From an uncultured Bacilli bacterium (GTDB lineage: Bacteria > Bacillota_I > Bacilli_A > RFN20 > CAG-449), in contig CANQEO010000006.1 of assembly GCA_947595215.1 (NCBI GenBank), positions 1 to 63,326 on the forward strand: a stretch of 63,326 bases of DNA, in the 5' to 3' direction. This document shows, piece by piece, positions 1 to 63,326 of the stretch; positions within the stretch are counted from its first letter, which is position 1, and the number at the start of each line of letters is the position of its first letter. The notes under the pieces were generated by a model. That model saw only the letters and a program-made list of their open reading frames with translations. It had not been told where the DNA came from and did not search any database. Both the position numbers and the translations under genes were made by a program.

Positions 1-77
1 TAATATTTTTTATTTTTTCAACTCATCTTTGAGTTCTTTTTTGTCTTTTTCATTAAAATACAATTTCCTAGTTAAAA

Positions 78-104
78 TAAAAAGTGGATTAAATCCACTT
101 TTTT
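78..104 (-). terminator. Terminator of the DUF2188 gene
   Basis: AAAAGTGGATT and AATCCACTTTT form a near-perfect hairpin with a T/A run on both sides, directly behind the stop of the minus-strand DUF2188 gene. Confidence 0.7.
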
Positions 105-106
105 AA

Positions 107-418
107 TTAATAAGTTTTCTTTCTAATTTTGCCGTCTCTTTTATGAATGGTGTGAGTTCCGTCATTTTTTTCGGCAAGATCTTTTGCGTAATCAATCGCT
201 TCTGCCTGAGTATCAAATAATTTGATAGCCTTTTCGCCACCAGCAAACTTTACTTGCCATTTTCCATCTTTTTCACGATGGGAGATGTGATAATTTTTTT
301 TAGGTGTTTTTTCTGCTACTTTAACTGCCATTTGTTTAACCTCTCTCTTCTTGGTGATATCTTCGTTAGGAGTAGACTTTGATTCTGTTACATTGATTTT
401 TCCATTTTTATTATTCAT
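107..418 (-). CDS. DUF2188 domain protein
   Basis: Small soluble protein of 104 residues. The C-terminal 65 residues (KNYHISHREKDGKWQVKF, then a DTQAEAIDYAKDLA helix and a TIHKRDGKI strand) match the DUF2188 fold, a short beta-beta-alpha-beta unit of unknown function common in Firmicutes. The track starts it at 466, but an excellent ribosome site (GTAGGAGG) lies just upstream of the ATG at 418, so I use that start. The N-terminal 35 residues are polar and low in complexity. A similar unit appears fused to the N-terminus of the hydrolase at 7978. Single-gene unit with its own terminator. Function unknown. Confidence 0.8.
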   Translation of the reverse strand: MNNKNGKINVTESKSTPNEDITKKREVKQMAVKVAEKTPKKNYHISHREKDGKWQVKFAGGEKAIKLFDTQAEAIDYAKDLAEKNDGTHTIHKRDGKIRKKTY

Positions 419-466
419 ATAACCTCCTACTTCAACAATATATATCACTCTTTTAATATAGAACAA

Positions 467-740
467 ATTTGTAGCTTTTTAAAGTCTTAATTTTAATAAA
501 AATGCTACGATTCGACATGAAAAAAATTTTGTAAAATACCGAATGTAGATATAATATATAAGTCGATAATTTTATCAATTTTAAATAGCAATACGTTAAC
601 AATATATATTTAATACGATTATATCACTCCTTTATTATATATCTAAGGAATATATTTTTTTCTCAGTTTGATTGTGTACAAAAATTATGAATCAGTCGAT
701 ATAGTAGTTGATTTTGTATTTGCATAATTTATCAACAATA
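467..740. other. AT-rich intergenic gap
   Basis: About 270 bases of very AT-rich DNA between the DUF2188 gene and the cotJ terminator. I see no ORF with a ribosome site, no RNA gene and no clear repeat. Confidence 0.6.
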
Positions 741-770
741 AAAATAAGGTGAATTTAATCACCTTATTTT
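741..770 (-). terminator. Terminator of the cotJ operon
   Basis: AAAATAAGGTGA and TCACCTTATTTT form a 12-bp stem overlapping the stop codon of the minus-strand CotJC gene, with flanking A/T runs. Confidence 0.75.
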
Positions 771-1330
771 TTATCTTTATATTCTCTCATGTAAACATCA
801 TACATTTCTTTAAATCTATTGAAATGTACAACTTCTCTTTGCCTTAAGAAAAGCAATGGTCTAATGACATCTACATCAGTAGCCAAATCAATTAAATGTT
901 CATAAGTGGCACGCGCTTTTTCTTCAGCTGCCATATCTTCTGATAAATCGGCAATATAATCACCAGTTGCTCCAATACCGGTCACTGAGAAATCTTGTCC
1001 ATTAGCATCCGTTGCAAACATCTCGATACCATGAGTTGCATATGAGCCACCTAAACCTCCAGCTTCCATTTCTTCCGGTGTTGCTCCTTTAGTCAATTGG
1101 AATACCATGGTACAAATCATCTCAACATGTCCTAATTCTTCAGTACCGATATCACTTAATAAAGTTTTACCTCTTTCATCGGGCATTGTGTAACGTTGAT
1201 TCAAGTATCGAATCGCTGCGCCTAATTCACCATATGGACCACCATACTGAGTTAAAATATATTTAGCCATTCTCACGTCTTTACGCTTAATATCTATTGG
1301 ATATTGAGTTCTCTTTTGATAGACAAACAT
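764..1330 (-). CDS. cotJC: CotJC-type manganese catalase
   Basis: Di-manganese catalase family protein of 188 residues, the usual CotJC length. In Bacillus CotJC is a spore inner-coat component. The ferritin-like four-helix core is visible: an EELGHVE motif near residue 66 (Glu and His metal ligands), a second acidic helix around AAEEKARATYEHL, and REVVHFNRFKE near residue 165 with the last His ligand. AAGGAGGAAGAATT precedes the start. It is the second gene after the CotJA-CotJB gene (12-base gap) and ends at a hairpin terminator. Presence suggests spore formation or a retained coat-derived peroxide defence. Family call is firm; role in this organism is inferred. Confidence 0.9.
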   Translation of the reverse strand: MFVYQKRTQYPIDIKRKDVRMAKYILTQYGGPYGELGAAIRYLNQRYTMPDERGKTLLSDIGTEELGHVEMICTMVFQLTKGATPEEMEAGGLGGSYATHGIEMFATDANGQDFSVTGIGATGDYIADLSEDMAAEEKARATYEHLIDLATDVDVIRPLLFLRQREVVHFNRFKEMYDVYMREYKDKK

Positions 1331-1342
1331 AATTCTTCCTCC

Positions 1343-1795
1343 TTAAATTCTTGTAACCCAAACGCTTGGAGTTAGCACCCACGAGAAGGTGCCATTTACA
1401 TCTTTCGCACTTGAAGCCATTAAGGCATCATATTTTGAATTATATTCAGTTATAAGTTCATTTGCCTTTTTATTGTATTCTAGGAAAAGATCAAGAACTC
1501 GTTTATCATTAGGATAAACATCTAAATATAGTTTTAAATCGTGAGCAGCACCTGAATAGGCATCGATATTTAATAACAACATTTGTTGTTCATTTTTAGA
1601 CTCTAATTTACCTGGCATATAATTTTTATAGCCTTGATATTGATTCTTAAAAATATTTCCTTTTTCTAATGCCTCATCGGGACTAAATAAATCCTTGCTC
1701 ATCGGATCATATTTAACTGTTTCATGGTTTCTCATTTCTGGTTCAAGAGGATATGTCGGAACAAAAAATAAGGGACCATAGTTTGAGTAATACAT
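1343..1795 (-). CDS. cotJA-cotJB: CotJA-CotJB fusion, spore coat
   Basis: Single 150-residue ORF joining two proteins that are separate in Bacillus. The first ~70 residues carry the CotJA-like opening (FFVPTYPLEPEM, then FSPDEALEKGNIFKNQY). The rest resembles CotJB: a helical segment LLLNIDAYSGAAHDLKLYLDVYPND followed by a long helix and a terminal GTFSWVLTPSVW, close to the CotJB ending that normally carries W-P-W type residues. Clear ribosome site (TTTAGGAGGTAAAAG) upstream. First gene of the two-gene coat operon with CotJC. The fusion is the odd point; it could be lineage-typical. Confidence 0.82.
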   Translation of the reverse strand: MYYSNYGPLFFVPTYPLEPEMRNHETVKYDPMSKDLFSPDEALEKGNIFKNQYQGYKNYMPGKLESKNEQQMLLLNIDAYSGAAHDLKLYLDVYPNDKRVLDLFLEYNKKANELITEYNSKYDALMASSAKDVNGTFSWVLTPSVWVTRI

Positions 1796-1965
1796 ACTTT
1801 TACCTCCTAAAGTAATGTATGTAAGTTAGTTAATTTTACCTAATAAAAACGCCTATATTACATTTATATTAAAAATGAAAAATCAGTCAAAAATCTTAAC
1901 CATTACCTAATTAGATTATTCAATGTATTTTAAGCTTTATTTAAAAACTTTTGAATATTATATTC

Positions 1966-2709
1966 TTAATGCAATTCAAAGTAAATTGCAACTTCCTCGT
2001 CATTGCAAATTCTGGATTTTTGTATTTTAAAATGATCTAAAATATAATCCATCATCTTTTCATAATATATCGCCTCTAATGGATGAGGGCGTTTTCTTTG
2101 ATAATACGGAATAAATAAGTCATTACGAGTTGGATCAAAATAGCAACGCATTGTTCCTTCCTTTAATAGACTATCATCACCTTCAAGAAAAATACGAACA
2201 TCAGCTGCCTCTTTATCTTTTATATAAATAATTTCGACTTTGAAGCGACCATATTTACATTGATCTCTAAATTGATTTTTCATAATCATAAATGTCTTAC
2301 AATCAAATTCAGTAAAACGATACATCTCTATCAGAAATTCGTAAGTATTTTTAGCTTCCGCCACACAAAACTGATTGTTTCTAACCTTTTTATGAGAAAG
2401 ATTATTTACTAGATCACTCCACGTCAGATTTTCAAAGTGATAACGTATAAAATTTACTTCTCTTAAATTTAACTTTGCTCGCACACAAAAATAAAAACCA
2501 TAATTAAAAGAAAGAAAGTTTAAAAATATTAATATAAATAATGTCTGGAGTTCCTTAATTAACGCGCATAAAATAATTGTTAGCGGAAGCACAAAAAAAA
2601 CAGTCGCCGTAGAGATATATAAAAATATCTTCTCGACCAAAATATATTTTTTGTAACGTTTTAATTCATAGTTTTCATCATTTTTACTTCTCATTATCAT
2701 CAATTCCAA
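1966..2709 (-). CDS. Two-TM membrane protein, unknown
   Basis: I do not recognise the family. The 247-residue ORF has a short basic N-terminus, two closely spaced hydrophobic segments (about residues 28-50 and 54-78, the second rich in Phe and Leu) and a cytosolic-looking 165-residue tail with many charged residues, KYGRFKVEIIYIKDKEAADVRIFLEG strands and a C-terminal helix. The start is uncertain: Met-1, Met-4 and Met-6 are all possible and none has a good ribosome site. Monocistronic, divergent from rarA. Confidence 0.6.
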   Translation of the reverse strand: MELMIMRSKNDENYELKRYKKYILVEKIFLYISTATVFFVLPLTIILCALIKELQTLFILIFLNFLSFNYGFYFCVRAKLNLREVNFIRYHFENLTWSDLVNNLSHKKVRNNQFCVAEAKNTYEFLIEMYRFTEFDCKTFMIMKNQFRDQCKYGRFKVEIIYIKDKEAADVRIFLEGDDSLLKEGTMRCYFDPTRNDLFIPYYQRKRPHPLEAIYYEKMMDYILDHFKIQKSRICNDEEVAIYFELH

Positions 2710-2864
2710 TAAATATTTTATAAACTAATTATAAGTAATTAAACATAACGAAACAAGTTATTAATACTTAGCAATTACCTAAGTCGGTTTCTTGCCTAGT
2801 TGTTAAAGATAATCTATAATATAACTAAGAAATCGGTAAAACTTATTAATACGAGGTGTCTACA

Positions 2865-4184
2865 ATGATAGAAAAATATACACTTTTTGAAAATGACGAA
2901 TCGCAACCTTTGGCCGCTCGTTTACGCCCTAGAAATCTCGATGAGTTCTTCGGACAAAAGCACCTTCTTGGAGAAGGTAAATTGCTACGACGTCTTATTG
3001 AAAATGACAAAGTTGGTTCTATGATTTTTTGGGGACCTCCTGGAGTAGGCAAAACTACACTTGCTCGTATTATCACCAATCACACACATGCTAAATTTAT
3101 AGATTTCTCCGCTGTTACAAGTGGAATTAAAGAAATTAAACAAGTGATGGAACAAGCCGAAGAGAATCGTCTTTTAGGTGAAAAAACAATTTTATTTGTC
3201 GATGAAATCCATCGTTTTAATAAAGCTCAACAAGATGCTTTTTTGCCGTATGTTGAAAAAGGAAGCATAATCTTAATTGGAGCTACCACTGAAAATCCGT
3301 CATTTGAAGTTAATGGTGCGTTGCTTTCACGTTGTAAAGTCTTCGTTTTACAAGCATTGAAAACTGAAGATATGATCGAACTTTTAAAACGCGCATTGAT
3401 TGATGAACGCGGATTTGGTAAACAACAAGTTGAAATATCTCACGAATGTCTTGAAATGATTGCACTCTTTGCAAATGGAGATGCTCGTAATGCTCTTTAC
3501 ACTCTTGAAATGGTCGTCTTAAATGGTGAACTAGATGGTGAAAAAATCATAGTAACTAAAGAGAATATTGAACAATGCACTTTGAAAAAATCCCTTTTAT
3601 ACGATAAAAATGGTGAAGAACATTATAACTTAATCTCCGCATTGCATAAATCGATGAGAAACTCTGATCCTGATGCTGCAGTTTATTGGTTAGCAAGAAT
3701 GTTAGAGGCTGGAGAAGATCCCTTATATGTTGCCAGAAGAATTATTCGTTTTGCAAGCGAAGATGTAGGTCTTGCCGATCCTCGAGCATTAGAAATTGCA
3801 GTTGCCGCCTATGATGCTGCGCACTATCTTGGAATGCCCGAATGTAGCGTTCATTTAACTCAAGCTGTAGTTTATATGTCGATCGCTCCAAAATCAAACG
3901 CACTTTATATGGCCTATGAAAATGCAAAAAAAGATGCTATTTCTATGCTTGCTGAACCGGTACCATTAGTGATAAGAAATGCTCCAACAAAATTAATGGA
4001 AGAATTAAATTATGGTAAAGGTTATAAATACGCGCATGATACTAAAGAGAAATTAACTAACATGCAATGTCTTCCAAACTCACTTTCAGGTAAAGAATAT
4101 TATCATCCTACTGAACAAGGTTTAGAGCAACGTTTCAAATCACGTTTAGAAGAAATAAAAGATTGGAAAAAGAAACATAGTTAG
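2865..4184 (+). CDS. rarA: RarA/MgsA replication-recombination ATPase
   Basis: AAA+ ATPase that acts at stalled replication forks with SSB, related to clamp-loader subunits and Mgs1/WRNIP1. Visible: N-terminal RPRNLDEFFGQKHL box, Walker A GPPGVGKTT near residue 57, Walker B LFVDEIHRF near 107, sensor-1 GATTENPSF, Arg finger in LLSRCKVF, and the C-terminal tetramerisation domain (LARMLEAGEDPLYVARR). Length 439 is typical. The track opens at a GTG (2856), but GAGGTG there is the ribosome site of the ATG at 2865. Ends at a bidirectional terminator. Confidence 0.95.
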   Translation: MIEKYTLFENDESQPLAARLRPRNLDEFFGQKHLLGEGKLLRRLIENDKVGSMIFWGPPGVGKTTLARIITNHTHAKFIDFSAVTSGIKEIKQVMEQAEENRLLGEKTILFVDEIHRFNKAQQDAFLPYVEKGSIILIGATTENPSFEVNGALLSRCKVFVLQALKTEDMIELLKRALIDERGFGKQQVEISHECLEMIALFANGDARNALYTLEMVVLNGELDGEKIIVTKENIEQCTLKKSLLYDKNGEEHYNLISALHKSMRNSDPDAAVYWLARMLEAGEDPLYVARRIIRFASEDVGLADPRALEIAVAAYDAAHYLGMPECSVHLTQAVVYMSIAPKSNALYMAYENAKKDAISMLAEPVPLVIRNAPTKLMEELNYGKGYKYAHDTKEKLTNMQCLPNSLSGKEYYHPTEQGLEQRFKSRLEEIKDWKKKHS

Positions 4185-4185
4185 T

Positions 4186-4219
4186 AAAAAAGTAGAAGCC
4201 TATAAACTTCTACTTTTTT
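4186..4219. terminator. Bidirectional terminator, rarA/RHH
   Basis: AAAAAAGTAGAAG and CTTCTACTTTTTT pair perfectly across an 8-base loop between convergent rarA and the small RHH gene, giving a T-run on both strands. Confidence 0.85.
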
Positions 4220-4227
4220 ATAAATTA

Positions 4228-4395
4228 TTAATCCTTTTTACTTTTCTTTCTTTTTTTAACAGCTTCAGTAAGTAAACATTCAATCTGACCATTAATAGAA
4301 CGAAAGTCATCATCAGCCCAAGAAGCTATCTCATCCCATAGTTTTTGTGGTAAACGCAACAATATTGGTTTTTTATTATCCGGGTTTTTACTCAT
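4228..4395 (-). CDS. Arc-like ribbon-helix-helix protein
   Basis: Basic 55-residue protein whose KKPILLRLPQKLWDEI strand-helix and SINGQIECLLTEAVKK helix fit the ribbon-helix-helix fold of Arc/MetJ-type DNA binders. Met at 4395 is one base after the TAA of the SPFH gene, which suggests translational coupling; the track's GTG at 4413 would overlap SPFH by 17 bases and has no ribosome site. RHH partners next to SPFH genes are a recurring Firmicute/actinobacterial arrangement, so it may be a partner of, or regulator for, that protein. DNA target unknown. Confidence 0.75.
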   Translation of the reverse strand: MSKNPDNKKPILLRLPQKLWDEIASWADDDFRSINGQIECLLTEAVKKRKKSKKD

Positions 4396-4396
4396 C

Positions 4397-5404
4397 TTAA
4401 TAGATTGAGCCACTATTGACTATCGGCTGAGCGTCTTTATTACCACAGAGAACTACCATCAAATTACTGACCATTTGTGCTTTTCTTTCATCATCTAATT
4501 CGACAATGTTATTTTCACTTAGTTTTTTTAGAGCCATCTCAACCATACTTACGGCGCCTTCAACAATTTTTTGACGAGCATCGATAATCGCTTTAGCCTG
4601 TTGTCTTTGAAGCATTGCTGCCGCAATTTCAGGAGCGTAAGCTAAGTGAGAAATTCGTGCTTCCATAATTTCAATACCAGCGACCTCAACACGACTTTGT
4701 AATTCTTTTTTTAGTTCCTCAGAAATTTCTTGAGAGCTACCTCTTAATGATTTTTCATCACCTTGCTCGGAGATATCATAAGGATAGCATCTTGCTACTT
4801 GTCTAATCGCTGAATCAGTTTGAGTTGAAACAAAGTCAACATAATTATCAACGTTGAAAATCGCTTTTGCAGTATTAATAACACGCCATATAACTACCAC
4901 ACCAATCTCAATTGGATTACCTTCTTGATCATTAACTTTTTGTTTTCCATTAACTAAGGTCATTGCCTTAAGAGAAATTTTGCGGCGGCTAGCAGCAAAA
5001 CGTGGATTTTTGTTTGTTTTAACCGGATTTGGGTTTAATAAATCTTCAATTTGAGCTACATCAACATTAGGTGAAATGCTGGTACAAAATGGATTAACAT
5101 AGAAAAACCCTTCTTTATTAATTGTGCCATAATACTTACCAAACAAAGTAAGAACCATAGCTTCATTAGGATTGATAATCTTAAAGCCTTTTAAAATAAT
5201 GAAACTAAAACAATAAATAAATAACAAGACTATCATGCTAATTCCACAGATATTTTGAATCAAAACTGAATTATTTTCAGATAGACACATAGCACATACA
5301 ATAATTGCTGCTAATAAAATTATGTTTAAAGCAATATAGACAAATAACATCGTCCATCCTTTTTTGGGTTCGATAACTTTTTCCTCATAAATTTCTTTAT
5401 TCAT
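4397..5404 (-). CDS. SPFH/band-7 membrane protein
   Basis: 335-residue stomatin/prohibitin/flotillin/HflK-type scaffold. Two hydrophobic segments (about residues 19-42 and 48-71) precede a classical band-7 core: KGFKIINPNEAMVLTLFGKYYGTI, then PIEIGVVVIWRVINTAKAIFNVDNYVDFVSTQTDSAIRQVA. A C-terminal coiled region (AAAMLQRQQAKAIIDARQKIVEGA) probably drives oligomerisation. Two N-terminal TM segments are more than the usual one. Family role: membrane microdomain organisation or protease modulation. Good GGAGG site before the ATG; first gene of a pair with the RHH protein. Confidence 0.9.
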   Translation of the reverse strand: MNKEIYEEKVIEPKKGWTMLFVYIALNIILLAAIIVCAMCLSENNSVLIQNICGISMIVLLFIYCFSFIILKGFKIINPNEAMVLTLFGKYYGTINKEGFFYVNPFCTSISPNVDVAQIEDLLNPNPVKTNKNPRFAASRRKISLKAMTLVNGKQKVNDQEGNPIEIGVVVIWRVINTAKAIFNVDNYVDFVSTQTDSAIRQVARCYPYDISEQGDEKSLRGSSQEISEELKKELQSRVEVAGIEIMEARISHLAYAPEIAAAMLQRQQAKAIIDARQKIVEGAVSMVEMALKKLSENNIVELDDERKAQMVSNLMVVLCGNKDAQPIVNSGSIY

Positions 5405-5505
5405 TTTAAATACCTCCTTAATATCATTTTGATATCTAAATAATATAATAAATTCAACAATGTTATTTTGTCAACTATTTGTAAAAAAATACGATCTAAG
5501 CCGTA

Positions 5506-7110
5506 TTAATTTTGATATTTTTTATCATTCTCTTGCTGCAAAGTAAGATAATCGACCTTTCCAATCATCGTTAATGGTAATTTATCTTTAAATTCTATCT
5601 CTTTTGGAACTGCCCACTTAATTAGATTTGCTTTACATGCTTTAAGGATTTCGTCTTTGAGGCATTCAGTATCTTCTCTTGTTGTAACAACATATAGTTT
5701 AACAGCGCTTGATAACCGCGGATCTGGTATTTCAATTGCCGAGCAATATGATACACCTTCAACTTTAGAAACTATACTTTCGATTTCAGTAGGATAAACA
5801 GCAACACCACTTACTTTTATAATTCTCTTTTTGCGTTGCTTAAAATATATGAATTGATCTTGATCCATATAACCGATATCACCAGTATGTACATATCCAT
5901 CTTTCATAACTGCATCGGTAATCTCTTTTTCATTTAGATAACCCATCATTAAGGTTGGCCCTTTAACACAAATTTCTCCGAGTTCTCCACAAGGAACTTC
6001 ATTTCCTTTTTCATCGAGAATTTTGCATTCCATACCCTTTATCATTTTTCCGACTGAACCGATACGATTTTCTTCTAGTGTATTAACTGCGCATACAGTA
6101 ATTGTTTCTGTTAAGCCATAACCTTCCATCATCCGGCAAGAAATACCTCTTTTAACCATCACTTCATCAAAACGTTCTTTTAGGCTGATAGGCATTGAAT
6201 CTCCGCCACAAAATACTACTTGTAAATCTTTTAAATTTGGATGGTTAACATATTCTTCAGTTCTTAATAAACTTTCAAATAAAGTCGGAACTCCACATAT
6301 GCAACTAACCTTTGTTTTGTCCATTATTTTTACTAATTCTTTAGGCGAAAACTTTGGCACTAGAATTGAACACATTCCATTAATTAAAGATGCATGAATA
6401 CACATACATAGACCAAAACCATGAAATGTTGGTAGCACCGCAAGCATCCCTTTTCCAAGCAATTCATCGCTTTTAAAAATATCACTTGATTGGGAAGCCA
6501 GATAATTAAAACTATTATTAGAAAGCATAATTGTTTTAGGAAAACCAGTAGTTCCTCCCGAATGAAGGTAAACTGCACATTCATTTCTATCGATCGCTAT
6601 TTCTTTTTTATACTTTCCTTTTATTTGGTCAAATGAATGATAATTAGAAATCGCTTTATGCATTTTTCTATTTTGTAAATGATAAACAAACTTCATATAT
6701 AATGGCAGATAAGAAGAGGCTTTGCAAACGGTGATTTTAGATGCCAAATTACGATACAATTTTTCTTCTTTATATAAAGATTGTTCAAATAAAAATATAT
6801 GTTTAGAATTTGTTTGTTCAACTATTTTAGAGACTTGAAGATATGGAGTAAACGGATGAACCATATTTGCGATTGCACCTAAATAATTCACTGCGTAAAA
6901 AAGAATCACAGTTGAAGGAATATTAGGCAAACATATCATAACTACATCGCCTTTTTTTATATCTAATTCTAATGATAGATATGAAGCAACTCTTTTAATT
7001 TCTTTATCAACAAACCGATAAGAAAAGGTTCTACCCATATAATAAATAACCTGTTGATCAGGATATTTGTTTGCCCATTCATGCATTTCTTCATACATTG
7101 TTTTTTGCAT
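5506..7110 (-). CDS. AMP-forming acyl-CoA synthetase-like ligase
   Basis: ANL-superfamily adenylating enzyme, ~534 residues. Motifs are intact: phosphate loop HSGGTTGFPK, A5 motif GYGLTET, GEICVKGP, the hinge HTGDIGYMDQDQFIYFKQRKKRIIKVSG and the catalytic C-terminal lysine in LTMIGKVDYL, so it should activate a carboxylic acid as acyl-AMP and probably acyl-CoA. Substrate cannot be read. The ribosome site (TAGGAG) fits Met-4 (7110), not the track start. Last gene of a four-gene operon, 12 bases after a membrane acyltransferase, so it may supply that enzyme's acyl donor (inference). Confidence 0.88.
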   Translation of the reverse strand: MQKTMYEEMHEWANKYPDQQVIYYMGRTFSYRFVDKEIKRVASYLSLELDIKKGDVVMICLPNIPSTVILFYAVNYLGAIANMVHPFTPYLQVSKIVEQTNSKHIFLFEQSLYKEEKLYRNLASKITVCKASSYLPLYMKFVYHLQNRKMHKAISNYHSFDQIKGKYKKEIAIDRNECAVYLHSGGTTGFPKTIMLSNNSFNYLASQSSDIFKSDELLGKGMLAVLPTFHGFGLCMCIHASLINGMCSILVPKFSPKELVKIMDKTKVSCICGVPTLFESLLRTEEYVNHPNLKDLQVVFCGGDSMPISLKERFDEVMVKRGISCRMMEGYGLTETITVCAVNTLEENRIGSVGKMIKGMECKILDEKGNEVPCGELGEICVKGPTLMMGYLNEKEITDAVMKDGYVHTGDIGYMDQDQFIYFKQRKKRIIKVSGVAVYPTEIESIVSKVEGVSYCSAIEIPDPRLSSAVKLYVVTTREDTECLKDEILKACKANLIKWAVPKEIEFKDKLPLTMIGKVDYLTLQQENDKKYQN

Positions 7111-7122
7111 AATAATCATCTC

Positions 7123-7962
7123 CTAAAATGGTAAAGGTAAATGTGCGATTAAAGAATAAAGAATAAATACTCCCATTAGCACTATCTGATGACCGAGATA
7201 GAACAAGAGCGAATTACGTCCCACAAAACAAAATGGTCTTTCAACACTAACTCGCTTGATACGTGACTCAACTGTTTTATAGATAAGTCTAGCGACTATA
7301 ATACCTAATAAGAAAAAGCCAAATGATGGAATAAAAGCTAAATAATCAGCGCGTTGATAATCGAAATTTACAATACCTAATGGAAATAATATCACATTTA
7401 ACAAGGTATTGTCATTTTGAATTAACATAGAAGAGTTCATAATAGATAAGGCAATCGATAAAATAAAAGTTAATCCTGCGATAATGCCTAAACATATATT
7501 CGAACGTTTTCGTAGTAAATACCCTAATAATATCGAGATTGCTAATACGTGAATAACATTAAAATCTATGTTTATTCCCATATCGGATCCGGTCATTTCA
7601 ATAATAACATAATTTGCCAAACGAGAAGCAATGGTTATTGCAATTGCAAAAAGTGTAATTCTAATTCCTCGTTTTAAATTATTTCTAGAAAATTTAAAGC
7701 TAACACCAGATAAGAAAACAAAAATAAATACTCCTATTTGACGAAGTATTAATCTAAAAGGAGATTCCCAATAGGCCACGGAAAAATAATATAAGTTATA
7801 AAATGATTTATCCTTGCTTACCCAATACGCTGTAAACAGCATTAAATCATAAAAAAAGTGATCAAACAACATCAAAATAATACAAACTCCACGAATGAAA
7901 TCTATTTCGTGAACCCTTGTTTCAAATTTTGATTGCTTTAGGTTTACTAATTTTTCTTTCAT
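7123..7962 (-). CDS. DUF1624/HGSNAT-like membrane acyltransferase
   Basis: Polytopic membrane protein, 279 residues, about seven hydrophobic segments. The opening RVHEIDFIRGVCIILMLFDHFFYDL is the signature of the DUF1624 / heparan-alpha-glucosaminide N-acetyltransferase catalytic family, with the buried Asp and His thought to be used for acetyl transfer across the membrane. FVFLSGVSFKFSRNNLKRGIR is the second conserved loop. Sits between a ComEC-like hydrolase and an adenylating ligase in one operon, which suggests acylation of a surface or periplasm-side sugar. Acceptor unknown. Confidence 0.82.
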   Translation of the reverse strand: MKEKLVNLKQSKFETRVHEIDFIRGVCIILMLFDHFFYDLMLFTAYWVSKDKSFYNLYYFSVAYWESPFRLILRQIGVFIFVFLSGVSFKFSRNNLKRGIRITLFAIAITIASRLANYVIIEMTGSDMGINIDFNVIHVLAISILLGYLLRKRSNICLGIIAGLTFILSIALSIMNSSMLIQNDNTLLNVILFPLGIVNFDYQRADYLAFIPSFGFFLLGIIVARLIYKTVESRIKRVSVERPFCFVGRNSLLFYLGHQIVLMGVFILYSLIAHLPLPF

Positions 7963-7977
7963 ATCTTTATCTTCTTT

Positions 7978-9279
7978 TTAACTATTCGGCCAAACTCTAT
8001 GTTCTTTAAACCAATCTGTATCTTTAAGTATAGTCGTATTGTTGCTACCATAAACATTCATTTTACTTCCATCAGAAGAAATTATAATATCTCCATTCAT
8101 TGCTTCGAAACCTTGCTCATTATCACTAACAACCGTAGTCACATAAATTCTTTCAGTCCAAACTGAAACACGATTTATAAAATCTTGAGAAGGGAACATA
8201 TTATTCTCGATTTTTGTATATTCATCACTACCTGCGCAGCAACATACAGTTACAATTTGTGGCTGAATTACTTCTAGAAGGGCTTTGCTTGTCGCGGTAT
8301 AGGATCCATGATGACCAGCTTTGAAAAGCTGTACTTTGGGAAGATTATTATTCTTTATTAATAATTCCTCTCCATCTTCTTCTAAATCTCCAGTCATTAA
8401 ATAATGATTGTCTTTTTGTGTAAATAGGGTGCACACTGAAAAATTATTTTCATTGGATGTTTTGGATGAATCATCACCATAATCATTTTTTAATATTTGC
8501 ATCGTTATAGTGTCAGTTAATTGAAAAATATCTTTAGCTCCATTTTGAGAATTATAACAATCTTTTTGAGTGTAATAAGTTGTGCCTTTTTCTATAAGTT
8601 GATTTCTAAGTTTAACATAGTTATTATACACTTGTGAAGTTGTTCTAGTAACACCAAAGTCAATCAAAGTGTCAATTTGATAAAGTTTAAATATCCCCAG
8701 AGAACTATTAGTTCCTACAAATCCGGCAATATGATCCTGGTGAGCATGTGTAGCAATTACATATTCCAATTTTCCATCTGCAACATATTTATTAAGATAG
8801 TTAGCGATTGTAGAAGCTGATACATTTCTACTTCCAGCATCGATTAATATGTCGATATTGCCGGCTTTGATATAAGTGGAATCACCGGTATATTTATTAC
8901 CTAATTGTAAGAAATGAAACTGGAGATCACCATCAATTATTGAATCTCCTACTTCTCCATGATGATCAGAAGAAAAGATACCTTGACTAGAGTTATATTC
9001 AGATATAGGTGTACTATATAATGCAAAAATATAATCACGACCTAAATATAAACCTACTCCGCATAAGACGATGATAATAAAAAATATCGAAAGAAAAACA
9101 GCAGTACCTTTACCCTTTTTACTAGATACAGTATTAATGGTTTGCTTTCCTAATCGAAGATTTTTTTGATTGCAGTATCTTTCTGCATCTTCTAAGCTAT
9201 CAAATGATTTACTTGGTTTTTTAGCATCAACTTTATAGACCCCATAGCGGCCTGTACTTGTCTTACGCACTTGGAACAT
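7978..9279 (-). CDS. ComEC-type metallo-beta-lactamase hydrolase, membrane-anchored
   Basis: 433 residues in three parts: an N-terminal ~45-residue DUF2188-like unit (FQVRKTSTGRYGVYKVDAKK), one TM helix near residues 58-82, and an extracytoplasmic metallo-beta-lactamase domain with the metal motif ATHAHQDHIAG and later LMTGDLEEDGE and KAGHHGSYTATS, as in the C-terminal domain of ComEC and its free-standing relatives. Those are nuclease-like or phosphodiesterase-like hydrolases; the substrate here is unknown. One base separates it from the upstream gene. A paralogue lies at 61184. Confidence 0.85.
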   Translation of the reverse strand: MFQVRKTSTGRYGVYKVDAKKPSKSFDSLEDAERYCNQKNLRLGKQTINTVSSKKGKGTAVFLSIFFIIIVLCGVGLYLGRDYIFALYSTPISEYNSSQGIFSSDHHGEVGDSIIDGDLQFHFLQLGNKYTGDSTYIKAGNIDILIDAGSRNVSASTIANYLNKYVADGKLEYVIATHAHQDHIAGFVGTNSSLGIFKLYQIDTLIDFGVTRTTSQVYNNYVKLRNQLIEKGTTYYTQKDCYNSQNGAKDIFQLTDTITMQILKNDYGDDSSKTSNENNFSVCTLFTQKDNHYLMTGDLEEDGEELLIKNNNLPKVQLFKAGHHGSYTATSKALLEVIQPQIVTVCCCAGSDEYTKIENNMFPSQDFINRVSVWTERIYVTTVVSDNEQGFEAMNGDIIISSDGSKMNVYGSNNTTILKDTDWFKEHRVWPNS

Positions 9280-9280
9280 A

Positions 9281-10234
9281 TTAGATACCTAACGCTACTA
9301 TATGAGTAGCAAAAAAGAATTTACCGAAAAAGTATTTATTACACGCACTTTCTGTTAAAGTGAGAATTTTACCATTACTAAAGTCGAGATCTTCGCCCAT
9401 CGCCGGTCCATTAAATGATGACTCAAAGTGATCTAAAAATTTTACTGGCGCACCATCTAAAGTCTCATTGCTAAGGCTTGATTCATTTAAATCATAGATG
9501 TAATAAACAGTACTTGCTAGCCCATAAGAAGTTGAAAGAACGATTTTATTGTTATCCGTAATCGCAAAACCTTGCACGCGATCTCTAACCGAAAACACTT
9601 CTTGAGGTGTTTCTAAATCATTTAGAAGATATCTGGTAACAATCGCATAGTGTAATCCTTCTTCAGTTTGATACGGATGATTAGTGATATATTGTCCTCC
9701 ATCATGGAACTCTCCAACATACAAACTGGTATCATCCGTAAAAACGAAAGATGCACTATTATTTACACTAACACCCTCTCCAACATCAACCATGTCACTA
9801 TCTTTATTTAAGACATCCTCAAGCGAAATGACATAAATTTTACTTTCATTACTAAGATAAACTTTATCGTAGCTTGACGCGATACCACCGACGTGACCAG
9901 TAAACTTTTTACCATTTTTAGTCAATTGAACATAACGTGATTCATTTTGTTCATTAGTTATGTAAATGCGACTATTGCTTTTATCATTCATATATCCACT
10001 TGTGAGATAGATTTCGTTTTCTTCCACCGCAGCGATACCTTGAGGAATAAACCCATCATTTAACCCCGGATTTAAGCACATATCGCTTTTAATGGAATAA
10101 TAGTAATCATATATCGCGTATTTTGTAAGATTAAGTCCACTCCATACAACAAATATTAAACACATCAATGAAGCTAATATAATAAGAATTGTTTTAAAAA
10201 ATACTTTGAAAAATTTCTCAAATTTAGATTTCAT
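9281..10234 (-). CDS. Membrane-anchored beta-propeller-like protein
   Basis: 317 residues: a basic N-terminus, a TM/signal anchor at about 13-33, then a beta-rich extracytoplasmic domain with repeated blade-like stretches (GFIPQGIAAVEENEIYLTSGY, VYLSNESKIYVISLEDV, VQGFAITDNNKIVLSTSYG, EDLDFSNGKILTLTES). This resembles propellers of the strictosidine-synthase/DUF4915 kind, but I cannot assign a family. First gene of the minus-strand operon, with the hydrolase one base downstream. Probably a surface-side binding or scaffolding partner. Confidence 0.65.
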   Translation of the reverse strand: MKSKFEKFFKVFFKTILIILASLMCLIFVVWSGLNLTKYAIYDYYYSIKSDMCLNPGLNDGFIPQGIAAVEENEIYLTSGYMNDKSNSRIYITNEQNESRYVQLTKNGKKFTGHVGGIASSYDKVYLSNESKIYVISLEDVLNKDSDMVDVGEGVSVNNSASFVFTDDTSLYVGEFHDGGQYITNHPYQTEEGLHYAIVTRYLLNDLETPQEVFSVRDRVQGFAITDNNKIVLSTSYGLASTVYYIYDLNESSLSNETLDGAPVKFLDHFESSFNGPAMGEDLDFSNGKILTLTESACNKYFFGKFFFATHIVALGI

Positions 10235-10377
10235 AATTCATTTCAGCCTTTTCGTTTATTAATTATAGCATAATTTTATTAAAATTTGCTTTAATTTTAA
10301 AAATAAAAGGCTTATTTAAATCTGCTAAAAATATTCTTTCGTTGCTATTGTAAAAAAATAACTAGTATAATAAAAAT

Positions 10378-11310
10378 ATGGAGAATGTCATTGTATCAGT
10401 TATTGTCCCTATCCATGGGGTTTATCAATATTTATTAAAATGTCTTGAATCTTTAAGCAAACAAGATTTTAATTTGCCATACGAAGTAATTTGTATCAAC
10501 GACTCACCAATTGATGATAGTTCTAAAATCATTAATCATTTTGTTAAGACTTATCCCGATATTTTTAAACGTATCGATGTAACTTATGGTGATGTTTCTA
10601 AAGTGCGTAACGAAGGAATCAAAAACTCTAAAGGAAAATACATATGTTTTGTCGATGGCGACGATTATGTTTATCCAAATTTTCTTAATTCTTTATATAG
10701 TTTAATTTCTAATAACAATGGAAATATTGGAGTTATCAACTTCAACACATTGACAATCAAAGGAAAAACTAGGAAACTCTTTTGCAATCATTTTGCTCTA
10801 AAAAAACCTTATAGCAGCAGCAAAGCAATAAAACATCTTTTAGGTGATGTTAAAATTAGAAGTTATTGTTGGAATAAAATTTTTAAGAGAGAGTTTTTAA
10901 TTGCCCATCAAATAGAGTTTTTAAATTATACGAAATTTATTGAGGATTTCGTCTTTTGTTTTGAAACTTTTATTAACGATGAAGAAATTTATTTTAGCAA
11001 TGAAATTGCATATTGCTATCGTCTGAGAAATGATTCTATATCTTTAAGCGGAAATACAAATGTAGTTCCAACTATTAAGAAGTTCATTAATGCCTTAATT
11101 AAAATAAAAATTATCGCTATTGAGAAAGACTTTAATCCTAAGGAACTAAACTTAGCTTTTTTTACTAGAAAATTTATTTTCTTTTGGCTATTGCATGTAA
11201 AAGCCGACAAACAGACGCGAAAAGGTTTGAAAATATATTTTCGTATTGTCGATAAAATAAAAAAATGTAACGATATTAAAGAACTAGAGTCCATGTATTT
11301 GGAACTCTAG
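10378..11310 (+). CDS. Family 2 glycosyltransferase
   Basis: 310 residues. N-terminal GT-A fold: VSVIVPIHGVYQYLLKCLESL, EVICINDSPIDDSS, SKVRNEGIKNSKGKYICFVDGDDYV with the DxD-type metal motif. The C-terminal part matches the helical tails of LPS/teichoic-type GT2 enzymes. No Shine-Dalgarno precedes the ATG (only A/T), so translation may be weak or leaderless. Ends convergently with the HMA gene; the last four bases are shared. Acceptor unknown; the nearby surface-related operon is suggestive only. Confidence 0.87.
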   Translation: MENVIVSVIVPIHGVYQYLLKCLESLSKQDFNLPYEVICINDSPIDDSSKIINHFVKTYPDIFKRIDVTYGDVSKVRNEGIKNSKGKYICFVDGDDYVYPNFLNSLYSLISNNNGNIGVINFNTLTIKGKTRKLFCNHFALKKPYSSSKAIKHLLGDVKIRSYCWNKIFKREFLIAHQIEFLNYTKFIEDFVFCFETFINDEEIYFSNEIAYCYRLRNDSISLSGNTNVVPTIKKFINALIKIKIIAIEKDFNPKELNLAFFTRKFIFFWLLHVKADKQTRKGLKIYFRIVDKIKKCNDIKELESMYLEL

Positions 11311-11576
11311 TTCTCTTTATTTTTAAATATTTTTTTAAAAAAATGTTTCTTTTGATATGGTTCTTTTTCTATCGATAAAACGATATAACCAGTCGGATCA
11401 ATTACCTGATGAAGAATTTCTTCACTAATGTCATCTTCTGATATTATGATAGTTTCATTTTTTATATGTGAAGAAGCAACTTTATTTACTTTAAAATTCT
11501 TTATAATTAGTTCATTAATGTGAGCTTCACACATTCCACATTTCATACCATCAATCTTTAATATTGTCTTAATCAT
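11307..11576 (-). CDS. Heavy-metal-associated (CopZ-like) protein
   Basis: 89-residue HMA-domain protein with the metal-binding GMKCGMCEAHIN motif (MxCxxC) and a ferredoxin-like pattern through residue 70, then a basic tail (KKHFFKKIFKNKEN). Such proteins bind Cu(I) or another soft metal. No P-type ATPase or metal regulator is nearby, so partner and metal are open. Its 3' end overlaps the convergent glycosyltransferase by four bases. Confidence 0.8.
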   Translation of the reverse strand: MIKTILKIDGMKCGMCEAHINELIIKNFKVNKVASSHIKNETIIISEDDISEEILHQVIDPTGYIVLSIEKEPYQKKHFFKKIFKNKEN

Positions 11577-11650
11577 TTAAATTCTCTTTCTATAAATCTT
11601 TCATGTCAGTTTTACTCTTAAATTTAGTTTCAAATATTAATTTTCATCAA

Positions 11651-11680
11651 AAAAAACTCGTTTTTAAAAAGCGAGTTTTT
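11651..11680 (-). terminator. Terminator of the LemA/DUF2207 operon
   Basis: AAAAACTCG...CGAGTTTTT hairpin just behind the LemA stop codon on the minus strand. Confidence 0.75.
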
Positions 11681-11691
11681 ATCTTTAATCA

Positions 11692-12288
11692 CTAAAAGGA
11701 AACTTTAGGAGCGGCTTTTTCGCCTTCATCAATTTGGAAAAATTCCTCCTTAACAAAATGGAACATACCAGCAATGATATTAGATGGAAACATCTCAATC
11801 TTGTTATTATATCCGAGTACCACATCGTTATACAATTGACGATTAAATGCGATTTTCTTTTCGATTTCTTTGAGTTGCGCCATTAAATCATTATAATTTT
11901 TATCGGCCTTTAGTTCCGGATAAGATTCATGAACTGCATTGACTAAAATATCCAATGATTTACCTAACGCCGAATCGGCTTTGGCAGCATCTTTGGCTGA
12001 ATGATTTCTTGAAGCATCGGCGTAAAGCTGACGTGCTTTAGCAAATTCTTCAAAGATGCTACTTTCATGTTTTGTATATCCTTTAATAGTTTCTACTAAG
12101 TTAGGAATCAAATCAAATCGCATTTTTAATTGGACATCAACTTGAGACCAAGCATTTTTAACTTTGTTACGTTCTTTTACTAATTTGTTGTAAGTTTTAA
12201 TAAAGTAAGCGATTAAAGCGACAATAAGACCTACAATTACAACGACGATTGTTGGAATAATCCAACTATCTATTAAAATTTTTATCAT
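11692..12288 (-). CDS. lemA: LemA family protein
   Basis: 198 residues: N-terminal TM at about 9-30, then the helical LemA domain (YNKLVKERNKVKNAWSQVDVQLKMRFDLIPNLVETIKGY, AFNRQLYNDVVLGYNNKIEMFPSNIIAGMF). Role unknown in detail; family members are membrane-tethered outside-facing helical bundles. Preceded by AAAGGAGATAAAAA. It follows the DUF2207 gene by 60 bases, the common LemA plus DUF2207/TPM-type pairing. Confidence 0.93.
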   Translation of the reverse strand: MIKILIDSWIIPTIVVVIVGLIVALIAYFIKTYNKLVKERNKVKNAWSQVDVQLKMRFDLIPNLVETIKGYTKHESSIFEEFAKARQLYADASRNHSAKDAAKADSALGKSLDILVNAVHESYPELKADKNYNDLMAQLKEIEKKIAFNRQLYNDVVLGYNNKIEMFPSNIIAGMFHFVKEEFFQIDEGEKAAPKVSF

Positions 12289-12348
12289 TTTTTATCTCCT
12301 TTTCTCTTTATATGATATCACTACATTCTTAATAACAAAAGATTATTT

Positions 12349-14331
12349 TTAGCGACTTCTAGCTCCACCACCTCCGCCACCATGAGATGAACCACCACCA
12401 AATCCCCCACGTCCTCCTGAATGTGAAGATGAAGACATTCTTTTCGCATTAGTAATTCTTATGGTATTTGATGAAACCGTAAACGAATGTAACATACGAT
12501 GACGGAAATAACTATGGTAACTATAATACAAGAATGGTGTCGATTGATATTCGCTTTCACGTCCGAGATCTTTAAAGCGCGTCTTCAACTGTTTTTCAAC
12601 TAAATCCGCAATTCCAAAAGCTGTCGCATAAACAAGATAATGTTCCCATACTTCAACACCTGGAACAGGGTAATCTTCAAAATGTGAAAATTCTTTTAAG
12701 AAATGTTCGAATGCTTTCCATCTCACATAATCCTCATTACCTTGAATCGAACGTCTTTTTATTTGTCCGATATAAACACTGAAACTTAAAGAAAGCACTA
12801 AAGCAACAAAAGCTAAATATGCTGGCCATTGACGTCCATAAAAAAGCATTAAAACTAAAAATATAACCGCACTAATAATTCCTCCACTAATCGGAACGAT
12901 AAATCCTTTACGCGCTTTTTGCTCGACTTTATCGAAGAAATCGTATTTATTCGCATCTTCTTTTGTTATTTTCACCCATTCAGCGTTCATATTATTATAG
13001 CGAATCGCATTGCTTTCATTTTTTAAATGTTTTTCCAACTGATTCATGCTCAATGTATCACCATGAGCTATTTCATCAAAATACCATTTTAAAAGATATC
13101 TTTCATACTCTTTTAAATCACTTGTATCTTTAGAACGATTATAAATCAATGTATAATCAGCATCCTTATCAGTCAAGGTGACATTACTATAATCTACATC
13201 TATATATTTTCTTCTTATTAGATCCATCAATGTCGCGTTTAAATCATCTTTAGTTATCTCTTTAAATCGATATAAATATCCCATCATAGCCGGCGGATAA
13301 GATGCCGGTAATTCACGATAGTATTCATTATCAAATGTGCTTTTATGTTCTTTATCGTATTTAGTATAAACATGATAGAAACACCATCCAATTAACACCA
13401 AAAATATGATAAATAATAGTATAGAAACACTAGATAAAACTCTTACTTTATTTATAAAAATGTTTTCTGCATCTAATATGTCTTGTTCTTGCCGCATTAA
13501 ATATTCATAACCCTTTGCTGAAATGCAATTAGAACGACTCTCATCTATCTCCATAATCGTGCTTGGAAAGAAAATTCTCATTTCAATTTCTTGATTTACT
13601 TTAAGTCTATCCGTTCTCGCCGAAATAGTTTTATTATTTATTTCGACAAACTCAGTTTCGGCACCACCATGACCAAATGCATAGATTTCTTCATCGCTAA
13701 AATTATTTTCAGGCAAGTTAACTGAAACGGAAACATTATTCATGATAATATTTTGATAAGGTGCAAACTTCCAGTTAATTTCAGCATAATCCTCATAGAT
13801 AGTCATTGCTTTTTCAATAGTGTAAGAAAATACAAATCTAGTACGAGGTGATATTCCATTCTGTAAATATATTAGGACTGTCTCACATGACTTACCATAT
13901 TCTACTGGACATCCAATTTTATCTCCTAATTCATCACGATTTCCATTCCAAGAAAATCCAATTATATCACTAGATTTATCACCATTTCCAATCGAATAAT
14001 TAACATCTTCATATAGTGCTTCATCATTTTGATAAATTGAAACACTAAAAGAGTTTGTATCAAGGTCTGAAGTATTTTCTTCAATATCATTATTATTTTT
14101 CGAATATAAAATATCTCGTGTAAACATATGTCGGTTAATACTATAGGTATCTATAGTTTCGACAATTTGCATATCGCCATTTTTCAACAAAGTCGCATCA
14201 ACGTGATATGATTCATATTGAAATGATGGATCTTCAATTTCCCCTAAAACTGCAACTACCAAAGGCAAAAAGCAAATAAAAGCAGATATTAAAGTAGAAA
14301 CTGCAATACCTAAAACTAATTTATTTTTCAT
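12349..14331 (-). CDS. DUF2207 membrane protein
   Basis: 660 residues. Signal/TM at about 5-27, an extracytoplasmic beta-rich DUF2207 domain (~45-280: YHVDATLLKNGDMQIVETIDTY, then IEMRIFFPS), a TM near 295-318, a cytosolic region with PAMMGYLYRFKEITKDDLNATLMDLIRRKYI (winged-helix-like), two more TMs near 485-530 and a Gly/Ser tail (GGRGGFGGGSSHGGGGGG). The Gly-rich end is typical of the family. Expected partner of the downstream LemA gene. Strong ribosome site (GAGGAGAGATT). Confidence 0.9.
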   Translation of the reverse strand: MKNKLVLGIAVSTLISAFICFLPLVVAVLGEIEDPSFQYESYHVDATLLKNGDMQIVETIDTYSINRHMFTRDILYSKNNNDIEENTSDLDTNSFSVSIYQNDEALYEDVNYSIGNGDKSSDIIGFSWNGNRDELGDKIGCPVEYGKSCETVLIYLQNGISPRTRFVFSYTIEKAMTIYEDYAEINWKFAPYQNIIMNNVSVSVNLPENNFSDEEIYAFGHGGAETEFVEINNKTISARTDRLKVNQEIEMRIFFPSTIMEIDESRSNCISAKGYEYLMRQEQDILDAENIFINKVRVLSSVSILLFIIFLVLIGWCFYHVYTKYDKEHKSTFDNEYYRELPASYPPAMMGYLYRFKEITKDDLNATLMDLIRRKYIDVDYSNVTLTDKDADYTLIYNRSKDTSDLKEYERYLLKWYFDEIAHGDTLSMNQLEKHLKNESNAIRYNNMNAEWVKITKEDANKYDFFDKVEQKARKGFIVPISGGIISAVIFLVLMLFYGRQWPAYLAFVALVLSLSFSVYIGQIKRRSIQGNEDYVRWKAFEHFLKEFSHFEDYPVPGVEVWEHYLVYATAFGIADLVEKQLKTRFKDLGRESEYQSTPFLYYSYHSYFRHRMLHSFTVSSNTIRITNAKRMSSSSHSGGRGGFGGGSSHGGGGGGARSR

Positions 14332-14455
14332 AATCTCTCCTCGATATTAATTATAAAATAATTAATAAAAATGTCTAGGTAGTTAATTTGAATATATTTT
14401 AATACTAGCATCATAAAATAATATATCTTATATTATATATAGAAAGGAGGTGCCA

Positions 14456-15322
14456 ATGAAACAACAAGGAATGCTTAACAAAACAAGGCTCGCAGTTTTA
14501 ATCGATTTTGAAAATGCTAATCAAAAAGATTTAATAACAGAATTTTTCTCTTATCTGGATAAAAAAGGTTTCTTAAGTTATCCACGAAAATTAATTACGA
14601 GTAAAATCACTTCGCTTGAGAGCACTAACGCTCTTATCAAGGAAAATAATCTTGAATTAATCGTTTCAAATAGACCGCTTAGTAAAGGTCACAATCGTAA
14701 CAATGCAGATTTTAGAATGTACATTGAAACGATGGATATTCTTTATAAAGATGATGTCGACGCATTTTGTCTTATATCTAGTGATGATGATTTCTTAGAA
14801 CTAGTTCTAAAGTTAAAAAGGACTGGAAAATATTTAATAGGTATTGGTAATAAAAATACCTCTCCAGATTATATAAAACATTTTAACGAATTTCTATTCT
14901 GTGAAGATTTTGACAAAATAGTTCAGGAGCGCAAGAAAGCTTTAGAAGAGCAAAAGAAAAAAGAAGAATTCTTAAAAAAGCAAGAAAAAAAGCGACTAGA
15001 AAAAGCGCGTCAAGAAGAATTAAAAAGAATAGCAGATGAAAAAAGAAGACTCAAAGAACTAGCTAAACTTAAAGTTGAGGAAGAACGATTGATGTTACAA
15101 ACTCAAATTAAGCAAGCAATCGATATAGCAATCAGTAATCATAACGAAGGACGTTATCCTTTAACCGCGATTATCAAAGATATTAAAGATGCCAATCCGG
15201 AATTAAAGAAACATCGTATTCCTTTAAAAATATTCGATGAATTAAATTATGATTATAAACTTGATGAAACTAATACCGAAAACAAGTACGTTGAGATTGA
15301 AAGAAAGGAAGTCCTATCTTAG
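14456..15322 (+). CDS. NYN-domain (PIN-like) putative RNase with LOTUS-like tail
   Basis: 288 residues. N-terminal NYN domain: RLAVLIDFENANQKDL, then NNADFRMYIETMDILY and FCLISSDDDFLELVLKLKRTGK, giving the conserved acidic residues (D in LIDFEN, D in NADF, SSDDDF) of PIN/FLAP-like nucleases acting on RNA. A highly charged coiled coil follows (~150-215), then a C-terminal ~75-residue domain (YPLTAIIKDIKDANPELK) resembling OST-HTH/LOTUS. The track start is a GTG inside the ribosome site AAAGGAGGTG; the ATG at 14456 is right. Ends in a perfect 16-bp hairpin shared with the GH2 gene. Confidence 0.85.
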   Translation: MKQQGMLNKTRLAVLIDFENANQKDLITEFFSYLDKKGFLSYPRKLITSKITSLESTNALIKENNLELIVSNRPLSKGHNRNNADFRMYIETMDILYKDDVDAFCLISSDDDFLELVLKLKRTGKYLIGIGNKNTSPDYIKHFNEFLFCEDFDKIVQERKKALEEQKKKEEFLKKQEKKRLEKARQEELKRIADEKRRLKELAKLKVEEERLMLQTQIKQAIDIAISNHNEGRYPLTAIIKDIKDANPELKKHRIPLKIFDELNYDYKLDETNTENKYVEIERKEVLS

Positions 15323-15336
15323 GACTTCCTTTCTTA
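15302..15336. terminator. Bidirectional terminator NYN/GH2
   Basis: AAGAAAGGAAGTCCTA and TAGGACTTCCTTTCTT are perfect 16-base arms around a 3-base loop, spanning the stops of two convergent genes. Confidence 0.85.
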
Positions 15337-17019
15337 TTTTAAATCAATTTCTCTAATAGTTTTATATATAAGTTCATTAATGCTTCGCACTCTTTTTGGA
15401 TCTATTTTTATAATCTCTCTATCAAAAGTCATAATCCCATTTAATTCGTCCTCAACATCTGCAATTTGAGTATAGATAGCACCTACTAAGCCATTTTTTA
15501 TTTGAGGAACTACTTCTCTTAAATAAAGTTTTTCAAATGCATCAGTTAAAAACTTTTTATTTTTCATTTTCTTATAACCAAAGTTATGATTATTAAAGGT
15601 ATGACCATCTATTTTCAAACCATAACCACCAAATTCCGATAAAATATAAGCTCTTTTTGTTTTATCCTTTCTAAGTTTAAATTTTTTGAAATATACGTGA
15701 AAACTTCTAAAATCACCGGCACCACGATCATGCCAACCTGAGGTACTATCATAAAGTCGTGTATTATCTTTAACAGACAAATACGAGGTCATTTTTTTAC
15801 TATCAAATTGTCCCCATCCTTCATTAAAAATTGTGTAAATGATAACGCTCGGATGATTATTAAGGATATCTATAATCTCACAAGATTCTTTTAAGAAGAA
15901 GGCGCGACCCTCTTGATTTTCTCTTCCGAACTTTCGATATTGTGTATCATCGCGATGCTGTGAAGTAAACAATGGCAATTTAACTATAGTGAATTTATAT
16001 TCATCTCCACCATTGATGAAATCTTGAATTACAAGCATTCCTAACTTATCGCACAAATAATAGAAAAGTGGATGTTCTAATTTTATATGTTTTCTAATCG
16101 TGTTAAATCCCATATCTTTTAAAACTTTAATGTCTCGAAAATATTCTGTTTTATTTTTCGCAGTGTATCCACAACTATAATAACCTTGATCCAAAACACC
16201 GCTTAAAAAGATGCGCTTGTGATTTAAAGCTAGATATGTTTCCTTTTCGCAAATAACACGTTCTATTTTTCTAAAACTGAAATAAGTTTCTACTATATCG
16301 AGACCTAATTTTACCTTTGCATGGTAAAGAAAAGGATCTTCAACACTCCAAAGATGTATTTTATCAAAGATAAATATCTCCTCTTGGTTGCTGAAACCAT
16401 TTAAAACCATATCTTCAAATTCAATAGAATATGGCAAAGATTCATCGCTTTTAACTAATATTTTTAATTCTTTTTTATCAATATCTGTAATAAATTTAAT
16501 ATCTTTAATATAATTTTTCGGTACTACTTCTAAAAATACATCTTGAACTATACCACTAGAAGGAGTGTACCAAATTCCTCCACGTTTAAACTTTTGTTTA
16601 CCATAAGAATAAATCCCTTTATCTGTACTATCTTTCACTACAACTAATAACTCATTAGATCCCTTTTTTACAAAATCAGTAATATCGAATGAAAATGGAG
16701 TATATCCTCCTTCATGTGTTCCTACTTTATTATCATTAATAAAAACTTCCGACACTTGATCTACAGCAATAAAATTGATAATTAAACGTTCTTGCTCGTT
16801 TAAATCAATATTAAATTTTTTTCGGTAAAAAGCTACATCATTCTCTTCGAAAAGTAAATTGACTCCACTCGTTTTAGTTTCAATAGCATAAGGAACTTCA
16901 ATTTTACCTTGATATTTTAAATTTTTATCACAATCTTCGATCGAAATATTCCAAAGACCATTTAAAGAAACGAATTCACTACGTCTTAAATAAGGGCGAG
17001 GATAATTGATATCAATCAT
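15334..17019 (-). CDS. Glycoside hydrolase family 2 enzyme
   Basis: 561 residues, a short GH2 (beta-galactosidase/glucuronidase/mannosidase group). N-terminal jelly-roll (YPRPYLRRSEFVSLNGLWNISI, FYRKKFNI, VFINDNKVGTHEGGYTPFSFDIT), Ig-like middle, then TIM barrel with acid/base Glu in IFNEGWGQFDS and nucleophile Glu in LSEFGGYG. No signal peptide, so cytoplasmic. Overlaps the upstream MFS gene by 8 bases: import then hydrolysis of an oligosaccharide or glycoside. Substrate not readable. The LacI gene at 19852 may regulate the pair. Confidence 0.9.
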   Translation of the reverse strand: MIDINYPRPYLRRSEFVSLNGLWNISIEDCDKNLKYQGKIEVPYAIETKTSGVNLLFEENDVAFYRKKFNIDLNEQERLIINFIAVDQVSEVFINDNKVGTHEGGYTPFSFDITDFVKKGSNELLVVVKDSTDKGIYSYGKQKFKRGGIWYTPSSGIVQDVFLEVVPKNYIKDIKFITDIDKKELKILVKSDESLPYSIEFEDMVLNGFSNQEEIFIFDKIHLWSVEDPFLYHAKVKLGLDIVETYFSFRKIERVICEKETYLALNHKRIFLSGVLDQGYYSCGYTAKNKTEYFRDIKVLKDMGFNTIRKHIKLEHPLFYYLCDKLGMLVIQDFINGGDEYKFTIVKLPLFTSQHRDDTQYRKFGRENQEGRAFFLKESCEIIDILNNHPSVIIYTIFNEGWGQFDSKKMTSYLSVKDNTRLYDSTSGWHDRGAGDFRSFHVYFKKFKLRKDKTKRAYILSEFGGYGLKIDGHTFNNHNFGYKKMKNKKFLTDAFEKLYLREVVPQIKNGLVGAIYTQIADVEDELNGIMTFDREIIKIDPKRVRSINELIYKTIREIDLK

Positions 17020-18316
17020 TTTTATTTACCTCTTTATGCTTCTGATTTTTAAGAATTAAAATAATAGCTGGTATTAAACTAAACAATAAGACTATCGCTG
17101 CTCCGATAAATATTTCTGGTATAGGCAGATGAACTACACGGTTAAATTCATCGATGTAAGTTTCGCTGTTTTGAATAATTGCACTACCTATAAAAGGACC
17201 GATGCACATTGGAAGCGCAACTTGAAAGATCATCCTAATACCTTGAAACAATCCAATTTTATCTTTAGGAGTATACTCTCTAATTAAAGCGTTGAAACTA
17301 GTGGCTACTACCATATATCCGATCATCATTATCGCACCAAAAATAATAGTTAAAATTGTATTTCCAACCGGAATGAAAAACATTAAAATCAATCCCATCA
17401 CCATGATAGCAATCGATGGAATTAATACTTTGAATTTACCTATTTTATCGATAAAAAATCCAAATACTACACTAAAGATAGAAGCAATAATCAAAACTAC
17501 TCCTAAACTTATAGCATAATTTTCAAGTTGTAAATACCTTTCTAAATAGATTAATAAATATGGAAAGAATACTTGAATAGCAGTTTGATAAACTAAGAAG
17601 CCACATAATGCAATATATAGTTTTTTGTTTTCTTTTACAACACTTGGAAAAAAGCCATAAATGATATCTTTTAAATAATTTTCATCTTTTTTCGCAATCA
17701 AATCATCTTTTGGTAAAACAAAAATACTAATTATTGCTACAGCAATCATAATCAACCCGAATATCATATAAAACAGCATCCATTGACCTTCTTTTGTCAA
17801 TGGGTCAAAAGCGACAAAGATTATAAGCATTGAGATTAAAGGTAAAATAGCCAATACACTTTCAACTCTTCCACGATTTGAATCATCGGTCATATCCGTA
17901 ATATAGGCATTAAAGGCAGCATCGTTTGCGCTGCTTCCAAAGAATGTCATAACACAATCTAGAATGACGATCGTAACTGCCGCGAATGCTTCCGCGTTTA
18001 CTAAAGGAAATAATATATGCACATTTTCAACACTAACAAAACCAAATGATAATGTTACTAATCCCCAAAGTATATATCCCACTACAATAAATGCCTTTCT
18101 TTTACCAAGGTGATCACTTAAAGCACCAACTAATAAGGTTGTTACTGTTGCAACAACCGCACTCGCAGCAACCATGGTTGCAATGTAATTATAATTAGAA
18201 CTTATTTCATCAAATAAAAATTTATTAAAATACAGGTTTTCAATAGTCCACGCTAATTGTCCAGAAAGCCCGATTAAAACAAAAGACAACCAATGTCGGA
18301 TAGTTAATTTTTTCAT
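17012..18316 (-). CDS. MFS (GPH-like) sugar transporter
   Basis: 434 residues, about 12 hydrophobic segments. The loop ALSDHLGKRKAFIVVGY between TM2 and TM3 is the MFS/GPH signature, and NDAAFNAYITDMTDDSNRGRVESVL is a second conserved loop; the long central loop (PKDDLIAKKDENYLKDIIYGF) splits the two halves. It runs into the GH2 gene with an 8-base overlap, so it most likely imports that enzyme's glycoside substrate. Confidence 0.87.
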   Translation of the reverse strand: MKKLTIRHWLSFVLIGLSGQLAWTIENLYFNKFLFDEISSNYNYIATMVAASAVVATVTTLLVGALSDHLGKRKAFIVVGYILWGLVTLSFGFVSVENVHILFPLVNAEAFAAVTIVILDCVMTFFGSSANDAAFNAYITDMTDDSNRGRVESVLAILPLISMLIIFVAFDPLTKEGQWMLFYMIFGLIMIAVAIISIFVLPKDDLIAKKDENYLKDIIYGFFPSVVKENKKLYIALCGFLVYQTAIQVFFPYLLIYLERYLQLENYAISLGVVLIIASIFSVVFGFFIDKIGKFKVLIPSIAIMVMGLILMFFIPVGNTILTIIFGAIMMIGYMVVATSFNALIREYTPKDKIGLFQGIRMIFQVALPMCIGPFIGSAIIQNSETYIDEFNRVVHLPIPEIFIGAAIVLLFSLIPAIILILKNQKHKEVNKND

Positions 18317-18432
18317 ATTTAAGCCTCTAGTAAAAGTATATTACATTTCATAGCACTTAGCAATTGAACAAATTAGTTAAAATAACACCAAAATTTATCA
18401 AAATTATAGTTTTTTATTTATTGCAAATATGT

Positions 18433-18480
18433 ACGACATTCATTTTTGAAAGGAGTGATAGAATTTTTCTTGAATGTCGT
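18433..18480 (+). promoter_or_regulatory. Inverted repeat in leader of secreted-protein gene
   Basis: ACGACATTC and GAATGTCGT (9-bp perfect arms, 30-base loop) lie 25 bases before the GTG start of the gene at 18506. The loop contains a second ribosome-site-like AAAGGAG. May be an mRNA hairpin or operator. Confidence 0.4.
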
Positions 18481-18505
18481 CTAGCATATTAGAAAGGAAA
18501 ATTAA

Positions 18506-19516
18506 GTGAAAAAATTAAACTATAAGACTATTGCAACTTTATTACTAACCTCTATTCTTATCGGAGGTTTAAGTGCTCTCGCTTTTAGTATTGGTGACAT
18601 TAATAATAATTTTATTCAATCAACTGAAAACGATTCGGATTTAAATACGTCAGTAAAAGAAAATGGAATTAGTGTTCAATTTTTATCAAGTAAAATTAAT
18701 GACGATAAGTCGGTCACAAAAACATTTACTTATAGTATCACTCCAGAAAACGCTACTAATCAAAATGTTACAGTAGAAGCTAAATACAATGATAATACAA
18801 ACTGCGATGATGTTTTAACTGCTTCAGTTGATATATCATCTAAAACTATTTCTTTAGTTTGTAAAGCAGACTTTGAAAAACAAATCTATGTAACAATAAC
18901 ATCTTCATCTGATTTTAGTAAAACTGCTCAAATCACAGTTGATTATGTTAAAAAGGTTAAATCTATTGATTATAAACTTGGCGATTCTGATTCTGATAGC
19001 GATTATTGGTATACAGGATGTGGAATGCAAGTTAATGCTGGTTTTAGAGATTCTTTTGCCTTTAATGATTTATTAGATGTAACCTACTCAAAATTTACAA
19101 AAGATAAAAAGTATACCTTTAATGTTAAAGATGTAACTTTGATTGATGATGAACTAATGTGCGGTGATTGTTCTTCTTTTGAGACCGAACTAAGAACAAA
19201 CTTTACAAATGCATTAAAAACCAAAATCACTAATTTGAGCGACACCTATTTTAATGATGATGAAATATGGAATTTTTCTACAAGCAATAAATATCATTCC
19301 ATTATTTCTCAATTCAATGATGATTCTTATAGATACGAAGAACAAGGTTATATTTGTTACAAATTTAAAGCTTCTTATTATTGTGTTGAAGATCCCACTA
19401 TCGAATTAAAGATTGATAAATATTGGCAGTTCTCATTAATTAGCCCATCTGGTTTTTTAGGTAAAACGATAAATGTCGATGAAATTAATACACAAACGAA
19501 AAATATAGAGTTTTAA
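18506..19516 (+). CDS. Secreted/anchored protein, unknown
   Basis: 336 residues with a GTG start after AGAAAGGA. A hydrophobic signal segment (residues 10-30, TLLLTSILIGGLSALAF) is followed by an Ig-like beta-rich region (~50-150; KTFTYSITPENATNQNVTVEAKY, KQIYVTITSSSDFSKTAQITVDYV) as in bacterial Ig (Big) domains, then an Asp/Ser-rich link and a Cys-containing C-terminal domain (CGDCSSF, YICYKFKASYYC) I cannot place. Monocistronic, with its own terminator. Confidence 0.65.
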   Translation: MKKLNYKTIATLLLTSILIGGLSALAFSIGDINNNFIQSTENDSDLNTSVKENGISVQFLSSKINDDKSVTKTFTYSITPENATNQNVTVEAKYNDNTNCDDVLTASVDISSKTISLVCKADFEKQIYVTITSSSDFSKTAQITVDYVKKVKSIDYKLGDSDSDSDYWYTGCGMQVNAGFRDSFAFNDLLDVTYSKFTKDKKYTFNVKDVTLIDDELMCGDCSSFETELRTNFTNALKTKITNLSDTYFNDDEIWNFSTSNKYHSIISQFNDDSYRYEEQGYICYKFKASYYCVEDPTIELKIDKYWQFSLISPSGFLGKTINVDEINTQTKNIEF

Positions 19517-19523
19517 TAAAACT

Positions 19524-19547
19524 AAAGTGCTCATTATGTAGCACTTT
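19524..19547 (+). terminator. Terminator of secreted-protein gene
   Basis: AAAGTGCT and AGCACTTT with an 8-base loop and a long T-run, 8 bases after the stop. Confidence 0.75.
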
Positions 19548-19604
19548 TTCTTTTTTTATCATTGCCACAAAAAAAGCCCTGAATATAGGACTTGTAAAAA
19601 CTAT

Positions 19605-19690
19605 TGGTGCCGCTGGTCGGACTCGAACCGACAAGGATGCACTCCGCTCGATTTTGAGTCGAGTTTGTTTACCAATTTCAACACAGCGGC
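19605..19690 (-). tRNA. tRNA-Leu (CAA)
   Basis: Minus strand. GCCGCTG pairs with CAGCGGC, encoded CCA end, loop CTCAAAA giving anticodon CAA, a long class-II variable arm and T-loop GGTTCGAGTCC. 86 bases. Confidence 0.95.
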
Positions 19691-19851
19691 ATAAATTCAA
19701 GCATGATTATTTTATCATATTTTTTATCTAAATCAATATTTTTATAATAATAGCTGCTATTGATTTGTGATAAATTAAACATTATTTCTTTTTGATACTT
19801 TTTTTATCAGTTATTATTTATATATATTTTTTTGAAAGAAGTGTGATCATT

Positions 19852-20811
19852 ATGTCAAGTTTTAAAGTAGGATTAAAGGAGATAGCAAGAGAAGTTAATT
19901 ACTCTATAAATACTGTTTCCAGAGCTTTGCGAGATTGCGATGATATTAGTAACACAACTAAGTCTATAATTCGTCAAAAAGCGCTTGAACTTGGCTATTT
20001 TCCTAATCGTGCTTCACTAAAAATCAAAATTGAAAATCGGCCAGTGATTGCCTTAGTCTATCGTGAGTTCAACGATCATTTTTTTTCAACTCTCAGTGAT
20101 AAAATTTTAAATAATTTAAACGATGAAGAGATAGTCATTTCAATAAAACGTGTTCATGAAGAGAAATTGACTCGAAAATGTGTTAAAACACTTGTGACTA
20201 ATGGCGTAGATATCATATTGTCTTTTCTAGATGTAAGCAATGATGCCATAGAATTAGTAAATCTTTTTAAGGTACATTTATTGGTTGTTGGAAAATATAG
20301 TGATTCATTTAATATAAGCTGCTTTTTTTTAGATGACGAAAAAGCCGGAATCTTAGTTGGCAAATACCTTGTTGACAATAAATATACTTCTATTTTATTT
20401 ATCGGAGATAAAGAGCCATCAACAAAAAAGAAATATCGCGGTTTTGAACGAACAATTCATAAATATCAAATAGAAGCGAACATAAAATCATTGATTTATC
20501 CTTTAAATAAAAATGAATTTATTAGCATATTATTTAGAGAAAAAATTGATGCTATCTATTGTGTCAATAATAAAATAGCATTTGAAGTAAATTCACTTTT
20601 AGATAATATTATTAATCAGAAAAAAGCTTTACTTATTGGAAACGATAGTGATGGTTATAATTATGAAAATCAAATATCATTTCCGATGATTTCTTTTGAT
20701 TACTCACTTATGGCGAGCGAAATAAAAAATGTTATCATCAAGTTAACAAACGAAACAAAGTCTCTTCACTATAAAATAATGTTTGATGTGTTTCTAAAAA
20801 CAGATTTTTAA
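19852..20811 (+). CDS. LacI family transcription regulator
   Basis: 319 residues from the ATG at 19852 (GAAAGAAGTG upstream); the track's longer start adds a hydrophobic, unlikely extension. N-terminal LacI helix-turn-helix (VGLKEIAREVNYSINTVSRALRDCDDIS, hinge KALELGYFPNRASLKI) and a periplasmic-binding-like sensor domain (VIALVYREF, DDEKAGILVGKYLVDNKYTSILFIGDK). Likely repressor of a sugar operon; the GH2/MFS pair is the nearest candidate, but I did not find a clear LacI operator before it. Confidence 0.9.
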   Translation: MSSFKVGLKEIAREVNYSINTVSRALRDCDDISNTTKSIIRQKALELGYFPNRASLKIKIENRPVIALVYREFNDHFFSTLSDKILNNLNDEEIVISIKRVHEEKLTRKCVKTLVTNGVDIILSFLDVSNDAIELVNLFKVHLLVVGKYSDSFNISCFFLDDEKAGILVGKYLVDNKYTSILFIGDKEPSTKKKYRGFERTIHKYQIEANIKSLIYPLNKNEFISILFREKIDAIYCVNNKIAFEVNSLLDNIINQKKALLIGNDSDGYNYENQISFPMISFDYSLMASEIKNVIIKLTNETKSLHYKIMFDVFLKTDF

Positions 20812-20871
20812 CTCTATTAAACAGAAATGCTTGATTTTTGATAATGAAAAAATTATTATAAATAAGCATTT

Positions 20872-20947
20872 GCCGACATAGCTCAATTGGCAGAGCAATT
20901 GATTTGTAATCAATAGGTTGGCGGTTCGATTCCGTTTGTCGGCACCA
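20872..20947 (+). tRNA. tRNA-Thr (TGT), integration site
   Basis: GCCGACA pairs with TGTCGGC, CCA is encoded, loop TTTGTAA gives anticodon TGT. 76 bases. The 3' 45 bases form the left end of the 46-bp att repeat, so the gene was rebuilt by the integrated element. Confidence 0.95.
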
Positions 20948-20948
20948 T
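20903..20948 (+). repeat. attL, 46-bp direct repeat
   Basis: Starts TTTGTAATCAATAGG and ends GTCGGCACCAT; identical to 31952-31997. Overlaps the anticodon loop to the CCA end of tRNA-Thr. Confidence 0.95.
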
Positions 20949-20981
20949 TGATAGTAAAGCGATATAATCGCTGTTTTATGA

Positions 20982-21012
20982 GAGAGAGTTGTGAGGGCTC
21001 TCTCTTTTTTTT
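20982..21012 (+). terminator. Hairpin terminator inside left end
   Basis: GAGAGAG / CTCTCTC plus T-run following tRNA-Thr and a small GCGATATAATCGC hairpin. The same block is present in the second element beside tRNA-Lys. Confidence 0.7.
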
Positions 21013-21039
21013 GTTTAACCGACACGCGAACTTTCCTGG

Positions 21040-21917
21040 TCAGTGTGTCGCAAAATCGTTCAATGGTGAATAAATATTATTTTTTAGTTGATTGTCTTTG
21101 TGGTTAATATCCAGATAGATTTGTGTCATTTCAATAGATTTATGCCCTAATAAATCTTTAACAAGATATATATCTAAAGATTTGTTATAAATCGAAGTTG
21201 CATAATAATGTCTTAATTTATGAGGACTTAGAACATCAATATTACATGTTTTCTTTAAACGCTTGAAAAATTGTCTAACTGTATTTTGTGTCATTCTCTC
21301 GTTGTGTTCATCAATAAATAAATGGTTTTATTCATTACTTGTGCAACTAAATCTTTTAACGAATCAACTATGTAGATATTTCTTGATTCTCCGTTTTTGG
21401 TAAAGTCAAGATGGATAATACCATTTTCTAAATCGATATTGCTGTTTTTAATGTGACAGAGTTCATTAGTTCTTATACCAGTAGTTAAAATTAATAGAAA
21501 CATTAGCTTGTTTTTAGGATAAACATTAGAAGTTTCAAAATAATTAAGTATTTTGCGGATAGATTCATCTTCAATATTAGGAATAGGCTTCTTAATTGTT
21601 TTAAGAGGTTCGAACCTGAAGTTAATTTTATCAATATAGTCATTTTTAATTAAATGTCTAAGCATTATTTCTAAGTATTTAATTTCTTTATTAATAGTTC
21701 CAGGTTGAATTTTGTTTTTTCTGAATAGTACGTAATTATTAATAACTTTGGTAGTAATCTGGCAAGTAGTTTCAATTTTAATAGATTTTAAATAATTAAG
21801 AATTGGTTTAAAAACACATTTGTAAGCTGATAATGTTCCTGGTCGATTGTGAATAGTAATGTGATTTAAAAATAGCGAAAAAGAAAAGCGTAAAATATCT
21901 GATTTTTATGAAGAGCT
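21040..21917 (-). pseudogene. Tyrosine integrase, frameshifted and N-truncated
   Basis: Phage-type tyrosine recombinase. The frame continues upstream of the track ORF with no start codon: FLNHITIHNRPGTLSAYK (core-binding domain) reads directly into 21291-21665, which has the first catalytic Arg in TTGIRTNEL. The C-terminal ORF (21040-21294) holds HKLRHYYAT, LLGHKSIEMTQIYLDI with R-H-R-H-Y residues. The two parts are joined by a frameshift in an ATTTATTTATTG tract: the continuation FIDEHNERMTQNTVRQFF is in the other frame. The first ~15 codons are also gone. The element should therefore be unable to excise on its own unless helped. Confidence 0.85.
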
Positions 21918-21945
21918 AGATTTTAACGATGATTTACCATTTTAA
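21865..21945 (+). pseudogene. SSB C-terminal fragment
   Basis: A short in-frame stretch ends in SDFYEELDFNDDLPF followed by TAA. The acidic DDLPF tip is the protein-docking tail of single-stranded DNA-binding proteins. A TGA at 21862 and the integrase frame on the other strand cut it off, so everything upstream of the tail is lost. Marks a deletion junction between the integrase and an ssb gene. Confidence 0.7.
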
Positions 21946-21996
21946 CAAATTTAACAAAAAAACAATTTTGTAAAACAAGTAGAAAGGAAAAAGAAA

Positions 21997-22287
21997 ATGA
22001 AAAGAAAAAGAATAAAGTATAGCTATAACGAACGAAAAGCATATCACGATGGTGTTATGCAACGCTTCTTACATAGTTGTAGTGGTTTGGGTTTTAATAA
22101 AACGGAAGAGCGTTTAAGTAGAGAACCAAAAGTACAATATTCGGATGGATACACTACGTTTACAAGTGATATTCAACGCGGGTTTGTTCAATCCGAAGAC
22201 TATGTGAGTAAACAAAGTTTGGCATTTCAACGTGGATTCAAAGCGGCAAAATCTGCTTATGAAAAATCAAGAAATATTAAATTTTGA
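21997..22287 (+). CDS. Small basic protein of the element
   Basis: 96 residues, preceded by AGAAAGGA. Very basic N-terminus (KRKRIKYSYNERKAYHDGVMQRFLH) and a C-terminal helix (RGFKAAKSAYEKSRNIKF). No family recognised. Directly follows the SSB tail, the place where filamentous phages keep small DNA-binding or regulatory genes. The last codons overlap the next ORF's track start. A 21-bp stretch near its end recurs at 27362 in another element gene. Confidence 0.55.
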   Translation: MKRKRIKYSYNERKAYHDGVMQRFLHSCSGLGFNKTEERLSREPKVQYSDGYTTFTSDIQRGFVQSEDYVSKQSLAFQRGFKAAKSAYEKSRNIKF

Positions 22288-22295
22288 TAAAGATT

Positions 22296-22727
22296 ATGAG
22301 TAATAAGAAAAATCGTAAACGCTTAACGGGTTGGGCATGGACAAAGAAATATCCACACGAAAATCATCCTGCTACATATCATCGTAAAGGCAGTAATGAA
22401 ATCGAATATATTACTTTTACACATTCTAAAGAAGTGGATTTTGGTAAAAAAGGAAAGGTTCATACTATTCCATTGTCGGATAATATTAGTCCTTTAGAGC
22501 GAGAAAAAAATAAAAGACATGGAAAAATGCACGGAGAGAATCGTTCCTATGTATATCCAAAAGTTTATGATGGAAAACGTTCGGCTTTAGGAAAAGAAAC
22601 TGATGAGTTTAATCCAGTAGATTCCGATAAGGAATATATCAAAAAGATGTTTGAAGTTTTTCCTCGTGAGCAAGTCCCACTTACGGGTGGTAAAGGAAAA
22701 TATCGAAAGAAAAGGTCTAAACAATAA
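22296..22727 (+). CDS. Basic protein of the element
   Basis: 143 residues from the ATG at 22296; the track start at 22284 is a TTG overlapping the previous gene. Rich in Lys, Arg and His (KKNRKRLTGWAWTKKYPHENHPATYHRKG, ending GKYRKKRSKQ), with no membrane segment. Contains an ordered-looking core (NEIEYITFTHSKEVDFGKKGKVHTIPLSDNI). Probably nucleic-acid binding. No family recognised; adjacent genes suggest a replication/packaging module. Confidence 0.55.
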   Translation: MSNKKNRKRLTGWAWTKKYPHENHPATYHRKGSNEIEYITFTHSKEVDFGKKGKVHTIPLSDNISPLEREKNKRHGKMHGENRSYVYPKVYDGKRSALGKETDEFNPVDSDKEYIKKMFEVFPREQVPLTGGKGKYRKKRSKQ

Positions 22728-22738
22728 ATGCAAAAAAA

Positions 22739-22826
22739 AGAAAGTGCCACGAGCAATTAAGCCTCTTTCCGTGGGGGCTACAAGGACGAAAGCGGTAAAC
22801 CGCTAACACCGAGCCAAACACTTTCT
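22739..22826 (+). ncRNA. Structured non-coding element (multi-branched)
   Basis: AGAAAGTG and CACTTTCT close an 88-base region that contains CCACG/CGTGG and AGCGG-TAAA-CCGCT hairpins plus GGCT/AGCC. It lies in a 166-base gap between the basic protein and the first secreted protein. Higher in GC than its surroundings. Could be an RNA, or a single-stranded-DNA signal (origin or packaging). Type is uncertain. Confidence 0.5.
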
Positions 22827-22893
22827 GTACTTATTGTACTTAAAACTTCTAATAGAAGTCAATAAATTTTAAAAAAAGAAAGGAAAAAATAAA

Positions 22894-23547
22894 ATGAAAA
22901 GAAAGACAAAAAATACAATAATTACATTAGGCGCAGTAGTAATTGCGTTCGGTTTGTCAGGAGCAGGAAGCGCTCTTTTAACAAATGGCTTTAAAGATTT
23001 TAAAATGTTTGGAATCGATCAAGTAATCGATAATTCACGAATAGCGGTTACTTCAAAAGGTAGTAAAGGAACATCGTGGGTTTCTACTTATGTTTACTTT
23101 ACTCATCCTGAATTAGAAGAAGAAAAACAAGTTAAGACTTGGCCTGGCATGATGGCTAAAGAATTGGTTGATGAAGTTGATTATGTTACTTATCAGGGAA
23201 ATAACGATTACACTATCGAATTAACTCATTTAATGCCTTTAAAGTACACTAATTTTGAAAAGTTCTTCAAAGATGGCGGAACATGTGGCGTGGTATTGTC
23301 CTATGAAACCGAAAGTGGTCGTATTCAAAGTGCGGATTATATGATAACCGAAAGCGGAAATCATTATTTACCACTTCCAACAGAAAATGAAGAAGAAATT
23401 AAAGCTACAAAAATTGAGAAGTTTACTCATTATGGTTTTGTAAGTAATTCAAAAACTAGTGATCAAAAAAGCGATGAAGAAAAAGAATCATCGACTAAAG
23501 ATACTTCTTCACAAGCTTCAAGTGAGGTAAGTAGCGATGACGAATAG
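22894..23547 (+). CDS. Anchored extracytoplasmic protein 1 of element
   Basis: 217 residues. N-terminal TM/signal (ITLGAVVIAFGLSGAGSALL, residues 9-30), a folded middle with WPGMMAKELVDEVDYVTYQGNNDY, and a Ser/Asp/Glu-rich low-complexity C-terminus (STKDTSSQASSEVSSDDE). AAAGGAAAAA precedes the ATG. Overlaps the next gene by 11 bases. No family recognised. Membrane topology resembles a virion or surface structural protein. Confidence 0.55.
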   Translation: MKRKTKNTIITLGAVVIAFGLSGAGSALLTNGFKDFKMFGIDQVIDNSRIAVTSKGSKGTSWVSTYVYFTHPELEEEKQVKTWPGMMAKELVDEVDYVTYQGNNDYTIELTHLMPLKYTNFEKFFKDGGTCGVVLSYETESGRIQSADYMITESGNHYLPLPTENEEEIKATKIEKFTHYGFVSNSKTSDQKSDEEKESSTKDTSSQASSEVSSDDE

Positions 23548-24571
23548 TACTAAGTGTGTATTAACGATAGTAGCGTTATTAGGTGTAGCTTTAGGCGCTG
23601 TTGGAGTAATTAATCGGATTTTGCCTGGTGAGAAGACTATAGATAAGACATCAATTAATTCAACGACTAGTAATTCGAGTGAAACATCATCAGACAGTGT
23701 TAGCGATGAATCTACTTCTTCTGATGACGAAGAAGGAAAAGAAATTGAAAACACTACCTTTAAGTATTTTTTGCAACAATCAACTTCAGAAAGCGCTGAT
23801 GATATTAACTATGAATTGGAATTAAATCAATATAAAGAGACTGAATGGGTCTATTTTGAGAATTATACTATTGATTTTGGACGCGCTTATCGTGTAAAAA
23901 TTGAAAAACATATAACATATATTAATCAATCAGAAGATGTAGAAACTACTTATTCAAATGATTCATTTGAATGGGGTAATACTGGAACTGGTTCTTTCTT
24001 TTATTGGACTGGTTCAGAATCAAAATCAATTCAAAATCATATTAAAGCATTTAAAGGCGGACTTTATTTTGTTAATTTAGCTGAAGATTTAGTTGAAAGT
24101 GTAATTAGTCGTTACTACTTAGAGGAATCAAATGCTAGTGATCCATCTAGTGAAGTTTTAAAAACTACCGAGATGTTAAATACTTGTTCATTTGATAATG
24201 ATATTTCTCTTTGGTCTCAAACTTTTGATAATTGGGTTTTCTGTTGTCATTATAGTCCTATAAATAGAGAGGTTGGTTATTATCGCATTAAAATAGTAAA
24301 TACAACTTATTATTTAAATAAATCCGAAGAATCTGAAATTACCTATAATGATAATAATTTTGTCGAAAATACATGTCATTATTATAACTTTGTTTATTTA
24401 GTTGGTGTTGATGATAATACATTTAGTAATGGTTCATATAGACCAAGTGGTGATTCATCATCTCCATTGTTTATTGTTGCACAAGATTTAGGTAATGGAT
24501 TTTATATTTTAAATGTTGTTTATCATTTGGCTGTTGATCCATCTGTTGAACAACCATCATATGGTGGATAA
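23537..24571 (+). CDS. Anchored extracytoplasmic protein 2 of element
   Basis: 344 residues. TM anchor at 7-27 (VLTIVALLGVALGAVGVI), a Ser/Thr-rich stalk (STTSNSSETSSDSVSDESTSSDDEEGKE), then two similar beta-rich halves: YTIDFGRAYRVKIEKHITYINQSEDVETTYSND and REVGYYRIKIVNTTYYLNKSEESEITYNDN, so the ectodomain looks like a tandem duplication. No family recognised. Translationally coupled to its neighbours. Confidence 0.55.
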   Translation: MTNSTKCVLTIVALLGVALGAVGVINRILPGEKTIDKTSINSTTSNSSETSSDSVSDESTSSDDEEGKEIENTTFKYFLQQSTSESADDINYELELNQYKETEWVYFENYTIDFGRAYRVKIEKHITYINQSEDVETTYSNDSFEWGNTGTGSFFYWTGSESKSIQNHIKAFKGGLYFVNLAEDLVESVISRYYLEESNASDPSSEVLKTTEMLNTCSFDNDISLWSQTFDNWVFCCHYSPINREVGYYRIKIVNTTYYLNKSEESEITYNDNNFVENTCHYYNFVYLVGVDDNTFSNGSYRPSGDSSSPLFIVAQDLGNGFYILNVVYHLAVDPSVEQPSYGG

Positions 24572-24573
24572 TT

Positions 24574-25125
24574 ATGAAAACATGGGTTAAGGTATTGCTT
24601 ATTTCATTTTTAATATTTTCATCAATTTTTGCTATAGGATCTTTATTTTTGTTTCATAATGAATCAAAAAAAGATGTTTTAAGTGAAATTATTAAGGATG
24701 AAAATAAATTGATGATTGGAACATATATTGAATCTTCAACAAGTTTGAACGAAAAATCTATTAATTGTTTGCATATTTCAATTTATGAAAATGGTAAAAA
24801 ACAAAATGAAACGATTGATTTAGTAATGAATGATGAAAAATTAATCATTGATGAAAGATATTCAAATGTTGCGTTTTTTGATTTAACGGAGATGATGCAG
24901 GAATATACCGATGGCAAAGGTATAAATTCGTGGTCTAAGTTAAATGAAGGTAATTATATAAGCGTTCAAACAGAGTTTAATACATCGGATTTAAAAGCTG
25001 TCAGTGAAGAAGTGAAAATCACTGACAGCGGTCGTTATTTTATAAACGTTCCTACTGAAGATCATGGAAAAGTTCAGGTGGAGCATTCGTTTTTTTACAT
25101 TCAAAAATTAACAATGTGGGAGTGA
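24574..25125 (+). CDS. Anchored extracytoplasmic protein 3 of element
   Basis: 183 residues, starting two bases after the previous stop. TM anchor at 7-28 (LLISFLIFSSIFAIGSLFLF), then a short beta-rich ectodomain (IGTYIESSTSLNEKSINCLHISIYENGKK ... GRYFINVPTEDHGKVQVEHSFFYIQKL). Stop overlaps the ribosome site of the next gene. No family recognised. Confidence 0.55.
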   Translation: MKTWVKVLLISFLIFSSIFAIGSLFLFHNESKKDVLSEIIKDENKLMIGTYIESSTSLNEKSINCLHISIYENGKKQNETIDLVMNDEKLIIDERYSNVAFFDLTEMMQEYTDGKGINSWSKLNEGNYISVQTEFNTSDLKAVSEEVKITDSGRYFINVPTEDHGKVQVEHSFFYIQKLTMWE

Positions 25126-25130
25126 TGGTG

Positions 25131-26783
25131 ATGTTATCAAAATTATTGTTAGGATTATTATTAGTAAGTAATTCAGTTCCTTTAACTATTGATATTGATT
25201 ATAATCAAAAAGAATATCGTCAATATAATAAAGCAAATGAGGCTTCATCTGTTGATACTACTTTAAATATTGAAACAACAAATGTTGATTATGATTTGCG
25301 ATATATTTTTGGTGGAAAAGATTATAAAAATTTTGATTTGAATACTTTGCTTCCAGATGAGGATAAGGATCGTTATTCAACATCGAAATTTCTTTGTGCA
25401 AAGCCAGTAGGAAATAATTTGTATTTATATTTTTATCAAAGAATAAATCAAGGTCGTTATGAGCTTGTTGATTCTACTTTTACAATTTCTTTTTCAAAGG
25501 AAAAAGATTCAGAGACTGGTTTATATGTTGAAAATTATAAAATTTATAATGCTAGATTTATTAATCGTTATGGTTATCATGATAGTTTTTATAAGGTGGC
25601 CATCGATAATGTAGTAAATTTAAAAGAAGATTTTAGATGTAATATATTGAATTATCAATTAACGTTTAGTTTAGGTGTAAATCAAAATAGTTATAAAACA
25701 GATGTTTACGATGCTGAGCATGAAGCTATATTTTCAGCGAATGATAATCAAGATTATATGCTTGATTATTTTAGAAGTGATTATGTAACTATTACTGATG
25801 GAGATGTTAAGTTACTTTTAACCAGAGCTGATATAAAATATATTCCACCAGTTAATTTAGGAACATATGGATTAACAAATAGTGATTGGATGGAAGATTT
25901 TTATTACTTTTTTTCAACGGATCGTAATTTAGTAAATTTAGAAGAGGTGCAATATGATTATACTTTGACATCTTATACTGAGCTTCATGATAATGGTCGT
26001 TATACGTCTAAAGATTATCTTAATTGTACTTATACAACGTTTGTTGGAACGATGAATGATATAAGTGGTTATAATTCAACATCAGGAAAACCGATAACAG
26101 ACAAACCAATGTGGCTAGAAGAAGATTCGTTAGCTGATGAATTACGAATAAATAATAGAATTGTGAAAGGCAAACATATCAACGAAGTAAGTCGTCCTTA
26201 TTTCTTTTTTTGGAATAAAGATAATGCTTATCATTTGGAAAACATTCAAAATTGTTTAGATACGAGTAATTTAGTAGGTGATGAAGATAAAGGTTTTTTA
26301 GATTTTATTCAAGCGGTTCAAGCAGAACGAGTTGATAATTATAAAGATAAGTTTCAGTGGGCATTTCGAGTCGGAAGTTTTATTCGTTCTGTAGAATGCA
26401 AATTTATAAACGATGATTGGAGTTGGTTACTTGGTCAAACTGCGCGATCATATACTTATTGTCATGAAGTAAAAAATGCATTGATTGTTAGATTGCGGTT
26501 TAAAGTTGGAATGAAAGAGTATGAAATGAATGCTTTAGATGTTCCAAAAGATACATCTAGCGCGTATATACAAGATGTTCCATATACAACGCTTGGTGAT
26601 GATGTAATTGATTTTATTTTTGATTTTTTGGAGAGTTTTACAAACGGATTCGATATATTACTGCAGATATTAATAATTATCTTTTTAGCGATTGTTTTAT
26701 TAATCTTATTAAGATTAATATTAGGAATTTTTGAATTTTTATCTGAATTTTTATCGAGTAAAAAAAGGAAAAAAAGGAGTTAA
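25131..26783 (+). CDS. Large secreted protein with C-terminal TM (minor-coat-like)
   Basis: 550 residues from the ATG at 25131; GGGAG eight bases upstream supports this start over the track GTG. Signal peptide (KLLLGLLLVSNSVPLT), a long extracytoplasmic region with many Tyr/Asp/Asn, one strong TM near residues 505-535 (ILLQILIIIFLAIVLLILLRLIL) and a basic stop-transfer tail KKRKKRS. Signal plus single C-terminal TM plus basic tail is the layout of filamentous-phage adsorption proteins (pIII), though no sequence match is visible. Also compatible with any type-I surface protein. Confidence 0.55.
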   Translation: MLSKLLLGLLLVSNSVPLTIDIDYNQKEYRQYNKANEASSVDTTLNIETTNVDYDLRYIFGGKDYKNFDLNTLLPDEDKDRYSTSKFLCAKPVGNNLYLYFYQRINQGRYELVDSTFTISFSKEKDSETGLYVENYKIYNARFINRYGYHDSFYKVAIDNVVNLKEDFRCNILNYQLTFSLGVNQNSYKTDVYDAEHEAIFSANDNQDYMLDYFRSDYVTITDGDVKLLLTRADIKYIPPVNLGTYGLTNSDWMEDFYYFFSTDRNLVNLEEVQYDYTLTSYTELHDNGRYTSKDYLNCTYTTFVGTMNDISGYNSTSGKPITDKPMWLEEDSLADELRINNRIVKGKHINEVSRPYFFFWNKDNAYHLENIQNCLDTSNLVGDEDKGFLDFIQAVQAERVDNYKDKFQWAFRVGSFIRSVECKFINDDWSWLLGQTARSYTYCHEVKNALIVRLRFKVGMKEYEMNALDVPKDTSSAYIQDVPYTTLGDDVIDFIFDFLESFTNGFDILLQILIIIFLAIVLLILLRLILGIFEFLSEFLSSKKRKKRS

Positions 26784-26788
26784 GAGAA

Positions 26789-28003
26789 ATGAAAACTAAA
26801 AAAATATTAAGTGTTGGAATATTATTTATATTGTTAACTGGAATTGTCGGTTTTGGTGTTCATTCTTTAACTAAGGTTTCAGAAGAAGAAAATACTGATA
26901 TAGTTGAACGATTGTTAAATTATGCCGAAGTTAAGCCTAATTTATCTTATGAGATGTATCAAAGTGATGTACCTAGTGCAGATTATTTTTATAAGTATGA
27001 AAATATTTATTATAAAAAATTAAGTTTAAGTTTTAGTGGTCAAATAGCTTCTTCTTTATTACTTAAAGTTAATGAATATGCAAAAATAGATAAATTAGGG
27101 ATAATGTTTGCTTATAAGGATGATTTAAATGAGAAAAATTTATCAAACTCATTTTTATTGAATGAGAAAATTATAAGTAGTGAAAGAACTATTGATAAAA
27201 TAGGTAATAAATTAAATATTGAATTTGATTCCCTTTGGATAGGTGCTAATGATTATTTATTAACAGATTTAGATCGCGAATTTGTTTATTGTAGTTATTT
27301 TATGAGTGGAAATAAATATTATTTTGGCGAAGAAGTTACATCTTCTTTAAGAGCGATTGCGAAATCTGCTTATGAAAAATCAGTTTTAAATAAAGAACCA
27401 TTGCAAATTTATAAATTTATTTCAAATTATCATCGTGATTCTTGTTTAGATGAAATAACTCAATTAAATACTAAGTATCAAATGTCAGTTGTATTTTCTG
27501 AAAGTGAGCAAAGTAATTCAATATATCATGATGAAAAAAACGGATATGCTAATATTGCTATAAGAGGAGTGGGTCAAATATCTACGGATCTTTATAATAA
27601 AATTTCTAAAACTCATGCGATTGAGAAATTTGGAGTTGCGATTGTTAAATATGAAGATTTATTAAATTATATAATGATGAAGCGAGATACAATAAAATCG
27701 ATGTTGTATCAAGATGAAAGATTGTTGTATTTAGAAAATTCTTTATCTGAAGTAGTTAAATCTAATGATTTTTCGACAGGTTTTATTAATTGGTATGGAA
27801 CAATTATTGATATAGAAAATACTGAAAAGGCAATAAAGCAAGATTATTATGCTATAAGCTATATGCTTATTGATGGTAAATATGAATTTTTAAATACTGC
27901 AGAATTTTCATTGCCGGATATTGCTTTTGTTTATTTAAAAACTGCTAAAGATACTGATAAAAATTATAATGTTTGGAAATATTTAGCATCATTTGCTGAG
28001 TAA
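26789..28003 (+). CDS. Anchored protein with duplicated domain
   Basis: 404 residues. Signal/TM at 5-25 (ILSVGILFILLTGIVGFGV). The ectodomain consists of two related copies: SLSFSGQIASSLLLKVNEYAKIDKLGIMFAYKDDL and IAIRGVGQISTDLYNKISKTHAIEKFGVAIVKYEDL, each followed by a similar strand-rich half. Similar repeats occur in secreted proteins of related gut Bacilli, but I cannot name the domain. Follows the previous gene by 5 bases. Contains the second copy of a 21-bp repeat (27362-27382). Confidence 0.55.
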   Translation: MKTKKILSVGILFILLTGIVGFGVHSLTKVSEEENTDIVERLLNYAEVKPNLSYEMYQSDVPSADYFYKYENIYYKKLSLSFSGQIASSLLLKVNEYAKIDKLGIMFAYKDDLNEKNLSNSFLLNEKIISSERTIDKIGNKLNIEFDSLWIGANDYLLTDLDREFVYCSYFMSGNKYYFGEEVTSSLRAIAKSAYEKSVLNKEPLQIYKFISNYHRDSCLDEITQLNTKYQMSVVFSESEQSNSIYHDEKNGYANIAIRGVGQISTDLYNKISKTHAIEKFGVAIVKYEDLLNYIMMKRDTIKSMLYQDERLLYLENSLSEVVKSNDFSTGFINWYGTIIDIENTEKAIKQDYYAISYMLIDGKYEFLNTAEFSLPDIAFVYLKTAKDTDKNYNVWKYLASFAE

Positions 28004-28019
28004 AAGTAGGTAGTTCTTT

Positions 28020-28307
28020 ATGGCAAGAAAAATAAAAATAAGTAGATATATAGGTAAAATTGGTTGGTGTAATGGTCATACTTTTACGAGCATTGAACGA
28101 GAAAATGGAACTTTTAACTATAATAAAATTAATCAAATTAAAAACGGAAATATATATCCAATACCAAAAAAAGACCTTACGTTACCTAGATTTAGTGGAA
28201 TTGATAAAAGAGTTATTAAAGATATTAGTATTGATGATATTAAATATAAAGGACAAAATACAATAAAAGGTCGACATAAACATTATATTAATAAATATAT
28301 GAAATAA
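28020..28307 (+). CDS. Small basic protein of the element
   Basis: 95 residues, strongly basic (ARKIKISRYIGKIGWCNGH ... KGRHKHYINKYMK), no TM. GTAGGTAG precedes the ATG. No family recognised. A pair of hairpins follows it. Confidence 0.5.
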   Translation: MARKIKISRYIGKIGWCNGHTFTSIERENGTFNYNKINQIKNGNIYPIPKKDLTLPRFSGIDKRVIKDISIDDIKYKGQNTIKGRHKHYINKYMK

Positions 28308-28311
28308 AAAA

Positions 28312-28349
28312 CCTAGACAAAGGGTCTAGGTAACGTGCCAAAGATTGGC
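28312..28349 (+). other. Two adjacent hairpins
   Basis: CCTAGAC/GTCTAGG and GCCAA/TTGGC stems lie in the 97-base gap before the next gene. No T-run, so not a clear terminator; could be a processing or DNA-structure signal. Confidence 0.4.
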
Positions 28350-28404
28350 TACTATTATTATACACAATAATTTTAAAAAATAAACATAAAAGTGAGGCGA
28401 TTTT

Positions 28405-28764
28405 ATGAAATTGTTAAAAAAGATCCTTTATTTAATATTGATATTGTTTGTTGTAGTAGTGGTTTGTTATTTAATTTATTCATTTACAAAATTTAATGAT
28501 AAGGGAATTGATTCAACTTATTATCTTGATAAGTATTATTTAAACGAAGATCGAACGGTCTTCGTTTATTTTGGTGATTTTGAAAAAACTAGTTTTATTG
28601 TAGTTAATGGTGATAGATCTGATGTAAATATCGATTATGAAAAAGGTTTATTTATTTTAAAATCGGAATCAGAAGAATATTATTTCGGCCAAGTAACAAG
28701 CGATATTTTATATAGTAGTAATTTTAATGATTATTTTTATAATCAAGATTTTTTTAGTCGTTGA
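28405..28764 (+). CDS. Small membrane-anchored protein
   Basis: 119 residues: TM at 7-29 (ILYLILILFVVVVVCYLIY) and a small beta-rich domain (EDRTVFVYFGDFEKTSFIVVNGD). GTGAGGCG site upstream. Ends just before the ATPase gene and may be a partner of it. No family recognised. Confidence 0.55.
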   Translation: MKLLKKILYLILILFVVVVVCYLIYSFTKFNDKGIDSTYYLDKYYLNEDRTVFVYFGDFEKTSFIVVNGDRSDVNIDYEKGLFILKSESEEYYFGQVTSDILYSSNFNDYFYNQDFFSR

Positions 28765-28786
28765 CTTACTAAAGGCGGTGGATAAA

Positions 28787-30958
28787 ATGAAATTAAAAAA
28801 TGTAATAACGAGGATAAATTTTAAAATTTTATTATGTATAACAATAACAATAGCGATATTGTTGTTATCATTGGTTTTTGAACGTTCTTTTTATCGTATT
28901 TGGGAATCGTTAAAAGATTTTGGACTTAGTATTTATTATTATTTTTGTGAACTTTTTAAAATTGATCGAGTGACAGAACCAACGATTAATTTTATTGGGC
29001 AGTATGATTTAGTGAATGATCCATTTAGTTTCATTTCTTTTGAATTTTTAAAAGCTTATTTAAGCTTAAGTTTTTCAAGCATTATTAATTTGCAATCATT
29101 AAAAGTTTTTTTAGCTTCCAGCGGAAATTTGTTATCTGATTTTTTGAAACTAATGTTAATTGTTTTACCATTGTTAATTATTTTTGTTTTTCTTTACAAA
29201 AATTATTTTAGTAGCAATGAAAAAGCGATTAATTCTGATTCACGGCCATTGAAGATTTATAAGTTCGTTAAATTTAAAATAGTAGATCAAATTGTTTATT
29301 TCTTTGAAGATTTTATGGTTTATTTAAAGGATCATCGTTATTTTTATAAAATCTGGATTGCAATTTTATTGTTTTATTTTAACTTTTATTCAGTTTTAAT
29401 TGAATTAATCGCTTTTTATTTATATTTTGTTTTTTCTTTCGACTTCGGCGGTGTTTTTATGCAATTCTATAAATTGATTCTTGATTTGTTACCACTATTT
29501 AGATTTGTTCCGTTACCTATATGGATTATTATAGGTGTTTTGTTCTTTAATCGATTTCGGAAAAAAATTGCTTATAAAATATTGATGCATCATGAGATGA
29601 TGAATCGAGGTTTAATTAATGAGCTAGGATTGTCATCGTTGATATGTTCACCTATGGGTAAAGGCAAGACTACTTTATTGACGGATATTGGACTTTCTCA
29701 ATCAATAATGTTTCGTGATGTCGCATTTCAAAAGCTTTTAGAAAATGATTTGAAATTTCCTAATTTTACTTTTTCTGTTTTTGAAAAAGAAATAAAGCGA
29801 GCTATAAGCGATCATGAAATCTATAATTTGGCTACTTGCGAAAAGTGGATCAAATTGAAAGAATCAGAGTTTAAAAAAAGCGGAAATTTGTTTGATTACG
29901 ATTATTTAAGATATGGTCTTTATTATTACGACGGGTGCAAAGAAATTTCTATTTTTGAAATGCTTAATAATTATGTTAAATTGTTTTTTATTTATGCGAT
30001 GGAATCTAGCTTGATGATTACTAATTACTCTGTTCGTGAAGATAATGTATTAGATGACATCGGATTTTTTCCTCGATGGCATAGTGATTTTTTTAGTAGT
30101 AATCCAGAATATATGGAAGCTTATTCCAGGCACTCTCATATTCTAGATTTTGATATGCTCCGTTTAGGTAAAACAGTTGTTGAAAATAATAAATATCGTG
30201 ACGCATTTGAATTTGGTGTAGTATTAATCACCGAAGGCGGAAAAGAACGAGGGAATATGCTCGATAATCGAGGAGTTAAAAAAGATTCGGAAAATGCGAA
30301 TCAGTTAAACGATTTGTTTAACTCTTGGTTAAAGATGGTCCGACATAGTGCAACGGTCGATAATTATCCGTTTGTGAAAGTTATCTTTGATGAACAAAGG
30401 CCAGAATCATTAGGGGCTGACGCACGTGAAGTTTGCGAAAAGATCATTTTTATCGAAGAGAAAAAAGCAACGCAGACTCCATTGATGTTGTTTGGGCTGG
30501 AGACAATGATTTATGATTTTTTTAATGAACGTTTAAGTAATATTTATTCTAATTATCGTTATTATCGCGGTGATAACACTTTGTTTATGTATTTATTAAA
30601 AAGCCTGTGGTCTAAATATTCACATTATTATGAACGTTTAAAAAATGTTTTTAGCTATCACAAATTGATTTTGTCTAGTCAAAAAGGAACTCTGGACGGA
30701 ACTGTTGGATCTAGTAAGTATTATATTAGTCATAAAAAGATCTATTCTAAGAGATTTGCAACTAATGCTTTTAATGATTATTTTATGCAAAAATCGATAT
30801 TGTCGGAAATCGGATTAAATGACATTCCAGAGTTTGAAAGTGAATCTGCAACGCTTGAAGAACTAGCAAGTGAAAATTCGTATTTTATTCGTGAACTGAT
30901 AAGAATCAGAAGTGAGCAAAATAAAAATATGAATAATCAAGAAAAAGATGAAATATGA
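28787..30958 (+). CDS. Membrane P-loop ATPase, Zot/pI-like candidate
   Basis: 723 residues from the ATG at 28787 (AAAGGCGGTGG upstream; the track start is earlier and inside the previous gene). The N-terminal ~270 residues hold about five TM segments (near 14-32, 110-135, 190-215, 220-245, 250-270). The cytosolic part opens with Walker A CSPMGKGKTTLL near residue 285; a hhhhDE Walker-B-like FVKVIFDEQRPESLGAD follows ~240 residues later. Filamentous phages have exactly one such membrane ATPase (pI/Zot) for extrusion; conjugation coupling proteins (VirD4/TraG) are the alternative, but no relaxase or T4SS gene is present. Long gap between Walker A and B is unusual. Confidence 0.65.
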   Translation: MKLKNVITRINFKILLCITITIAILLLSLVFERSFYRIWESLKDFGLSIYYYFCELFKIDRVTEPTINFIGQYDLVNDPFSFISFEFLKAYLSLSFSSIINLQSLKVFLASSGNLLSDFLKLMLIVLPLLIIFVFLYKNYFSSNEKAINSDSRPLKIYKFVKFKIVDQIVYFFEDFMVYLKDHRYFYKIWIAILLFYFNFYSVLIELIAFYLYFVFSFDFGGVFMQFYKLILDLLPLFRFVPLPIWIIIGVLFFNRFRKKIAYKILMHHEMMNRGLINELGLSSLICSPMGKGKTTLLTDIGLSQSIMFRDVAFQKLLENDLKFPNFTFSVFEKEIKRAISDHEIYNLATCEKWIKLKESEFKKSGNLFDYDYLRYGLYYYDGCKEISIFEMLNNYVKLFFIYAMESSLMITNYSVREDNVLDDIGFFPRWHSDFFSSNPEYMEAYSRHSHILDFDMLRLGKTVVENNKYRDAFEFGVVLITEGGKERGNMLDNRGVKKDSENANQLNDLFNSWLKMVRHSATVDNYPFVKVIFDEQRPESLGADAREVCEKIIFIEEKKATQTPLMLFGLETMIYDFFNERLSNIYSNYRYYRGDNTLFMYLLKSLWSKYSHYYERLKNVFSYHKLILSSQKGTLDGTVGSSKYYISHKKIYSKRFATNAFNDYFMQKSILSEIGLNDIPEFESESATLEELASENSYFIRELIRIRSEQNKNMNNQEKDEI

Positions 30959-30988
30959 AATGTCTTTTTTCGAGCTTAAACCGCACAC

Positions 30989-31071
30989 AACTCACAGCAG
31001 TCGCTGTCAAGCGGCAAGTAAAACGATACGCCGTTAGGGCAACGCTTGACAGCTTAAGACTGCTGTGAGTT
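30989..31071. repeat. Nested perfect palindrome (candidate ssDNA origin/packaging hairpin)
   Basis: Outer arms AACTCACAGCAGTC / GACTGCTGTGAGTT (14 bp, perfect) enclose inner arms GCTGTCAAGCG / CGCTTGACAGC (11 bp, perfect); only TTAA interrupts one side. A 29-base apical loop remains. Confidence 0.85.
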
Positions 31072-31246
31072 ATAATACAAAAGGCGCGAAAAGACAAAAG
31101 TAAAAAAGAAAAGAAGAACCTAAAAAGATGTAAGTCGAGTAAAAGCTCCATGTGGTTATGGGGAGGAGTGAGGTCCTTAGGTAGACTTAAAAAAAGAGCC
31201 ATTAGCCAAAAATACTTGACTAATAGCAAAAGATTTTTTAAAATAA

Positions 31247-31294
31247 AATCACTTCTTTAAGGTTATTCTAATTGAATTCTTAAAGAAAGTGATT
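31247..31294. repeat. Inverted repeat
   Basis: AATCACTTCTTTAAG and CTTAAAGAAAGTGATT pair over 15 bases with one bulge. Confidence 0.75.
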
Positions 31295-31302
31295 ATTACT
31301 TT

Positions 31303-31341
31303 AGAGCCGTTGATGGTGAGTGTGAGAACGGCTCTTTTTTT
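31303..31341 (+). terminator. Terminator hairpin of ATPase transcript
   Basis: AGAGCCGTT / AACGGCTCT followed by seven T. The second element has AGAGCCATT / AATGGCTCT at the same place, a compensatory change. Confidence 0.8.
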
Positions 31342-31363
31342 AATCTTTTTCTTTTTCATCTTA

Positions 31364-31476
31364 GGTTCTCCTTTCAATAAGGGTAAAAACAAACAAAATT
31401 AGATTAGGTTGTCAATATATCTGTTTGTATTTACGGCCTCATCTAATTTTGTATAATCCTAAAAAAAAGGAGAACC
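31364..31476. repeat. Long two-part inverted repeat (possible origin)
   Basis: GGTTCTCCTTT (31364) pairs with AAAGGAGAACC (31466); inside, AAAATTAGAT (31395) pairs with ATCTAATTTT (31441). A partly degraded version is present in the second element. Confidence 0.7.
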
Positions 31477-31560
31477 GAAAAAGGAAAAGATGGAACAGTC
31501 TAAGGGCAATAAAATGAAATGTGGAGCGTATGAAATACAAATTAATATTAATCGAAAATA

Positions 31561-31603
31561 AAAAAATAAGGGCAGAAGCGGTTTAGCGGCCCTTATTTTT
31601 TTT
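31561..31603 (+). terminator. Hairpin at the cargo-slot edge
   Basis: AAAAAATAAGGGC and GCCCTTATTTTTTTT close a 15-base loop. Terminator-like on both strands; conserved in the second element (59176-59217). Confidence 0.7.
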
Positions 31604-31682
31604 CGATTAGCGAAAAAATTTTTTTAAATATCCGTCAACTGAATATATCGTATGTTAATTTTTTTTGAGGTGGTAAAAATGT

Positions 31683-31958
31683 ATGTTTACTGGCAGAAAT
31701 ATCCGTAGTAAGAACGAGATATTAGTTTATATGATAATCGAATTACTTGTAGAAGGCTTTTTAGATCCACAGGAATTAAGAAATCAGTTTAATATAACAT
31801 CGTTGACACTATATAGATATATGTCGCTTATTAAGAATGTAATATTTGATTTCGATTATCACTATATTGATGTTTACTATGATCGTAAAGTTAAGATTTA
31901 TAGATGTAAATTTCTCACAAACTATCACTTCATGGATAGCGAAAAAAACGTTTTGTAA
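31683..31958 (+). CDS. Small winged-HTH protein
   Basis: 91 residues. GAGGTGG ten bases upstream supports the ATG at 31683; an ATG at 31679 opens a ten-codon dead end. The segment ILVYMIIELLVEGFLDPQELRNQFNITSLTLYRYMSLIKN is a DeoR/HTH_11-type DNA-binding domain; the rest forms strands like a small wing. Its TAA stop is inside the attR core. Likely regulator of element excision or replication. The second element retains only its first few codons. Confidence 0.65.
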   Translation: MFTGRNIRSKNEILVYMIIELLVEGFLDPQELRNQFNITSLTLYRYMSLIKNVIFDFDYHYIDVYYDRKVKIYRCKFLTNYHFMDSEKNVL

Positions 31959-31997
31959 TCAATAGGTTGGCGGTTCGATTCCGTTTGTCGGCACCAT
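31952..31997 (+). repeat. attR, 46-bp direct repeat
   Basis: Perfect copy of 20903-20948 without the 5' part of the tRNA. Confidence 0.95.
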
Positions 31998-32080
31998 GAT
32001 GTATGATTAGCCCTATAAAATGGGCTTTTTTCTTTATACTATACGAGTAAATTGATACTTGTTGATACTGCTTCTGCTAT

Positions 32081-34345
32081 CTATTTAAGATTTTGATTTT
32101 CTAAAGTTTTTTCAAATCCTCTCCATGGATCTTTTTTTAGCCGCGATTCTATATTGAAATAAGTAATATCATCTGGAGCTATCTTATTTAGCTCATTCCA
32201 AGATATAGGTGCTGACACACTCGCGTTTTCTTTAGCACGAAGCGAATAAGGGGCAACACTTGTAGCGCCTTTTTTATTTCGCAACCAATCAACGAATATT
32301 TTTCCTTTTCTCGCACTTTTTTTATTATTAGTGGTATATCGATCCGGATATTTATTTTCCATAAGTAAAGCAACATCTTTAGCAAAAGACGAAAACTTAG
32401 ACCAACTATTACACGATAATGGAACTACGACATGATATCCCTTACCACCACTCGTCTTCAAAAAAGATTTTAGATTAAAATCATCTAGTATTTTTTTTAA
32501 ATCTTTAACACCTTGACGAATAGTATTTATTGACAACCCTTCATCAGGATCTAAGTCAAAGACCATATAGTTTGGTTTTGTTAATTTATTATAGAAGTTT
32601 GCCCACACATGAAATTCAATAGTACCATTCTGTACTTCATTAATAAGACCATTTAATGAAGTGATAGCAAAATATTCTTTTTTATTGTTTTCTTCTTTGA
32701 TATTGAAAATTTTTATTCCCGCGATTTTTTTCTCGGGATGTTTTTTTATATATCCTAAAGTGATGTTTTCATGACAGCGATAAACAGAAAGTGGGCGATT
32801 ACTGATTAAAGGCAACATTTTTTCGCTTACCATTCGATAATAATCCACAATATTTTGCTTTGTAATTTTTAATTTAGGATAAACTATACGATCCGGAGAA
32901 GTTATTTCTATAATATTATCTTTTGCTAAGTTTTTTAAATCTTTATCATAACGTATTCCCTTATAACTAGCTTGTCTTAATAACCCGCTTGATGTGAGTT
33001 CGGCAAATTCAATCTCTGCAAATAAAGAAGGTTTTAAAAATATTACATTTTTATCAATCTTAGTAGTTGATATAAATGATGGTTTTTTAACAGCTAATGC
33101 TTTAAATTTTTTTAATAGATCTTGATGATTCTTAATTCCGGTACCAACTTTACCTCGATATTTTAATGCACCATTTTCGTATTGAGCTAGTAACAATGAT
33201 TTTATCTTTTCTTTTTCAACCATTGAAAGATTATATCCTACAATATAATACTCATCACTTTTACGACATTTAAGTTTAATCCAGTTACCGCTACGACGAC
33301 CTAAATATTGTGAATCTTTTTTCTTACCGATTATCCCCTCTAGGTTTAGTTTTTCGGCTTTTTCGAAAAATACTTTCCCATCGCCTTCAATATGTTCACT
33401 ATATACAATAGAATTTAATTTTTTATGTTTATTAAAAAGTGATTTAAGCAATTTTTTTCTTTTAATTAACTCGTATCCTCTCAAATCTTTTCCATCTAAA
33501 GCAATCAAATCAAAAACAACATAAGTTAAATCATTTCTTTTATGTTTAATCGATTCCTGTAATGCGCTAAAATCACTTTTCCCGTTATCGTCGCACTTTA
33601 TTACTTCACCATCTAAAATCATGACTCTACTATTTGAAAATTCTAGTAATTCTTTTGAAATACTAGCAAATTTATCAGTGTAATCTTGTTTATTGCGAGT
33701 CAACATTTTTATTTTATTCTTTTCTATTATAGTAACTATTCTATAACCATCGTACTTTATTTCATATAGCCAACCATTTTCAGATGGAATCTCTTCAGAT
33801 AATAACGCCAATTCTACACTAAATGATGAAAATGGATTTGTGTATTTGATATTATTTATAGTGGTTTTATTTTTAATCATAGATTCTTTTTCTTTTATGA
33901 TGAGCCAGTTTTTTTCATCCATTCTGACTAATGCATATTTGCCTTTAACTTTACTCCCAAATAATTCAAATTTGATCATTCCTTCTTTTAAGCCATTATT
34001 TATAGGTGTTAAAGGCTCCCATAAACCTTGGTCGTAAATCTCTACTATTCCAGCACCATATTCCCCTTCAGGAATTTCTCCTTCAAAATCTTTGTAATCG
34101 TAAGGATGATCTTCTACTCTTATAGCAAGTCTTTTATCTTTTGGATTAGATGCTAATCCCTTAGGTATCGCCCAACTTAAAAGCACACCACGCCATTCAA
34201 GTCTAAAATCATAATGCTCACGTTTAGAAAAATGATGTTGAATGACAAAAATTCTTTTCTTACTACTTTTTACAATTTTTCCCAAAGGTTCTTTTGTTTT
34301 GGCAAAATCTCTTTTGCTTTTATATTTATGCAATCTCATATTCAT
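32081..34345 (-). CDS. ligD: ATP-dependent DNA ligase D (PE-Lig-Pol)
   Basis: 754-residue NHEJ enzyme. Order: 3'-phosphoesterase domain (~30-150; HHFSKREHYDFRLEW, AIRVEDHPYDYKDFEGEIPEGEYGAG), ATP-dependent ligase with nucleotidyl Lys in YEIKYDGYR (~205) and DLIALDGKDLRG, OB fold, then primase/polymerase domain (~465-750; SPDRIVYPKLKITKQNIVDYY, DLDPDEGLS, SGGKGYHVVVPL, KGKIFVDWLRN). All three catalytic modules look complete. Divergent from ku across about 80 bases that must hold both promoters. PE-Lig-Pol is the Pseudomonas order; Bacillus LigD lacks PE. Confidence 0.95.
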   Translation of the reverse strand: MNMRLHKYKSKRDFAKTKEPLGKIVKSSKKRIFVIQHHFSKREHYDFRLEWRGVLLSWAIPKGLASNPKDKRLAIRVEDHPYDYKDFEGEIPEGEYGAGIVEIYDQGLWEPLTPINNGLKEGMIKFELFGSKVKGKYALVRMDEKNWLIIKEKESMIKNKTTINNIKYTNPFSSFSVELALLSEEIPSENGWLYEIKYDGYRIVTIIEKNKIKMLTRNKQDYTDKFASISKELLEFSNSRVMILDGEVIKCDDNGKSDFSALQESIKHKRNDLTYVVFDLIALDGKDLRGYELIKRKKLLKSLFNKHKKLNSIVYSEHIEGDGKVFFEKAEKLNLEGIIGKKKDSQYLGRRSGNWIKLKCRKSDEYYIVGYNLSMVEKEKIKSLLLAQYENGALKYRGKVGTGIKNHQDLLKKFKALAVKKPSFISTTKIDKNVIFLKPSLFAEIEFAELTSSGLLRQASYKGIRYDKDLKNLAKDNIIEITSPDRIVYPKLKITKQNIVDYYRMVSEKMLPLISNRPLSVYRCHENITLGYIKKHPEKKIAGIKIFNIKEENNKKEYFAITSLNGLINEVQNGTIEFHVWANFYNKLTKPNYMVFDLDPDEGLSINTIRQGVKDLKKILDDFNLKSFLKTSGGKGYHVVVPLSCNSWSKFSSFAKDVALLMENKYPDRYTTNNKKSARKGKIFVDWLRNKKGATSVAPYSLRAKENASVSAPISWNELNKIAPDDITYFNIESRLKKDPWRGFEKTLENQNLK

Positions 34346-34424
34346 AAATTTAGTATTAAAGATTTATCATCAGATATTCAGTATAAAGAATAATTTTTTT
34401 GAGAAACTATAAATGAGGTTTAAT

Positions 34425-35240
34425 ATGGCTTATAGTTTTAAAAGTAATTTAAGTTTTGGATTTGTTTATATCCCAATCACATTGCATCTAATTGTTAAAG
34501 AAAATACCCCCTCTTTTAAACTTTTTGATAAAAAAACTAAATCCAAGATACAGTATAAAAAAACATGTGATGATTGCGCCGGACGAGAAGTTTCTAATCA
34601 GAATATCGTTAAAGGATACGAATACTCAGACGGAAAATATGTTTTATTTAATGATGAGGATTTCGAAAAGATAAAAACACAACGCGATAAAAACATTAAC
34701 TTAGATCAATTTATAAATATTGAAGAAGTAGATCCAATTTGGTATAAAAAATCTTATTATATCGTTCCTACAAGTTCCGATAAAGCTTATAATTTATTAG
34801 TTAAGGCAATGGAACAAGAAAAAAAAGCTGGTATAGGTAAAACTGTATTAGGATCTAAAGAATCAATAGTTCTAGTACGCGCTAAAGATGGAGTACTGAT
34901 TTTATCAACTCTATATTTTAAAGATGAAATTAAAGATATTCCTTATAACAAAGAAAGTATAAGTGTTACTACATCAGAATTAAAAATTGCCAAAATGATC
35001 ATTAAAGAGATGGTCTCACCATTTAAACCAGAACAATACCATGATGAATATAATAAAAAAATTCAAGATGCGATAAAGAAAAAGATTAAAGGTCAAAAAA
35101 TTGTTACACCAAAAGAAAAAAGACAAAACCAAATCACCGATTTAATGAAAGCATTAAAAACTAGTTTGGATGACATTAATAAAGGCAAAAAAGCAAAACC
35201 TACTTCTAAAAAGAAAATTTCGCCAAATAATTTTGCATAA
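34425..35240 (+). CDS. ku: Ku, NHEJ end-binding protein
   Basis: 271 residues from the ATG at 34425 (GAGGTTTA just upstream). Bacterial Ku beta-barrel core: AYSFKSNLSFGFVYIPITLHLIVKEN, FKLFDKKTKSKIQYKKTCDDCAGREV, VKGYEYSDGKYVLFNDEDFEKIK, YYIVPTSSDKAYNLLVKAM. Ends with a Lys-rich tail (KKAKPTSKKKISPNN) as in Ku C-termini that bind DNA. Works with the divergent LigD to repair double-strand breaks. Confidence 0.95.
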   Translation: MAYSFKSNLSFGFVYIPITLHLIVKENTPSFKLFDKKTKSKIQYKKTCDDCAGREVSNQNIVKGYEYSDGKYVLFNDEDFEKIKTQRDKNINLDQFINIEEVDPIWYKKSYYIVPTSSDKAYNLLVKAMEQEKKAGIGKTVLGSKESIVLVRAKDGVLILSTLYFKDEIKDIPYNKESISVTTSELKIAKMIIKEMVSPFKPEQYHDEYNKKIQDAIKKKIKGQKIVTPKEKRQNQITDLMKALKTSLDDINKGKKAKPTSKKKISPNNFA

Positions 35241-35330
35241 AAAATAGAAATATTAAAATAACTTTTGTGTTCGATAATTATCTATGTGTTTTTCTTATGA
35301 AATTCTCTGATTAATAAAAAAATCTAGAAG

Positions 35331-35609
35331 TCAAATGCTAGATTTTTGGTTTGTTTTTTGACTATTATAGGCTTCAACAACCGCTTTAGATAACTGATCC
35401 GCACATGATGTTCCTTTGCGACCACAGTTTATTCCTGATAGTTTTTTTTCAATTTCAGAAACAGTCATTCCTTCAACTAAACGTGGAACAGCTTGCAAAT
35501 TTCCTGGGCATCCCCCATCTAAGAATTGAACATTAGTGACAACATCTCCATTCAATGTAATTTTGATTCTACGCGCACATGTATTTTTAGTTGTATAAAT
35601 ATAATCCAT
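35331..35609 (-). CDS. TSCPD domain protein (TIGR03905 type)
   Basis: 92 residues. TCARRIKITLNGDVVTNVQFLDGGCPGNLQAVPRLVEGM and GINCGRKGTSCADQL show the spaced cysteines of the TSCPD family, otherwise found as the Cys-rich end of class II ribonucleotide reductases. The free-standing form has no firm function, probably metal binding. Terminates with TGA, one of very few in the window. Confidence 0.88.
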   Translation of the reverse strand: MDYIYTTKNTCARRIKITLNGDVVTNVQFLDGGCPGNLQAVPRLVEGMTVSEIEKKLSGINCGRKGTSCADQLSKAVVEAYNSQKTNQKSSI

Positions 35610-35770
35610 GTATGTACTCCTTTATTGCTTTAATAACTAATTTAGTTTATATTATTTTATCATTTAAGATTTACTTTGTCGATATCAATGCTTGATGCCA
35701 AATATAAATGATTAAAATTTACCAAAAATATAACTTTTTTCTCAATATGCAAGATTTACTTGCAGTTTTT

Positions 35771-35785
35771 CCAATTGACAATTGG
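35771..35785. promoter_or_regulatory. Palindromic operator over a -35 box
   Basis: CCAATTGACAATTGG, a perfect 7-bp-arm palindrome, contains TTGACA and lies 48 bases before the XRE gene. Suggests autoregulation. Confidence 0.5.
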
Positions 35786-35833
35786 TACTTTTCAAGCAAA
35801 TAATTAGATATACTTTTTTCGAGGTGATAAAAA

Positions 35834-36313
35834 ATGACATTGGGTCAAAATATTGCGGCAGCAAGGAAAAGAAATAATATGTCCCAAGAAGATTTGGCAA
35901 ACTCTTTAGATGTCTCAAGACAATCGATAAGCCTATGGGAGACAGATCAAACAATTCCTACTTTAGATAAGTTAGAGACCATTTGCAACCTTTTTAATGT
36001 TACTATGGATTCCTTAATGGGACGCACTTTATTGCAAGAAATTAATTATAGAGCGATGCATAGCGATGGCTATGAAGAAAGAAAGAAAAATCATTCATTA
36101 GATAAAACTTCATTTATCTTTGCTCTTATTTCTTTAATTACTTGGGTAACCGGTTTTTTCGGTCTTATTACTACACTTATTGGTATAATTCTAGCTATAT
36201 GCTCATTGAAAAACAAGCAAAGCCGCTATTCCCCTTACACACTTGCGTTTTGCATAGTTTTCTTTTTTGCAAGCATTATAGCGATGACTAGCAACTATAT
36301 TAAATTATTTTAG
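35834..36313 (+). CDS. XRE regulator with two membrane segments
   Basis: 159 residues. Helix-turn-helix in residues 5-58 (IAAARKRNNMSQEDLANSLDVSRQSISLWETDQ), linker, then two TM helices (~95-122 and 135-155). Membrane-attached XRE proteins often sense envelope state. GAGGTGATAAAAA upstream. Twelve bases before a DUF4349 lipoprotein: a two-gene unit that may sense and respond at the membrane. Confidence 0.87.
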   Translation: MTLGQNIAAARKRNNMSQEDLANSLDVSRQSISLWETDQTIPTLDKLETICNLFNVTMDSLMGRTLLQEINYRAMHSDGYEERKKNHSLDKTSFIFALISLITWVTGFFGLITTLIGIILAICSLKNKQSRYSPYTLAFCIVFFFASIIAMTSNYIKLF

Positions 36314-36325
36314 GAGGTATAAACT

Positions 36326-37111
36326 ATGAAAAAATATAAAATTTTATTTGCTTTATTCGCAATTATTTCATTATCATCATGCGAAAATAATAGTGGCGAA
36401 GCAGGGCAATATTCTAACAATATACCTTCACAAAATCCAGGTGGTGAAAATGTTGATGGCAACAATGTTGTAGTCGATACTAATCACAAAATTATTTATA
36501 CTGTTACTTATAGCATTCAATGCGAAAATATTTCTACCATTATAAAAGAAATCAATACCAATCTTTACACTCTTGGTGGATATATCTCATCTTCACGACA
36601 AGAAAGTAATTATTATGCAAATTTTGTGTATAAAATACCGACAGAAAAATTAAATGAAATGCTTGACTTTATCGATGGAAATGATGGTGTAGATAGTAAA
36701 ACTGTCACCACTGAAGATATAACTTCTAGCTATGATAAATTAAAAGCGGAAATAGAAACCTTAGAAGCTTCTAAAGAGGCCTACCAGAATATGCTTAAAA
36801 ACGATAATTTAAATGTATCAGAAATTGTAACAATAACTAACCGTATTGAAGAGATAGATACTAGATTAAAAACATTATATGGACAATTGAATAATTATGA
36901 TAATTTACTTGATTACTCCACTATAAATATTACGTACACTACGAAAACACAAGGATATGAAGAAGGTTTCTTATCAAACTATGGTAGTTTCTTGTTAGCA
37001 ATTGGACAATTAATCGTATCATTTATTGCCTATTGCGCTCCTTTTCTTATCGTTGCCGGATTAGTCTCGTTAATTATCTTTATAGTAAAAAAGAAGAAAA
37101 ATGCAAACTAG
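36326..37111 (+). CDS. DUF4349 lipoprotein
   Basis: 261 residues. Lipoprotein signal with lipobox LSSC near residue 19, a DUF4349 domain (VTYSIQCENISTIIKEINTNLYTLGGYISSSRQ, ... YDNLLDYSTINITYTT) with a long coiled coil (EIETLEASKEAYQNMLKNDN), and a C-terminal TM (FLIVAGLVSLIIFIVKKKK). So tethered at both ends. TAGGAGGTATAAACT before the ATG. Function unknown; co-transcribed with the XRE protein. Confidence 0.87.
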   Translation: MKKYKILFALFAIISLSSCENNSGEAGQYSNNIPSQNPGGENVDGNNVVVDTNHKIIYTVTYSIQCENISTIIKEINTNLYTLGGYISSSRQESNYYANFVYKIPTEKLNEMLDFIDGNDGVDSKTVTTEDITSSYDKLKAEIETLEASKEAYQNMLKNDNLNVSEIVTITNRIEEIDTRLKTLYGQLNNYDNLLDYSTINITYTTKTQGYEEGFLSNYGSFLLAIGQLIVSFIAYCAPFLIVAGLVSLIIFIVKKKKNAN

Positions 37112-37143
37112 CATTTTTCTTCTTTTAATTTAAATTGTTTTTG

Positions 37144-37746
37144 TTATCCACGTGATCTTTTCGATTCGGCAATACACCAAATCAAAAGTAATATTGTGAC
37201 CGGAATCGGTATAAAAAATATGAAGTACATATTTTGAATTAAATCATTTAATTCTAGAAATATTACTAAAGTTAAAGACCAAATCAACAAATCAATCAAA
37301 ATCAATCGATAGATTTTTTTGCCCCAAATGCAACAAAATACTAATAAAACAATAAATGATACCGGAATTGCATAAGTAAAAGCTCTCCACGTATGTTCCA
37401 ATTTGTTCGGCAAAAGAAGCGAAGTTAAAACATATGCGAATGTTGCAACTACCCAAACCAAACCAGTGGATAAGATTACAATTACACTTTTATTTTTTAA
37501 TATTGATCTTGAAAAAGTTAGTTTATCCTGTCTTTCAAGCAACTCTTGAATTTCTATACCATATATATCTGCGATTTGTTTTAACACAAAAATATCAGGA
37601 GTTCCTTCTCCGCGCTCCCATTTAGAAACTGCTTTGTCGGAATAATTTAATTTCTCAGCTAACTGGGCTTGTGTGATATTTGCTTGTTTACGATAACGAA
37701 CTAAATTATGTGCAATAGTGATTGCAATGTTTTCTTGTTTTTCCAT
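37144..37746 (-). CDS. XRE regulator with four membrane segments
   Basis: 200 residues. N-terminal HTH (AHNLVRYRKQANITQAQLAEKLNYSDKAVSKWERGEGTPDIFVL), then four TM helices (~88-112, 121-143, 147-165, 170-190). Common Firmicute type of membrane-bound XRE protein of unknown ligand. Convergent with the DUF4349 gene. Confidence 0.85.
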   Translation of the reverse strand: MEKQENIAITIAHNLVRYRKQANITQAQLAEKLNYSDKAVSKWERGEGTPDIFVLKQIADIYGIEIQELLERQDKLTFSRSILKNKSVIVILSTGLVWVVATFAYVLTSLLLPNKLEHTWRAFTYAIPVSFIVLLVFCCIWGKKIYRLILIDLLIWSLTLVIFLELNDLIQNMYFIFFIPIPVTILLLIWCIAESKRSRG

Positions 37747-37897
37747 ACATACATATTACAAGACAATTGAAAAAAAGTCAAATATTTAGGCGTTTTCTAC
37801 TTTCAGTAGAGTTGATTTTTATCTGTGTAGAATGTTTTCTTTCTAAGTAGCGTTAATATTTTAATTTCAATAACTATATTAATAATGGTGATTAGAA

Positions 37898-38725
37898 ATG
37901 AAATTTAAAATCGTTGTCGATTCTGCAAGTGACTTAAATAATAATTATATTAAAGATAATCAAATCGGTTTTGATATAGTCCCTTTAACAATACGAGTTC
38001 AAGGTAAAGAATTCTTAGACGATGAGAATTTAGATATTGATGATATGTTAGATCGATTGAGCAAAACAACAGAAAAACCATCAACTTCATGTCCTTCACC
38101 ATATTCATGGACAAAGTGTTATGAAGATGCTGAATATGTTATCGCAATAACTATTTCTTCAAAACTAAGTGGAACCTTTAATGCTGCATACCTTGGAGCA
38201 ATAGATGCTACAAATTCGAAAGTACACGTTATTGATTCAAAAGGAACTGCCGGAATGGAAGTATTCTTAGTTGATAAAGCTTATGAACTTATAAAACAAA
38301 ATCTCTCTTTTGAAGAAATTTGCGAAAACCTTGATAACTATCAAAAATCATTAGAGTTATTTTTTGTATTAAATAAATTCGATAATCTAGTCAAAAATGG
38401 AAGAATGTCACGCTTTACAGCTTTAATCGCCACCACGCTTCAAATAAAACCATTATGCGTTGCAAATGATGGAGAAATTAAAGTTTACGAAAAGTTACGC
38501 ACAATGCGTGCTGCTATACGTAGATTAGCTTCAGCAATCGGCGAAAGAGTTAGCGATACCGAAAATAGAAAATGTATTATCTCCCATGTTAAAGATGAAG
38601 AAACAGCAGTAAATTTAAAATCTTTAATAGAAGAACAATATCACTTTAAAGAAGTTATCATTCGACCATGTCGAGGATTATGCAGTTTCTATGCTTTAGA
38701 AAAAGGAATAATAGTATCTTTTTAG
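37898..38725 (+). CDS. DegV family fatty-acid-binding protein
   Basis: 275 residues. DegV fold: KIVVDSASDLNNNYI, FDIVPLTIRVQGKEFLDD, STSCPSPYSWTKCYE, AITISSKLSGTFNAA, LVKNGRMSRFTALIATTLQIKPLC. FakB-type proteins hold a fatty acid for phosphorylation by FakA. A second paralogue lies at 38948 on the other strand. Confidence 0.92.
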   Translation: MKFKIVVDSASDLNNNYIKDNQIGFDIVPLTIRVQGKEFLDDENLDIDDMLDRLSKTTEKPSTSCPSPYSWTKCYEDAEYVIAITISSKLSGTFNAAYLGAIDATNSKVHVIDSKGTAGMEVFLVDKAYELIKQNLSFEEICENLDNYQKSLELFFVLNKFDNLVKNGRMSRFTALIATTLQIKPLCVANDGEIKVYEKLRTMRAAIRRLASAIGERVSDTENRKCIISHVKDEETAVNLKSLIEEQYHFKEVIIRPCRGLCSFYALEKGIIVSF

Positions 38726-38732
38726 AAAAAAA

Positions 38733-38755
38733 CAACTTATCAAAAGTTGCTTTTT
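38733..38755 (+). terminator. Terminator of degV gene
   Basis: CAACTT / AAGTTG hairpin with CTTTTTATTT following the stop. Confidence 0.55.
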
Positions 38756-38947
38756 ATTTCTTCTCCTTTTGAAAAAACAAATAATGTTATACTTACGGAA
38801 TTATTTTGTGCCAAAGTCTTACTGTTAATTTGTCCTTGTTGTACAGATATTTCTTTTGCTAATTCAACAACTTTTCTGTTTTTATGAATGCCATATATTT
38901 TATTTACCTTTTAATCATTCAATAATATAAATCTTTATAAAAACAAT

Positions 38948-39778
38948 TTATTTTTCTATATAGACTATACCATATGCATATGGTCCGATATGACAACCGA
39001 TGACAGGTGCAATATTTTCACATCCATTTAAGGAGTCTTTAATCTTTAGATTTTTGATAAGTTCATATAATTGCTTATAGTTATCTTCAAACATACTATA
39101 AATTCCGTAGATTGGATAATCATAATTTATATTAGCATTTTCAAGTTTTTCTATTATATATTTCATAGCATTTATCTTACCACGTTTCTTGGCTAATAGT
39201 ACTACTTTACCTTCTACTACACTAATGATTGGTTTTAATCCGATAAAATTACCGAGAACCGAAACTGTTTTTGATAATCTTCCTCCTTTATGCAAATATT
39301 CTAGTGTATCGATACCTGCGAGAATTCTGATTTGTTTTTGCAAATTTTCTAGATGTTCCACAAGTTCATCTATTGGTTTATTTTCTAATTTTTTCGCCTC
39401 TAACGCCAAATATCTCAATCCATTAATTGTTGTTAACGTATTGACCACTCTCACATTTGAAAACTCTTCAAATAAAGTAGTAATACTCGCAAATGATCCC
39501 GATATTTCTCTTGAGAGAGGAAGAATAATTACATCAAAACCCTGCTTTGTATATTTCTTAACTTTCTTTTCTAAATCATAAAGATTAGGCAAAGAAGTTT
39601 TTGGAAAGACATTTTCAGTAAGCAATCGATGATAAAACTCTTCTTGTGTTATATTAATTCCGTCATAATATTCTTCTTCATTAAAAATTATTCTTAATGG
39701 AAAGACATCGATGCCTAATATCTTTGCTTCCTCTTGAGAAATACCAGATGAGGAATCAACCATTATTTTAAGACTCAT
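38948..39778 (-). CDS. DegV family fatty-acid-binding protein (second)
   Basis: 276 residues: LKIMVDSSSGISQEEAKILGIDVFPLRIIFNEEEYYD, PKTSLPNLYDLEK, LPLSREISGSF, YLHKGGRLSKTVSVLGNFIGLKPI, ending CHIGPYAYGIVYIEK with the His-containing GP motif. Divergent from a TetR gene; the palindrome between them is a likely shared operator, so its expression may respond to that regulator's ligand. Confidence 0.92.
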   Translation of the reverse strand: MSLKIMVDSSSGISQEEAKILGIDVFPLRIIFNEEEYYDGINITQEEFYHRLLTENVFPKTSLPNLYDLEKKVKKYTKQGFDVIILPLSREISGSFASITTLFEEFSNVRVVNTLTTINGLRYLALEAKKLENKPIDELVEHLENLQKQIRILAGIDTLEYLHKGGRLSKTVSVLGNFIGLKPIISVVEGKVVLLAKKRGKINAMKYIIEKLENANINYDYPIYGIYSMFEDNYKQLYELIKNLKIKDSLNGCENIAPVIGCHIGPYAYGIVYIEK

Positions 39779-39817
39779 ATTTAAATCTCCTTAAAAAACT
39801 TTTTCTATAGTAATAAT

Positions 39818-39836
39818 ATGATACATTTTGTATCAT
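39818..39836. promoter_or_regulatory. Operator palindrome between degV and tetR
   Basis: ATGATACA-TTT-TGTATCAT, 8-bp perfect arms, 40 bases before the degV start on one side and ~50 before tetR on the other. Typical TetR-type site geometry. Confidence 0.65.
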
Positions 39837-39884
39837 ATAAATTATCACATATTTAACGTGAGACAAAAAAGGTGGTATTTGTCT

Positions 39885-40406
39885 ATGAATAAACGTACAG
39901 AGATTAATAAATTAGTAAAAGATAGTATTGCGCAGAGCATTTTCTATTTAATGAAAGAGAAAGCATTCTCAGATATTACTATAACCGAAATAGTGAAAAA
40001 AGCTGGAGTTGCAAGAGCTTCTTTCTACCGAAACTTTACCTATAAAGAAGATGCCATAAGTTATTATTTATTAGAAGTTATGAATCTATATAAAAATAAA
40101 TTCAATCCCAATTTACAAATCACCTATTATGACTTGATTTTAGGAACAATGGAATTTGCCCTAGATTATAAAGAAGAATTAGAAAGCTTATTTAGTTCTG
40201 GTTTATCGCAATTATTCCTTTCCGCTATTAATGCTTATTTAATCAACAAATCAGATGTCAGCAAAGAATTAGGCATCAAAAAATATTATTTATTCTCTTA
40301 TGGAGGTTCAATTTTTAACGTTATTTATCATTGGATTGAATCCGATACTAAAGAAAGCCCTGAAGAGATCGCTAAAATTATTTGTAATCAAAGAAATCAG
40401 CATTAA
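39885..40406 (+). CDS. TetR family regulator
   Basis: 173 residues from the ATG at 39885 (AAAGGTGGTA upstream; the track start is 19 codons too early). HTH: IAQSIFYLMKEKAFSDITITEIVKKAGVARASFYRNFTYKEDAISYY, followed by an all-helical sensor domain resembling the TetR_C_8 type of DhaS-like regulators. Probably represses itself and the divergent degV through the palindrome at 39818. Confidence 0.87.
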   Translation: MNKRTEINKLVKDSIAQSIFYLMKEKAFSDITITEIVKKAGVARASFYRNFTYKEDAISYYLLEVMNLYKNKFNPNLQITYYDLILGTMEFALDYKEELESLFSSGLSQLFLSAINAYLINKSDVSKELGIKKYYLFSYGGSIFNVIYHWIESDTKESPEEIAKIICNQRNQH

Positions 40407-40579
40407 ATAACTTATAAACAATTTTTATACTAAATAAAAAGTTGATTATATATTTTATAATTACCTTATATTATGAAATTGCAAATTTAGTCTGGATTCA
40501 AAAGAGTTTTGTATTTAAGGTCGAGAAACTCATAAATCTAGTTCTTTGTTTTCAATATTAATTATGAAATATAAATTAA

Positions 40580-40601
40580 AAACACGTTTTGAGACGTGTT
40601 T
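40580..40601 (-). terminator. Hairpin behind tRNA-Val
   Basis: AAACACGT / ACGTGTTT followed on the minus strand by TTTAATTT, 50 bases after the tRNA 3' end. Confidence 0.55.
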
Positions 40602-40649
40602 CATAAATAATTATCTATCATAACCCATTAGGTTCGATTGAGCAATATA

Positions 40650-40725
40650 TGGTGGACGCTGAGGGGATCGAACCCACGACCTCTTCCGTGTGAAGGAAAC
40701 GCTCTCCCGACTGAGCTAAGTGTCC
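40650..40725 (-). tRNA. tRNA-Val (CAC)
   Basis: Minus strand, loop TTCACAC gives anticodon CAC, encoded CCA. Acceptor GGACACT against AGCGTCC leaves an A5-C68 mismatch and the T-stem GTGGG/CCCTC has a T50-T64 mismatch, so its 3' half looks degraded. Confidence 0.85.
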
Positions 40726-40936
40726 ATAAAATGCTACTTAATAGTAGCACTTAGATATTTTTTTTTCAACTGATTAAGTTATTATAAATAGTTTTTACTA
40801 AAAATTTTGATATTCAAATTCCTCGATTACTCTTTATTTAACATATTTAGACAAGACAACGAGTACCCGACAAAATATTTTTATCAAAGACCTCATTAGA
40901 CTCGACTTCGAATCAATTTTCCATTTTTATATCTTC

Positions 40937-42103
40937 TTATAATGAATTACGAAGAATTTTAGCGACATCTTCTTTAGTTAAATTAAGATAGCCTCCTTCA
41001 TCTAAATTGATAGTTTGAGCGATTGTATCAATCATATCTTCTTTTACACCAACTTCTTTGATGCTCATTGCCAAACCAATTTCTTTCATCCATTTTTCTA
41101 AACATTTTAATCCTTCTAAAGCAATTTCTTCATCGCTTTTACTTGATGGATTAACTTTCCAAACTTCAAGAGCAAAGCGTTTAAATTTATCAAGTCCATA
41201 TGGCATGATGTAGCGATAATATGCAATCGATACAGACGATAAAGTCATGCCATGAGTTGCATCAGTATAAGCGGCGATATGTTGTCCGATTCCATGAACA
41301 GTCCAGTCTGTTTTCTTTCCTTTAGCAACTAAGGTATTTAAGGCCCAAGTTGCAATCCACATGATATTACTTCTAGCATCATAATCTTTTGGATTTTTGA
41401 CAGCGATCAAACTGCTATTAATTAAAGAGCGCATTAAACCTTCCATTAAGTAATCGGATGTATTATCGTCATAATCAGAAAAATATTGTTCCATTATGTG
41501 GGACATAATGTCGAAAAATCCAGCTACCATTTGATATTGAGGAACAGTATATGTATAAAGTGGATTTAAGATAGCAAATTTTGGGAATACTTCTTCACCG
41601 AAAACATGTCCCACTTTCATTTTACTCTGATGATTGGTAATTACTGCACCACCATTCATTTCACTACCAGTTCCAACCATAGTTAGCACACAACCAACTG
41701 GAATAATTTTACAACTTGGCTCTTCAAATCGCAGATAATATTTATCCCAAGGATCTTCTTCGCAATAAGCAGACACAGAAACTGCTTTAGCGTAATCAAC
41801 TACAGAACCACCACCGACAGCTAAAATTAAATCAATATTATTTTCCTTAGCCATCTTAGCTCCTTCATATAGTTTTTCTACTGTTGGATTAGGCATAACG
41901 CCAGCATCTTCGATAATGATCTTATCTCTTTCTTTTAATATTTTTATTACTTCATCATATAAACCGTTTTTCTTAATTGAACCGCCACCATAAATAAGTT
42001 GTACTTTGGGTCCGTATTTTTTTAGTTCATCTTTTAAATAGTTTAAAGATGAATCACCAAAATATAATTTTGTTGGATTACAAAAAATGAAATTTCCTCT
42101 CAT
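40937..42103 (-). CDS. Iron-containing alcohol dehydrogenase (BdhA type)
   Basis: 388-residue group III alcohol dehydrogenase. Nucleotide loop GGGSIKKNGLYDEV and LAVGGGSVVDYAKAVS; metal residues in GFFDIMSHIMEQYF and VHGIGQHIAAYTDATHGMTLS (Asp and three His). Resembles NADPH-dependent butanol dehydrogenases, reducing short aldehydes in fermentation. Single gene with a GAGA-type site upstream. Confidence 0.93.
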   Translation of the reverse strand: MRGNFIFCNPTKLYFGDSSLNYLKDELKKYGPKVQLIYGGGSIKKNGLYDEVIKILKERDKIIIEDAGVMPNPTVEKLYEGAKMAKENNIDLILAVGGGSVVDYAKAVSVSAYCEEDPWDKYYLRFEEPSCKIIPVGCVLTMVGTGSEMNGGAVITNHQSKMKVGHVFGEEVFPKFAILNPLYTYTVPQYQMVAGFFDIMSHIMEQYFSDYDDNTSDYLMEGLMRSLINSSLIAVKNPKDYDARSNIMWIATWALNTLVAKGKKTDWTVHGIGQHIAAYTDATHGMTLSSVSIAYYRYIMPYGLDKFKRFALEVWKVNPSSKSDEEIALEGLKCLEKWMKEIGLAMSIKEVGVKEDMIDTIAQTINLDEGGYLNLTKEDVAKILRNSL

Positions 42104-42254
42104 AAAATCTCCTTTCGTTAATTTATATTAATAAACATATTCTATCACAAAATGATTAAAATCTCATTTGGAATTAATAAAAAGTACTAGCGCTCTATAA
42201 TTAGAATGTCGATGCGAATTATTTATTAATATTTTTCTAATCAATAGGTTAAAT

Positions 42255-42276
42255 TAAAAAAATCACCACATGGTGA
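42255..42276 (-). terminator. Terminator behind tRNA-Ile
   Basis: TCACCA / TGGTGA hairpin followed on the minus strand by a run of T, 47 bases after the tRNA. Confidence 0.6.
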
Positions 42277-42322
42277 CTCCTAATTTATATAAATTCAGAT
42301 TTCTCTGAACACTTTCTCAAAT

Positions 42323-42399
<77 letters not shown>

Positions 42400-42464
42400 A
42401 ACGCTTAGTTATAATACAATAATAAATAATAAAAATCAACATCATTTTTAATTTTTTCTAAGTT

Positions 42465-43139
42465 TTAAATCGAAATTTTATAATAAGCGATAAGAGAATC
42501 TAAAATTGTTTTCGCAATCAAGTTTTGATAATTATTATCAAGAAGATTTTTACGTTCATTGCTATTTGAAATAAAGCCACATTCTACTAATATCCCAACA
42601 CATGTAGTCGCTCTAAAAAGGTAATAATCTTCAGTGTGAGTTTTTTTATCAACATTTGCCATTTCATTGAGTTTTTGTTGAGTAATTTCTGCAAGCTTCT
42701 TTGATGATTCATCTTTAGCTCGATAATAAACCATCGGTCCATGTACAGATGCATCATTTAACGCATTTAAATGAATCGAAACAAAAGCATCAGCATTTGA
42801 AGTGGTTATCGCTGTTGCTCTATTTTTCAAGTCCTCTCTTTTTCGATTGCTCGCATAAAGCGATGCAAGATCATAATCTCCACTTCTTGTGATGTAAGCT
42901 ACGAAGTTTTCTTTAAGTAACAACTCAAATAGTTTAGATGCGATTTTTAGATTTATTTCATCCTCAGCAACTTGCTCTCTAGATGCGCCATCATCTTTTC
43001 CACCATGTCCCGGATCAACAAAAATTATTTTATTATAAATAGAGGTAACTTCTTTAAAAGATATAGACTGTTTTGCAATATAAAAAGATACAATGGATAA
43101 AGAGCTTATGATAAAAATTAAAAAAATCTTTTTAATCAC
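42465..43139 (-). CDS. cwlD: N-acetylmuramoyl-L-alanine amidase, CwlD-like
   Basis: 224 residues from a GTG at 43139 preceded by GGTGATT; the track start lies 28 codons further up with no ribosome site. Signal/TM at 3-20, then Amidase_3: IIFVDPGHGGKDDGA (Zn His), ITRSGDYD, NADAFVSIHLNA (His), VLVECGFISN-type ILVECGFISNSNERKNL with the catalytic Glu. CwlD trims muramic acid to muramic-lactam in the spore cortex, in keeping with the CotJ genes; another wall amidase role is possible. Confidence 0.85.
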   Translation of the reverse strand: MIKKIFLIFIISSLSIVSFYIAKQSISFKEVTSIYNKIIFVDPGHGGKDDGASREQVAEDEINLKIASKLFELLLKENFVAYITRSGDYDLASLYASNRKREDLKNRATAITTSNADAFVSIHLNALNDASVHGPMVYYRAKDESSKKLAEITQQKLNEMANVDKKTHTEDYYLFRATTCVGILVECGFISNSNERKNLLDNNYQNLIAKTILDSLIAYYKISI

Positions 43140-43183
43140 ACAATCACCATTTAAAAATATGTATTTAAAAGAAATTATAGAAG

Positions 43184-43210
43184 TTAAAAAAAGAGCACCG
43201 ATGTGCTCTT
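43184..43210 (-). terminator. Terminator of rplM-rpsI
   Basis: AAGAGCAC / GTGCTCTT followed on the minus strand by seven T. Confidence 0.8.
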
Positions 43211-43229
43211 CATAAACGCGCAATATAAA

Positions 43230-43640
43230 TTAACGTTTTGAGAATTGTGGTGCTCTTCTAGCAGCTTTAAGACCATACTTCTTACGTTCTTTAGCACGTG
43301 AATCTCTAGTTAACATTCCTGCTACTTTAAGAGTTGAACGCATATCTGGAGTTACATTTAATAAAGCTCTGGCGATACCTAAACGAATCGCACCGGCTTG
43401 TCCAGTGAATCCACCACCATTAACAGTTGCCTTAACATCGAATTTATCGGCTGAAGCAGTGAGTTCGAGCGGTTGTTTTAAATCCATTACTAAAGTCGCA
43501 TAAGGCATATATTCGTTAACATCTCTACCATTAATAGTGATAACACCTTTTCCAGGAGTCAAGTACACTCTAGCGACTGATGATTTTCTACGTCCAGTGC
43601 CGTAATAAACGACATCTTGAGCTTTCTTCTTAGCTGGCAT
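43230..43640 (-). CDS. rpsI: Ribosomal protein S9
   Basis: 136 residues, full S9: [39 protein letters not shown], and the C-terminal [17 protein letters not shown] tail that reaches the decoding site. Follows rplM by 12 bases in the universal L13-S9 operon and ends at a terminator. Confidence 0.98.
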
Positions 43641-43652
43641 TTATCTTTCCTC

Positions 43653-44093
43653 CTAATACTTTAATTCAAGCACTTCAGGATTTTGAGCCTGATGCTTGTG
43701 TTCGCTTCCTGCATAAACAAATAATTTCTTGTAGATTTGTCTTCCTAAGCGACCTTTTGGTAACATACCCCAAACGGCTCTTTCGACCATTTCGACTGGA
43801 TATTCTCTCTTCATCACTCCAACTGATCTCTTTCTGATTCCTCTAGCATAACCGGAAGCATTGTAGTAATATTTTTTGCTTTCGGCATCACCAGATAAAG
43901 CGACTTTCTCAGCATTGACGATGATGATGTAATCACCACAATCAATATTTGGGGTAAAAACAGCCTTGTTTTTGCCGGTTAAATAGACTGCGACTTCAGA
44001 TGCTAAACGTCCAAGTGGTTTGTTTGCTGCATCTACAACATACCACTTACGTTCGATATCTTTGGCTTTTGCAATAGTTGTTTGACGTTGCAT
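43653..44093 (-). CDS. rplM: Ribosomal protein L13
   Basis: 146 residues: KWYVVDAANKPLGRLASEVAVYLTGKNKA, DCGDYIIIVNAEK, RAVWGMLPKGRLGRQIYKKLFVY. First gene of rplM-rpsI with a GGAGGAATTATTC site. The upstream leader contains possible autoregulatory hairpins. Confidence 0.98.
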   Translation of the reverse strand: MQRQTTIAKAKDIERKWYVVDAANKPLGRLASEVAVYLTGKNKAVFTPNIDCGDYIIIVNAEKVALSGDAESKKYYYNASGYARGIRKRSVGVMKREYPVEMVERAVWGMLPKGRLGRQIYKKLFVYAGSEHKHQAQNPEVLELKY

Positions 44094-44180
44094 GAATAAT
44101 TCCTCCTAATAATTGTTTGTCTTACCGGGACTACAATTGGCGAATTAATGCCATCTACTATATTAACTAAACTACATTCT
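44094..44180 (-). promoter_or_regulatory. Possible L13 leader
   Basis: On the minus strand GGC-ATTAATTC-GCC and ATTGT...ACAAT can pair just ahead of the rplM ribosome site, in the place of the known Firmicute L13 leader. Not verified against the family model. Confidence 0.35.
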
Positions 44181-44282
44181 AGTTTCAATTAAAATAGTAA
44201 AAAACTAAAAAAATTAAATGCTAAAATAATATTAATATTTATGAAGTCAAAATTTTATATAACAATTTATTCTATTTATAAA

Positions 44283-44306
44283 AAGGTAACCCTTTCGAGT
44301 TACCTT
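44283..44306 (-). terminator. Terminator of nifJ
   Basis: AAGGTAAC / GTTACCTT with an 8-base loop, nine bases beyond the nifJ stop. Confidence 0.75.
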
Positions 44307-44314
44307 AAGTTTTA

Positions 44315-47300
44315 TTAATCAGCTAATTTTTTGAATCTTCTCCAACGCATTGCAGCGTATTCTTGAGATTTGGTGAGAAGTTCTTCAGCATGTTCCGGAT
44401 TAACTTTTGGAAGTTGTGAATATCGAGTTTCACACATCACGAAATCTCTGAATTTAGAGAAGTCTGGCTCTGGGCAATCAATTTGCATTGGATTCTTACC
44501 TTGAGCTTCTAAGCGTGGATCATAACGGAAGATTGGGAAGTAACCACATTCGACCGCCTTTTTCTCAGTTAATTGAGAATTAGCTAAACCACCCTTAATA
44601 CCATGCGCTTGACATGGTGAATAGCAAATGATGAGCGATGGTCCATTATAACTTTCAGCTTCTTGAAGAGCTTTGATTGCTTGCATTGGATTTGCACCCA
44701 TTGCGATCTGAGCAACATAGACGTGACCATAAGCGATTGCCATCATTGCTAAGTTCTTTTTCGCAGTCTTTTTACCAGACGCAGTAAATTTAGCAATAGA
44801 ACCGGTTTGAGAAGACTTAGATGATTGACCACCAGTATTCGAATAGACTTCAGTATCTAAGACTAAGATGTTAACATCTTCTTCGTTAGCAACAACATGA
44901 TCTAATCCACCGTAACCGATATCGTAAGCCCAACCATCACCACCGACGATCCAGACCGATTTATCAATTAAGTCTCTTTCATATTCGAGAACTTCTTTAA
45001 CAGCCTCATTTTTAGAAGCTTTAACTAAAGCGACTAATTTATCGACGATAGTTCTAACATATTTACGATCCTTAATGTGAGTGACATAGTCATCAATAAC
45101 ACTAGCGAGTTCTTCTTCAACATCAGTTTTGTTATCTTCTAAGATTTTGACGATTTGAGATAACTTGTAATCAGTAGCTACTCTCATACCAAAACCATAT
45201 TCGGCGTTATCTTCGAATAAGGAGTTAGCCCAAGCAACACCTTGACCATTTTTATCGGTGCAGAAAGGAGTAAGTGGAGTCGAACCATTATAAATAGAAG
45301 AACATCCAGTAGCGTTAGCAACTAACATATCTTTACCGAATAATTGTGATACTAAACGATAGTATGGAGTTTCACCACAACCTGCACATGCACCAGAGAC
45401 TTCGACATATGGCATTAAGAAACTTGCGCCCTTAATGGTCGTAGTTGGAAATAAGCCTTCTTTATAAGCAACTTCCTTATAGAGGTAATTTGCGGCTTCT
45501 TCTTTATCAAATTGAGTCTTAGCTTCAACCATCTGTAAAGCTTTCTTACCCATCTTACCTGGACATTGAACAACACATAGTCCACATCCGACACAGTTTC
45601 TTGGAGTAACTTGGATACGAAATTTTAATCCTTTGACATTCGGACCACCCATTGCATCTAAGACATCTTCCTTATCACCCGGGATATTAGCAACTTCCTC
45701 ATCAGTTAACATGAAAGGTCTAATAGTCGCGTGTGGACAAACGAAAGCACATTGGTTACATTGGATACAATTTTCTTTAATCCACATTGGAACTTTGTCA
45801 GCAATTGAACGTTTTTCTTTAAATGTAACGTTATTTCTCATCGTACCATCTAAGAGTTCATATTCAGTGAACTTAGAAACTGGTAAATCATAGCCATCTA
45901 ATGAGCCTATAACATTGACATAGGAATCAAAGTATTCATCATCGCTCTTAACATATTCACGTTTGAATGGTAAATCTTTCCACTCTTCTTTAACTTTAAC
46001 TTCGACTAAACCATCAGCACCAGCATCAATGGCATCCCAGTTCATCTTAACGATTTCATCACCCTTTTTAGCGTAGCTCTTCTTGGCGAATTTCTTCATC
46101 CAATCTTGTGCTTCTGCATATGGCATGATGTTTTGATTTAAGTAGAAGAAACTGGCTTGTAAAATAGTGTTAGTTCTTCTTCCTAATCCGATTTTAGCAG
46201 CGATTGCATTAGCATCGATAATGTAGAATTTTGCATTTTTATCAGCAAGTTGCTTTTTAACTCTATTTGGAAGTTTAGCTTCGATTTGATCTGCTGGAAT
46301 ATCAGTATTCAATAAGAATGTTCCACCATTTTTTAAACATTTGATCATATCGAACTTGAAGATATAACTATCTAATGAGCAAGATAAGAAGTCAGCGTGT
46401 TCAACATAATATGTCGAGTGAATTGGTTTCTTACCAAAGCGTAAGTGGGAACGAGTGACACCACCGGCTTTTCTGGAGTCATAAGCAAAGTAAGCTTGGG
46501 CATACTGTCCGGTCGCATCACCAATAATCTTAATTGATGATTTGTTAGCAGAAACAGTACCATCAGAACCTAATCCGTAGAATAAGCATGATGTGTAGTC
46601 ACCATCAACATGAAAACTTTCATCAACAGGGATTGAAAGATGAGTGACATCATCGTTAATACCAACAGTGAATGAATTCCAATTGTCTTTAGCGTCTAAG
46701 AAATCATAGACTGATTTGATGTGTTTTGGTTGAGTATCTTTACTTGAAAGACCATATCTACCACCTAAAACGACATCAACCTCACGCCCTTCTTGACGTA
46801 AAGCAGCTACGACATCAAGATATAAAGGTTCGCCAGTTGCACCGATTTCTTTAGTACGATCTAAAACCGCAATCTTTTTAACACTTGATGGAATCACTGA
46901 GACTAGGTGTTTGCTTGAGAATGGACGATAAAGATGAACTTTAACTAAACCGACTTTTTCTCCAGAAGCGTTTAAAACATCAACGACTTCGCGAGCGGTT
47001 TCAGTAACTGACCCCATTGCGATAATAACCTTAGTTGCATCTTTAGCACCATAGTAAACAAATGGGGCATATTCCCGTCCGGTCATCTCAGTAACTTTTT
47101 TGAAGTAATCTTCTGCGATTCCCACTATTTCAGCAAAATGTTTATTTTGAGCTTCTCTACCTTGGAAGTAGATATCATCATTTTCAGCGCCGCCACGGGT
47201 AACTGCGTGTGTGTGTGGATTTAAAGCTCTCGCTCTAAATTCCGCTAATTTTTCTTGATCAATTAATTTATTCCATTCGCTTTCAGCGACAAATTCGACG

Positions 47301-47857
47301 TTTTGAATTTCGTGCGAAGTCCTAAATCCATCGAAGAAGTGAACGACTGGAGCTTGTGATTTAATAGCGACAAGGTGAGCAAGTGGAGCAAGGTCAGCAC
47401 ATTCTTGAACAGAGTGAGAACAAAGCATTGTAACTCCAGTTTGTCTTACCGCATAGACATCTTGGTGATCACCAAAAATTGATAAAGAACGGGTCGCTAA
47501 GCTTCTCGCTGAAACATGAAGAACTGCTGGTAGCAATTCGCCAACCCATTTATAAATATTTGGAATCATCAATAATAAACCTTGAGATGCTGTATAGGTA
47601 GTCGCTAAAGCACCAGCCTGTAACGCACCATGAACTGTGCCTGAAGCACCAGCTTCTGATTGCATTTCAACAACTTTTACTTCGGTTCCGAAGCAATTTT
47701 TCTTTCCCTCACTAGCATATTGATCGACTAATTCAGCCATCGTTGAAGATGGAGTAATAGGATAAATACTAGCGACTTCGGTAAAGTTATAGGAAGCTAA
47801 AGCAACTGCAGTGTTTCCGTCAACCGATAGGAAATATTTCTTGGTATTTTCTTCCAT
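44315..47857 (-). CDS. nifJ: Pyruvate:ferredoxin (flavodoxin) oxidoreductase
   Basis: 1180 residues from the ATG following AGGAGGAAAAAGA (track start is 8 codons early). All domains in one chain: N-terminal pyrimidine-binding domain (YPITPSSTMAELVDQ), transketolase C-like domain (IAMGSVTETAREVVDVL), gamma domain (LFYGLGSDGTVSANKSS), two 4Fe-4S clusters (CIQCNQCAFVCPH and CVGCGLCVVQCPG), and the TPP domain with four cluster cysteines (SGACAGCGETPYYR) and GDGWAYDIGYGGLDHV. Makes acetyl-CoA, CO2 and reduced ferredoxin; marks strict anaerobic metabolism. Confidence 0.97.
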   Translation of the reverse strand: MEENTKKYFLSVDGNTAVALASYNFTEVASIYPITPSSTMAELVDQYASEGKKNCFGTEVKVVEMQSEAGASGTVHGALQAGALATTYTASQGLLLMIPNIYKWVGELLPAVLHVSARSLATRSLSIFGDHQDVYAVRQTGVTMLCSHSVQECADLAPLAHLVAIKSQAPVVHFFDGFRTSHEIQNVEFVAESEWNKLIDQEKLAEFRARALNPHTHAVTRGGAENDDIYFQGREAQNKHFAEIVGIAEDYFKKVTEMTGREYAPFVYYGAKDATKVIIAMGSVTETAREVVDVLNASGEKVGLVKVHLYRPFSSKHLVSVIPSSVKKIAVLDRTKEIGATGEPLYLDVVAALRQEGREVDVVLGGRYGLSSKDTQPKHIKSVYDFLDAKDNWNSFTVGINDDVTHLSIPVDESFHVDGDYTSCLFYGLGSDGTVSANKSSIKIIGDATGQYAQAYFAYDSRKAGGVTRSHLRFGKKPIHSTYYVEHADFLSCSLDSYIFKFDMIKCLKNGGTFLLNTDIPADQIEAKLPNRVKKQLADKNAKFYIIDANAIAAKIGLGRRTNTILQASFFYLNQNIMPYAEAQDWMKKFAKKSYAKKGDEIVKMNWDAIDAGADGLVEVKVKEEWKDLPFKREYVKSDDEYFDSYVNVIGSLDGYDLPVSKFTEYELLDGTMRNNVTFKEKRSIADKVPMWIKENCIQCNQCAFVCPHATIRPFMLTDEEVANIPGDKEDVLDAMGGPNVKGLKFRIQVTPRNCVGCGLCVVQCPGKMGKKALQMVEAKTQFDKEEAANYLYKEVAYKEGLFPTTTIKGASFLMPYVEVSGACAGCGETPYYRLVSQLFGKDMLVANATGCSSIYNGSTPLTPFCTDKNGQGVAWANSLFEDNAEYGFGMRVATDYKLSQIVKILEDNKTDVEEELASVIDDYVTHIKDRKYVRTIVDKLVALVKASKNEAVKEVLEYERDLIDKSVWIVGGDGWAYDIGYGGLDHVVANEEDVNILVLDTEVYSNTGGQSSKSSQTGSIAKFTASGKKTAKKNLAMMAIAYGHVYVAQIAMGANPMQAIKALQEAESYNGPSLIICYSPCQAHGIKGGLANSQLTEKKAVECGYFPIFRYDPRLEAQGKNPMQIDCPEPDFSKFRDFVMCETRYSQLPKVNPEHAEELLTKSQEYAAMRWRRFKKLAD

Positions 47858-47927
47858 TCTTTTTCCTCCTAATAAAACCATAGATTAGTATAAAACAAAA
47901 TACTTATAATTTCTACATCAAAACAAA

Positions 47928-48800
47928 CTAGAATTTAAAATTCTTGATGTAGTCTTTGACCTTCTCCTTTAAATCATCGCGTTCAAGAGCAAAATCGATA
48001 GTTGCTTTAACAAAGCCGAACTTATCTCCGACATCGTAACGTTCACCTTCAAAGCGGCAAGCGTAGACTTTTTCATAATCCATAAGTCTTTTTAAAGCAT
48101 CGGTAAGTTGAATCTCATTGCCTTTACCAGGCTTTTGAGTTTTTAATACTTCAAATATTTTTGGAGTAAGCACATAACGACCTAATACTGCTTCGCAAGA
48201 AGGAGCATCTTCAAGAGCCGGTTTTTCGACCATATCTTTTAGTTCAAATAAAGCACCAACCTCTCGCTTTGGAGCGACGATACCATATTTTGAAACTTCT
48301 TCCTTTTTGACCGATTGAACACCAAGAATTGAAGATTCGGTTTCTTCGTAGGCATCTATTAATTGTCTTAGCGCCTCTTTACCATGGCAATTCACAACAA
48401 TATCATCACCCAAAAGAACAGCGAAAGGTTCATTACCGACAAAGGCTTCAGCACATAAAACAGCATGTCCTAACCCTTTTGGTTCTTTTTGACTAACAAA
48501 ATAGATATTGGCCATATTCGCAATATCGCGAATCATTTTTACTTCAGCATTTTTATTAGTTTCTTTTAAACGCGTTTCTAATTCATAACTGACATCGAAA
48601 TGCTTCTCGATAGAATTTTTATTACTATTTGTAATAATAAGAATTTCTTCGATTCCCGACTTTTTTGCCTCATTGACGATATATTGGATTGTCGGAATAT
48701 CAATAATAGGTAGCATTTCTTTAGGAAGAGCTTTAGTCGCTGGTAAAAAACGCGTTCCAAGACCAGCGGCCGGAATAATTGCTTTTCTTATTTTTTGCAT
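47928..48800 (-). CDS. galU: UTP-glucose-1-phosphate uridylyltransferase
   Basis: 290 residues: KAIIPAAGLGTRFLPATKALPKEMLPI, LGHAVLCAEAFVGNEPFAVLLGDDI, VEKPALEDAPS, PGKGNEIQLTDAL. Produces UDP-glucose for glycolipids, teichoic acids or capsule. Monocistronic; GAGGTGATTTTATA upstream. Confidence 0.96.
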   Translation of the reverse strand: MQKIRKAIIPAAGLGTRFLPATKALPKEMLPIIDIPTIQYIVNEAKKSGIEEILIITNSNKNSIEKHFDVSYELETRLKETNKNAEVKMIRDIANMANIYFVSQKEPKGLGHAVLCAEAFVGNEPFAVLLGDDIVVNCHGKEALRQLIDAYEETESSILGVQSVKKEEVSKYGIVAPKREVGALFELKDMVEKPALEDAPSCEAVLGRYVLTPKIFEVLKTQKPGKGNEIQLTDALKRLMDYEKVYACRFEGERYDVGDKFGFVKATIDFALERDDLKEKVKDYIKNFKF

Positions 48801-48924
48801 TATAAAATCACCTCGTATTTATTCTAATACATATTTATAAAGTTTTCCATCCCATATTAGCGAAACTTCTTGCACCAAGCATCATTTTTATTGTAAAATC
48901 AAGCAATAAGGAGGCGGTTAAATT

Positions 48925-49188
48925 ATGGTAATTTTAAAAGGAAAAGTAAATAACCCTGCTGGTCTAACTTCTCGTCTTTCAGCTGATTTAGTCGCTGAAG
49001 CCAATCGTTTTAAATCTGTAGCGACAATTATAATCGATGATGAACGAGCCGACTTGAAGTCAATCATGAACGTGATGGCTCTTGTGGTAGTAAGCGGGAA
49101 AGAATTTACGATCGAATTAGATGGTGAAGACGAAAAAATAGCTGCGCAAAGATTTGAAGAATTATTATCTGCTCTTAAATTAAAATAA
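48925..49188 (+). CDS. HPr/Crh-family protein lacking the active histidine
   Basis: 87 residues aligned gap-free to HPr: NNPAGLTSRLSADLVAEANRFKSV. The phosphohistidine position 15 is Thr (GLTSR instead of GLHAR), Arg-17 is kept, Pro-18 is Leu. Ser-46, the HPr-kinase site, is kept (ADLKSIMNVMAL). It therefore cannot carry PTS phosphate but may act with CcpA, as Crh does in Bacillus. GGAGGCGG ribosome site. Ends before the alr gene with a hairpin that overlaps alr's start. Confidence 0.88.
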   Translation: MVILKGKVNNPAGLTSRLSADLVAEANRFKSVATIIIDDERADLKSIMNVMALVVVSGKEFTIELDGEDEKIAAQRFEELLSALKLK

Positions 49189-49203
49189 TTGATATAGAAT
49201 TTT

Positions 49204-49254
49204 ACGCTCGTGTATTTCATACCTTTTAACAGGTGAAAATATGCGAGCGTTTTT
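49204..49254 (+). promoter_or_regulatory. Terminator-like hairpin over alr start codon
   Basis: ACGCTCG / CGAGCGT plus flanking partly paired TGTATTTCA / TGAAAATA and a T-run. The second arm contains the alr ATG (49241) and part of its ribosome site (ACAGGTG). Confidence 0.6.
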
Positions 49255-50257
49255 AAATGTCAATTTAGATTATATGAAAGATAATTATCTCTTTCTTAAA
49301 GAAAAAGCTAAAAAAGATATCATTGCTGTCGTTAAAAGTAATGCTTATGGTCATGGTCTTGTTGAATGTGCTAAATTATTTTCTTCACTTGGAGTAAAAA
49401 TGCTTGCTGTCGCTACTTTCGAAGAAGCGATTGTAATCAGAAAAAATCTCATCAGTACACCGATTCTTCTTTTTGAGCCATCGGAAGATTTTAATATTCT
49501 TTATAGTTATCGAATCACACTTGCGGTCTCTTCGATTGAATACTTACAAAAACTCGCCGATACTAGAATTCCCTTTTCTATTCATTTAGAACTAGAAACT
49601 GGTTTTAATCGTTTAGGAATTGAACCAAAACAGATTCAAAAAGCAATCGATATCATAAACAATAGTCGATTAAATCTAAAGGGTATTTTTACTCATTTTG
49701 CCGATAAAAACAAATTTGATTCTCAAAGAATTGAATTTGAAAATACAATCAAAAGTTTTGACATTAATGCATTGATTATTCATACTTCATCATCTTATTT
49801 TATTTCTGAAGACCTACCATACACTAACGCTGTTAGAATCGGTTTATATTTATATGGAATATCTGGTGAACTAGTTGAATTAAAGCCTTGCTTACAATGT
49901 TATTGTCCAATTTATCGTGTTAAAGAAATTAGCGAAAAAGAGACAATCGGTTATGACCAAGTAGGAGTTGCACAGCACAACGGATATGTAGTTACAGTGC
50001 CTTTAGGATATAGCGATGGTTGGAATTCGAGAAGAAAAACCATCGCCTATCAAGATGATTATCTACCTCAAATCGGAAAGACTTGTATGGATTATATGAT
50101 GTTTTTTTCTCGCACACCTTTAGATATATCTAAACCATTAGAAATAATTGGTCCTAACATAAAAGTTTTAGATCTTGCAAAACTTTACAATATCTCTCCT
50201 CACGAAGTATTAGCAACCTTGAGTCCTCGTTTGAAAAGAAATTATTTTAGGCGCTAA
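49241..50257 (+). CDS. alr: Alanine racemase
   Basis: 338 residues, slightly short for Alr. PLP lysine in IAVVKSNAYGHGLVE near residue 35, ETGFNRLGIEPKQ, GIFTHFADKN, second catalytic Tyr in TIGYDQVGV region, and GKTCMDYMMFF. Supplies D-Ala for peptidoglycan. Start codon lies inside a hairpin. Stop is directly against the convergent ABC gene's stop with no spacing. Confidence 0.95.
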   Translation: MRAFLNVNLDYMKDNYLFLKEKAKKDIIAVVKSNAYGHGLVECAKLFSSLGVKMLAVATFEEAIVIRKNLISTPILLFEPSEDFNILYSYRITLAVSSIEYLQKLADTRIPFSIHLELETGFNRLGIEPKQIQKAIDIINNSRLNLKGIFTHFADKNKFDSQRIEFENTIKSFDINALIIHTSSSYFISEDLPYTNAVRIGLYLYGISGELVELKPCLQCYCPIYRVKEISEKETIGYDQVGVAQHNGYVVTVPLGYSDGWNSRRKTIAYQDDYLPQIGKTCMDYMMFFSRTPLDISKPLEIIGPNIKVLDLAKLYNISPHEVLATLSPRLKRNYFRR

Positions 50258-52390
50258 TTAATTGGATATTCTTTTTAATTCCGAAGGAGTAACTGATAAT
50301 TTAATTTTAAAATAGATGTAGGTTGTTAATACCATGAGGATGAACGGCACAATTAATCCCAATATTGCTGATAAAGGATTTAAATATAATCCTATCGATG
50401 TTTGAGCGTTGAAGGTTTTCAAATGAAGAATAATAAATATTGATAAAATTTCTCCAATTATAAGTGTTGATAATAAATTTTTAGCGCGCGCTTTTACTAT
50501 TTCAGTCACCAAAATTTCTCTTCTTACACCAAGCATTACAAATGGAACTAATCTTGAAATATTTAAATGAAAATATGATCGCATATCGACGATATATAAG
50601 AATAAAAATAAAATAGCTATAACTGCGCTAGAAATAAAAATTAAAATCATTACCCATCTTAAAGTTTCCTTGTTACTATCAAGATACGGAATAATTGTCA
50701 CTTCTTCATTTTCTAATATTGCTTTAATTTGTTCTGATTGTTGAGTGTAGATACAATCTTCTCCAGATTCAAAAACCATTCTCATAAAGGCATAATCACT
50801 AACTATGGCCCTTGGGAGTTCATAAAAAGTCGTCGCATTAAATAATTGCAACCATTCGTCGAGATTATAATCCATTACTTTATATGTTCTTTGTTCATAT
50901 ACCATCTCAGCACTGCCATAATCTCTTATCATAATGGTGTCATCTTGCAACTCGAAATCAAAATTATTTGGAGCAAGTTTTTTTGCATATGAAAGAGGAA
51001 TTACACTGTCATCAAAAATTTCTGATGCAATAGAATCTCCAAGTAAAAGCGTCTCCCTAGAAAAAAGTAAAGCAGCCATTCCCGTATTTGCAATGCCGCA
51101 TATCTTATATGTAGCTTTTGTAAGTCTGATGTTAATGTGCATTCCGATAAAATCCTCAACGCTCCTAAGAACTGATAAAGCAGCCGCATTAGACGCATTA
51201 TTTAATGGTTTCAACACAAAATTCGCATTTCCAAGAATTTTGTTGGCGAGCGAAATATCAATTAAGATTTCATCGATTTTTTCCGGTTTTTTACCTAATA
51301 TTATTTCCGGATTAAAAAAATCATATGGCAATATATAACTATCTATATTACTAAATGTCAACTGAACATTAGTTATATATGATGGTATATTTTTCGGATA
51401 CAACGACATGTTAATGTTTGATACATATTCATATGATAAAGAGCCTAAAATAACCTTATTTTCTAACTCATGATAAGAATCTTCACTGAGTTTTTTATTG
51501 CTATTACTTCTTACAATATAAGTTTCCGGATTTTTTGAGGGATCGATAAAATTATCAGCGATTATACGCGAAGATAATGCGAAAAAAATATTAAAAATAA
51601 TAATGAACACCATCAATAAAATCCTAGTCACTCTTTTATTTGATACATTAAAATGGAAATAATTTTTATCAATCTTCTTTAAAGTAGTAACTGCAGTTTT
51701 TGCGATTTCTAAATTTTTTTCAGTATAGTTGAGAAAACTATCTTGAATTATTTCTCCATCTTTCATACGAATTAATCTATCCGCATAAGTTTTTGCTAAT
51801 TCTTCTTCATGAGTAACCATAATTACAAGGTGATGTTTAGAAATTTTTTTCAATATTTCCATAACTAGAATACGATTAGCTTCATCAAGGTTGCCAGTTG
51901 GCTCATCGGCAAGAATAAATAATGGTTTTTTCATAAGAGTTCTCGCAATAGCAACACGTTGTCGTTCCCCACTAGAAAGACGAGAAACTTTCCTTTCTTT
52001 TAAATGTTCCATTTGAACTGATTTAAGCACATCGTTGATGAGACTATCTCGCATTTCTTTATTTGTTTCTAAGCAAAAAGGGACTAAGTTTTCATAGACA
52101 CTCGCTTCTTCAATTAGAACGAAATCTTGTAATATGTATCCGATATAATTAAATCGAAAATCATCTATGCTATCACGTGACATTTTGGATAACTCATTGT
52201 CATTTATTTCTATTTTTCCTCCCGAAGGATAATCCAATCCACCGATTAAATTTAAAAGAGTTGTTTTACCACTCCCAGAAGGACCAACAATACTAACAAA
52301 ACCAACAGCAGCGAAAGTTAAAGACACATTATTAACAGCTTTATATTCTTGATGTTGATATTGTTTATTTAGATTGTATAATTTAATCAT
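50258..52390 (-). CDS. MacB-like ABC transporter, fused ATPase/permease
   Basis: 710 residues. N-terminal ATPase: Walker [12 protein letters not shown], signature [14 protein letters not shown], Walker [15 protein letters not shown]-loop [10 protein letters not shown]1 near 255-278, a large extracytoplasmic MacB-PCD-like part, and three C-terminal FtsX-type TMs (~575-600, 630-655, 665-690). Mechanotransmission exporters of this type handle peptides, antibiotics or lipoproteins. Last gene of the XRE-ABC-ABC operon, 1 base after the previous frame. Confidence 0.9.
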
Positions 52391-52391
52391 T

Positions 52392-54481
52392 TTAGTTACT
52401 CCCTTCTAAAACTAAATAAATTCTTTTAGATAAATATTTAAGCCAATTATAAATAAATAAAATAAGCCAAATGGGCAAGCCAAATAAAATGAATGTTTCA
52501 AAAGTATAATAAGTTAAAGAATAAAAAATTATATAACCACTTAGCATTGTTAAAATCGCAATTGTCGTTGAAATTAAAATCATTTCAACAGAAAAACATT
52601 TAATAATATCTTTCTTAGAAATCCCTATTTGATTCATAATAATCATCTCTTTTTTGCGTGAATTAATGATTGTTTTTGAAATAGATTTTGCAAGGAAGAA
52701 AAACAATATAAAAGCTAAAATTAATAGAAGATAATAAATAGTACTTCCTAAAAACATCGACATGGTATCTCCAAGTCTGACACCACCATAATTAACATAC
52801 ATATAAACTACATATCCTTCTTTTTCTAAAAGTTGTTTTAGATACTCTTTTTGATTGGCTTTTGCAAAAATACTAATACTATTTGTCTCTTCAAATGTAT
52901 TAGCTACTTCAATTACATTAGCAGCAACTCTAATTGGATATTTATCATTAGTATCAGTAGATACTACATTAATTTTTTTATTTCTTATTAAAAAAATGGT
53001 ATTGAGAATCTCACAAGGCTCATTATTAGTTTTAACCTTTGATTCTAAATCATTTTTCATTTCATCTATCGTGTCTTTTACATAGTCACTTACAAGTATG
53101 GTATCATCAGGCAACGAATAATCAACAAGATATGAAAAATCATTAAGACTTCGGAAAAGTGCAGTGGTTTTTAAAATTTCCCCATCTTTTTTATAAAAAG
53201 TTTCAATAGATGTAGATGACCAAAGATTAAAATTTCTTAACAAACATAATTGCGAAATCAAAGCATCATTAAGATATATTTCAATATTTTCATCAAAAGG
53301 ATCTAGAACATCTTTTATAACGACCGCAATATTAGTAGATGCTTTTGGTGGTTGATTAAATGTAAAATAAATTTTTGTACCAATTAAAGATTTATCATAA
53401 GAAGTTAATATGACTTCATCAAAAGCTAATTCGTATTTTTTTCATGCATAGAATGAAGAATATAAGGCACGTATTTTTCAGAAGAATAAATATATGTATC
53501 CAAACTAACTGAATCATCAACTACAAAATCAACTTCATTATAGTTTGAAATTCTTTGTAATTCGTCTTCCGAAAAATTACTTCTATCACTCTTTTCGATA
53601 ATAAGACGATTTTCATTTCTATTTAGAATCCAACTTGTTTCCATCGGATAATAAGAATTAAGAGAATTGAAATATTCATATCCTAATGATAATCCCACTG
53701 CCGAAGCAAAAATGGCAATAAGCATCATAACAACTGCTAATATAGATGAAAAGTTGCGTCTTATTGATTTCAATGATAAATAAAATTTATTGTTAATAGA
53801 TAATTGAGTAAAAACATTTTCTTTTAATGTATAAACTTCTTCTACTTTTTTTAGTTTTAAATCTTCGATGATTCTTCCTTCTTTCATTACTATTTTTCTT
53901 GTAGCATACGGAAGCAACTCTTCTTCATGATGCGTTACTAATAGTACTAATTTACCTTCACTATGTAAGTATAGTAATTCAATTACTTCTCGCGATGAAC
54001 GAGAATCAAGATTGGCGGTGATTTCATCACCAATAATGATTGAAGTATCCTTCAAAATCGCTCTCATGACTGCGACTTTTTGCTTTTGACCACCACTTAA
54101 ACGATTGACTTTACGCTCTTTAAATGCTGTCATATTAGCATCCTTTAAAATACTATCAATTCTTCTATTAATCTCTTTCGAATCAAGATTTCTTCCTAAC
54201 AATACTAATTTGAGATTTTCGTAAACACTATATTGTTCTAATAAAGCATAATCTTGAAAAATAAAAGACACTCTATCTCGACGATATTGTTCAAATTCTA
54301 CTTCATCTAGATGTGATAAAGGATTATATTCAACAAATATTTCACCATTTTGAAAACGATCCATAGCTCCAATCATTTTAATTAAAGTTGTTTTACCACT
54401 TCCCGATACACCAGAAATAGAAACAAATTCGCCTAATTTAAATGTAAGACTCACATTTTCTAGTCCAATTGAAACATGATT
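52392..54481 (-). pseudogene. Second MacB-like ABC transporter, two disruptions
   Basis: Same architecture as its neighbour: Walker [13 protein letters not shown], signature LSGGQKQKVAVMRA, Walker B IIIGDEITANLD, TM1, ectodomain and three FtsX TMs. Two lesions: (1) a run of seven A near 53437 shifts frame after YILHSMHEK; with eight A it continues KYELAFDEVILTSYDKS into the ORF at 52392-53261; (2) the NBD's first strand and A-loop (MDRVYKYYQD) lies upstream of a TGA at 54482, at the end of the XRE ORF and in the same frame. Either a decaying gene, an assembly error, or recoding. Confidence 0.75.
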
Positions 54482-54775
54482 TCAATCTTGATAGTATTTA
54501 TAGACTCTATCCATTCGTAGAAGTTCTTTTATGGTATCATTAGTTTTAACTGAAGTTTGATATCTTTGTCCTTTTAATAATAAATCTATCAAAATATTAA
54601 AATAATAGGATATTTTCATCAGCATTTCTGCATCGGGCACTAACTTACCTTGTTCCCATTTGCTGATGGTGTTATGTCCAACACCAAATTCTTCACCTAA
54701 TTTTTGTTGAGTATAGCCTTTTTCTTTTCGTAGAGTGGTTAATAACTCACCAAAGGCATTATTTTGTTGCTCCAT
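54482..54775 (-). CDS. XRE regulator of the ABC operon
   Basis: 97 residues from the ATG at 54775 (CCGAGGTGAATATC upstream). HTH in LTTLRKEKGYTQQKLGEEFGVGHNTISKWEQGKLVPDAEML. The last ~10 residues (MDRVYKYYQD) look like the beginning of an ABC ATPase, not of an XRE protein, and the reading frame is the same as that of the ABC gene after the TGA. So the ancestral product may have been an HTH-ABC fusion. A palindrome upstream suggests autoregulation. Confidence 0.8.
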   Translation of the reverse strand: MEQQNNAFGELLTTLRKEKGYTQQKLGEEFGVGHNTISKWEQGKLVPDAEMLMKISYYFNILIDLLLKGQRYQTSVKTNDTIKELLRMDRVYKYYQD

Positions 54776-54797
54776 GATATTCACCTCGGAAGAATTA

Positions 54798-54813
54798 TAC
54801 TATATTGATAGTA
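54798..54813. promoter_or_regulatory. Operator-like palindrome before XRE gene
   Basis: TACTAT-ATTG-ATAGTA lies 23 bases upstream of the XRE start codon, in the promoter region. Confidence 0.45.
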
Positions 54814-54974
54814 TTTACCATTATAATGTCAAAAAAAAGATTCTCTTTTTTAGAGAATCTAGTGTTTTGTTCATAATACTTTTATTTTATTACTTAAAAT
54901 ATAAATGAAATCTATAATTTATGAATTTTTATAACAAATACCCAAAAAAGCATTTTTAAGGTGCTCTTTTTTAG

Positions 54975-55560
54975 TTCAAATGGTGACCCCGAGAATGTAA
55001 AAGGCGAACTGTTGACCTCTTCAGAAGTGATAGTTTTGGACTGTCCTTTGTAGTTGAACAGGATGATGAAGTGGTCGTCTTAGAGGTAAATTGAATTGAC
55101 AAAGCTATCGATGAGCCGCTGTTTTCACTCTTTTGTGGTTAAATCCAATTTGCGATAGTTGCAAAGCGTGTGCAGAATTTGATCTTTGGAAAGAATGGGA
55201 TGCTGTGTTTCCGCTTCAAACAGCTCTATTTCAAGTTTCTGTTTTTATTCTTCCAATTCGTTAAGCAGTTTCTTCGTCGTTGACAAAATATGCCCTGTAC
55301 CAATCTACAATCGCATGTACTAAGTTGTACTTCTTCAAGTTGTCCTTTGGTCGCAAGCGTCGCATTGCTTTACTGTGATTGCATTTGGCAGATGCGCTTC
55401 GCCAAATCGTCCAAAATGCCGTCTGCGCTCTGTCTATGTAATTCCCGATGACCTCAATTCCGTTGAATTGGGCATATTCCAAGCACTCGCGGAGCTGACT
55501 TTCAATGCTCGCCTCGTTCTGTTTTTCTGACGAAAATTTCGCGTGTATAACTGCTTTCAT
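54975..55560 (-). pseudogene. Serine recombinase remnant
   Basis: The N-terminal part (KAVIHAKFSSEKQNEASIESQLRECLEYAQFNGIEVIGNYIDRAQ) is the catalytic start of a large serine recombinase, with the nucleophile Ser in FSSEKQ. It then breaks off into unrelated sequence and a short RPKDNLKKYNLVHAIVDWYRAY piece. Further downstream in broken frames come IELFEAETQHPILSKDQILHTL, LIDSFVNSIYL and DDHFIILFNYKGQSKTITSEEV, the usual C-terminal domain. Middle deleted and frames lost. Base composition is higher in GC than its neighbours. Footprint of a conjugative or Tn-type element. Confidence 0.8.
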
Positions 55561-55748
55561 AAATTCTTTTCATTCTGTACTGGATTCCAAATGTCATAAG
55601 CAATTATAAAGTTTTTTCCTTCCGAGTATAATTCAACCAACTTCATGACAGCTTTTTGACCATAAAATCCTGTTTTACTACTTTTAGGATTTAGAGGATT
55701 TAACAATCTTTCTCTGTACCATTCCTTATTTTCTTTTATCAGCTTCAA
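55557..55748 (-). CDS. Short ORF beside recombinase remnant
   Basis: 63 residues (KLIKENKEWYRERLLNPLNPKSSKTGFYGQKAVMKLVELY). Its stop overlaps the recombinase start by four bases in the ATGA manner. I do not recognise it; with its broken surroundings it may be a gene fragment. Confidence 0.35.
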   Translation of the reverse strand: MKLIKENKEWYRERLLNPLNPKSSKTGFYGQKAVMKLVELYSEGKNFIIAYDIWNPVQNEKNL

Positions 55749-55789
55749 ATATTTGTAAAATTGTTCGTTCTGTTTTGAATGTTGTTACT

Positions 55790-56220
55790 AATTTTTTTAT
55801 CTCCTGCACTAAATCATTAAAAATAGGGATATTGTTGTTTAATTATCTCGACTTCCGACTGGCGCATTAGGGTCATCTTTTATACGATATGTTCTACTTA
55901 TAGAAAATGGCACTAGGATTAGTGGCATCTAATGTGGCAACAATGTACTCATTGTCAATGGTTTTAATATTCCCTAATAGAACATTAAAACCTACGACTA
56001 CCGATCAGTTATTCCTTCATCTTGCAAAGTTTTGATCACTTGAAGAACACCATTTATAAATTTGTTGCTTTCATCATTTCCAGTTTTCATGAGAAAATCG
56101 GTTTAACCCTTTGATTTTTACGAGTACTCGTGATATTATTATTATGCAAATTCTAACGACAAAAAATCACAAAATAGAATAAACTATGTGTTTTTTTGCA
56201 CCTAAAAATTTCATCGGTGA
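55790..56220. other. Degenerate coding remnants
   Basis: No intact gene. On the minus strand a short frame MKTGNDESNKFINGVLQVIKTLQDEGITD stops at TAG, and another reads TYRIKDDPNAPVGSRDN before TAA. These look like decayed mobile-element genes of unknown family. Confidence 0.4.
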
Positions 56221-56232
56221 TTGGAGGTTATT

Positions 56233-58518
56233 ATGAAAAAAAAGTTTCTCATGGCACTTTTGATTACTTTTACAACCATCTGCATGGTATCTTTGCTTGT
56301 TGGATGTGATTTAAGCTACAAACTTTATTTCCTCGTAGACGACGATGTGTATGCAATCATCGACACAACGGGAGATGAAGTAATCTCTGTCCCCAATGAT
56401 CCCGTTAAAGATGGATATACTTTTGACGGGTGGTACTGGGACAATTATATTTGGGAGAAACCCTTCACTGCAAATTCCTTACTTGACGCTCCGATTTCAA
56501 GCAATAAGTCGGTTTATGCAAAGTTTTCATTGTCGGAACAACATGAACTACAATTCAATGCCACTAATACGAATGGTAAACTGATAGCTTATCGGGGGCA
56601 ACAGCAGGAAAACGGCATAACATTTTCCAATGCCATCAATATTGATAACCAGTATTTTTTCTATTATTTCTATTTGGGGATGGTATCAAAAGTACCGATA
56701 TATACTTCAATTGCAATGCAATATCAATATGATACAGAAGTGACGTTCAATTTTACTAAATTGACAGAAAAATCGATTGCTGATAGTACCACAAAATCCA
56801 AAGAAACTGTCAATACACACTCTTATACGGGTGGGTTCAAAGTAGGATTTGAACTAGAATTTACCAATGAGGCTAAATTATTGTTATCCAAGGCGAAAAA
56901 ATCTCTTACTCTTAACTTTTCCGGGGAAAGTGATCATCATTGGACTAATAATTGGGGGGATGTCACTGCTGATTCGCAAACGGCAACTTCTTCATATTTA
57001 TCTCAATTTAGCCAAGGCTATTCTGAGCGAGTAACTTTTTCAAAAGACGCCGGGTTTACAAAAGGAAATTTCTATAGAATGTCATTTTACGATTCTGTAA
57101 GCGCATATGGTGTTTTGGCATATGAAGTTGCAACAAATACATATTCTACGACAACTGATTTCCTTTTAAGAAAGAATTCTACAGCAAGGGTTTGGGAAGA
57201 ATCCCAAAATGAGTTATTTGAATATCAACAAGAAAAAGATATTGAATTTGACGTAAATGCCGCAATTGAATATGCAGAAAGCCATAAATTAGAACTTACT
57301 CCAGATTCTTCCGAATTGGGAGATAGCTCAAATAATCCATATTTAATTTCCAGTGCCGATGATTTCCTGCAGAAGATTACTCAATTTGATGGCGGCAATA
57401 AATATTTTCGATTAACACAAGATATTGATTTTTCAGGAAAAACTTTATCGCCCATCACCAAACTCCTCGGCAATTTAGATGGAGCTGGTTATACGATTAC
57501 CAATCTGAATATACAGATTGATTCTATTGTTGATTTAACGCCGACAGATGCGGATGCTTATTATATTGGGCTTTTTCAATATGTATATGGTAATATATCC
57601 AATCTGAATATTCAAAACGCAAATCTTAGCGTAGATGAGTTAAATAAACGTATACGAGTGGGAACTTTGGCGGGCGGTCTTTATAGCGGTACGATTGCCA
57701 ATTGCACGACAAACGGTAAAATTCAAATAACTAATGCTGAAAATAATAATACGGTGTGGACGGGCGGTTTAATTGGTTATATAGAAAACAGTCTTGTAAC
57801 CAATTGCACGGCCGATGTTACATTGGATGTCAAGAATGTCGATATAATAAATTGCGGTGGTTTGATCGGTAGAGTATGCGGAAGCGAAATTAACAAATCT
57901 TTTGCGCAAGGAAATGTTACTATAGACGGGTCTGACATTGCTTCTGACAGCACGTATGTTGATGTCGGCGGATTGGTAGGACGCGTGGTAAAGAATGATG
58001 ATCTTGATTATCAGTCTAAAATACAAAATAGTTATGCAATAGGAAATGTGCTATGTGACATAAAAAAAGGCAAAGTTTACGCTGGCGGTCTTGTCGGACG
58101 TATGTATGATTGCATTGTTGAATTTGCATATGCAATAGGAACAATTACCGCTAAAAATCAAATGGGTTATGCCTATGCAGCAGGATTAATAGCAGTAGTT
58201 CAAGATAGTAAAATTACGAATGTGTTTTCCGCTAACAATGTTTTTGCAAGAGGAAATTATCAAGGGGCAGAAACTGCGTATAGCTTTTATGGACACATAT
58301 TTGCAGCGGAAAAAAATTTGAGCTTGTGGAAACTATACTTCGATAAAAACGCTTCTTTTAAGGCCGGGGGAACTGGAACTGAGCTAAAATGGGAAACGGA
58401 TTTTTACACGGGTGTTTCGAATTCCATACTAAAGTCTGAAAAATTTCAAGTGTCCGAATTAGAGTTGGACAAGAACATTTGGCTAATTAGCAATGGTAGT
58501 TACCCCACTCTTTTATAA
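56233..58518 (+). CDS. Large lipoprotein with InlB-type and GLUG-like repeats
   Basis: 761 residues from the ATG at 56233 (TTGGAGGTTATT). Lipobox LLVGC near residue 25. Next an InlB B-repeat/Flg_new module (VPNDPVKDGYTFDGWYWDN ... KSVYAKFS). A middle beta-rich region (~100-350) with alternating Ser/Thr and a GGFKVGFELEFTNEAK hairpin-like stretch is unassigned, though it recalls pore-forming folds. C-terminal ~370 residues carry GLUG-type repeats (GGLVGRV, GGLIGRVCGS, GGLVGRMYD) and a beta-helix-like pattern. Surface adhesin or binding protein; sits in a horizontally acquired region. Confidence 0.75.
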   Translation: MKKKFLMALLITFTTICMVSLLVGCDLSYKLYFLVDDDVYAIIDTTGDEVISVPNDPVKDGYTFDGWYWDNYIWEKPFTANSLLDAPISSNKSVYAKFSLSEQHELQFNATNTNGKLIAYRGQQQENGITFSNAINIDNQYFFYYFYLGMVSKVPIYTSIAMQYQYDTEVTFNFTKLTEKSIADSTTKSKETVNTHSYTGGFKVGFELEFTNEAKLLLSKAKKSLTLNFSGESDHHWTNNWGDVTADSQTATSSYLSQFSQGYSERVTFSKDAGFTKGNFYRMSFYDSVSAYGVLAYEVATNTYSTTTDFLLRKNSTARVWEESQNELFEYQQEKDIEFDVNAAIEYAESHKLELTPDSSELGDSSNNPYLISSADDFLQKITQFDGGNKYFRLTQDIDFSGKTLSPITKLLGNLDGAGYTITNLNIQIDSIVDLTPTDADAYYIGLFQYVYGNISNLNIQNANLSVDELNKRIRVGTLAGGLYSGTIANCTTNGKIQITNAENNNTVWTGGLIGYIENSLVTNCTADVTLDVKNVDIINCGGLIGRVCGSEINKSFAQGNVTIDGSDIASDSTYVDVGGLVGRVVKNDDLDYQSKIQNSYAIGNVLCDIKKGKVYAGGLVGRMYDCIVEFAYAIGTITAKNQMGYAYAAGLIAVVQDSKITNVFSANNVFARGNYQGAETAYSFYGHIFAAEKNLSLWKLYFDKNASFKAGGTGTELKWETDFYTGVSNSILKSEKFQVSELELDKNIWLISNGSYPTLL

Positions 58519-58699
58519 GTCGATTTTTAAATAGTTGTTTTTGTCACAAATGTAAAATTTTTGAGTAAGCGGTTTGGTAGTCAGTCAAATAGCTTACTTG
58601 TAATCCGTCCTATATGACACCTTTTAGCGCAAAATCTGGAATTGCTCCCACGTGGCACTAATTGATTTCACTGCCTATTATTGCTGTCAATCAATTGTT
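58519..58699. other. Gap behind lipoprotein gene
   Basis: No gene, RNA or repeat recognised between the lipoprotein and the Z1 fragment. Confidence 0.5.
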
Positions 58700-59074
58700 T
58701 TTTATGGGATGATTACATGCCTAATGAGCTTTCGCAGTTGTTCGAAGAGCAAACCGTGCGACGCTTTCCGCGATACCTACGACGATCTTCTGCTCACGAA
58801 ACCCGATTTCCTTCCATTCGGCGAACTGTACGAATTTATGCAGTATGATGACGGCGGAAACATTTTGACGATCAATTCCGACACTCTGCTCGAAGAAAAT
58901 ACGCATTACGAGAACGGAATCAATATCATCGGCGACGGGAATAGTTTGGGGCGCGGCGTTACTTTCCCTTGCTTGCAGACGATCTACTATTGCCGTGTCG
59001 TTAAAAGTCCGCAGGAGGATACAATGTGGCAGCACGCGAGAATGTTCGGCTATGACTGCAATCCGAAGCTGATG
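58700..59074 (+). pseudogene. Z1-domain protein fragment
   Basis: Within the 177-residue ORF, roughly residues 37-142 (FRDTYDDLLLTKPDFLPFGELYEF, IIGDGNSLGRGVTFPCLQTIYYCR, DTMWQHARMFGYDCNPKLMRIFLP) match the helicase-like C-terminal part of Z1 proteins, which occur in restriction/defence-type operons with MORC/HSP90 ATPases. N-terminal ATPase region is absent and the C-terminal end is replaced by element sequence from 59075. Composition is near 50% GC, far above the window. A broken, foreign defence gene. Confidence 0.7.
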
Positions 59075-59175
59075 CGGATATTTCTGCCAGTAACATACAT
59101 TTCTACCACCTCAAAAAAAATTAACATACGATATATTCAGTTGACGGATATTTTAAAAATTTTTTTCGCTATTCG

Positions 59176-59217
59176 AAAAAAATAAGGGCCGCTAAACCGC
59201 TTCTGCCCTTATTTTTT
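59176..59217. terminator. Conserved hairpin of element 2
   Basis: AATAAGGGC / GCCCTTATTTTTT, the counterpart of 31561-31603. Confidence 0.65.
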
Positions 59218-59234
59218 ATTTTCGATAAAATATA

Positions 59235-59949
59235 TTAATCATTAATTTCGCCTTTTTTACAACGTTTTAACTTTTTTTCTAATGTTTCACTTAAATTCTT
59301 TAAATCATTAGGATATAAACTAATTAAAGTTAATTTATCTTCTTTATATATTTCCATTTTATATGCTTTTTGTCTGTCGTATATTGGATTATTTTCAACA
59401 CCCCAATATTCAATATAAACATCACCCAAATTTTCATAATTTGGAAGTTTCCAATCTGGATAAATTGATTTCTCATATTTTGGATTATTAGGCAAATATT
59501 CCTTTTCATACTTATGTTGAATTTTATGATTATATAAATAATCATCAATTCTTGCTTCTTCATCACTTTTCACAATATGTCCATCTTCACTTATTATTTT
59601 TTTATTAAAATACTTACTTTCTAATAATTCAGATGAAGCACACCTTTTTATTCTTATTAAAATTTCTTTTTCATTATATTTATAATAACAATCTCTACAA
59701 AAATGATAACCATTGTCAGTTTCATTTCCACAAATAATACAAGTATTAGGATTATTTATATAAATTATTTTTTCTTTTTCTTGACTACATTTACAATTTG
59801 AATGTATATCAATGCCATTCACCGCATTTTTCACATTGAACTATTTTACCATTTTTAAACTCTTGAGCATGTTCACGACAAAGCTTATCTTTTCTTTCAT
59901 TTCCATATAATGATGATGTCGGCTTACCACATATTGGACAATTACTCAT
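59235..59949 (-). pseudogene. Zinc-ribbon / PD-(D/E)XK-like nuclease, apparently frameshifted
   Basis: Two overlapping ORFs read as one protein. N-terminal part (from ATG 59949, AAAAAGGGG upstream): MSNCPICGKPTSSLYGNE ... CEKCGEWH; second part: CKCSQEKEK, TCIICGNETDNGYHFCRDCYYKY, then VKSDEEARIDDYLYNHKIQHKYEKEYL, IYPDWKLPNY, DVYIEYWG, YKMEIYK. The last block has the D...E.x.K spacing of restriction-endonuclease-fold nucleases linked to Zn fingers. The frames part around GGCATTGATATAC (59810-59830), so it is either broken or two genes. It is cargo between conserved element flanks. Confidence 0.65.
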
Positions 59950-60223
59950 TTTAAAATTACCCCTTTTTAAATTCCTTTTTTCAAATTCTAACAAAGCCGA
60001 ATTTCTATGTCAACTTTATTGCAACATATATGCTCTTTCATATCTTTTTTATTGCCCTTAGACTATTCCATTTTTTCCTTTTTCGGTTTTCCTTTTTTAG
60101 GATTATACAAAATTCGATTCGTTCATCAATACAAACGGATATATTGACTACCTTCATCTAACTTTGTTTATTTTATATCTTATTGAAAGTAGAGCTTAAG
60201 ATGAAAAAGAAAAAGATTAAAAA

Positions 60224-60256
60224 AGAGCCATTGCTACCTTCAATCTAAATGGCTCT
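60224..60256 (-). terminator. Covarying terminator hairpin of element 2
   Basis: AGAGCCATT / AATGGCTCT with T-run; matches 31303-31341 with paired base changes. Confidence 0.7.
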
Positions 60257-60409
60257 AAAGACAATCAATTAAAAATAATATTTATTCACCGTTAAATGAT
60301 TTCGTGACCCACTGACCAGGAAAGTTCGCGTGTCACTTAACAAAAAAAGAGAGTCGCCCTCACAACTCTCTTTTCTTCAAAACAGCGATTATATCGCCGA
60401 TTTAACCAA

Positions 60410-60485
<76 letters not shown>

Positions 60486-60545
60486 ATGTGCCATAATATA
60501 GTACCCTAAAATAGTTTTTATTGCAAGAATAATTTAAAAAGTCAA

Positions 60546-61163
60546 TCACTCTTTAATGATTGACTTAATAGTTCTTATTAACATCCTAGATCCAACATCG
60601 TGGGTATAGTCATTGGGAATGATGATATCAGCGTAACGTTTCGATGGATTAATGAATAAATAGTGCATCGGTTTAACTGTAGTTAAATATTGATTAATGA
60701 CATTTTCCATCGTTCTTCCTCTTTCAAGGATATCTCTTTGCAAACGACGTATAAAGCGCAGATCATCGTCACAATCAACGAAAACCTTAACATCCGATAT
60801 ATTTCTTATTCTTTCATCTTCAAGCGCTAAAATGCCTTCTAAAATGATTACCTTTTTCGGCTCGATATGTTCGGTTTCCTTTTTTCTTGTGTAAGTAACA
60901 AAATCGTAAAGAGGTTTATCGATTGCCTCTCCATTTAATAGTTTTTTAAGGTCCTCTAAAAGAAGCTCATTTTCTAATGAAGATGGGTGATCATAGTTAA
61001 TTTTCTTTCTTTCTTCTAAGGTCATCTCATCTTGGCATCGATAATAATCGTCATGCTTAATAATAATTAAATCTTCATTCCCAAGCGCTTTAAAAATCTT
61101 TCCAACAACGGTCGTCTTACCAGAAGCAGAGCCACCGGCAATAGTAATTAAAACTGGTTTCAT
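60546..61163 (-). CDS. udk: Uridine kinase
   Basis: 205 residues: P-loop IAGGSASGKTTVVGKI, HDDYYRCQDEMTLEER, YDHPSSLENELL, PLYDFVTYTRKKETEHI, VILEGILALEDE, RRLQRDILERGRTMENVINQYLTTVKPM. Phosphorylates uridine/cytidine in pyrimidine salvage. Terminates with TGA. Twenty bases downstream of the hydrolase gene, so possibly co-transcribed with it. Confidence 0.95.
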   Translation of the reverse strand: MKPVLITIAGGSASGKTTVVGKIFKALGNEDLIIIKHDDYYRCQDEMTLEERKKINYDHPSSLENELLLEDLKKLLNGEAIDKPLYDFVTYTRKKETEHIEPKKVIILEGILALEDERIRNISDVKVFVDCDDDLRFIRRLQRDILERGRTMENVINQYLTTVKPMHYLFINPSKRYADIIIPNDYTHDVGSRMLIRTIKSIIKE

Positions 61164-61183
61164 AAAATCCTCACTAAATTGGT

Positions 61184-63196
61184 TTAGATAAACGAATTAC
61201 GATAAGTTTTGGCCCACTTAGTATATTTAAATTCCAAGTTTTCTTCGCCGCTTACTGCGACTCCATCCATATAGTATGGAGATGTTAATCCTAAACCGCG
61301 TACTTTCAAAGAACTATTACCATCACACGTTACCTCGACAGTACCACTAGTAAAGTTACAATATACTTTTGATCTTTTCAACATTTCTCGTAAAGTATTT
61401 CCATTTGGGTGAGTTTGAGTTTTCGCATTATGAGTAGCATCACCACGATTCACTAATGCAGTTGAAATAACCATCACCGAAGGATTGAGGCTAGAAAGAA
61501 TTTTACTGCTATTAGAAGTAGTAGAACCATGGTGAGATGCTTTTGCTAAATCCACTTTTTCAGTTTCTTTTTTATCGACTAAATTCGATTCTCCTTCTCT
61601 TTCTAAATCTCCGGCAAAATAATACTTTTGATTTTTATATGTCATAATAAAAGCAACTGATGTTAAATTGTAATTAAATGATGACTCACTACCAAAATCA
61701 CTTGATGGCTCTTCGTAATATCCTGTATCTAAGAAAGTAATACTTAAATCCTCGGTGATATAAAGCGTTTTTAAAGCTCCATTAGTTCCTTTAATACAAT
61801 CTGTTATAGGCGCATATTTATCGGCTGTCTTAAATAAATTACGAACGCTTTCTACTGCCGAATAATCACTTCTTTGATATCCATAATCAATAGCATAAGT
61901 GATGTTTTTAATTGTCGATAAAGCTGTAATCATTCCTCCGATATGATCGCTATGAGCATGAGTAGCAACTAAACATTCTAATCTTCCATCACTGACATTG
62001 CGCCGTAAAAAATCGTTTACGTACCCACCATCTTCGCTATCGCCGGCGTCGATTAACATATCAAAATCACCAGCCTTAATGTAAATTGAATCTCCATATT
62101 GACGATGCATTTCGATAAAGTATATTTTCACATCATCAATCACTTTACGACCTTTGTATATAGGATTGGTTTTAGTTCCTAATGTTCCGGTTCCGGTAAC
62201 TTTAGGAATCGCTAAAAAGTCAAATGTTAAAGTTGAATAAACTTCCTTTTGATATGCTAAAGAAACTGTGATTGTAACGCTAGTATCAATAGTGACATCA
62301 TAATAAGTTCCATCGTGACCAATTACATTTGGTTTATTGCTTTCATAACTAAATGATAATCGCGGAGATACGATAGTGTTAACGTAAAAATATAAATCAT
62401 CAGAAACATATTCGATATCTTCATAACAATCTTTTATAAAATCGATACCTTGTTGTTTTATTAATGCTTCAGAGCTATTTCCTCCATTATTACCATCGTT
62501 TTTATCTGGTACTGGATGAGATTCTACAATCTCTAAAGCATCTTTATCATCGACGAAAGTAAGTAAACTATATGCCTCGGATATCGTAGATTTTTTTAGC
62601 TTTGCAATATCTTTAAGATCAAGTTCAATCGAAAAGATTTTTTCATTCGTAAAATCGAAATATATTGTGTAATTAATTTTGCTATTAAAATAATAATTTT
62701 CATAATTATCATTAAAGAATCCACTTGCTACGATAAAGGAGCGAACAATACCGGGACAAGAAGAAGCATCTACAGAACCACTTATATGATCGTTAGATAA
62801 CGTTTTATTTTTAGCGTCGTTAAAGATATTTTGATATCCTAAAAAATCCCATATTTCATTGACATCATAGTCGCTTTGAAAACTATTATCGTCAGTGATA
62901 ATAGTTATCGATTCACTATCAAAATATTCTTCTGCAACGACATTAGTATTAGTAAAACTCGAAGCATAAACTTCTATGTTGCTATATGTTTTTAAACTAT
63001 CTCCGTTTTTAGAGAGATATGTCGTTTTCTTTCCGGTAGTACTTAAATCAATTGTAAAGGTATTATCAACCACTAATTTGTTTAAAGTTTCATAGTTTTC
63101 AATAATATCATTTACTTTATTAGAATTATTATTTTCAGATAACGAACAAGCACTAACTAATAAGATCAGTGGAAGTAGAAAAATGTGTTTTCGCAT
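61184..63196 (-). CDS. ComEC-type metallo-beta-lactamase lipoprotein
   Basis: 670 residues. Lipobox LLVSAC near residue 17. The first ~330 residues are an unassigned beta-rich region with an internal low-complexity link (NDGNNGGNSSEA). C-terminal ~300 residues form the metallo-beta-lactamase domain: ECLVATHAHSDHIGGMI, YYFAGDLEREGE, KASHHGSTTSNS, followed by a strand-rich end. Related to the ORF at 7978 but lipid-anchored rather than TM-anchored. Expected outside the membrane. Substrate unknown, possibly extracellular nucleic acid or a phosphodiester. Confidence 0.85.
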   Translation of the reverse strand: MRKHIFLLPLILLVSACSLSENNNSNKVNDIIENYETLNKLVVDNTFTIDLSTTGKKTTYLSKNGDSLKTYSNIEVYASSFTNTNVVAEEYFDSESITIITDDNSFQSDYDVNEIWDFLGYQNIFNDAKNKTLSNDHISGSVDASSCPGIVRSFIVASGFFNDNYENYYFNSKINYTIYFDFTNEKIFSIELDLKDIAKLKKSTISEAYSLLTFVDDKDALEIVESHPVPDKNDGNNGGNSSEALIKQQGIDFIKDCYEDIEYVSDDLYFYVNTIVSPRLSFSYESNKPNVIGHDGTYYDVTIDTSVTITVSLAYQKEVYSTLTFDFLAIPKVTGTGTLGTKTNPIYKGRKVIDDVKIYFIEMHRQYGDSIYIKAGDFDMLIDAGDSEDGGYVNDFLRRNVSDGRLECLVATHAHSDHIGGMITALSTIKNITYAIDYGYQRSDYSAVESVRNLFKTADKYAPITDCIKGTNGALKTLYITEDLSITFLDTGYYEEPSSDFGSESSFNYNLTSVAFIMTYKNQKYYFAGDLEREGESNLVDKKETEKVDLAKASHHGSTTSNSSKILSSLNPSVMVISTALVNRGDATHNAKTQTHPNGNTLREMLKRSKVYCNFTSGTVEVTCDGNSSLKVRGLGLTSPYYMDGVAVSGEENLEFKYTKWAKTYRNSFI

Positions 63197-63279
63197 AAAT
63201 ATTTCCTCTTATTTAGTTTACCATAAAGATTATATTCAAACAATAAAGCAAGAACAAAATCGATTTAACAATCGATAAG

Positions 63280-63304
63280 AACTTGGACTAGCATCCAAGT
63301 TTTT
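63280..63304. terminator. Hairpin at window end
   Basis: AACTTGGA / TCCAAGTT plus T-run. Its gene is outside the window. Confidence 0.5.
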
Positions 63305-63326
63305 AATTTAATAAGATATAAATGTA

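What the first reader, a model, noticed from the sequence alone, without database searches (positions are those of the whole stretch)
59222..60075. Cargo slot between conserved element blocks: nuclease in copy 2, empty in copy 1
In copy 1 the sequence after TCTAAGGGCAATAAAA runs only ~50 bp to ATCGAAAATAAAAAATAAGGG. In copy 2 the same two flanks enclose ~800 bp with a zinc-ribbon plus PD-(D/E)XK-like nuclease. That is how phage-borne anti-phage 'morons' are organised, so this may be a defence hotspot of a filamentous-phage-like family.
Basis: partly seen in the sequence, partly recalled or inferred. Interest (0 to 1): 0.75.

Follow-up and report, generated by a model that had tools for sequence, protein, structure and literature searches.

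The report
Nuclease cargo slot in integrated phage-like elements
A small integrating, phage-like DNA element of gut Bacilli and Clostridia has a spot near its end that is either empty or holds a DNA-cutting enzyme resembling candidate anti-phage proteins, which suggests that these elements carry immunity genes for their hosts.

Summary
The same two flanks enclose 36 bp in copy 1 (a complete 11-kb element, 20,903-31,997, between 46-bp tRNA repeats) and 820 bp in copy 2, which holds a zinc-ribbon/PD-(D/E)XK-type gene with its own promoter-like site. Two corrections: copy 2 is only a remnant (both ends, no interior), and its nuclease frame is broken once, although an intact homologue (94% identical over the nuclease part) sits in a matching remnant of a sister genome. 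The pattern recurs. An intact element (G173) carries the nuclease in the homologous slot. Among 60 relatives chosen only by the element's ATPase, 16 have the nuclease within 10 kb. Near-identical Clostridia elements (L284/L285 against L286) are filled (871 bp) or empty (121 bp) at one site inside the element. The nuclease does not track the ATPase phylogenetically and is under purifying selection (dN/dS 0.06). It is therefore accessory cargo. It resembles PADLOC defence candidates PDC-S69/PDC-S68 and HEAT_CxxC_PDDEXK, so anti-phage action is likely but untested. Close relatives hold this nuclease or nothing; other cargo appears in only two distant relatives. 'Filamentous phage' is half-supported: a G2P-type Rep occurs in relatives, but the ATPase matches no Zot/pI model.

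The parts
20903..20948 (+). left attachment repeat of copy 1 (3' part of tRNA-Thr gene 20872-20944), 46 bp identical to 31952-31997
20949..31951 (+). copy 1: integrated element between the attachment repeats (about 11 kb)
21040..21665 (-). tyrosine integrase of copy 1, in at least two short frames (84 and 124 aa), apparently broken
28727..30958 (+). membrane-anchored P-loop ATPase of the element (743 aa), used as anchor for finding relatives
31287..31514 (+). conserved block left of the slot, copy 1 (82% identical to 60047-60270)
31515..31550 (+). empty slot of copy 1 (36 bp)
31541..31705 (+). conserved block right of the slot, copy 1, with hairpin terminator (loop GCGGTTTAGCG)
31683..31958 (+). 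91-aa protein at the right end of the element; 60% identical homologue directly after the nuclease in L089/L139
31952..31997 (+). right attachment repeat of copy 1
60257..60478 (-). left end of copy 2, at tRNA-Lys gene 60413-60485 (-)
60047..60270 (-). conserved block left of the slot, copy 2
59227..60046 (-). filled slot of copy 2 (820 bp cargo interval)
59985..60013 (-). promoter-like site TTGACA-17-TAGAAT with TG before the second hexamer, directly upstream of the cargo gene (consensus match only)
59809..59949 (-). cargo gene, first frame: N-terminal zinc ribbons (ATG at 59949; longer TTG frame from 59994)
59235..59834 (-). cargo gene, second frame: zinc ribbon plus PD-(D/E)XK-type domain (199 aa); frame broken relative to the intact homologue in G004
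59177..59217 (-). hairpin terminator after the cargo gene, shared with copy 1
59075..59239 (-). conserved block right of the slot, copy 2; homology ends at 59075
58652..59185 (+). frame holding a fragment of a Z1-domain helicase gene (PADLOC Helicase_II, Pfam Z1) that abuts the truncated right end of copy 2

Best explanation
The interval is an accessory-gene slot next to the right end of a family of 11-kb integrating, single-stranded-DNA-phage-like elements. Its recurrent occupant is a zinc-ribbon PD-(D/E)XK-type nuclease gene with its own promoter-like site, read into the element's right-end hairpin terminator, so it could be expressed while the rest of the element is silent. Shown by sequence: conserved flanks, filled and empty forms of the same element, nuclease inside element ends, exchange between elements, purifying selection, and survival of the gene where the rest of the element has decayed. 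Inferred: the nuclease cuts DNA of incoming phages or rival elements and so protects the lysogen (and the resident element), which is why it outlives the element.
For: Slot homology: G173 element (L089/L139) has ATPase, then two small genes, then nuclease, then a hairpin with the same loop, then the same 91-aa right-end protein (60% identical). Filled/empty pair 2: L284 and L286 are 93% identical over 4.9 kb, then 871 bp with the nuclease against 121 bp, then a shared 51-bp end; 25-27-bp direct repeats bound L284 and L285 with the nuclease inside. Recurrence: 16 of 60 ATPase-chosen Clostridia loci; 14 of these lie 0.2-4 kb downstream of the ATPase, 12 of them on the opposite strand. Conversely 10 of 23 nuclease loci with about 10 kb on both sides have the ATPase. 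Exchange: ATPase and nuclease distances are uncorrelated (Mantel r 0.14, 310 of 2000 permutations as high). Selection: dN/dS 0.057 (30 synonymous, 11 non-synonymous changes in 191 codons) between the G000 and G004 genes, which sit in separate remnants at tRNA-Lys and tRNA-Phe. Defence-like relatives: PDC-S69 E 5e-23, HEAT_CxxC_PDDEXK 2e-13, PDC-S68 C-terminus 1e-9.
Against: No activity data exist for this protein or, as far as the held library shows, for PDC-S69/PDC-S68. The PADLOC match covers only the C-terminal nuclease domain. The window's own copy is frameshifted, so it may be dead (or mis-assembled). About 44 of 60 sampled elements lack the nuclease, so the element does not need it. Homologues also occur away from any recognisable element.
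Confidence: 0.6

Rival explanations
1. The gene is a selfish free-standing homing-type endonuclease: it spreads by cutting the empty slot of related elements and being copied in by repair, with no benefit to host or element.
For: Precise filled/empty alleles in near-identical elements; intergenic position; one structural match is the homing endonuclease I-Bth0305I (prob 0.90, TM by target 0.62, but E 0.28).
Against: The nuclease sits in several unlike places: either orientation, after ATPase, Rep or recombinase, or next to HTH genes 7 kb upstream, so there is no single target. It carries its own promoter-like site and stays under purifying selection in remnants at two different tRNA genes. Multiple zinc ribbons and the match to defence candidates are not typical of it.
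Confidence: 0.12
2. The nuclease is a working part of the element's own cycle (replication, resolution or integration) and the 'empty' copies are defective.
For: Strong association with this ATPase family; a nuclease could process ssDNA intermediates.
Against: Most relatives lack it, including elements with the other core genes present; orientation and place vary; its phylogeny does not follow the ATPase; no ATPase lies near it in 13 of 23 well-flanked loci.
Confidence: 0.12
3. The slot is a general anti-phage hotspot with freely exchanged, varied cargo, as in P2/P4-type hotspots.
For: In sister elements the Rep-to-right-end interval holds a HigB-like (Gp49)/HTH pair in L240 and a DUF3990/HTH pair (PADLOC PDC-M42A) in L253, where 14 relatives are empty.
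Against: Among the closest relatives the slot holds this nuclease or nothing. Restriction-modification, Ppl and Tmn genes near other copies lie beyond the conserved right-end hairpin where that was located, so they are neighbours, not cargo.
Confidence: 0.2
4. Chance: a chromosomal nuclease gene next to a tRNA gene was overlapped by the element remnant.
For: Copy 2 is a remnant and the interval alone could be host DNA; the cargo is more AT-rich (24% GC) than the element (28.6%).
Against: The same gene lies between the same right-end sequence and element parts in G004 and G173, and inside direct-repeat-bounded elements L235, L264, L269, L284 and L285.
Confidence: 0.03

Closest known systems
Accessory ('moron') genes of Pf filamentous prophages (PMC7549136; KKP defence module PMC11341870)
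   Same: Small integrated phages with accessory genes between boundary core genes and the attachment site, including Dcm methylases, parDE toxin-antitoxin and an anti-phage kinase module.
   Different: Hosts are Bacilli and Clostridia; the ATPase has no Zot match; the recurrent cargo is a zinc-ribbon PD-(D/E)XK-type nuclease not named in what I read of those papers.
PADLOC candidate PDC-S69 (and PDC-S68, HEAT_CxxC_PDDEXK)
   Same: Homologous C-terminal nuclease domain (E 5e-23, 1e-9, 2e-13).
   Different: Only the C-terminal ~110 of 289 positions of PDC-S69 match; here the N-terminus is two or three zinc ribbons; PDC-S68 is a 1,200-aa protein. No function reported in the held library.
Inoviruses as defined by Roux et al. 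2019 (PMC6813254)
   Same: About 11 kb, integrates by tyrosine or DDE recombinases, P-loop ATPase with membrane anchor, secreted and membrane proteins, rolling-circle Rep (G2P type in relatives).
   Different: The ATPase has 3-4 or more N-terminal membrane segments by hydropathy and no Zot match; no clear 30-90-aa single-membrane-segment coat gene was seen in copy 1.
P2/P4-type defence hotspots (own knowledge: Rousset et al. 2022)
   Same: Cargo between conserved flanks of a small integrated element.
   Different: Here cargo variety is low: one nuclease family or nothing in close relatives.

Membership tests
Prophage moron / lysogenic-conversion gene | Present in some and absent from otherwise near-identical elements, at one site | tested here: met
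   copy 1 against copy 2; L284/L285 against L286
Prophage moron / lysogenic-conversion gene | Own promoter and terminator | tested here: inconclusive
   11-of-12 promoter match directly upstream (but as many matches in shuffles of the region) and a hairpin terminator; no expression data
Prophage moron / lysogenic-conversion gene | Changes the host phenotype (here phage resistance) | not testable with these tools
   needs plaque assays
Inovirus (Roux et al. 2019 criteria) | pI-like ATPase whose closest known domain is Zot, with one or two membrane segments | tested here: not met
   no Zot match in Pfam or PHROGs for 8 homologues; 3-4 or more N-terminal membrane segments by hydropathy; criterion read
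Inovirus (Roux et al. 2019 criteria) | 30-90-aa structural proteins with one membrane segment | tested here: inconclusive
   only a few short hydrophobic frames, mostly inside other genes, in copy 1
Inovirus (Roux et al. 2019 criteria) | Rolling-circle replication protein | tested here: met
   in relatives: REP_ORF2-G2P above cut-off, Rep_trans, Rep_OBD+helicase; none recognised in copy 1
PD-(D/E)XK nuclease | Conserved acidic and lysine core in an alpha/beta fold | tested here: met
   invariant E133, D167, E182, K199 in 11 homologues; matches to PADLOC PD-(D/E)XK models; structure search gives mainly PD-(D/E)XK nucleases near the top but no E below 0.015
PDC-S69 | Full-length match to the model | tested here: not met
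   only positions 175-283 of 289 align
Defence hotspot with variable cargo | Several unrelated defence genes between the same flanks | tested here: inconclusive
   nuclease or empty in close relatives; two other cargo types in sister elements
Independent insertion with its own ends | Terminal repeats or target duplication at the cassette edges | tested here: not met
   edge repeats of copy 2, G004 and L284 are short A/T-rich matches of 6-10 bp; inverted ones are at shuffle level, direct ones are reached in 37, 11 and 8 of 200 shuffles and are not the same sequence among the three cassettes

The most novel reading that the evidence does not exclude
A widespread, hardly described lineage of small integrating ssDNA-phage-like elements in gut Bacilli and Clostridia delivers a zinc-ribbon nuclease immunity gene that hosts keep after the element decays, so that decaying elements leave single-gene anti-phage systems at tRNA genes.
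Probability: 0.35. Interest if true: 0.75.

Novelty: new variant of a known kind. Interest (0 to 1): 0.6.

Why it matters
It gives a concrete, testable immunity candidate with intact homologues, natural filled and empty versions of the same element as matched controls, and a defined slot (between ATPase/Rep and right end) from which further cargo can be mined in gut Bacilli and Clostridia, where defence genes on filamentous-type prophages are little known. It also offers a clean case of a cargo gene outliving its vehicle.

Tried and rejected
Viral-contig search with the ATPase found no relative and with the nuclease only 8 weak ones; no nuclease homologue in 50,697 phage records and only distant, mostly C-terminal ones in 11 plasmid records. 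DNA-level search for the right flank in the family found only G004. The 91-aa right-end protein is close only in G173. The ATPase model was poor (pLDDT 53), so it was not searched for folds; its profile found nothing in the PDB. Restriction-modification, reverse-transcriptase, Ppl, PDC-S60 and Tmn genes downstream of other ATPase loci were first read as varied cargo and then set aside: a conserved ~60-bp hairpin at the right end precedes those genes in L245, L250, L251, L252, L256, L258 and L259; in L248, L254 and L260 that end was not located, so their status is open. That copy 2 is a mobile mini-element was rejected: no right attachment repeat is found for it or for the G004 remnant. Rfam found only tRNAs.

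Full report
1. Observation. TCTAAGGGCAATAAAA occurs at 31,499-31,514 (+) and 60,047-60,062 (-); the second flank occurs at 59,206-59,226 (-) and, with one extra A, from about 31,551 (+). They enclose 36 bp in copy 1 and 820 bp in copy 2. They belong to longer homologous blocks of 165-230 bp at 93% and 82% identity, so chance is excluded.

2. What the two copies are. Copy 1 is a complete integrated element of 11 kb between 46-bp repeats of a tRNA-Thr gene (20,903-20,948 and 31,952-31,997). It holds integrase pieces, signal-peptide or membrane proteins, and a 743-aa ATPase with hydrophobic N-terminal segments. Copy 2 is a remnant at a tRNA-Lys gene: left end (60,478-60,257) joined directly to the right-hand part (60,270-59,075) with about 10 kb of interior missing; no right attachment repeat was found, and the sequence passes at 59,075 into a GC-rich (50%) fragment of a Z1-domain helicase gene. 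The cargo gene of copy 2 is split by one frameshift near 59,810.

3. The cargo. The two frames encode CxxC zinc ribbons and a C-terminal domain with invariant E133, D167, E182 and K199 across 11 homologues (numbering of the G004 protein). PADLOC gives PDC-S69 (E 5e-23), HEAT_CxxC_PDDEXK (2e-13) and the C-terminus of PDC-S68 (1e-9), all over the C-terminal half. An AlphaFold2 model (pLDDT 82) finds Bax1, TnsA, McrC, I-Bth0305I and VRR-NUC among its matches, mostly PD-(D/E)XK nucleases, but with E of 0.015 or worse. The fold assignment is therefore likely, not proven. A promoter-like site (TTGACA-17-TAGAAT, 11 of 12) lies just upstream, although the region has no more such matches than its shuffles, and a hairpin terminator common to both copies lies just downstream.

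4. The same slot elsewhere. In G004, a same-genus genome (a Bacilli MAG, contig CANQAG010000021.1), a tRNA-Phe gene is followed by the element's left end, an unbroken nuclease gene (91% DNA identity; 94% protein identity over the nuclease part) and a piece of the right-end terminator, with the rest of the element gone. In G173 (L089/L139, an Erysipelotrichaceae MAG) an intact element has ATPase, two small genes, nuclease, a hairpin with the same loop but a different, still complementary stem, and the same 91-aa right-end protein.

5. How general. From a genome-wide scan, 51 loci hold a strong nuclease match; 14 of these also hold the ATPase, and 10 of the 23 with about 10 kb on both sides do. 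In the other direction, 60 Clostridia loci were taken by the ATPase alone: 16 hold the nuclease within 10 kb, 14 of them 0.2-4 kb downstream of the ATPase and 12 of those on the opposite strand. By inference, an ATPase in about 15% of genomes of 1.8 Mb would put one in well under 1% of random 20-kb windows. Direct repeats of 25-46 bp bound L235, L264, L269, L284 and L285 with the nuclease inside.

6. A second filled/empty pair. L284 and L285 (two genomes) and L286 (a third) are 92-93% identical over about 5 kb through the ATPase, Rep and DDE recombinase. L284 and L285 then have about 870 bp with the nuclease where L286 has 121 bp, followed by a shared ~50-bp end.

7. Accessory, exchanged, selected. 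Nuclease and ATPase distances across 22 elements are uncorrelated (Mantel r 0.14; 310 of 2000 permutations as high), apart from recent pairs. Between the G000 and G004 remnants the nuclease has 30 synonymous and 11 non-synonymous changes (dN/dS 0.057), and its N-terminal part 0.013. Since the two remnants lie at different tRNA genes and have lost nearly everything else, the gene appears to have been kept for its own sake (inference). The frameshift in G000 is then recent, or an assembly error in a 65%-complete MAG; I cannot tell which.

8. Is it a hotspot? Close relatives hold this nuclease or nothing. In a sister clade, 16 loci share a ~60-bp hairpin (GGCGTGTGCTTGTC ... GACAAGCACACGCC) that I take as the right end. 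It lies about 1.2 kb after the ATPase in 14, but further out in L240 and L253, where a Gp49/HigB-type plus HTH pair and a DUF3990 plus HTH pair (PADLOC PDC-M42A) occupy the interval. So other cargo exists, but it is rare. Restriction-modification, Ppl and Tmn genes near these loci lie outside that end where the end could be located; in L248, L254 and L260 it could not.

9. Is it a filamentous phage? Relatives encode rolling-circle Reps, one above the cut-off for REP_ORF2-G2P, others Rep_trans or Rep_OBD plus helicase. But the ATPase matches no Zot model in Pfam or PHROGs and shows 3-4 or more N-terminal membrane segments by hydropathy, which does not meet the published criterion (Zot closest, one or two segments; PMC6813254). 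It looks as if it works like an integrating ssDNA phage; membership in the inoviruses is not established.

10. Comparison. Accessory genes between boundary core genes and attachment sites, some of them defence-related, are known for Pf phages (PMC7549136; PMC11341870, abstract). The new points are the host range, the element family, the nuclease, and its survival in remnants. Limits: MAG data, some contig ends, no function test, and the ATPase-to-nuclease distance used as a proxy for the slot where element ends were not delimited.

Noticed in passing
window 58652-59185 (+): GC-rich (50%) fragment of a Z1-domain helicase gene (PADLOC Helicase_II, E 5e-36) abuts the truncated right end of copy 2: a second broken defence-type gene at the same spot.
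   Followed up: partly
window 21040-21990 (-): The tyrosine integrase of copy 1 appears in pieces (84 and 124 aa frames), so copy 1 may no longer excise by itself.
   Followed up: partly
L284, L285, L235, L268, L088 (elements with a DDE recombinase, cluster 20): These elements are flanked by direct repeats of 25-28 bp whose sequence differs from site to site; if they are target duplications they are unusually long for a DDE enzyme.
   Followed up: partly
L238, L240-L242, L245, L246, L249-L253, L256-L259, L274 (about 1.2 kb after the ATPase in most): A conserved ~60-bp strong hairpin (GGCGTGTGCTTGTC...CTTGTATCAAGACAAGCACACGCC) marks what seems to be the right end of a Clostridia clade of these elements; z-score -6.5 when folded. 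Its role (origin, packaging, folded attachment site) is unknown.
   Followed up: partly
window 31555-31605 and 59174-59223; L089 hairpin before the 91-aa gene: Right-end hairpins keep the loop AGCGGTTTAGCG while the stem changes on both sides (AAGGGC/GCCCTT against CACGGG/CCCGTG), which suggests selection on structure.
   Followed up: partly
Clostridia loci L245, L248, L250, L251, L252, L254, L256, L258, L259, L260: Beside these elements lie restriction-modification, DRT-type reverse transcriptase, Ppl, Tmn and PDC-S60 genes (outside the element where its end is known), so the elements may tend to insert next to defence islands.
   Followed up: partly
MT835493.1:31912-33861 (phage record, 57 kb): The only deposited phage record with the element's ATPase (42% identical, 88% covered) is an unannotated 57-kb human faecal phage sequence.
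   Followed up: no
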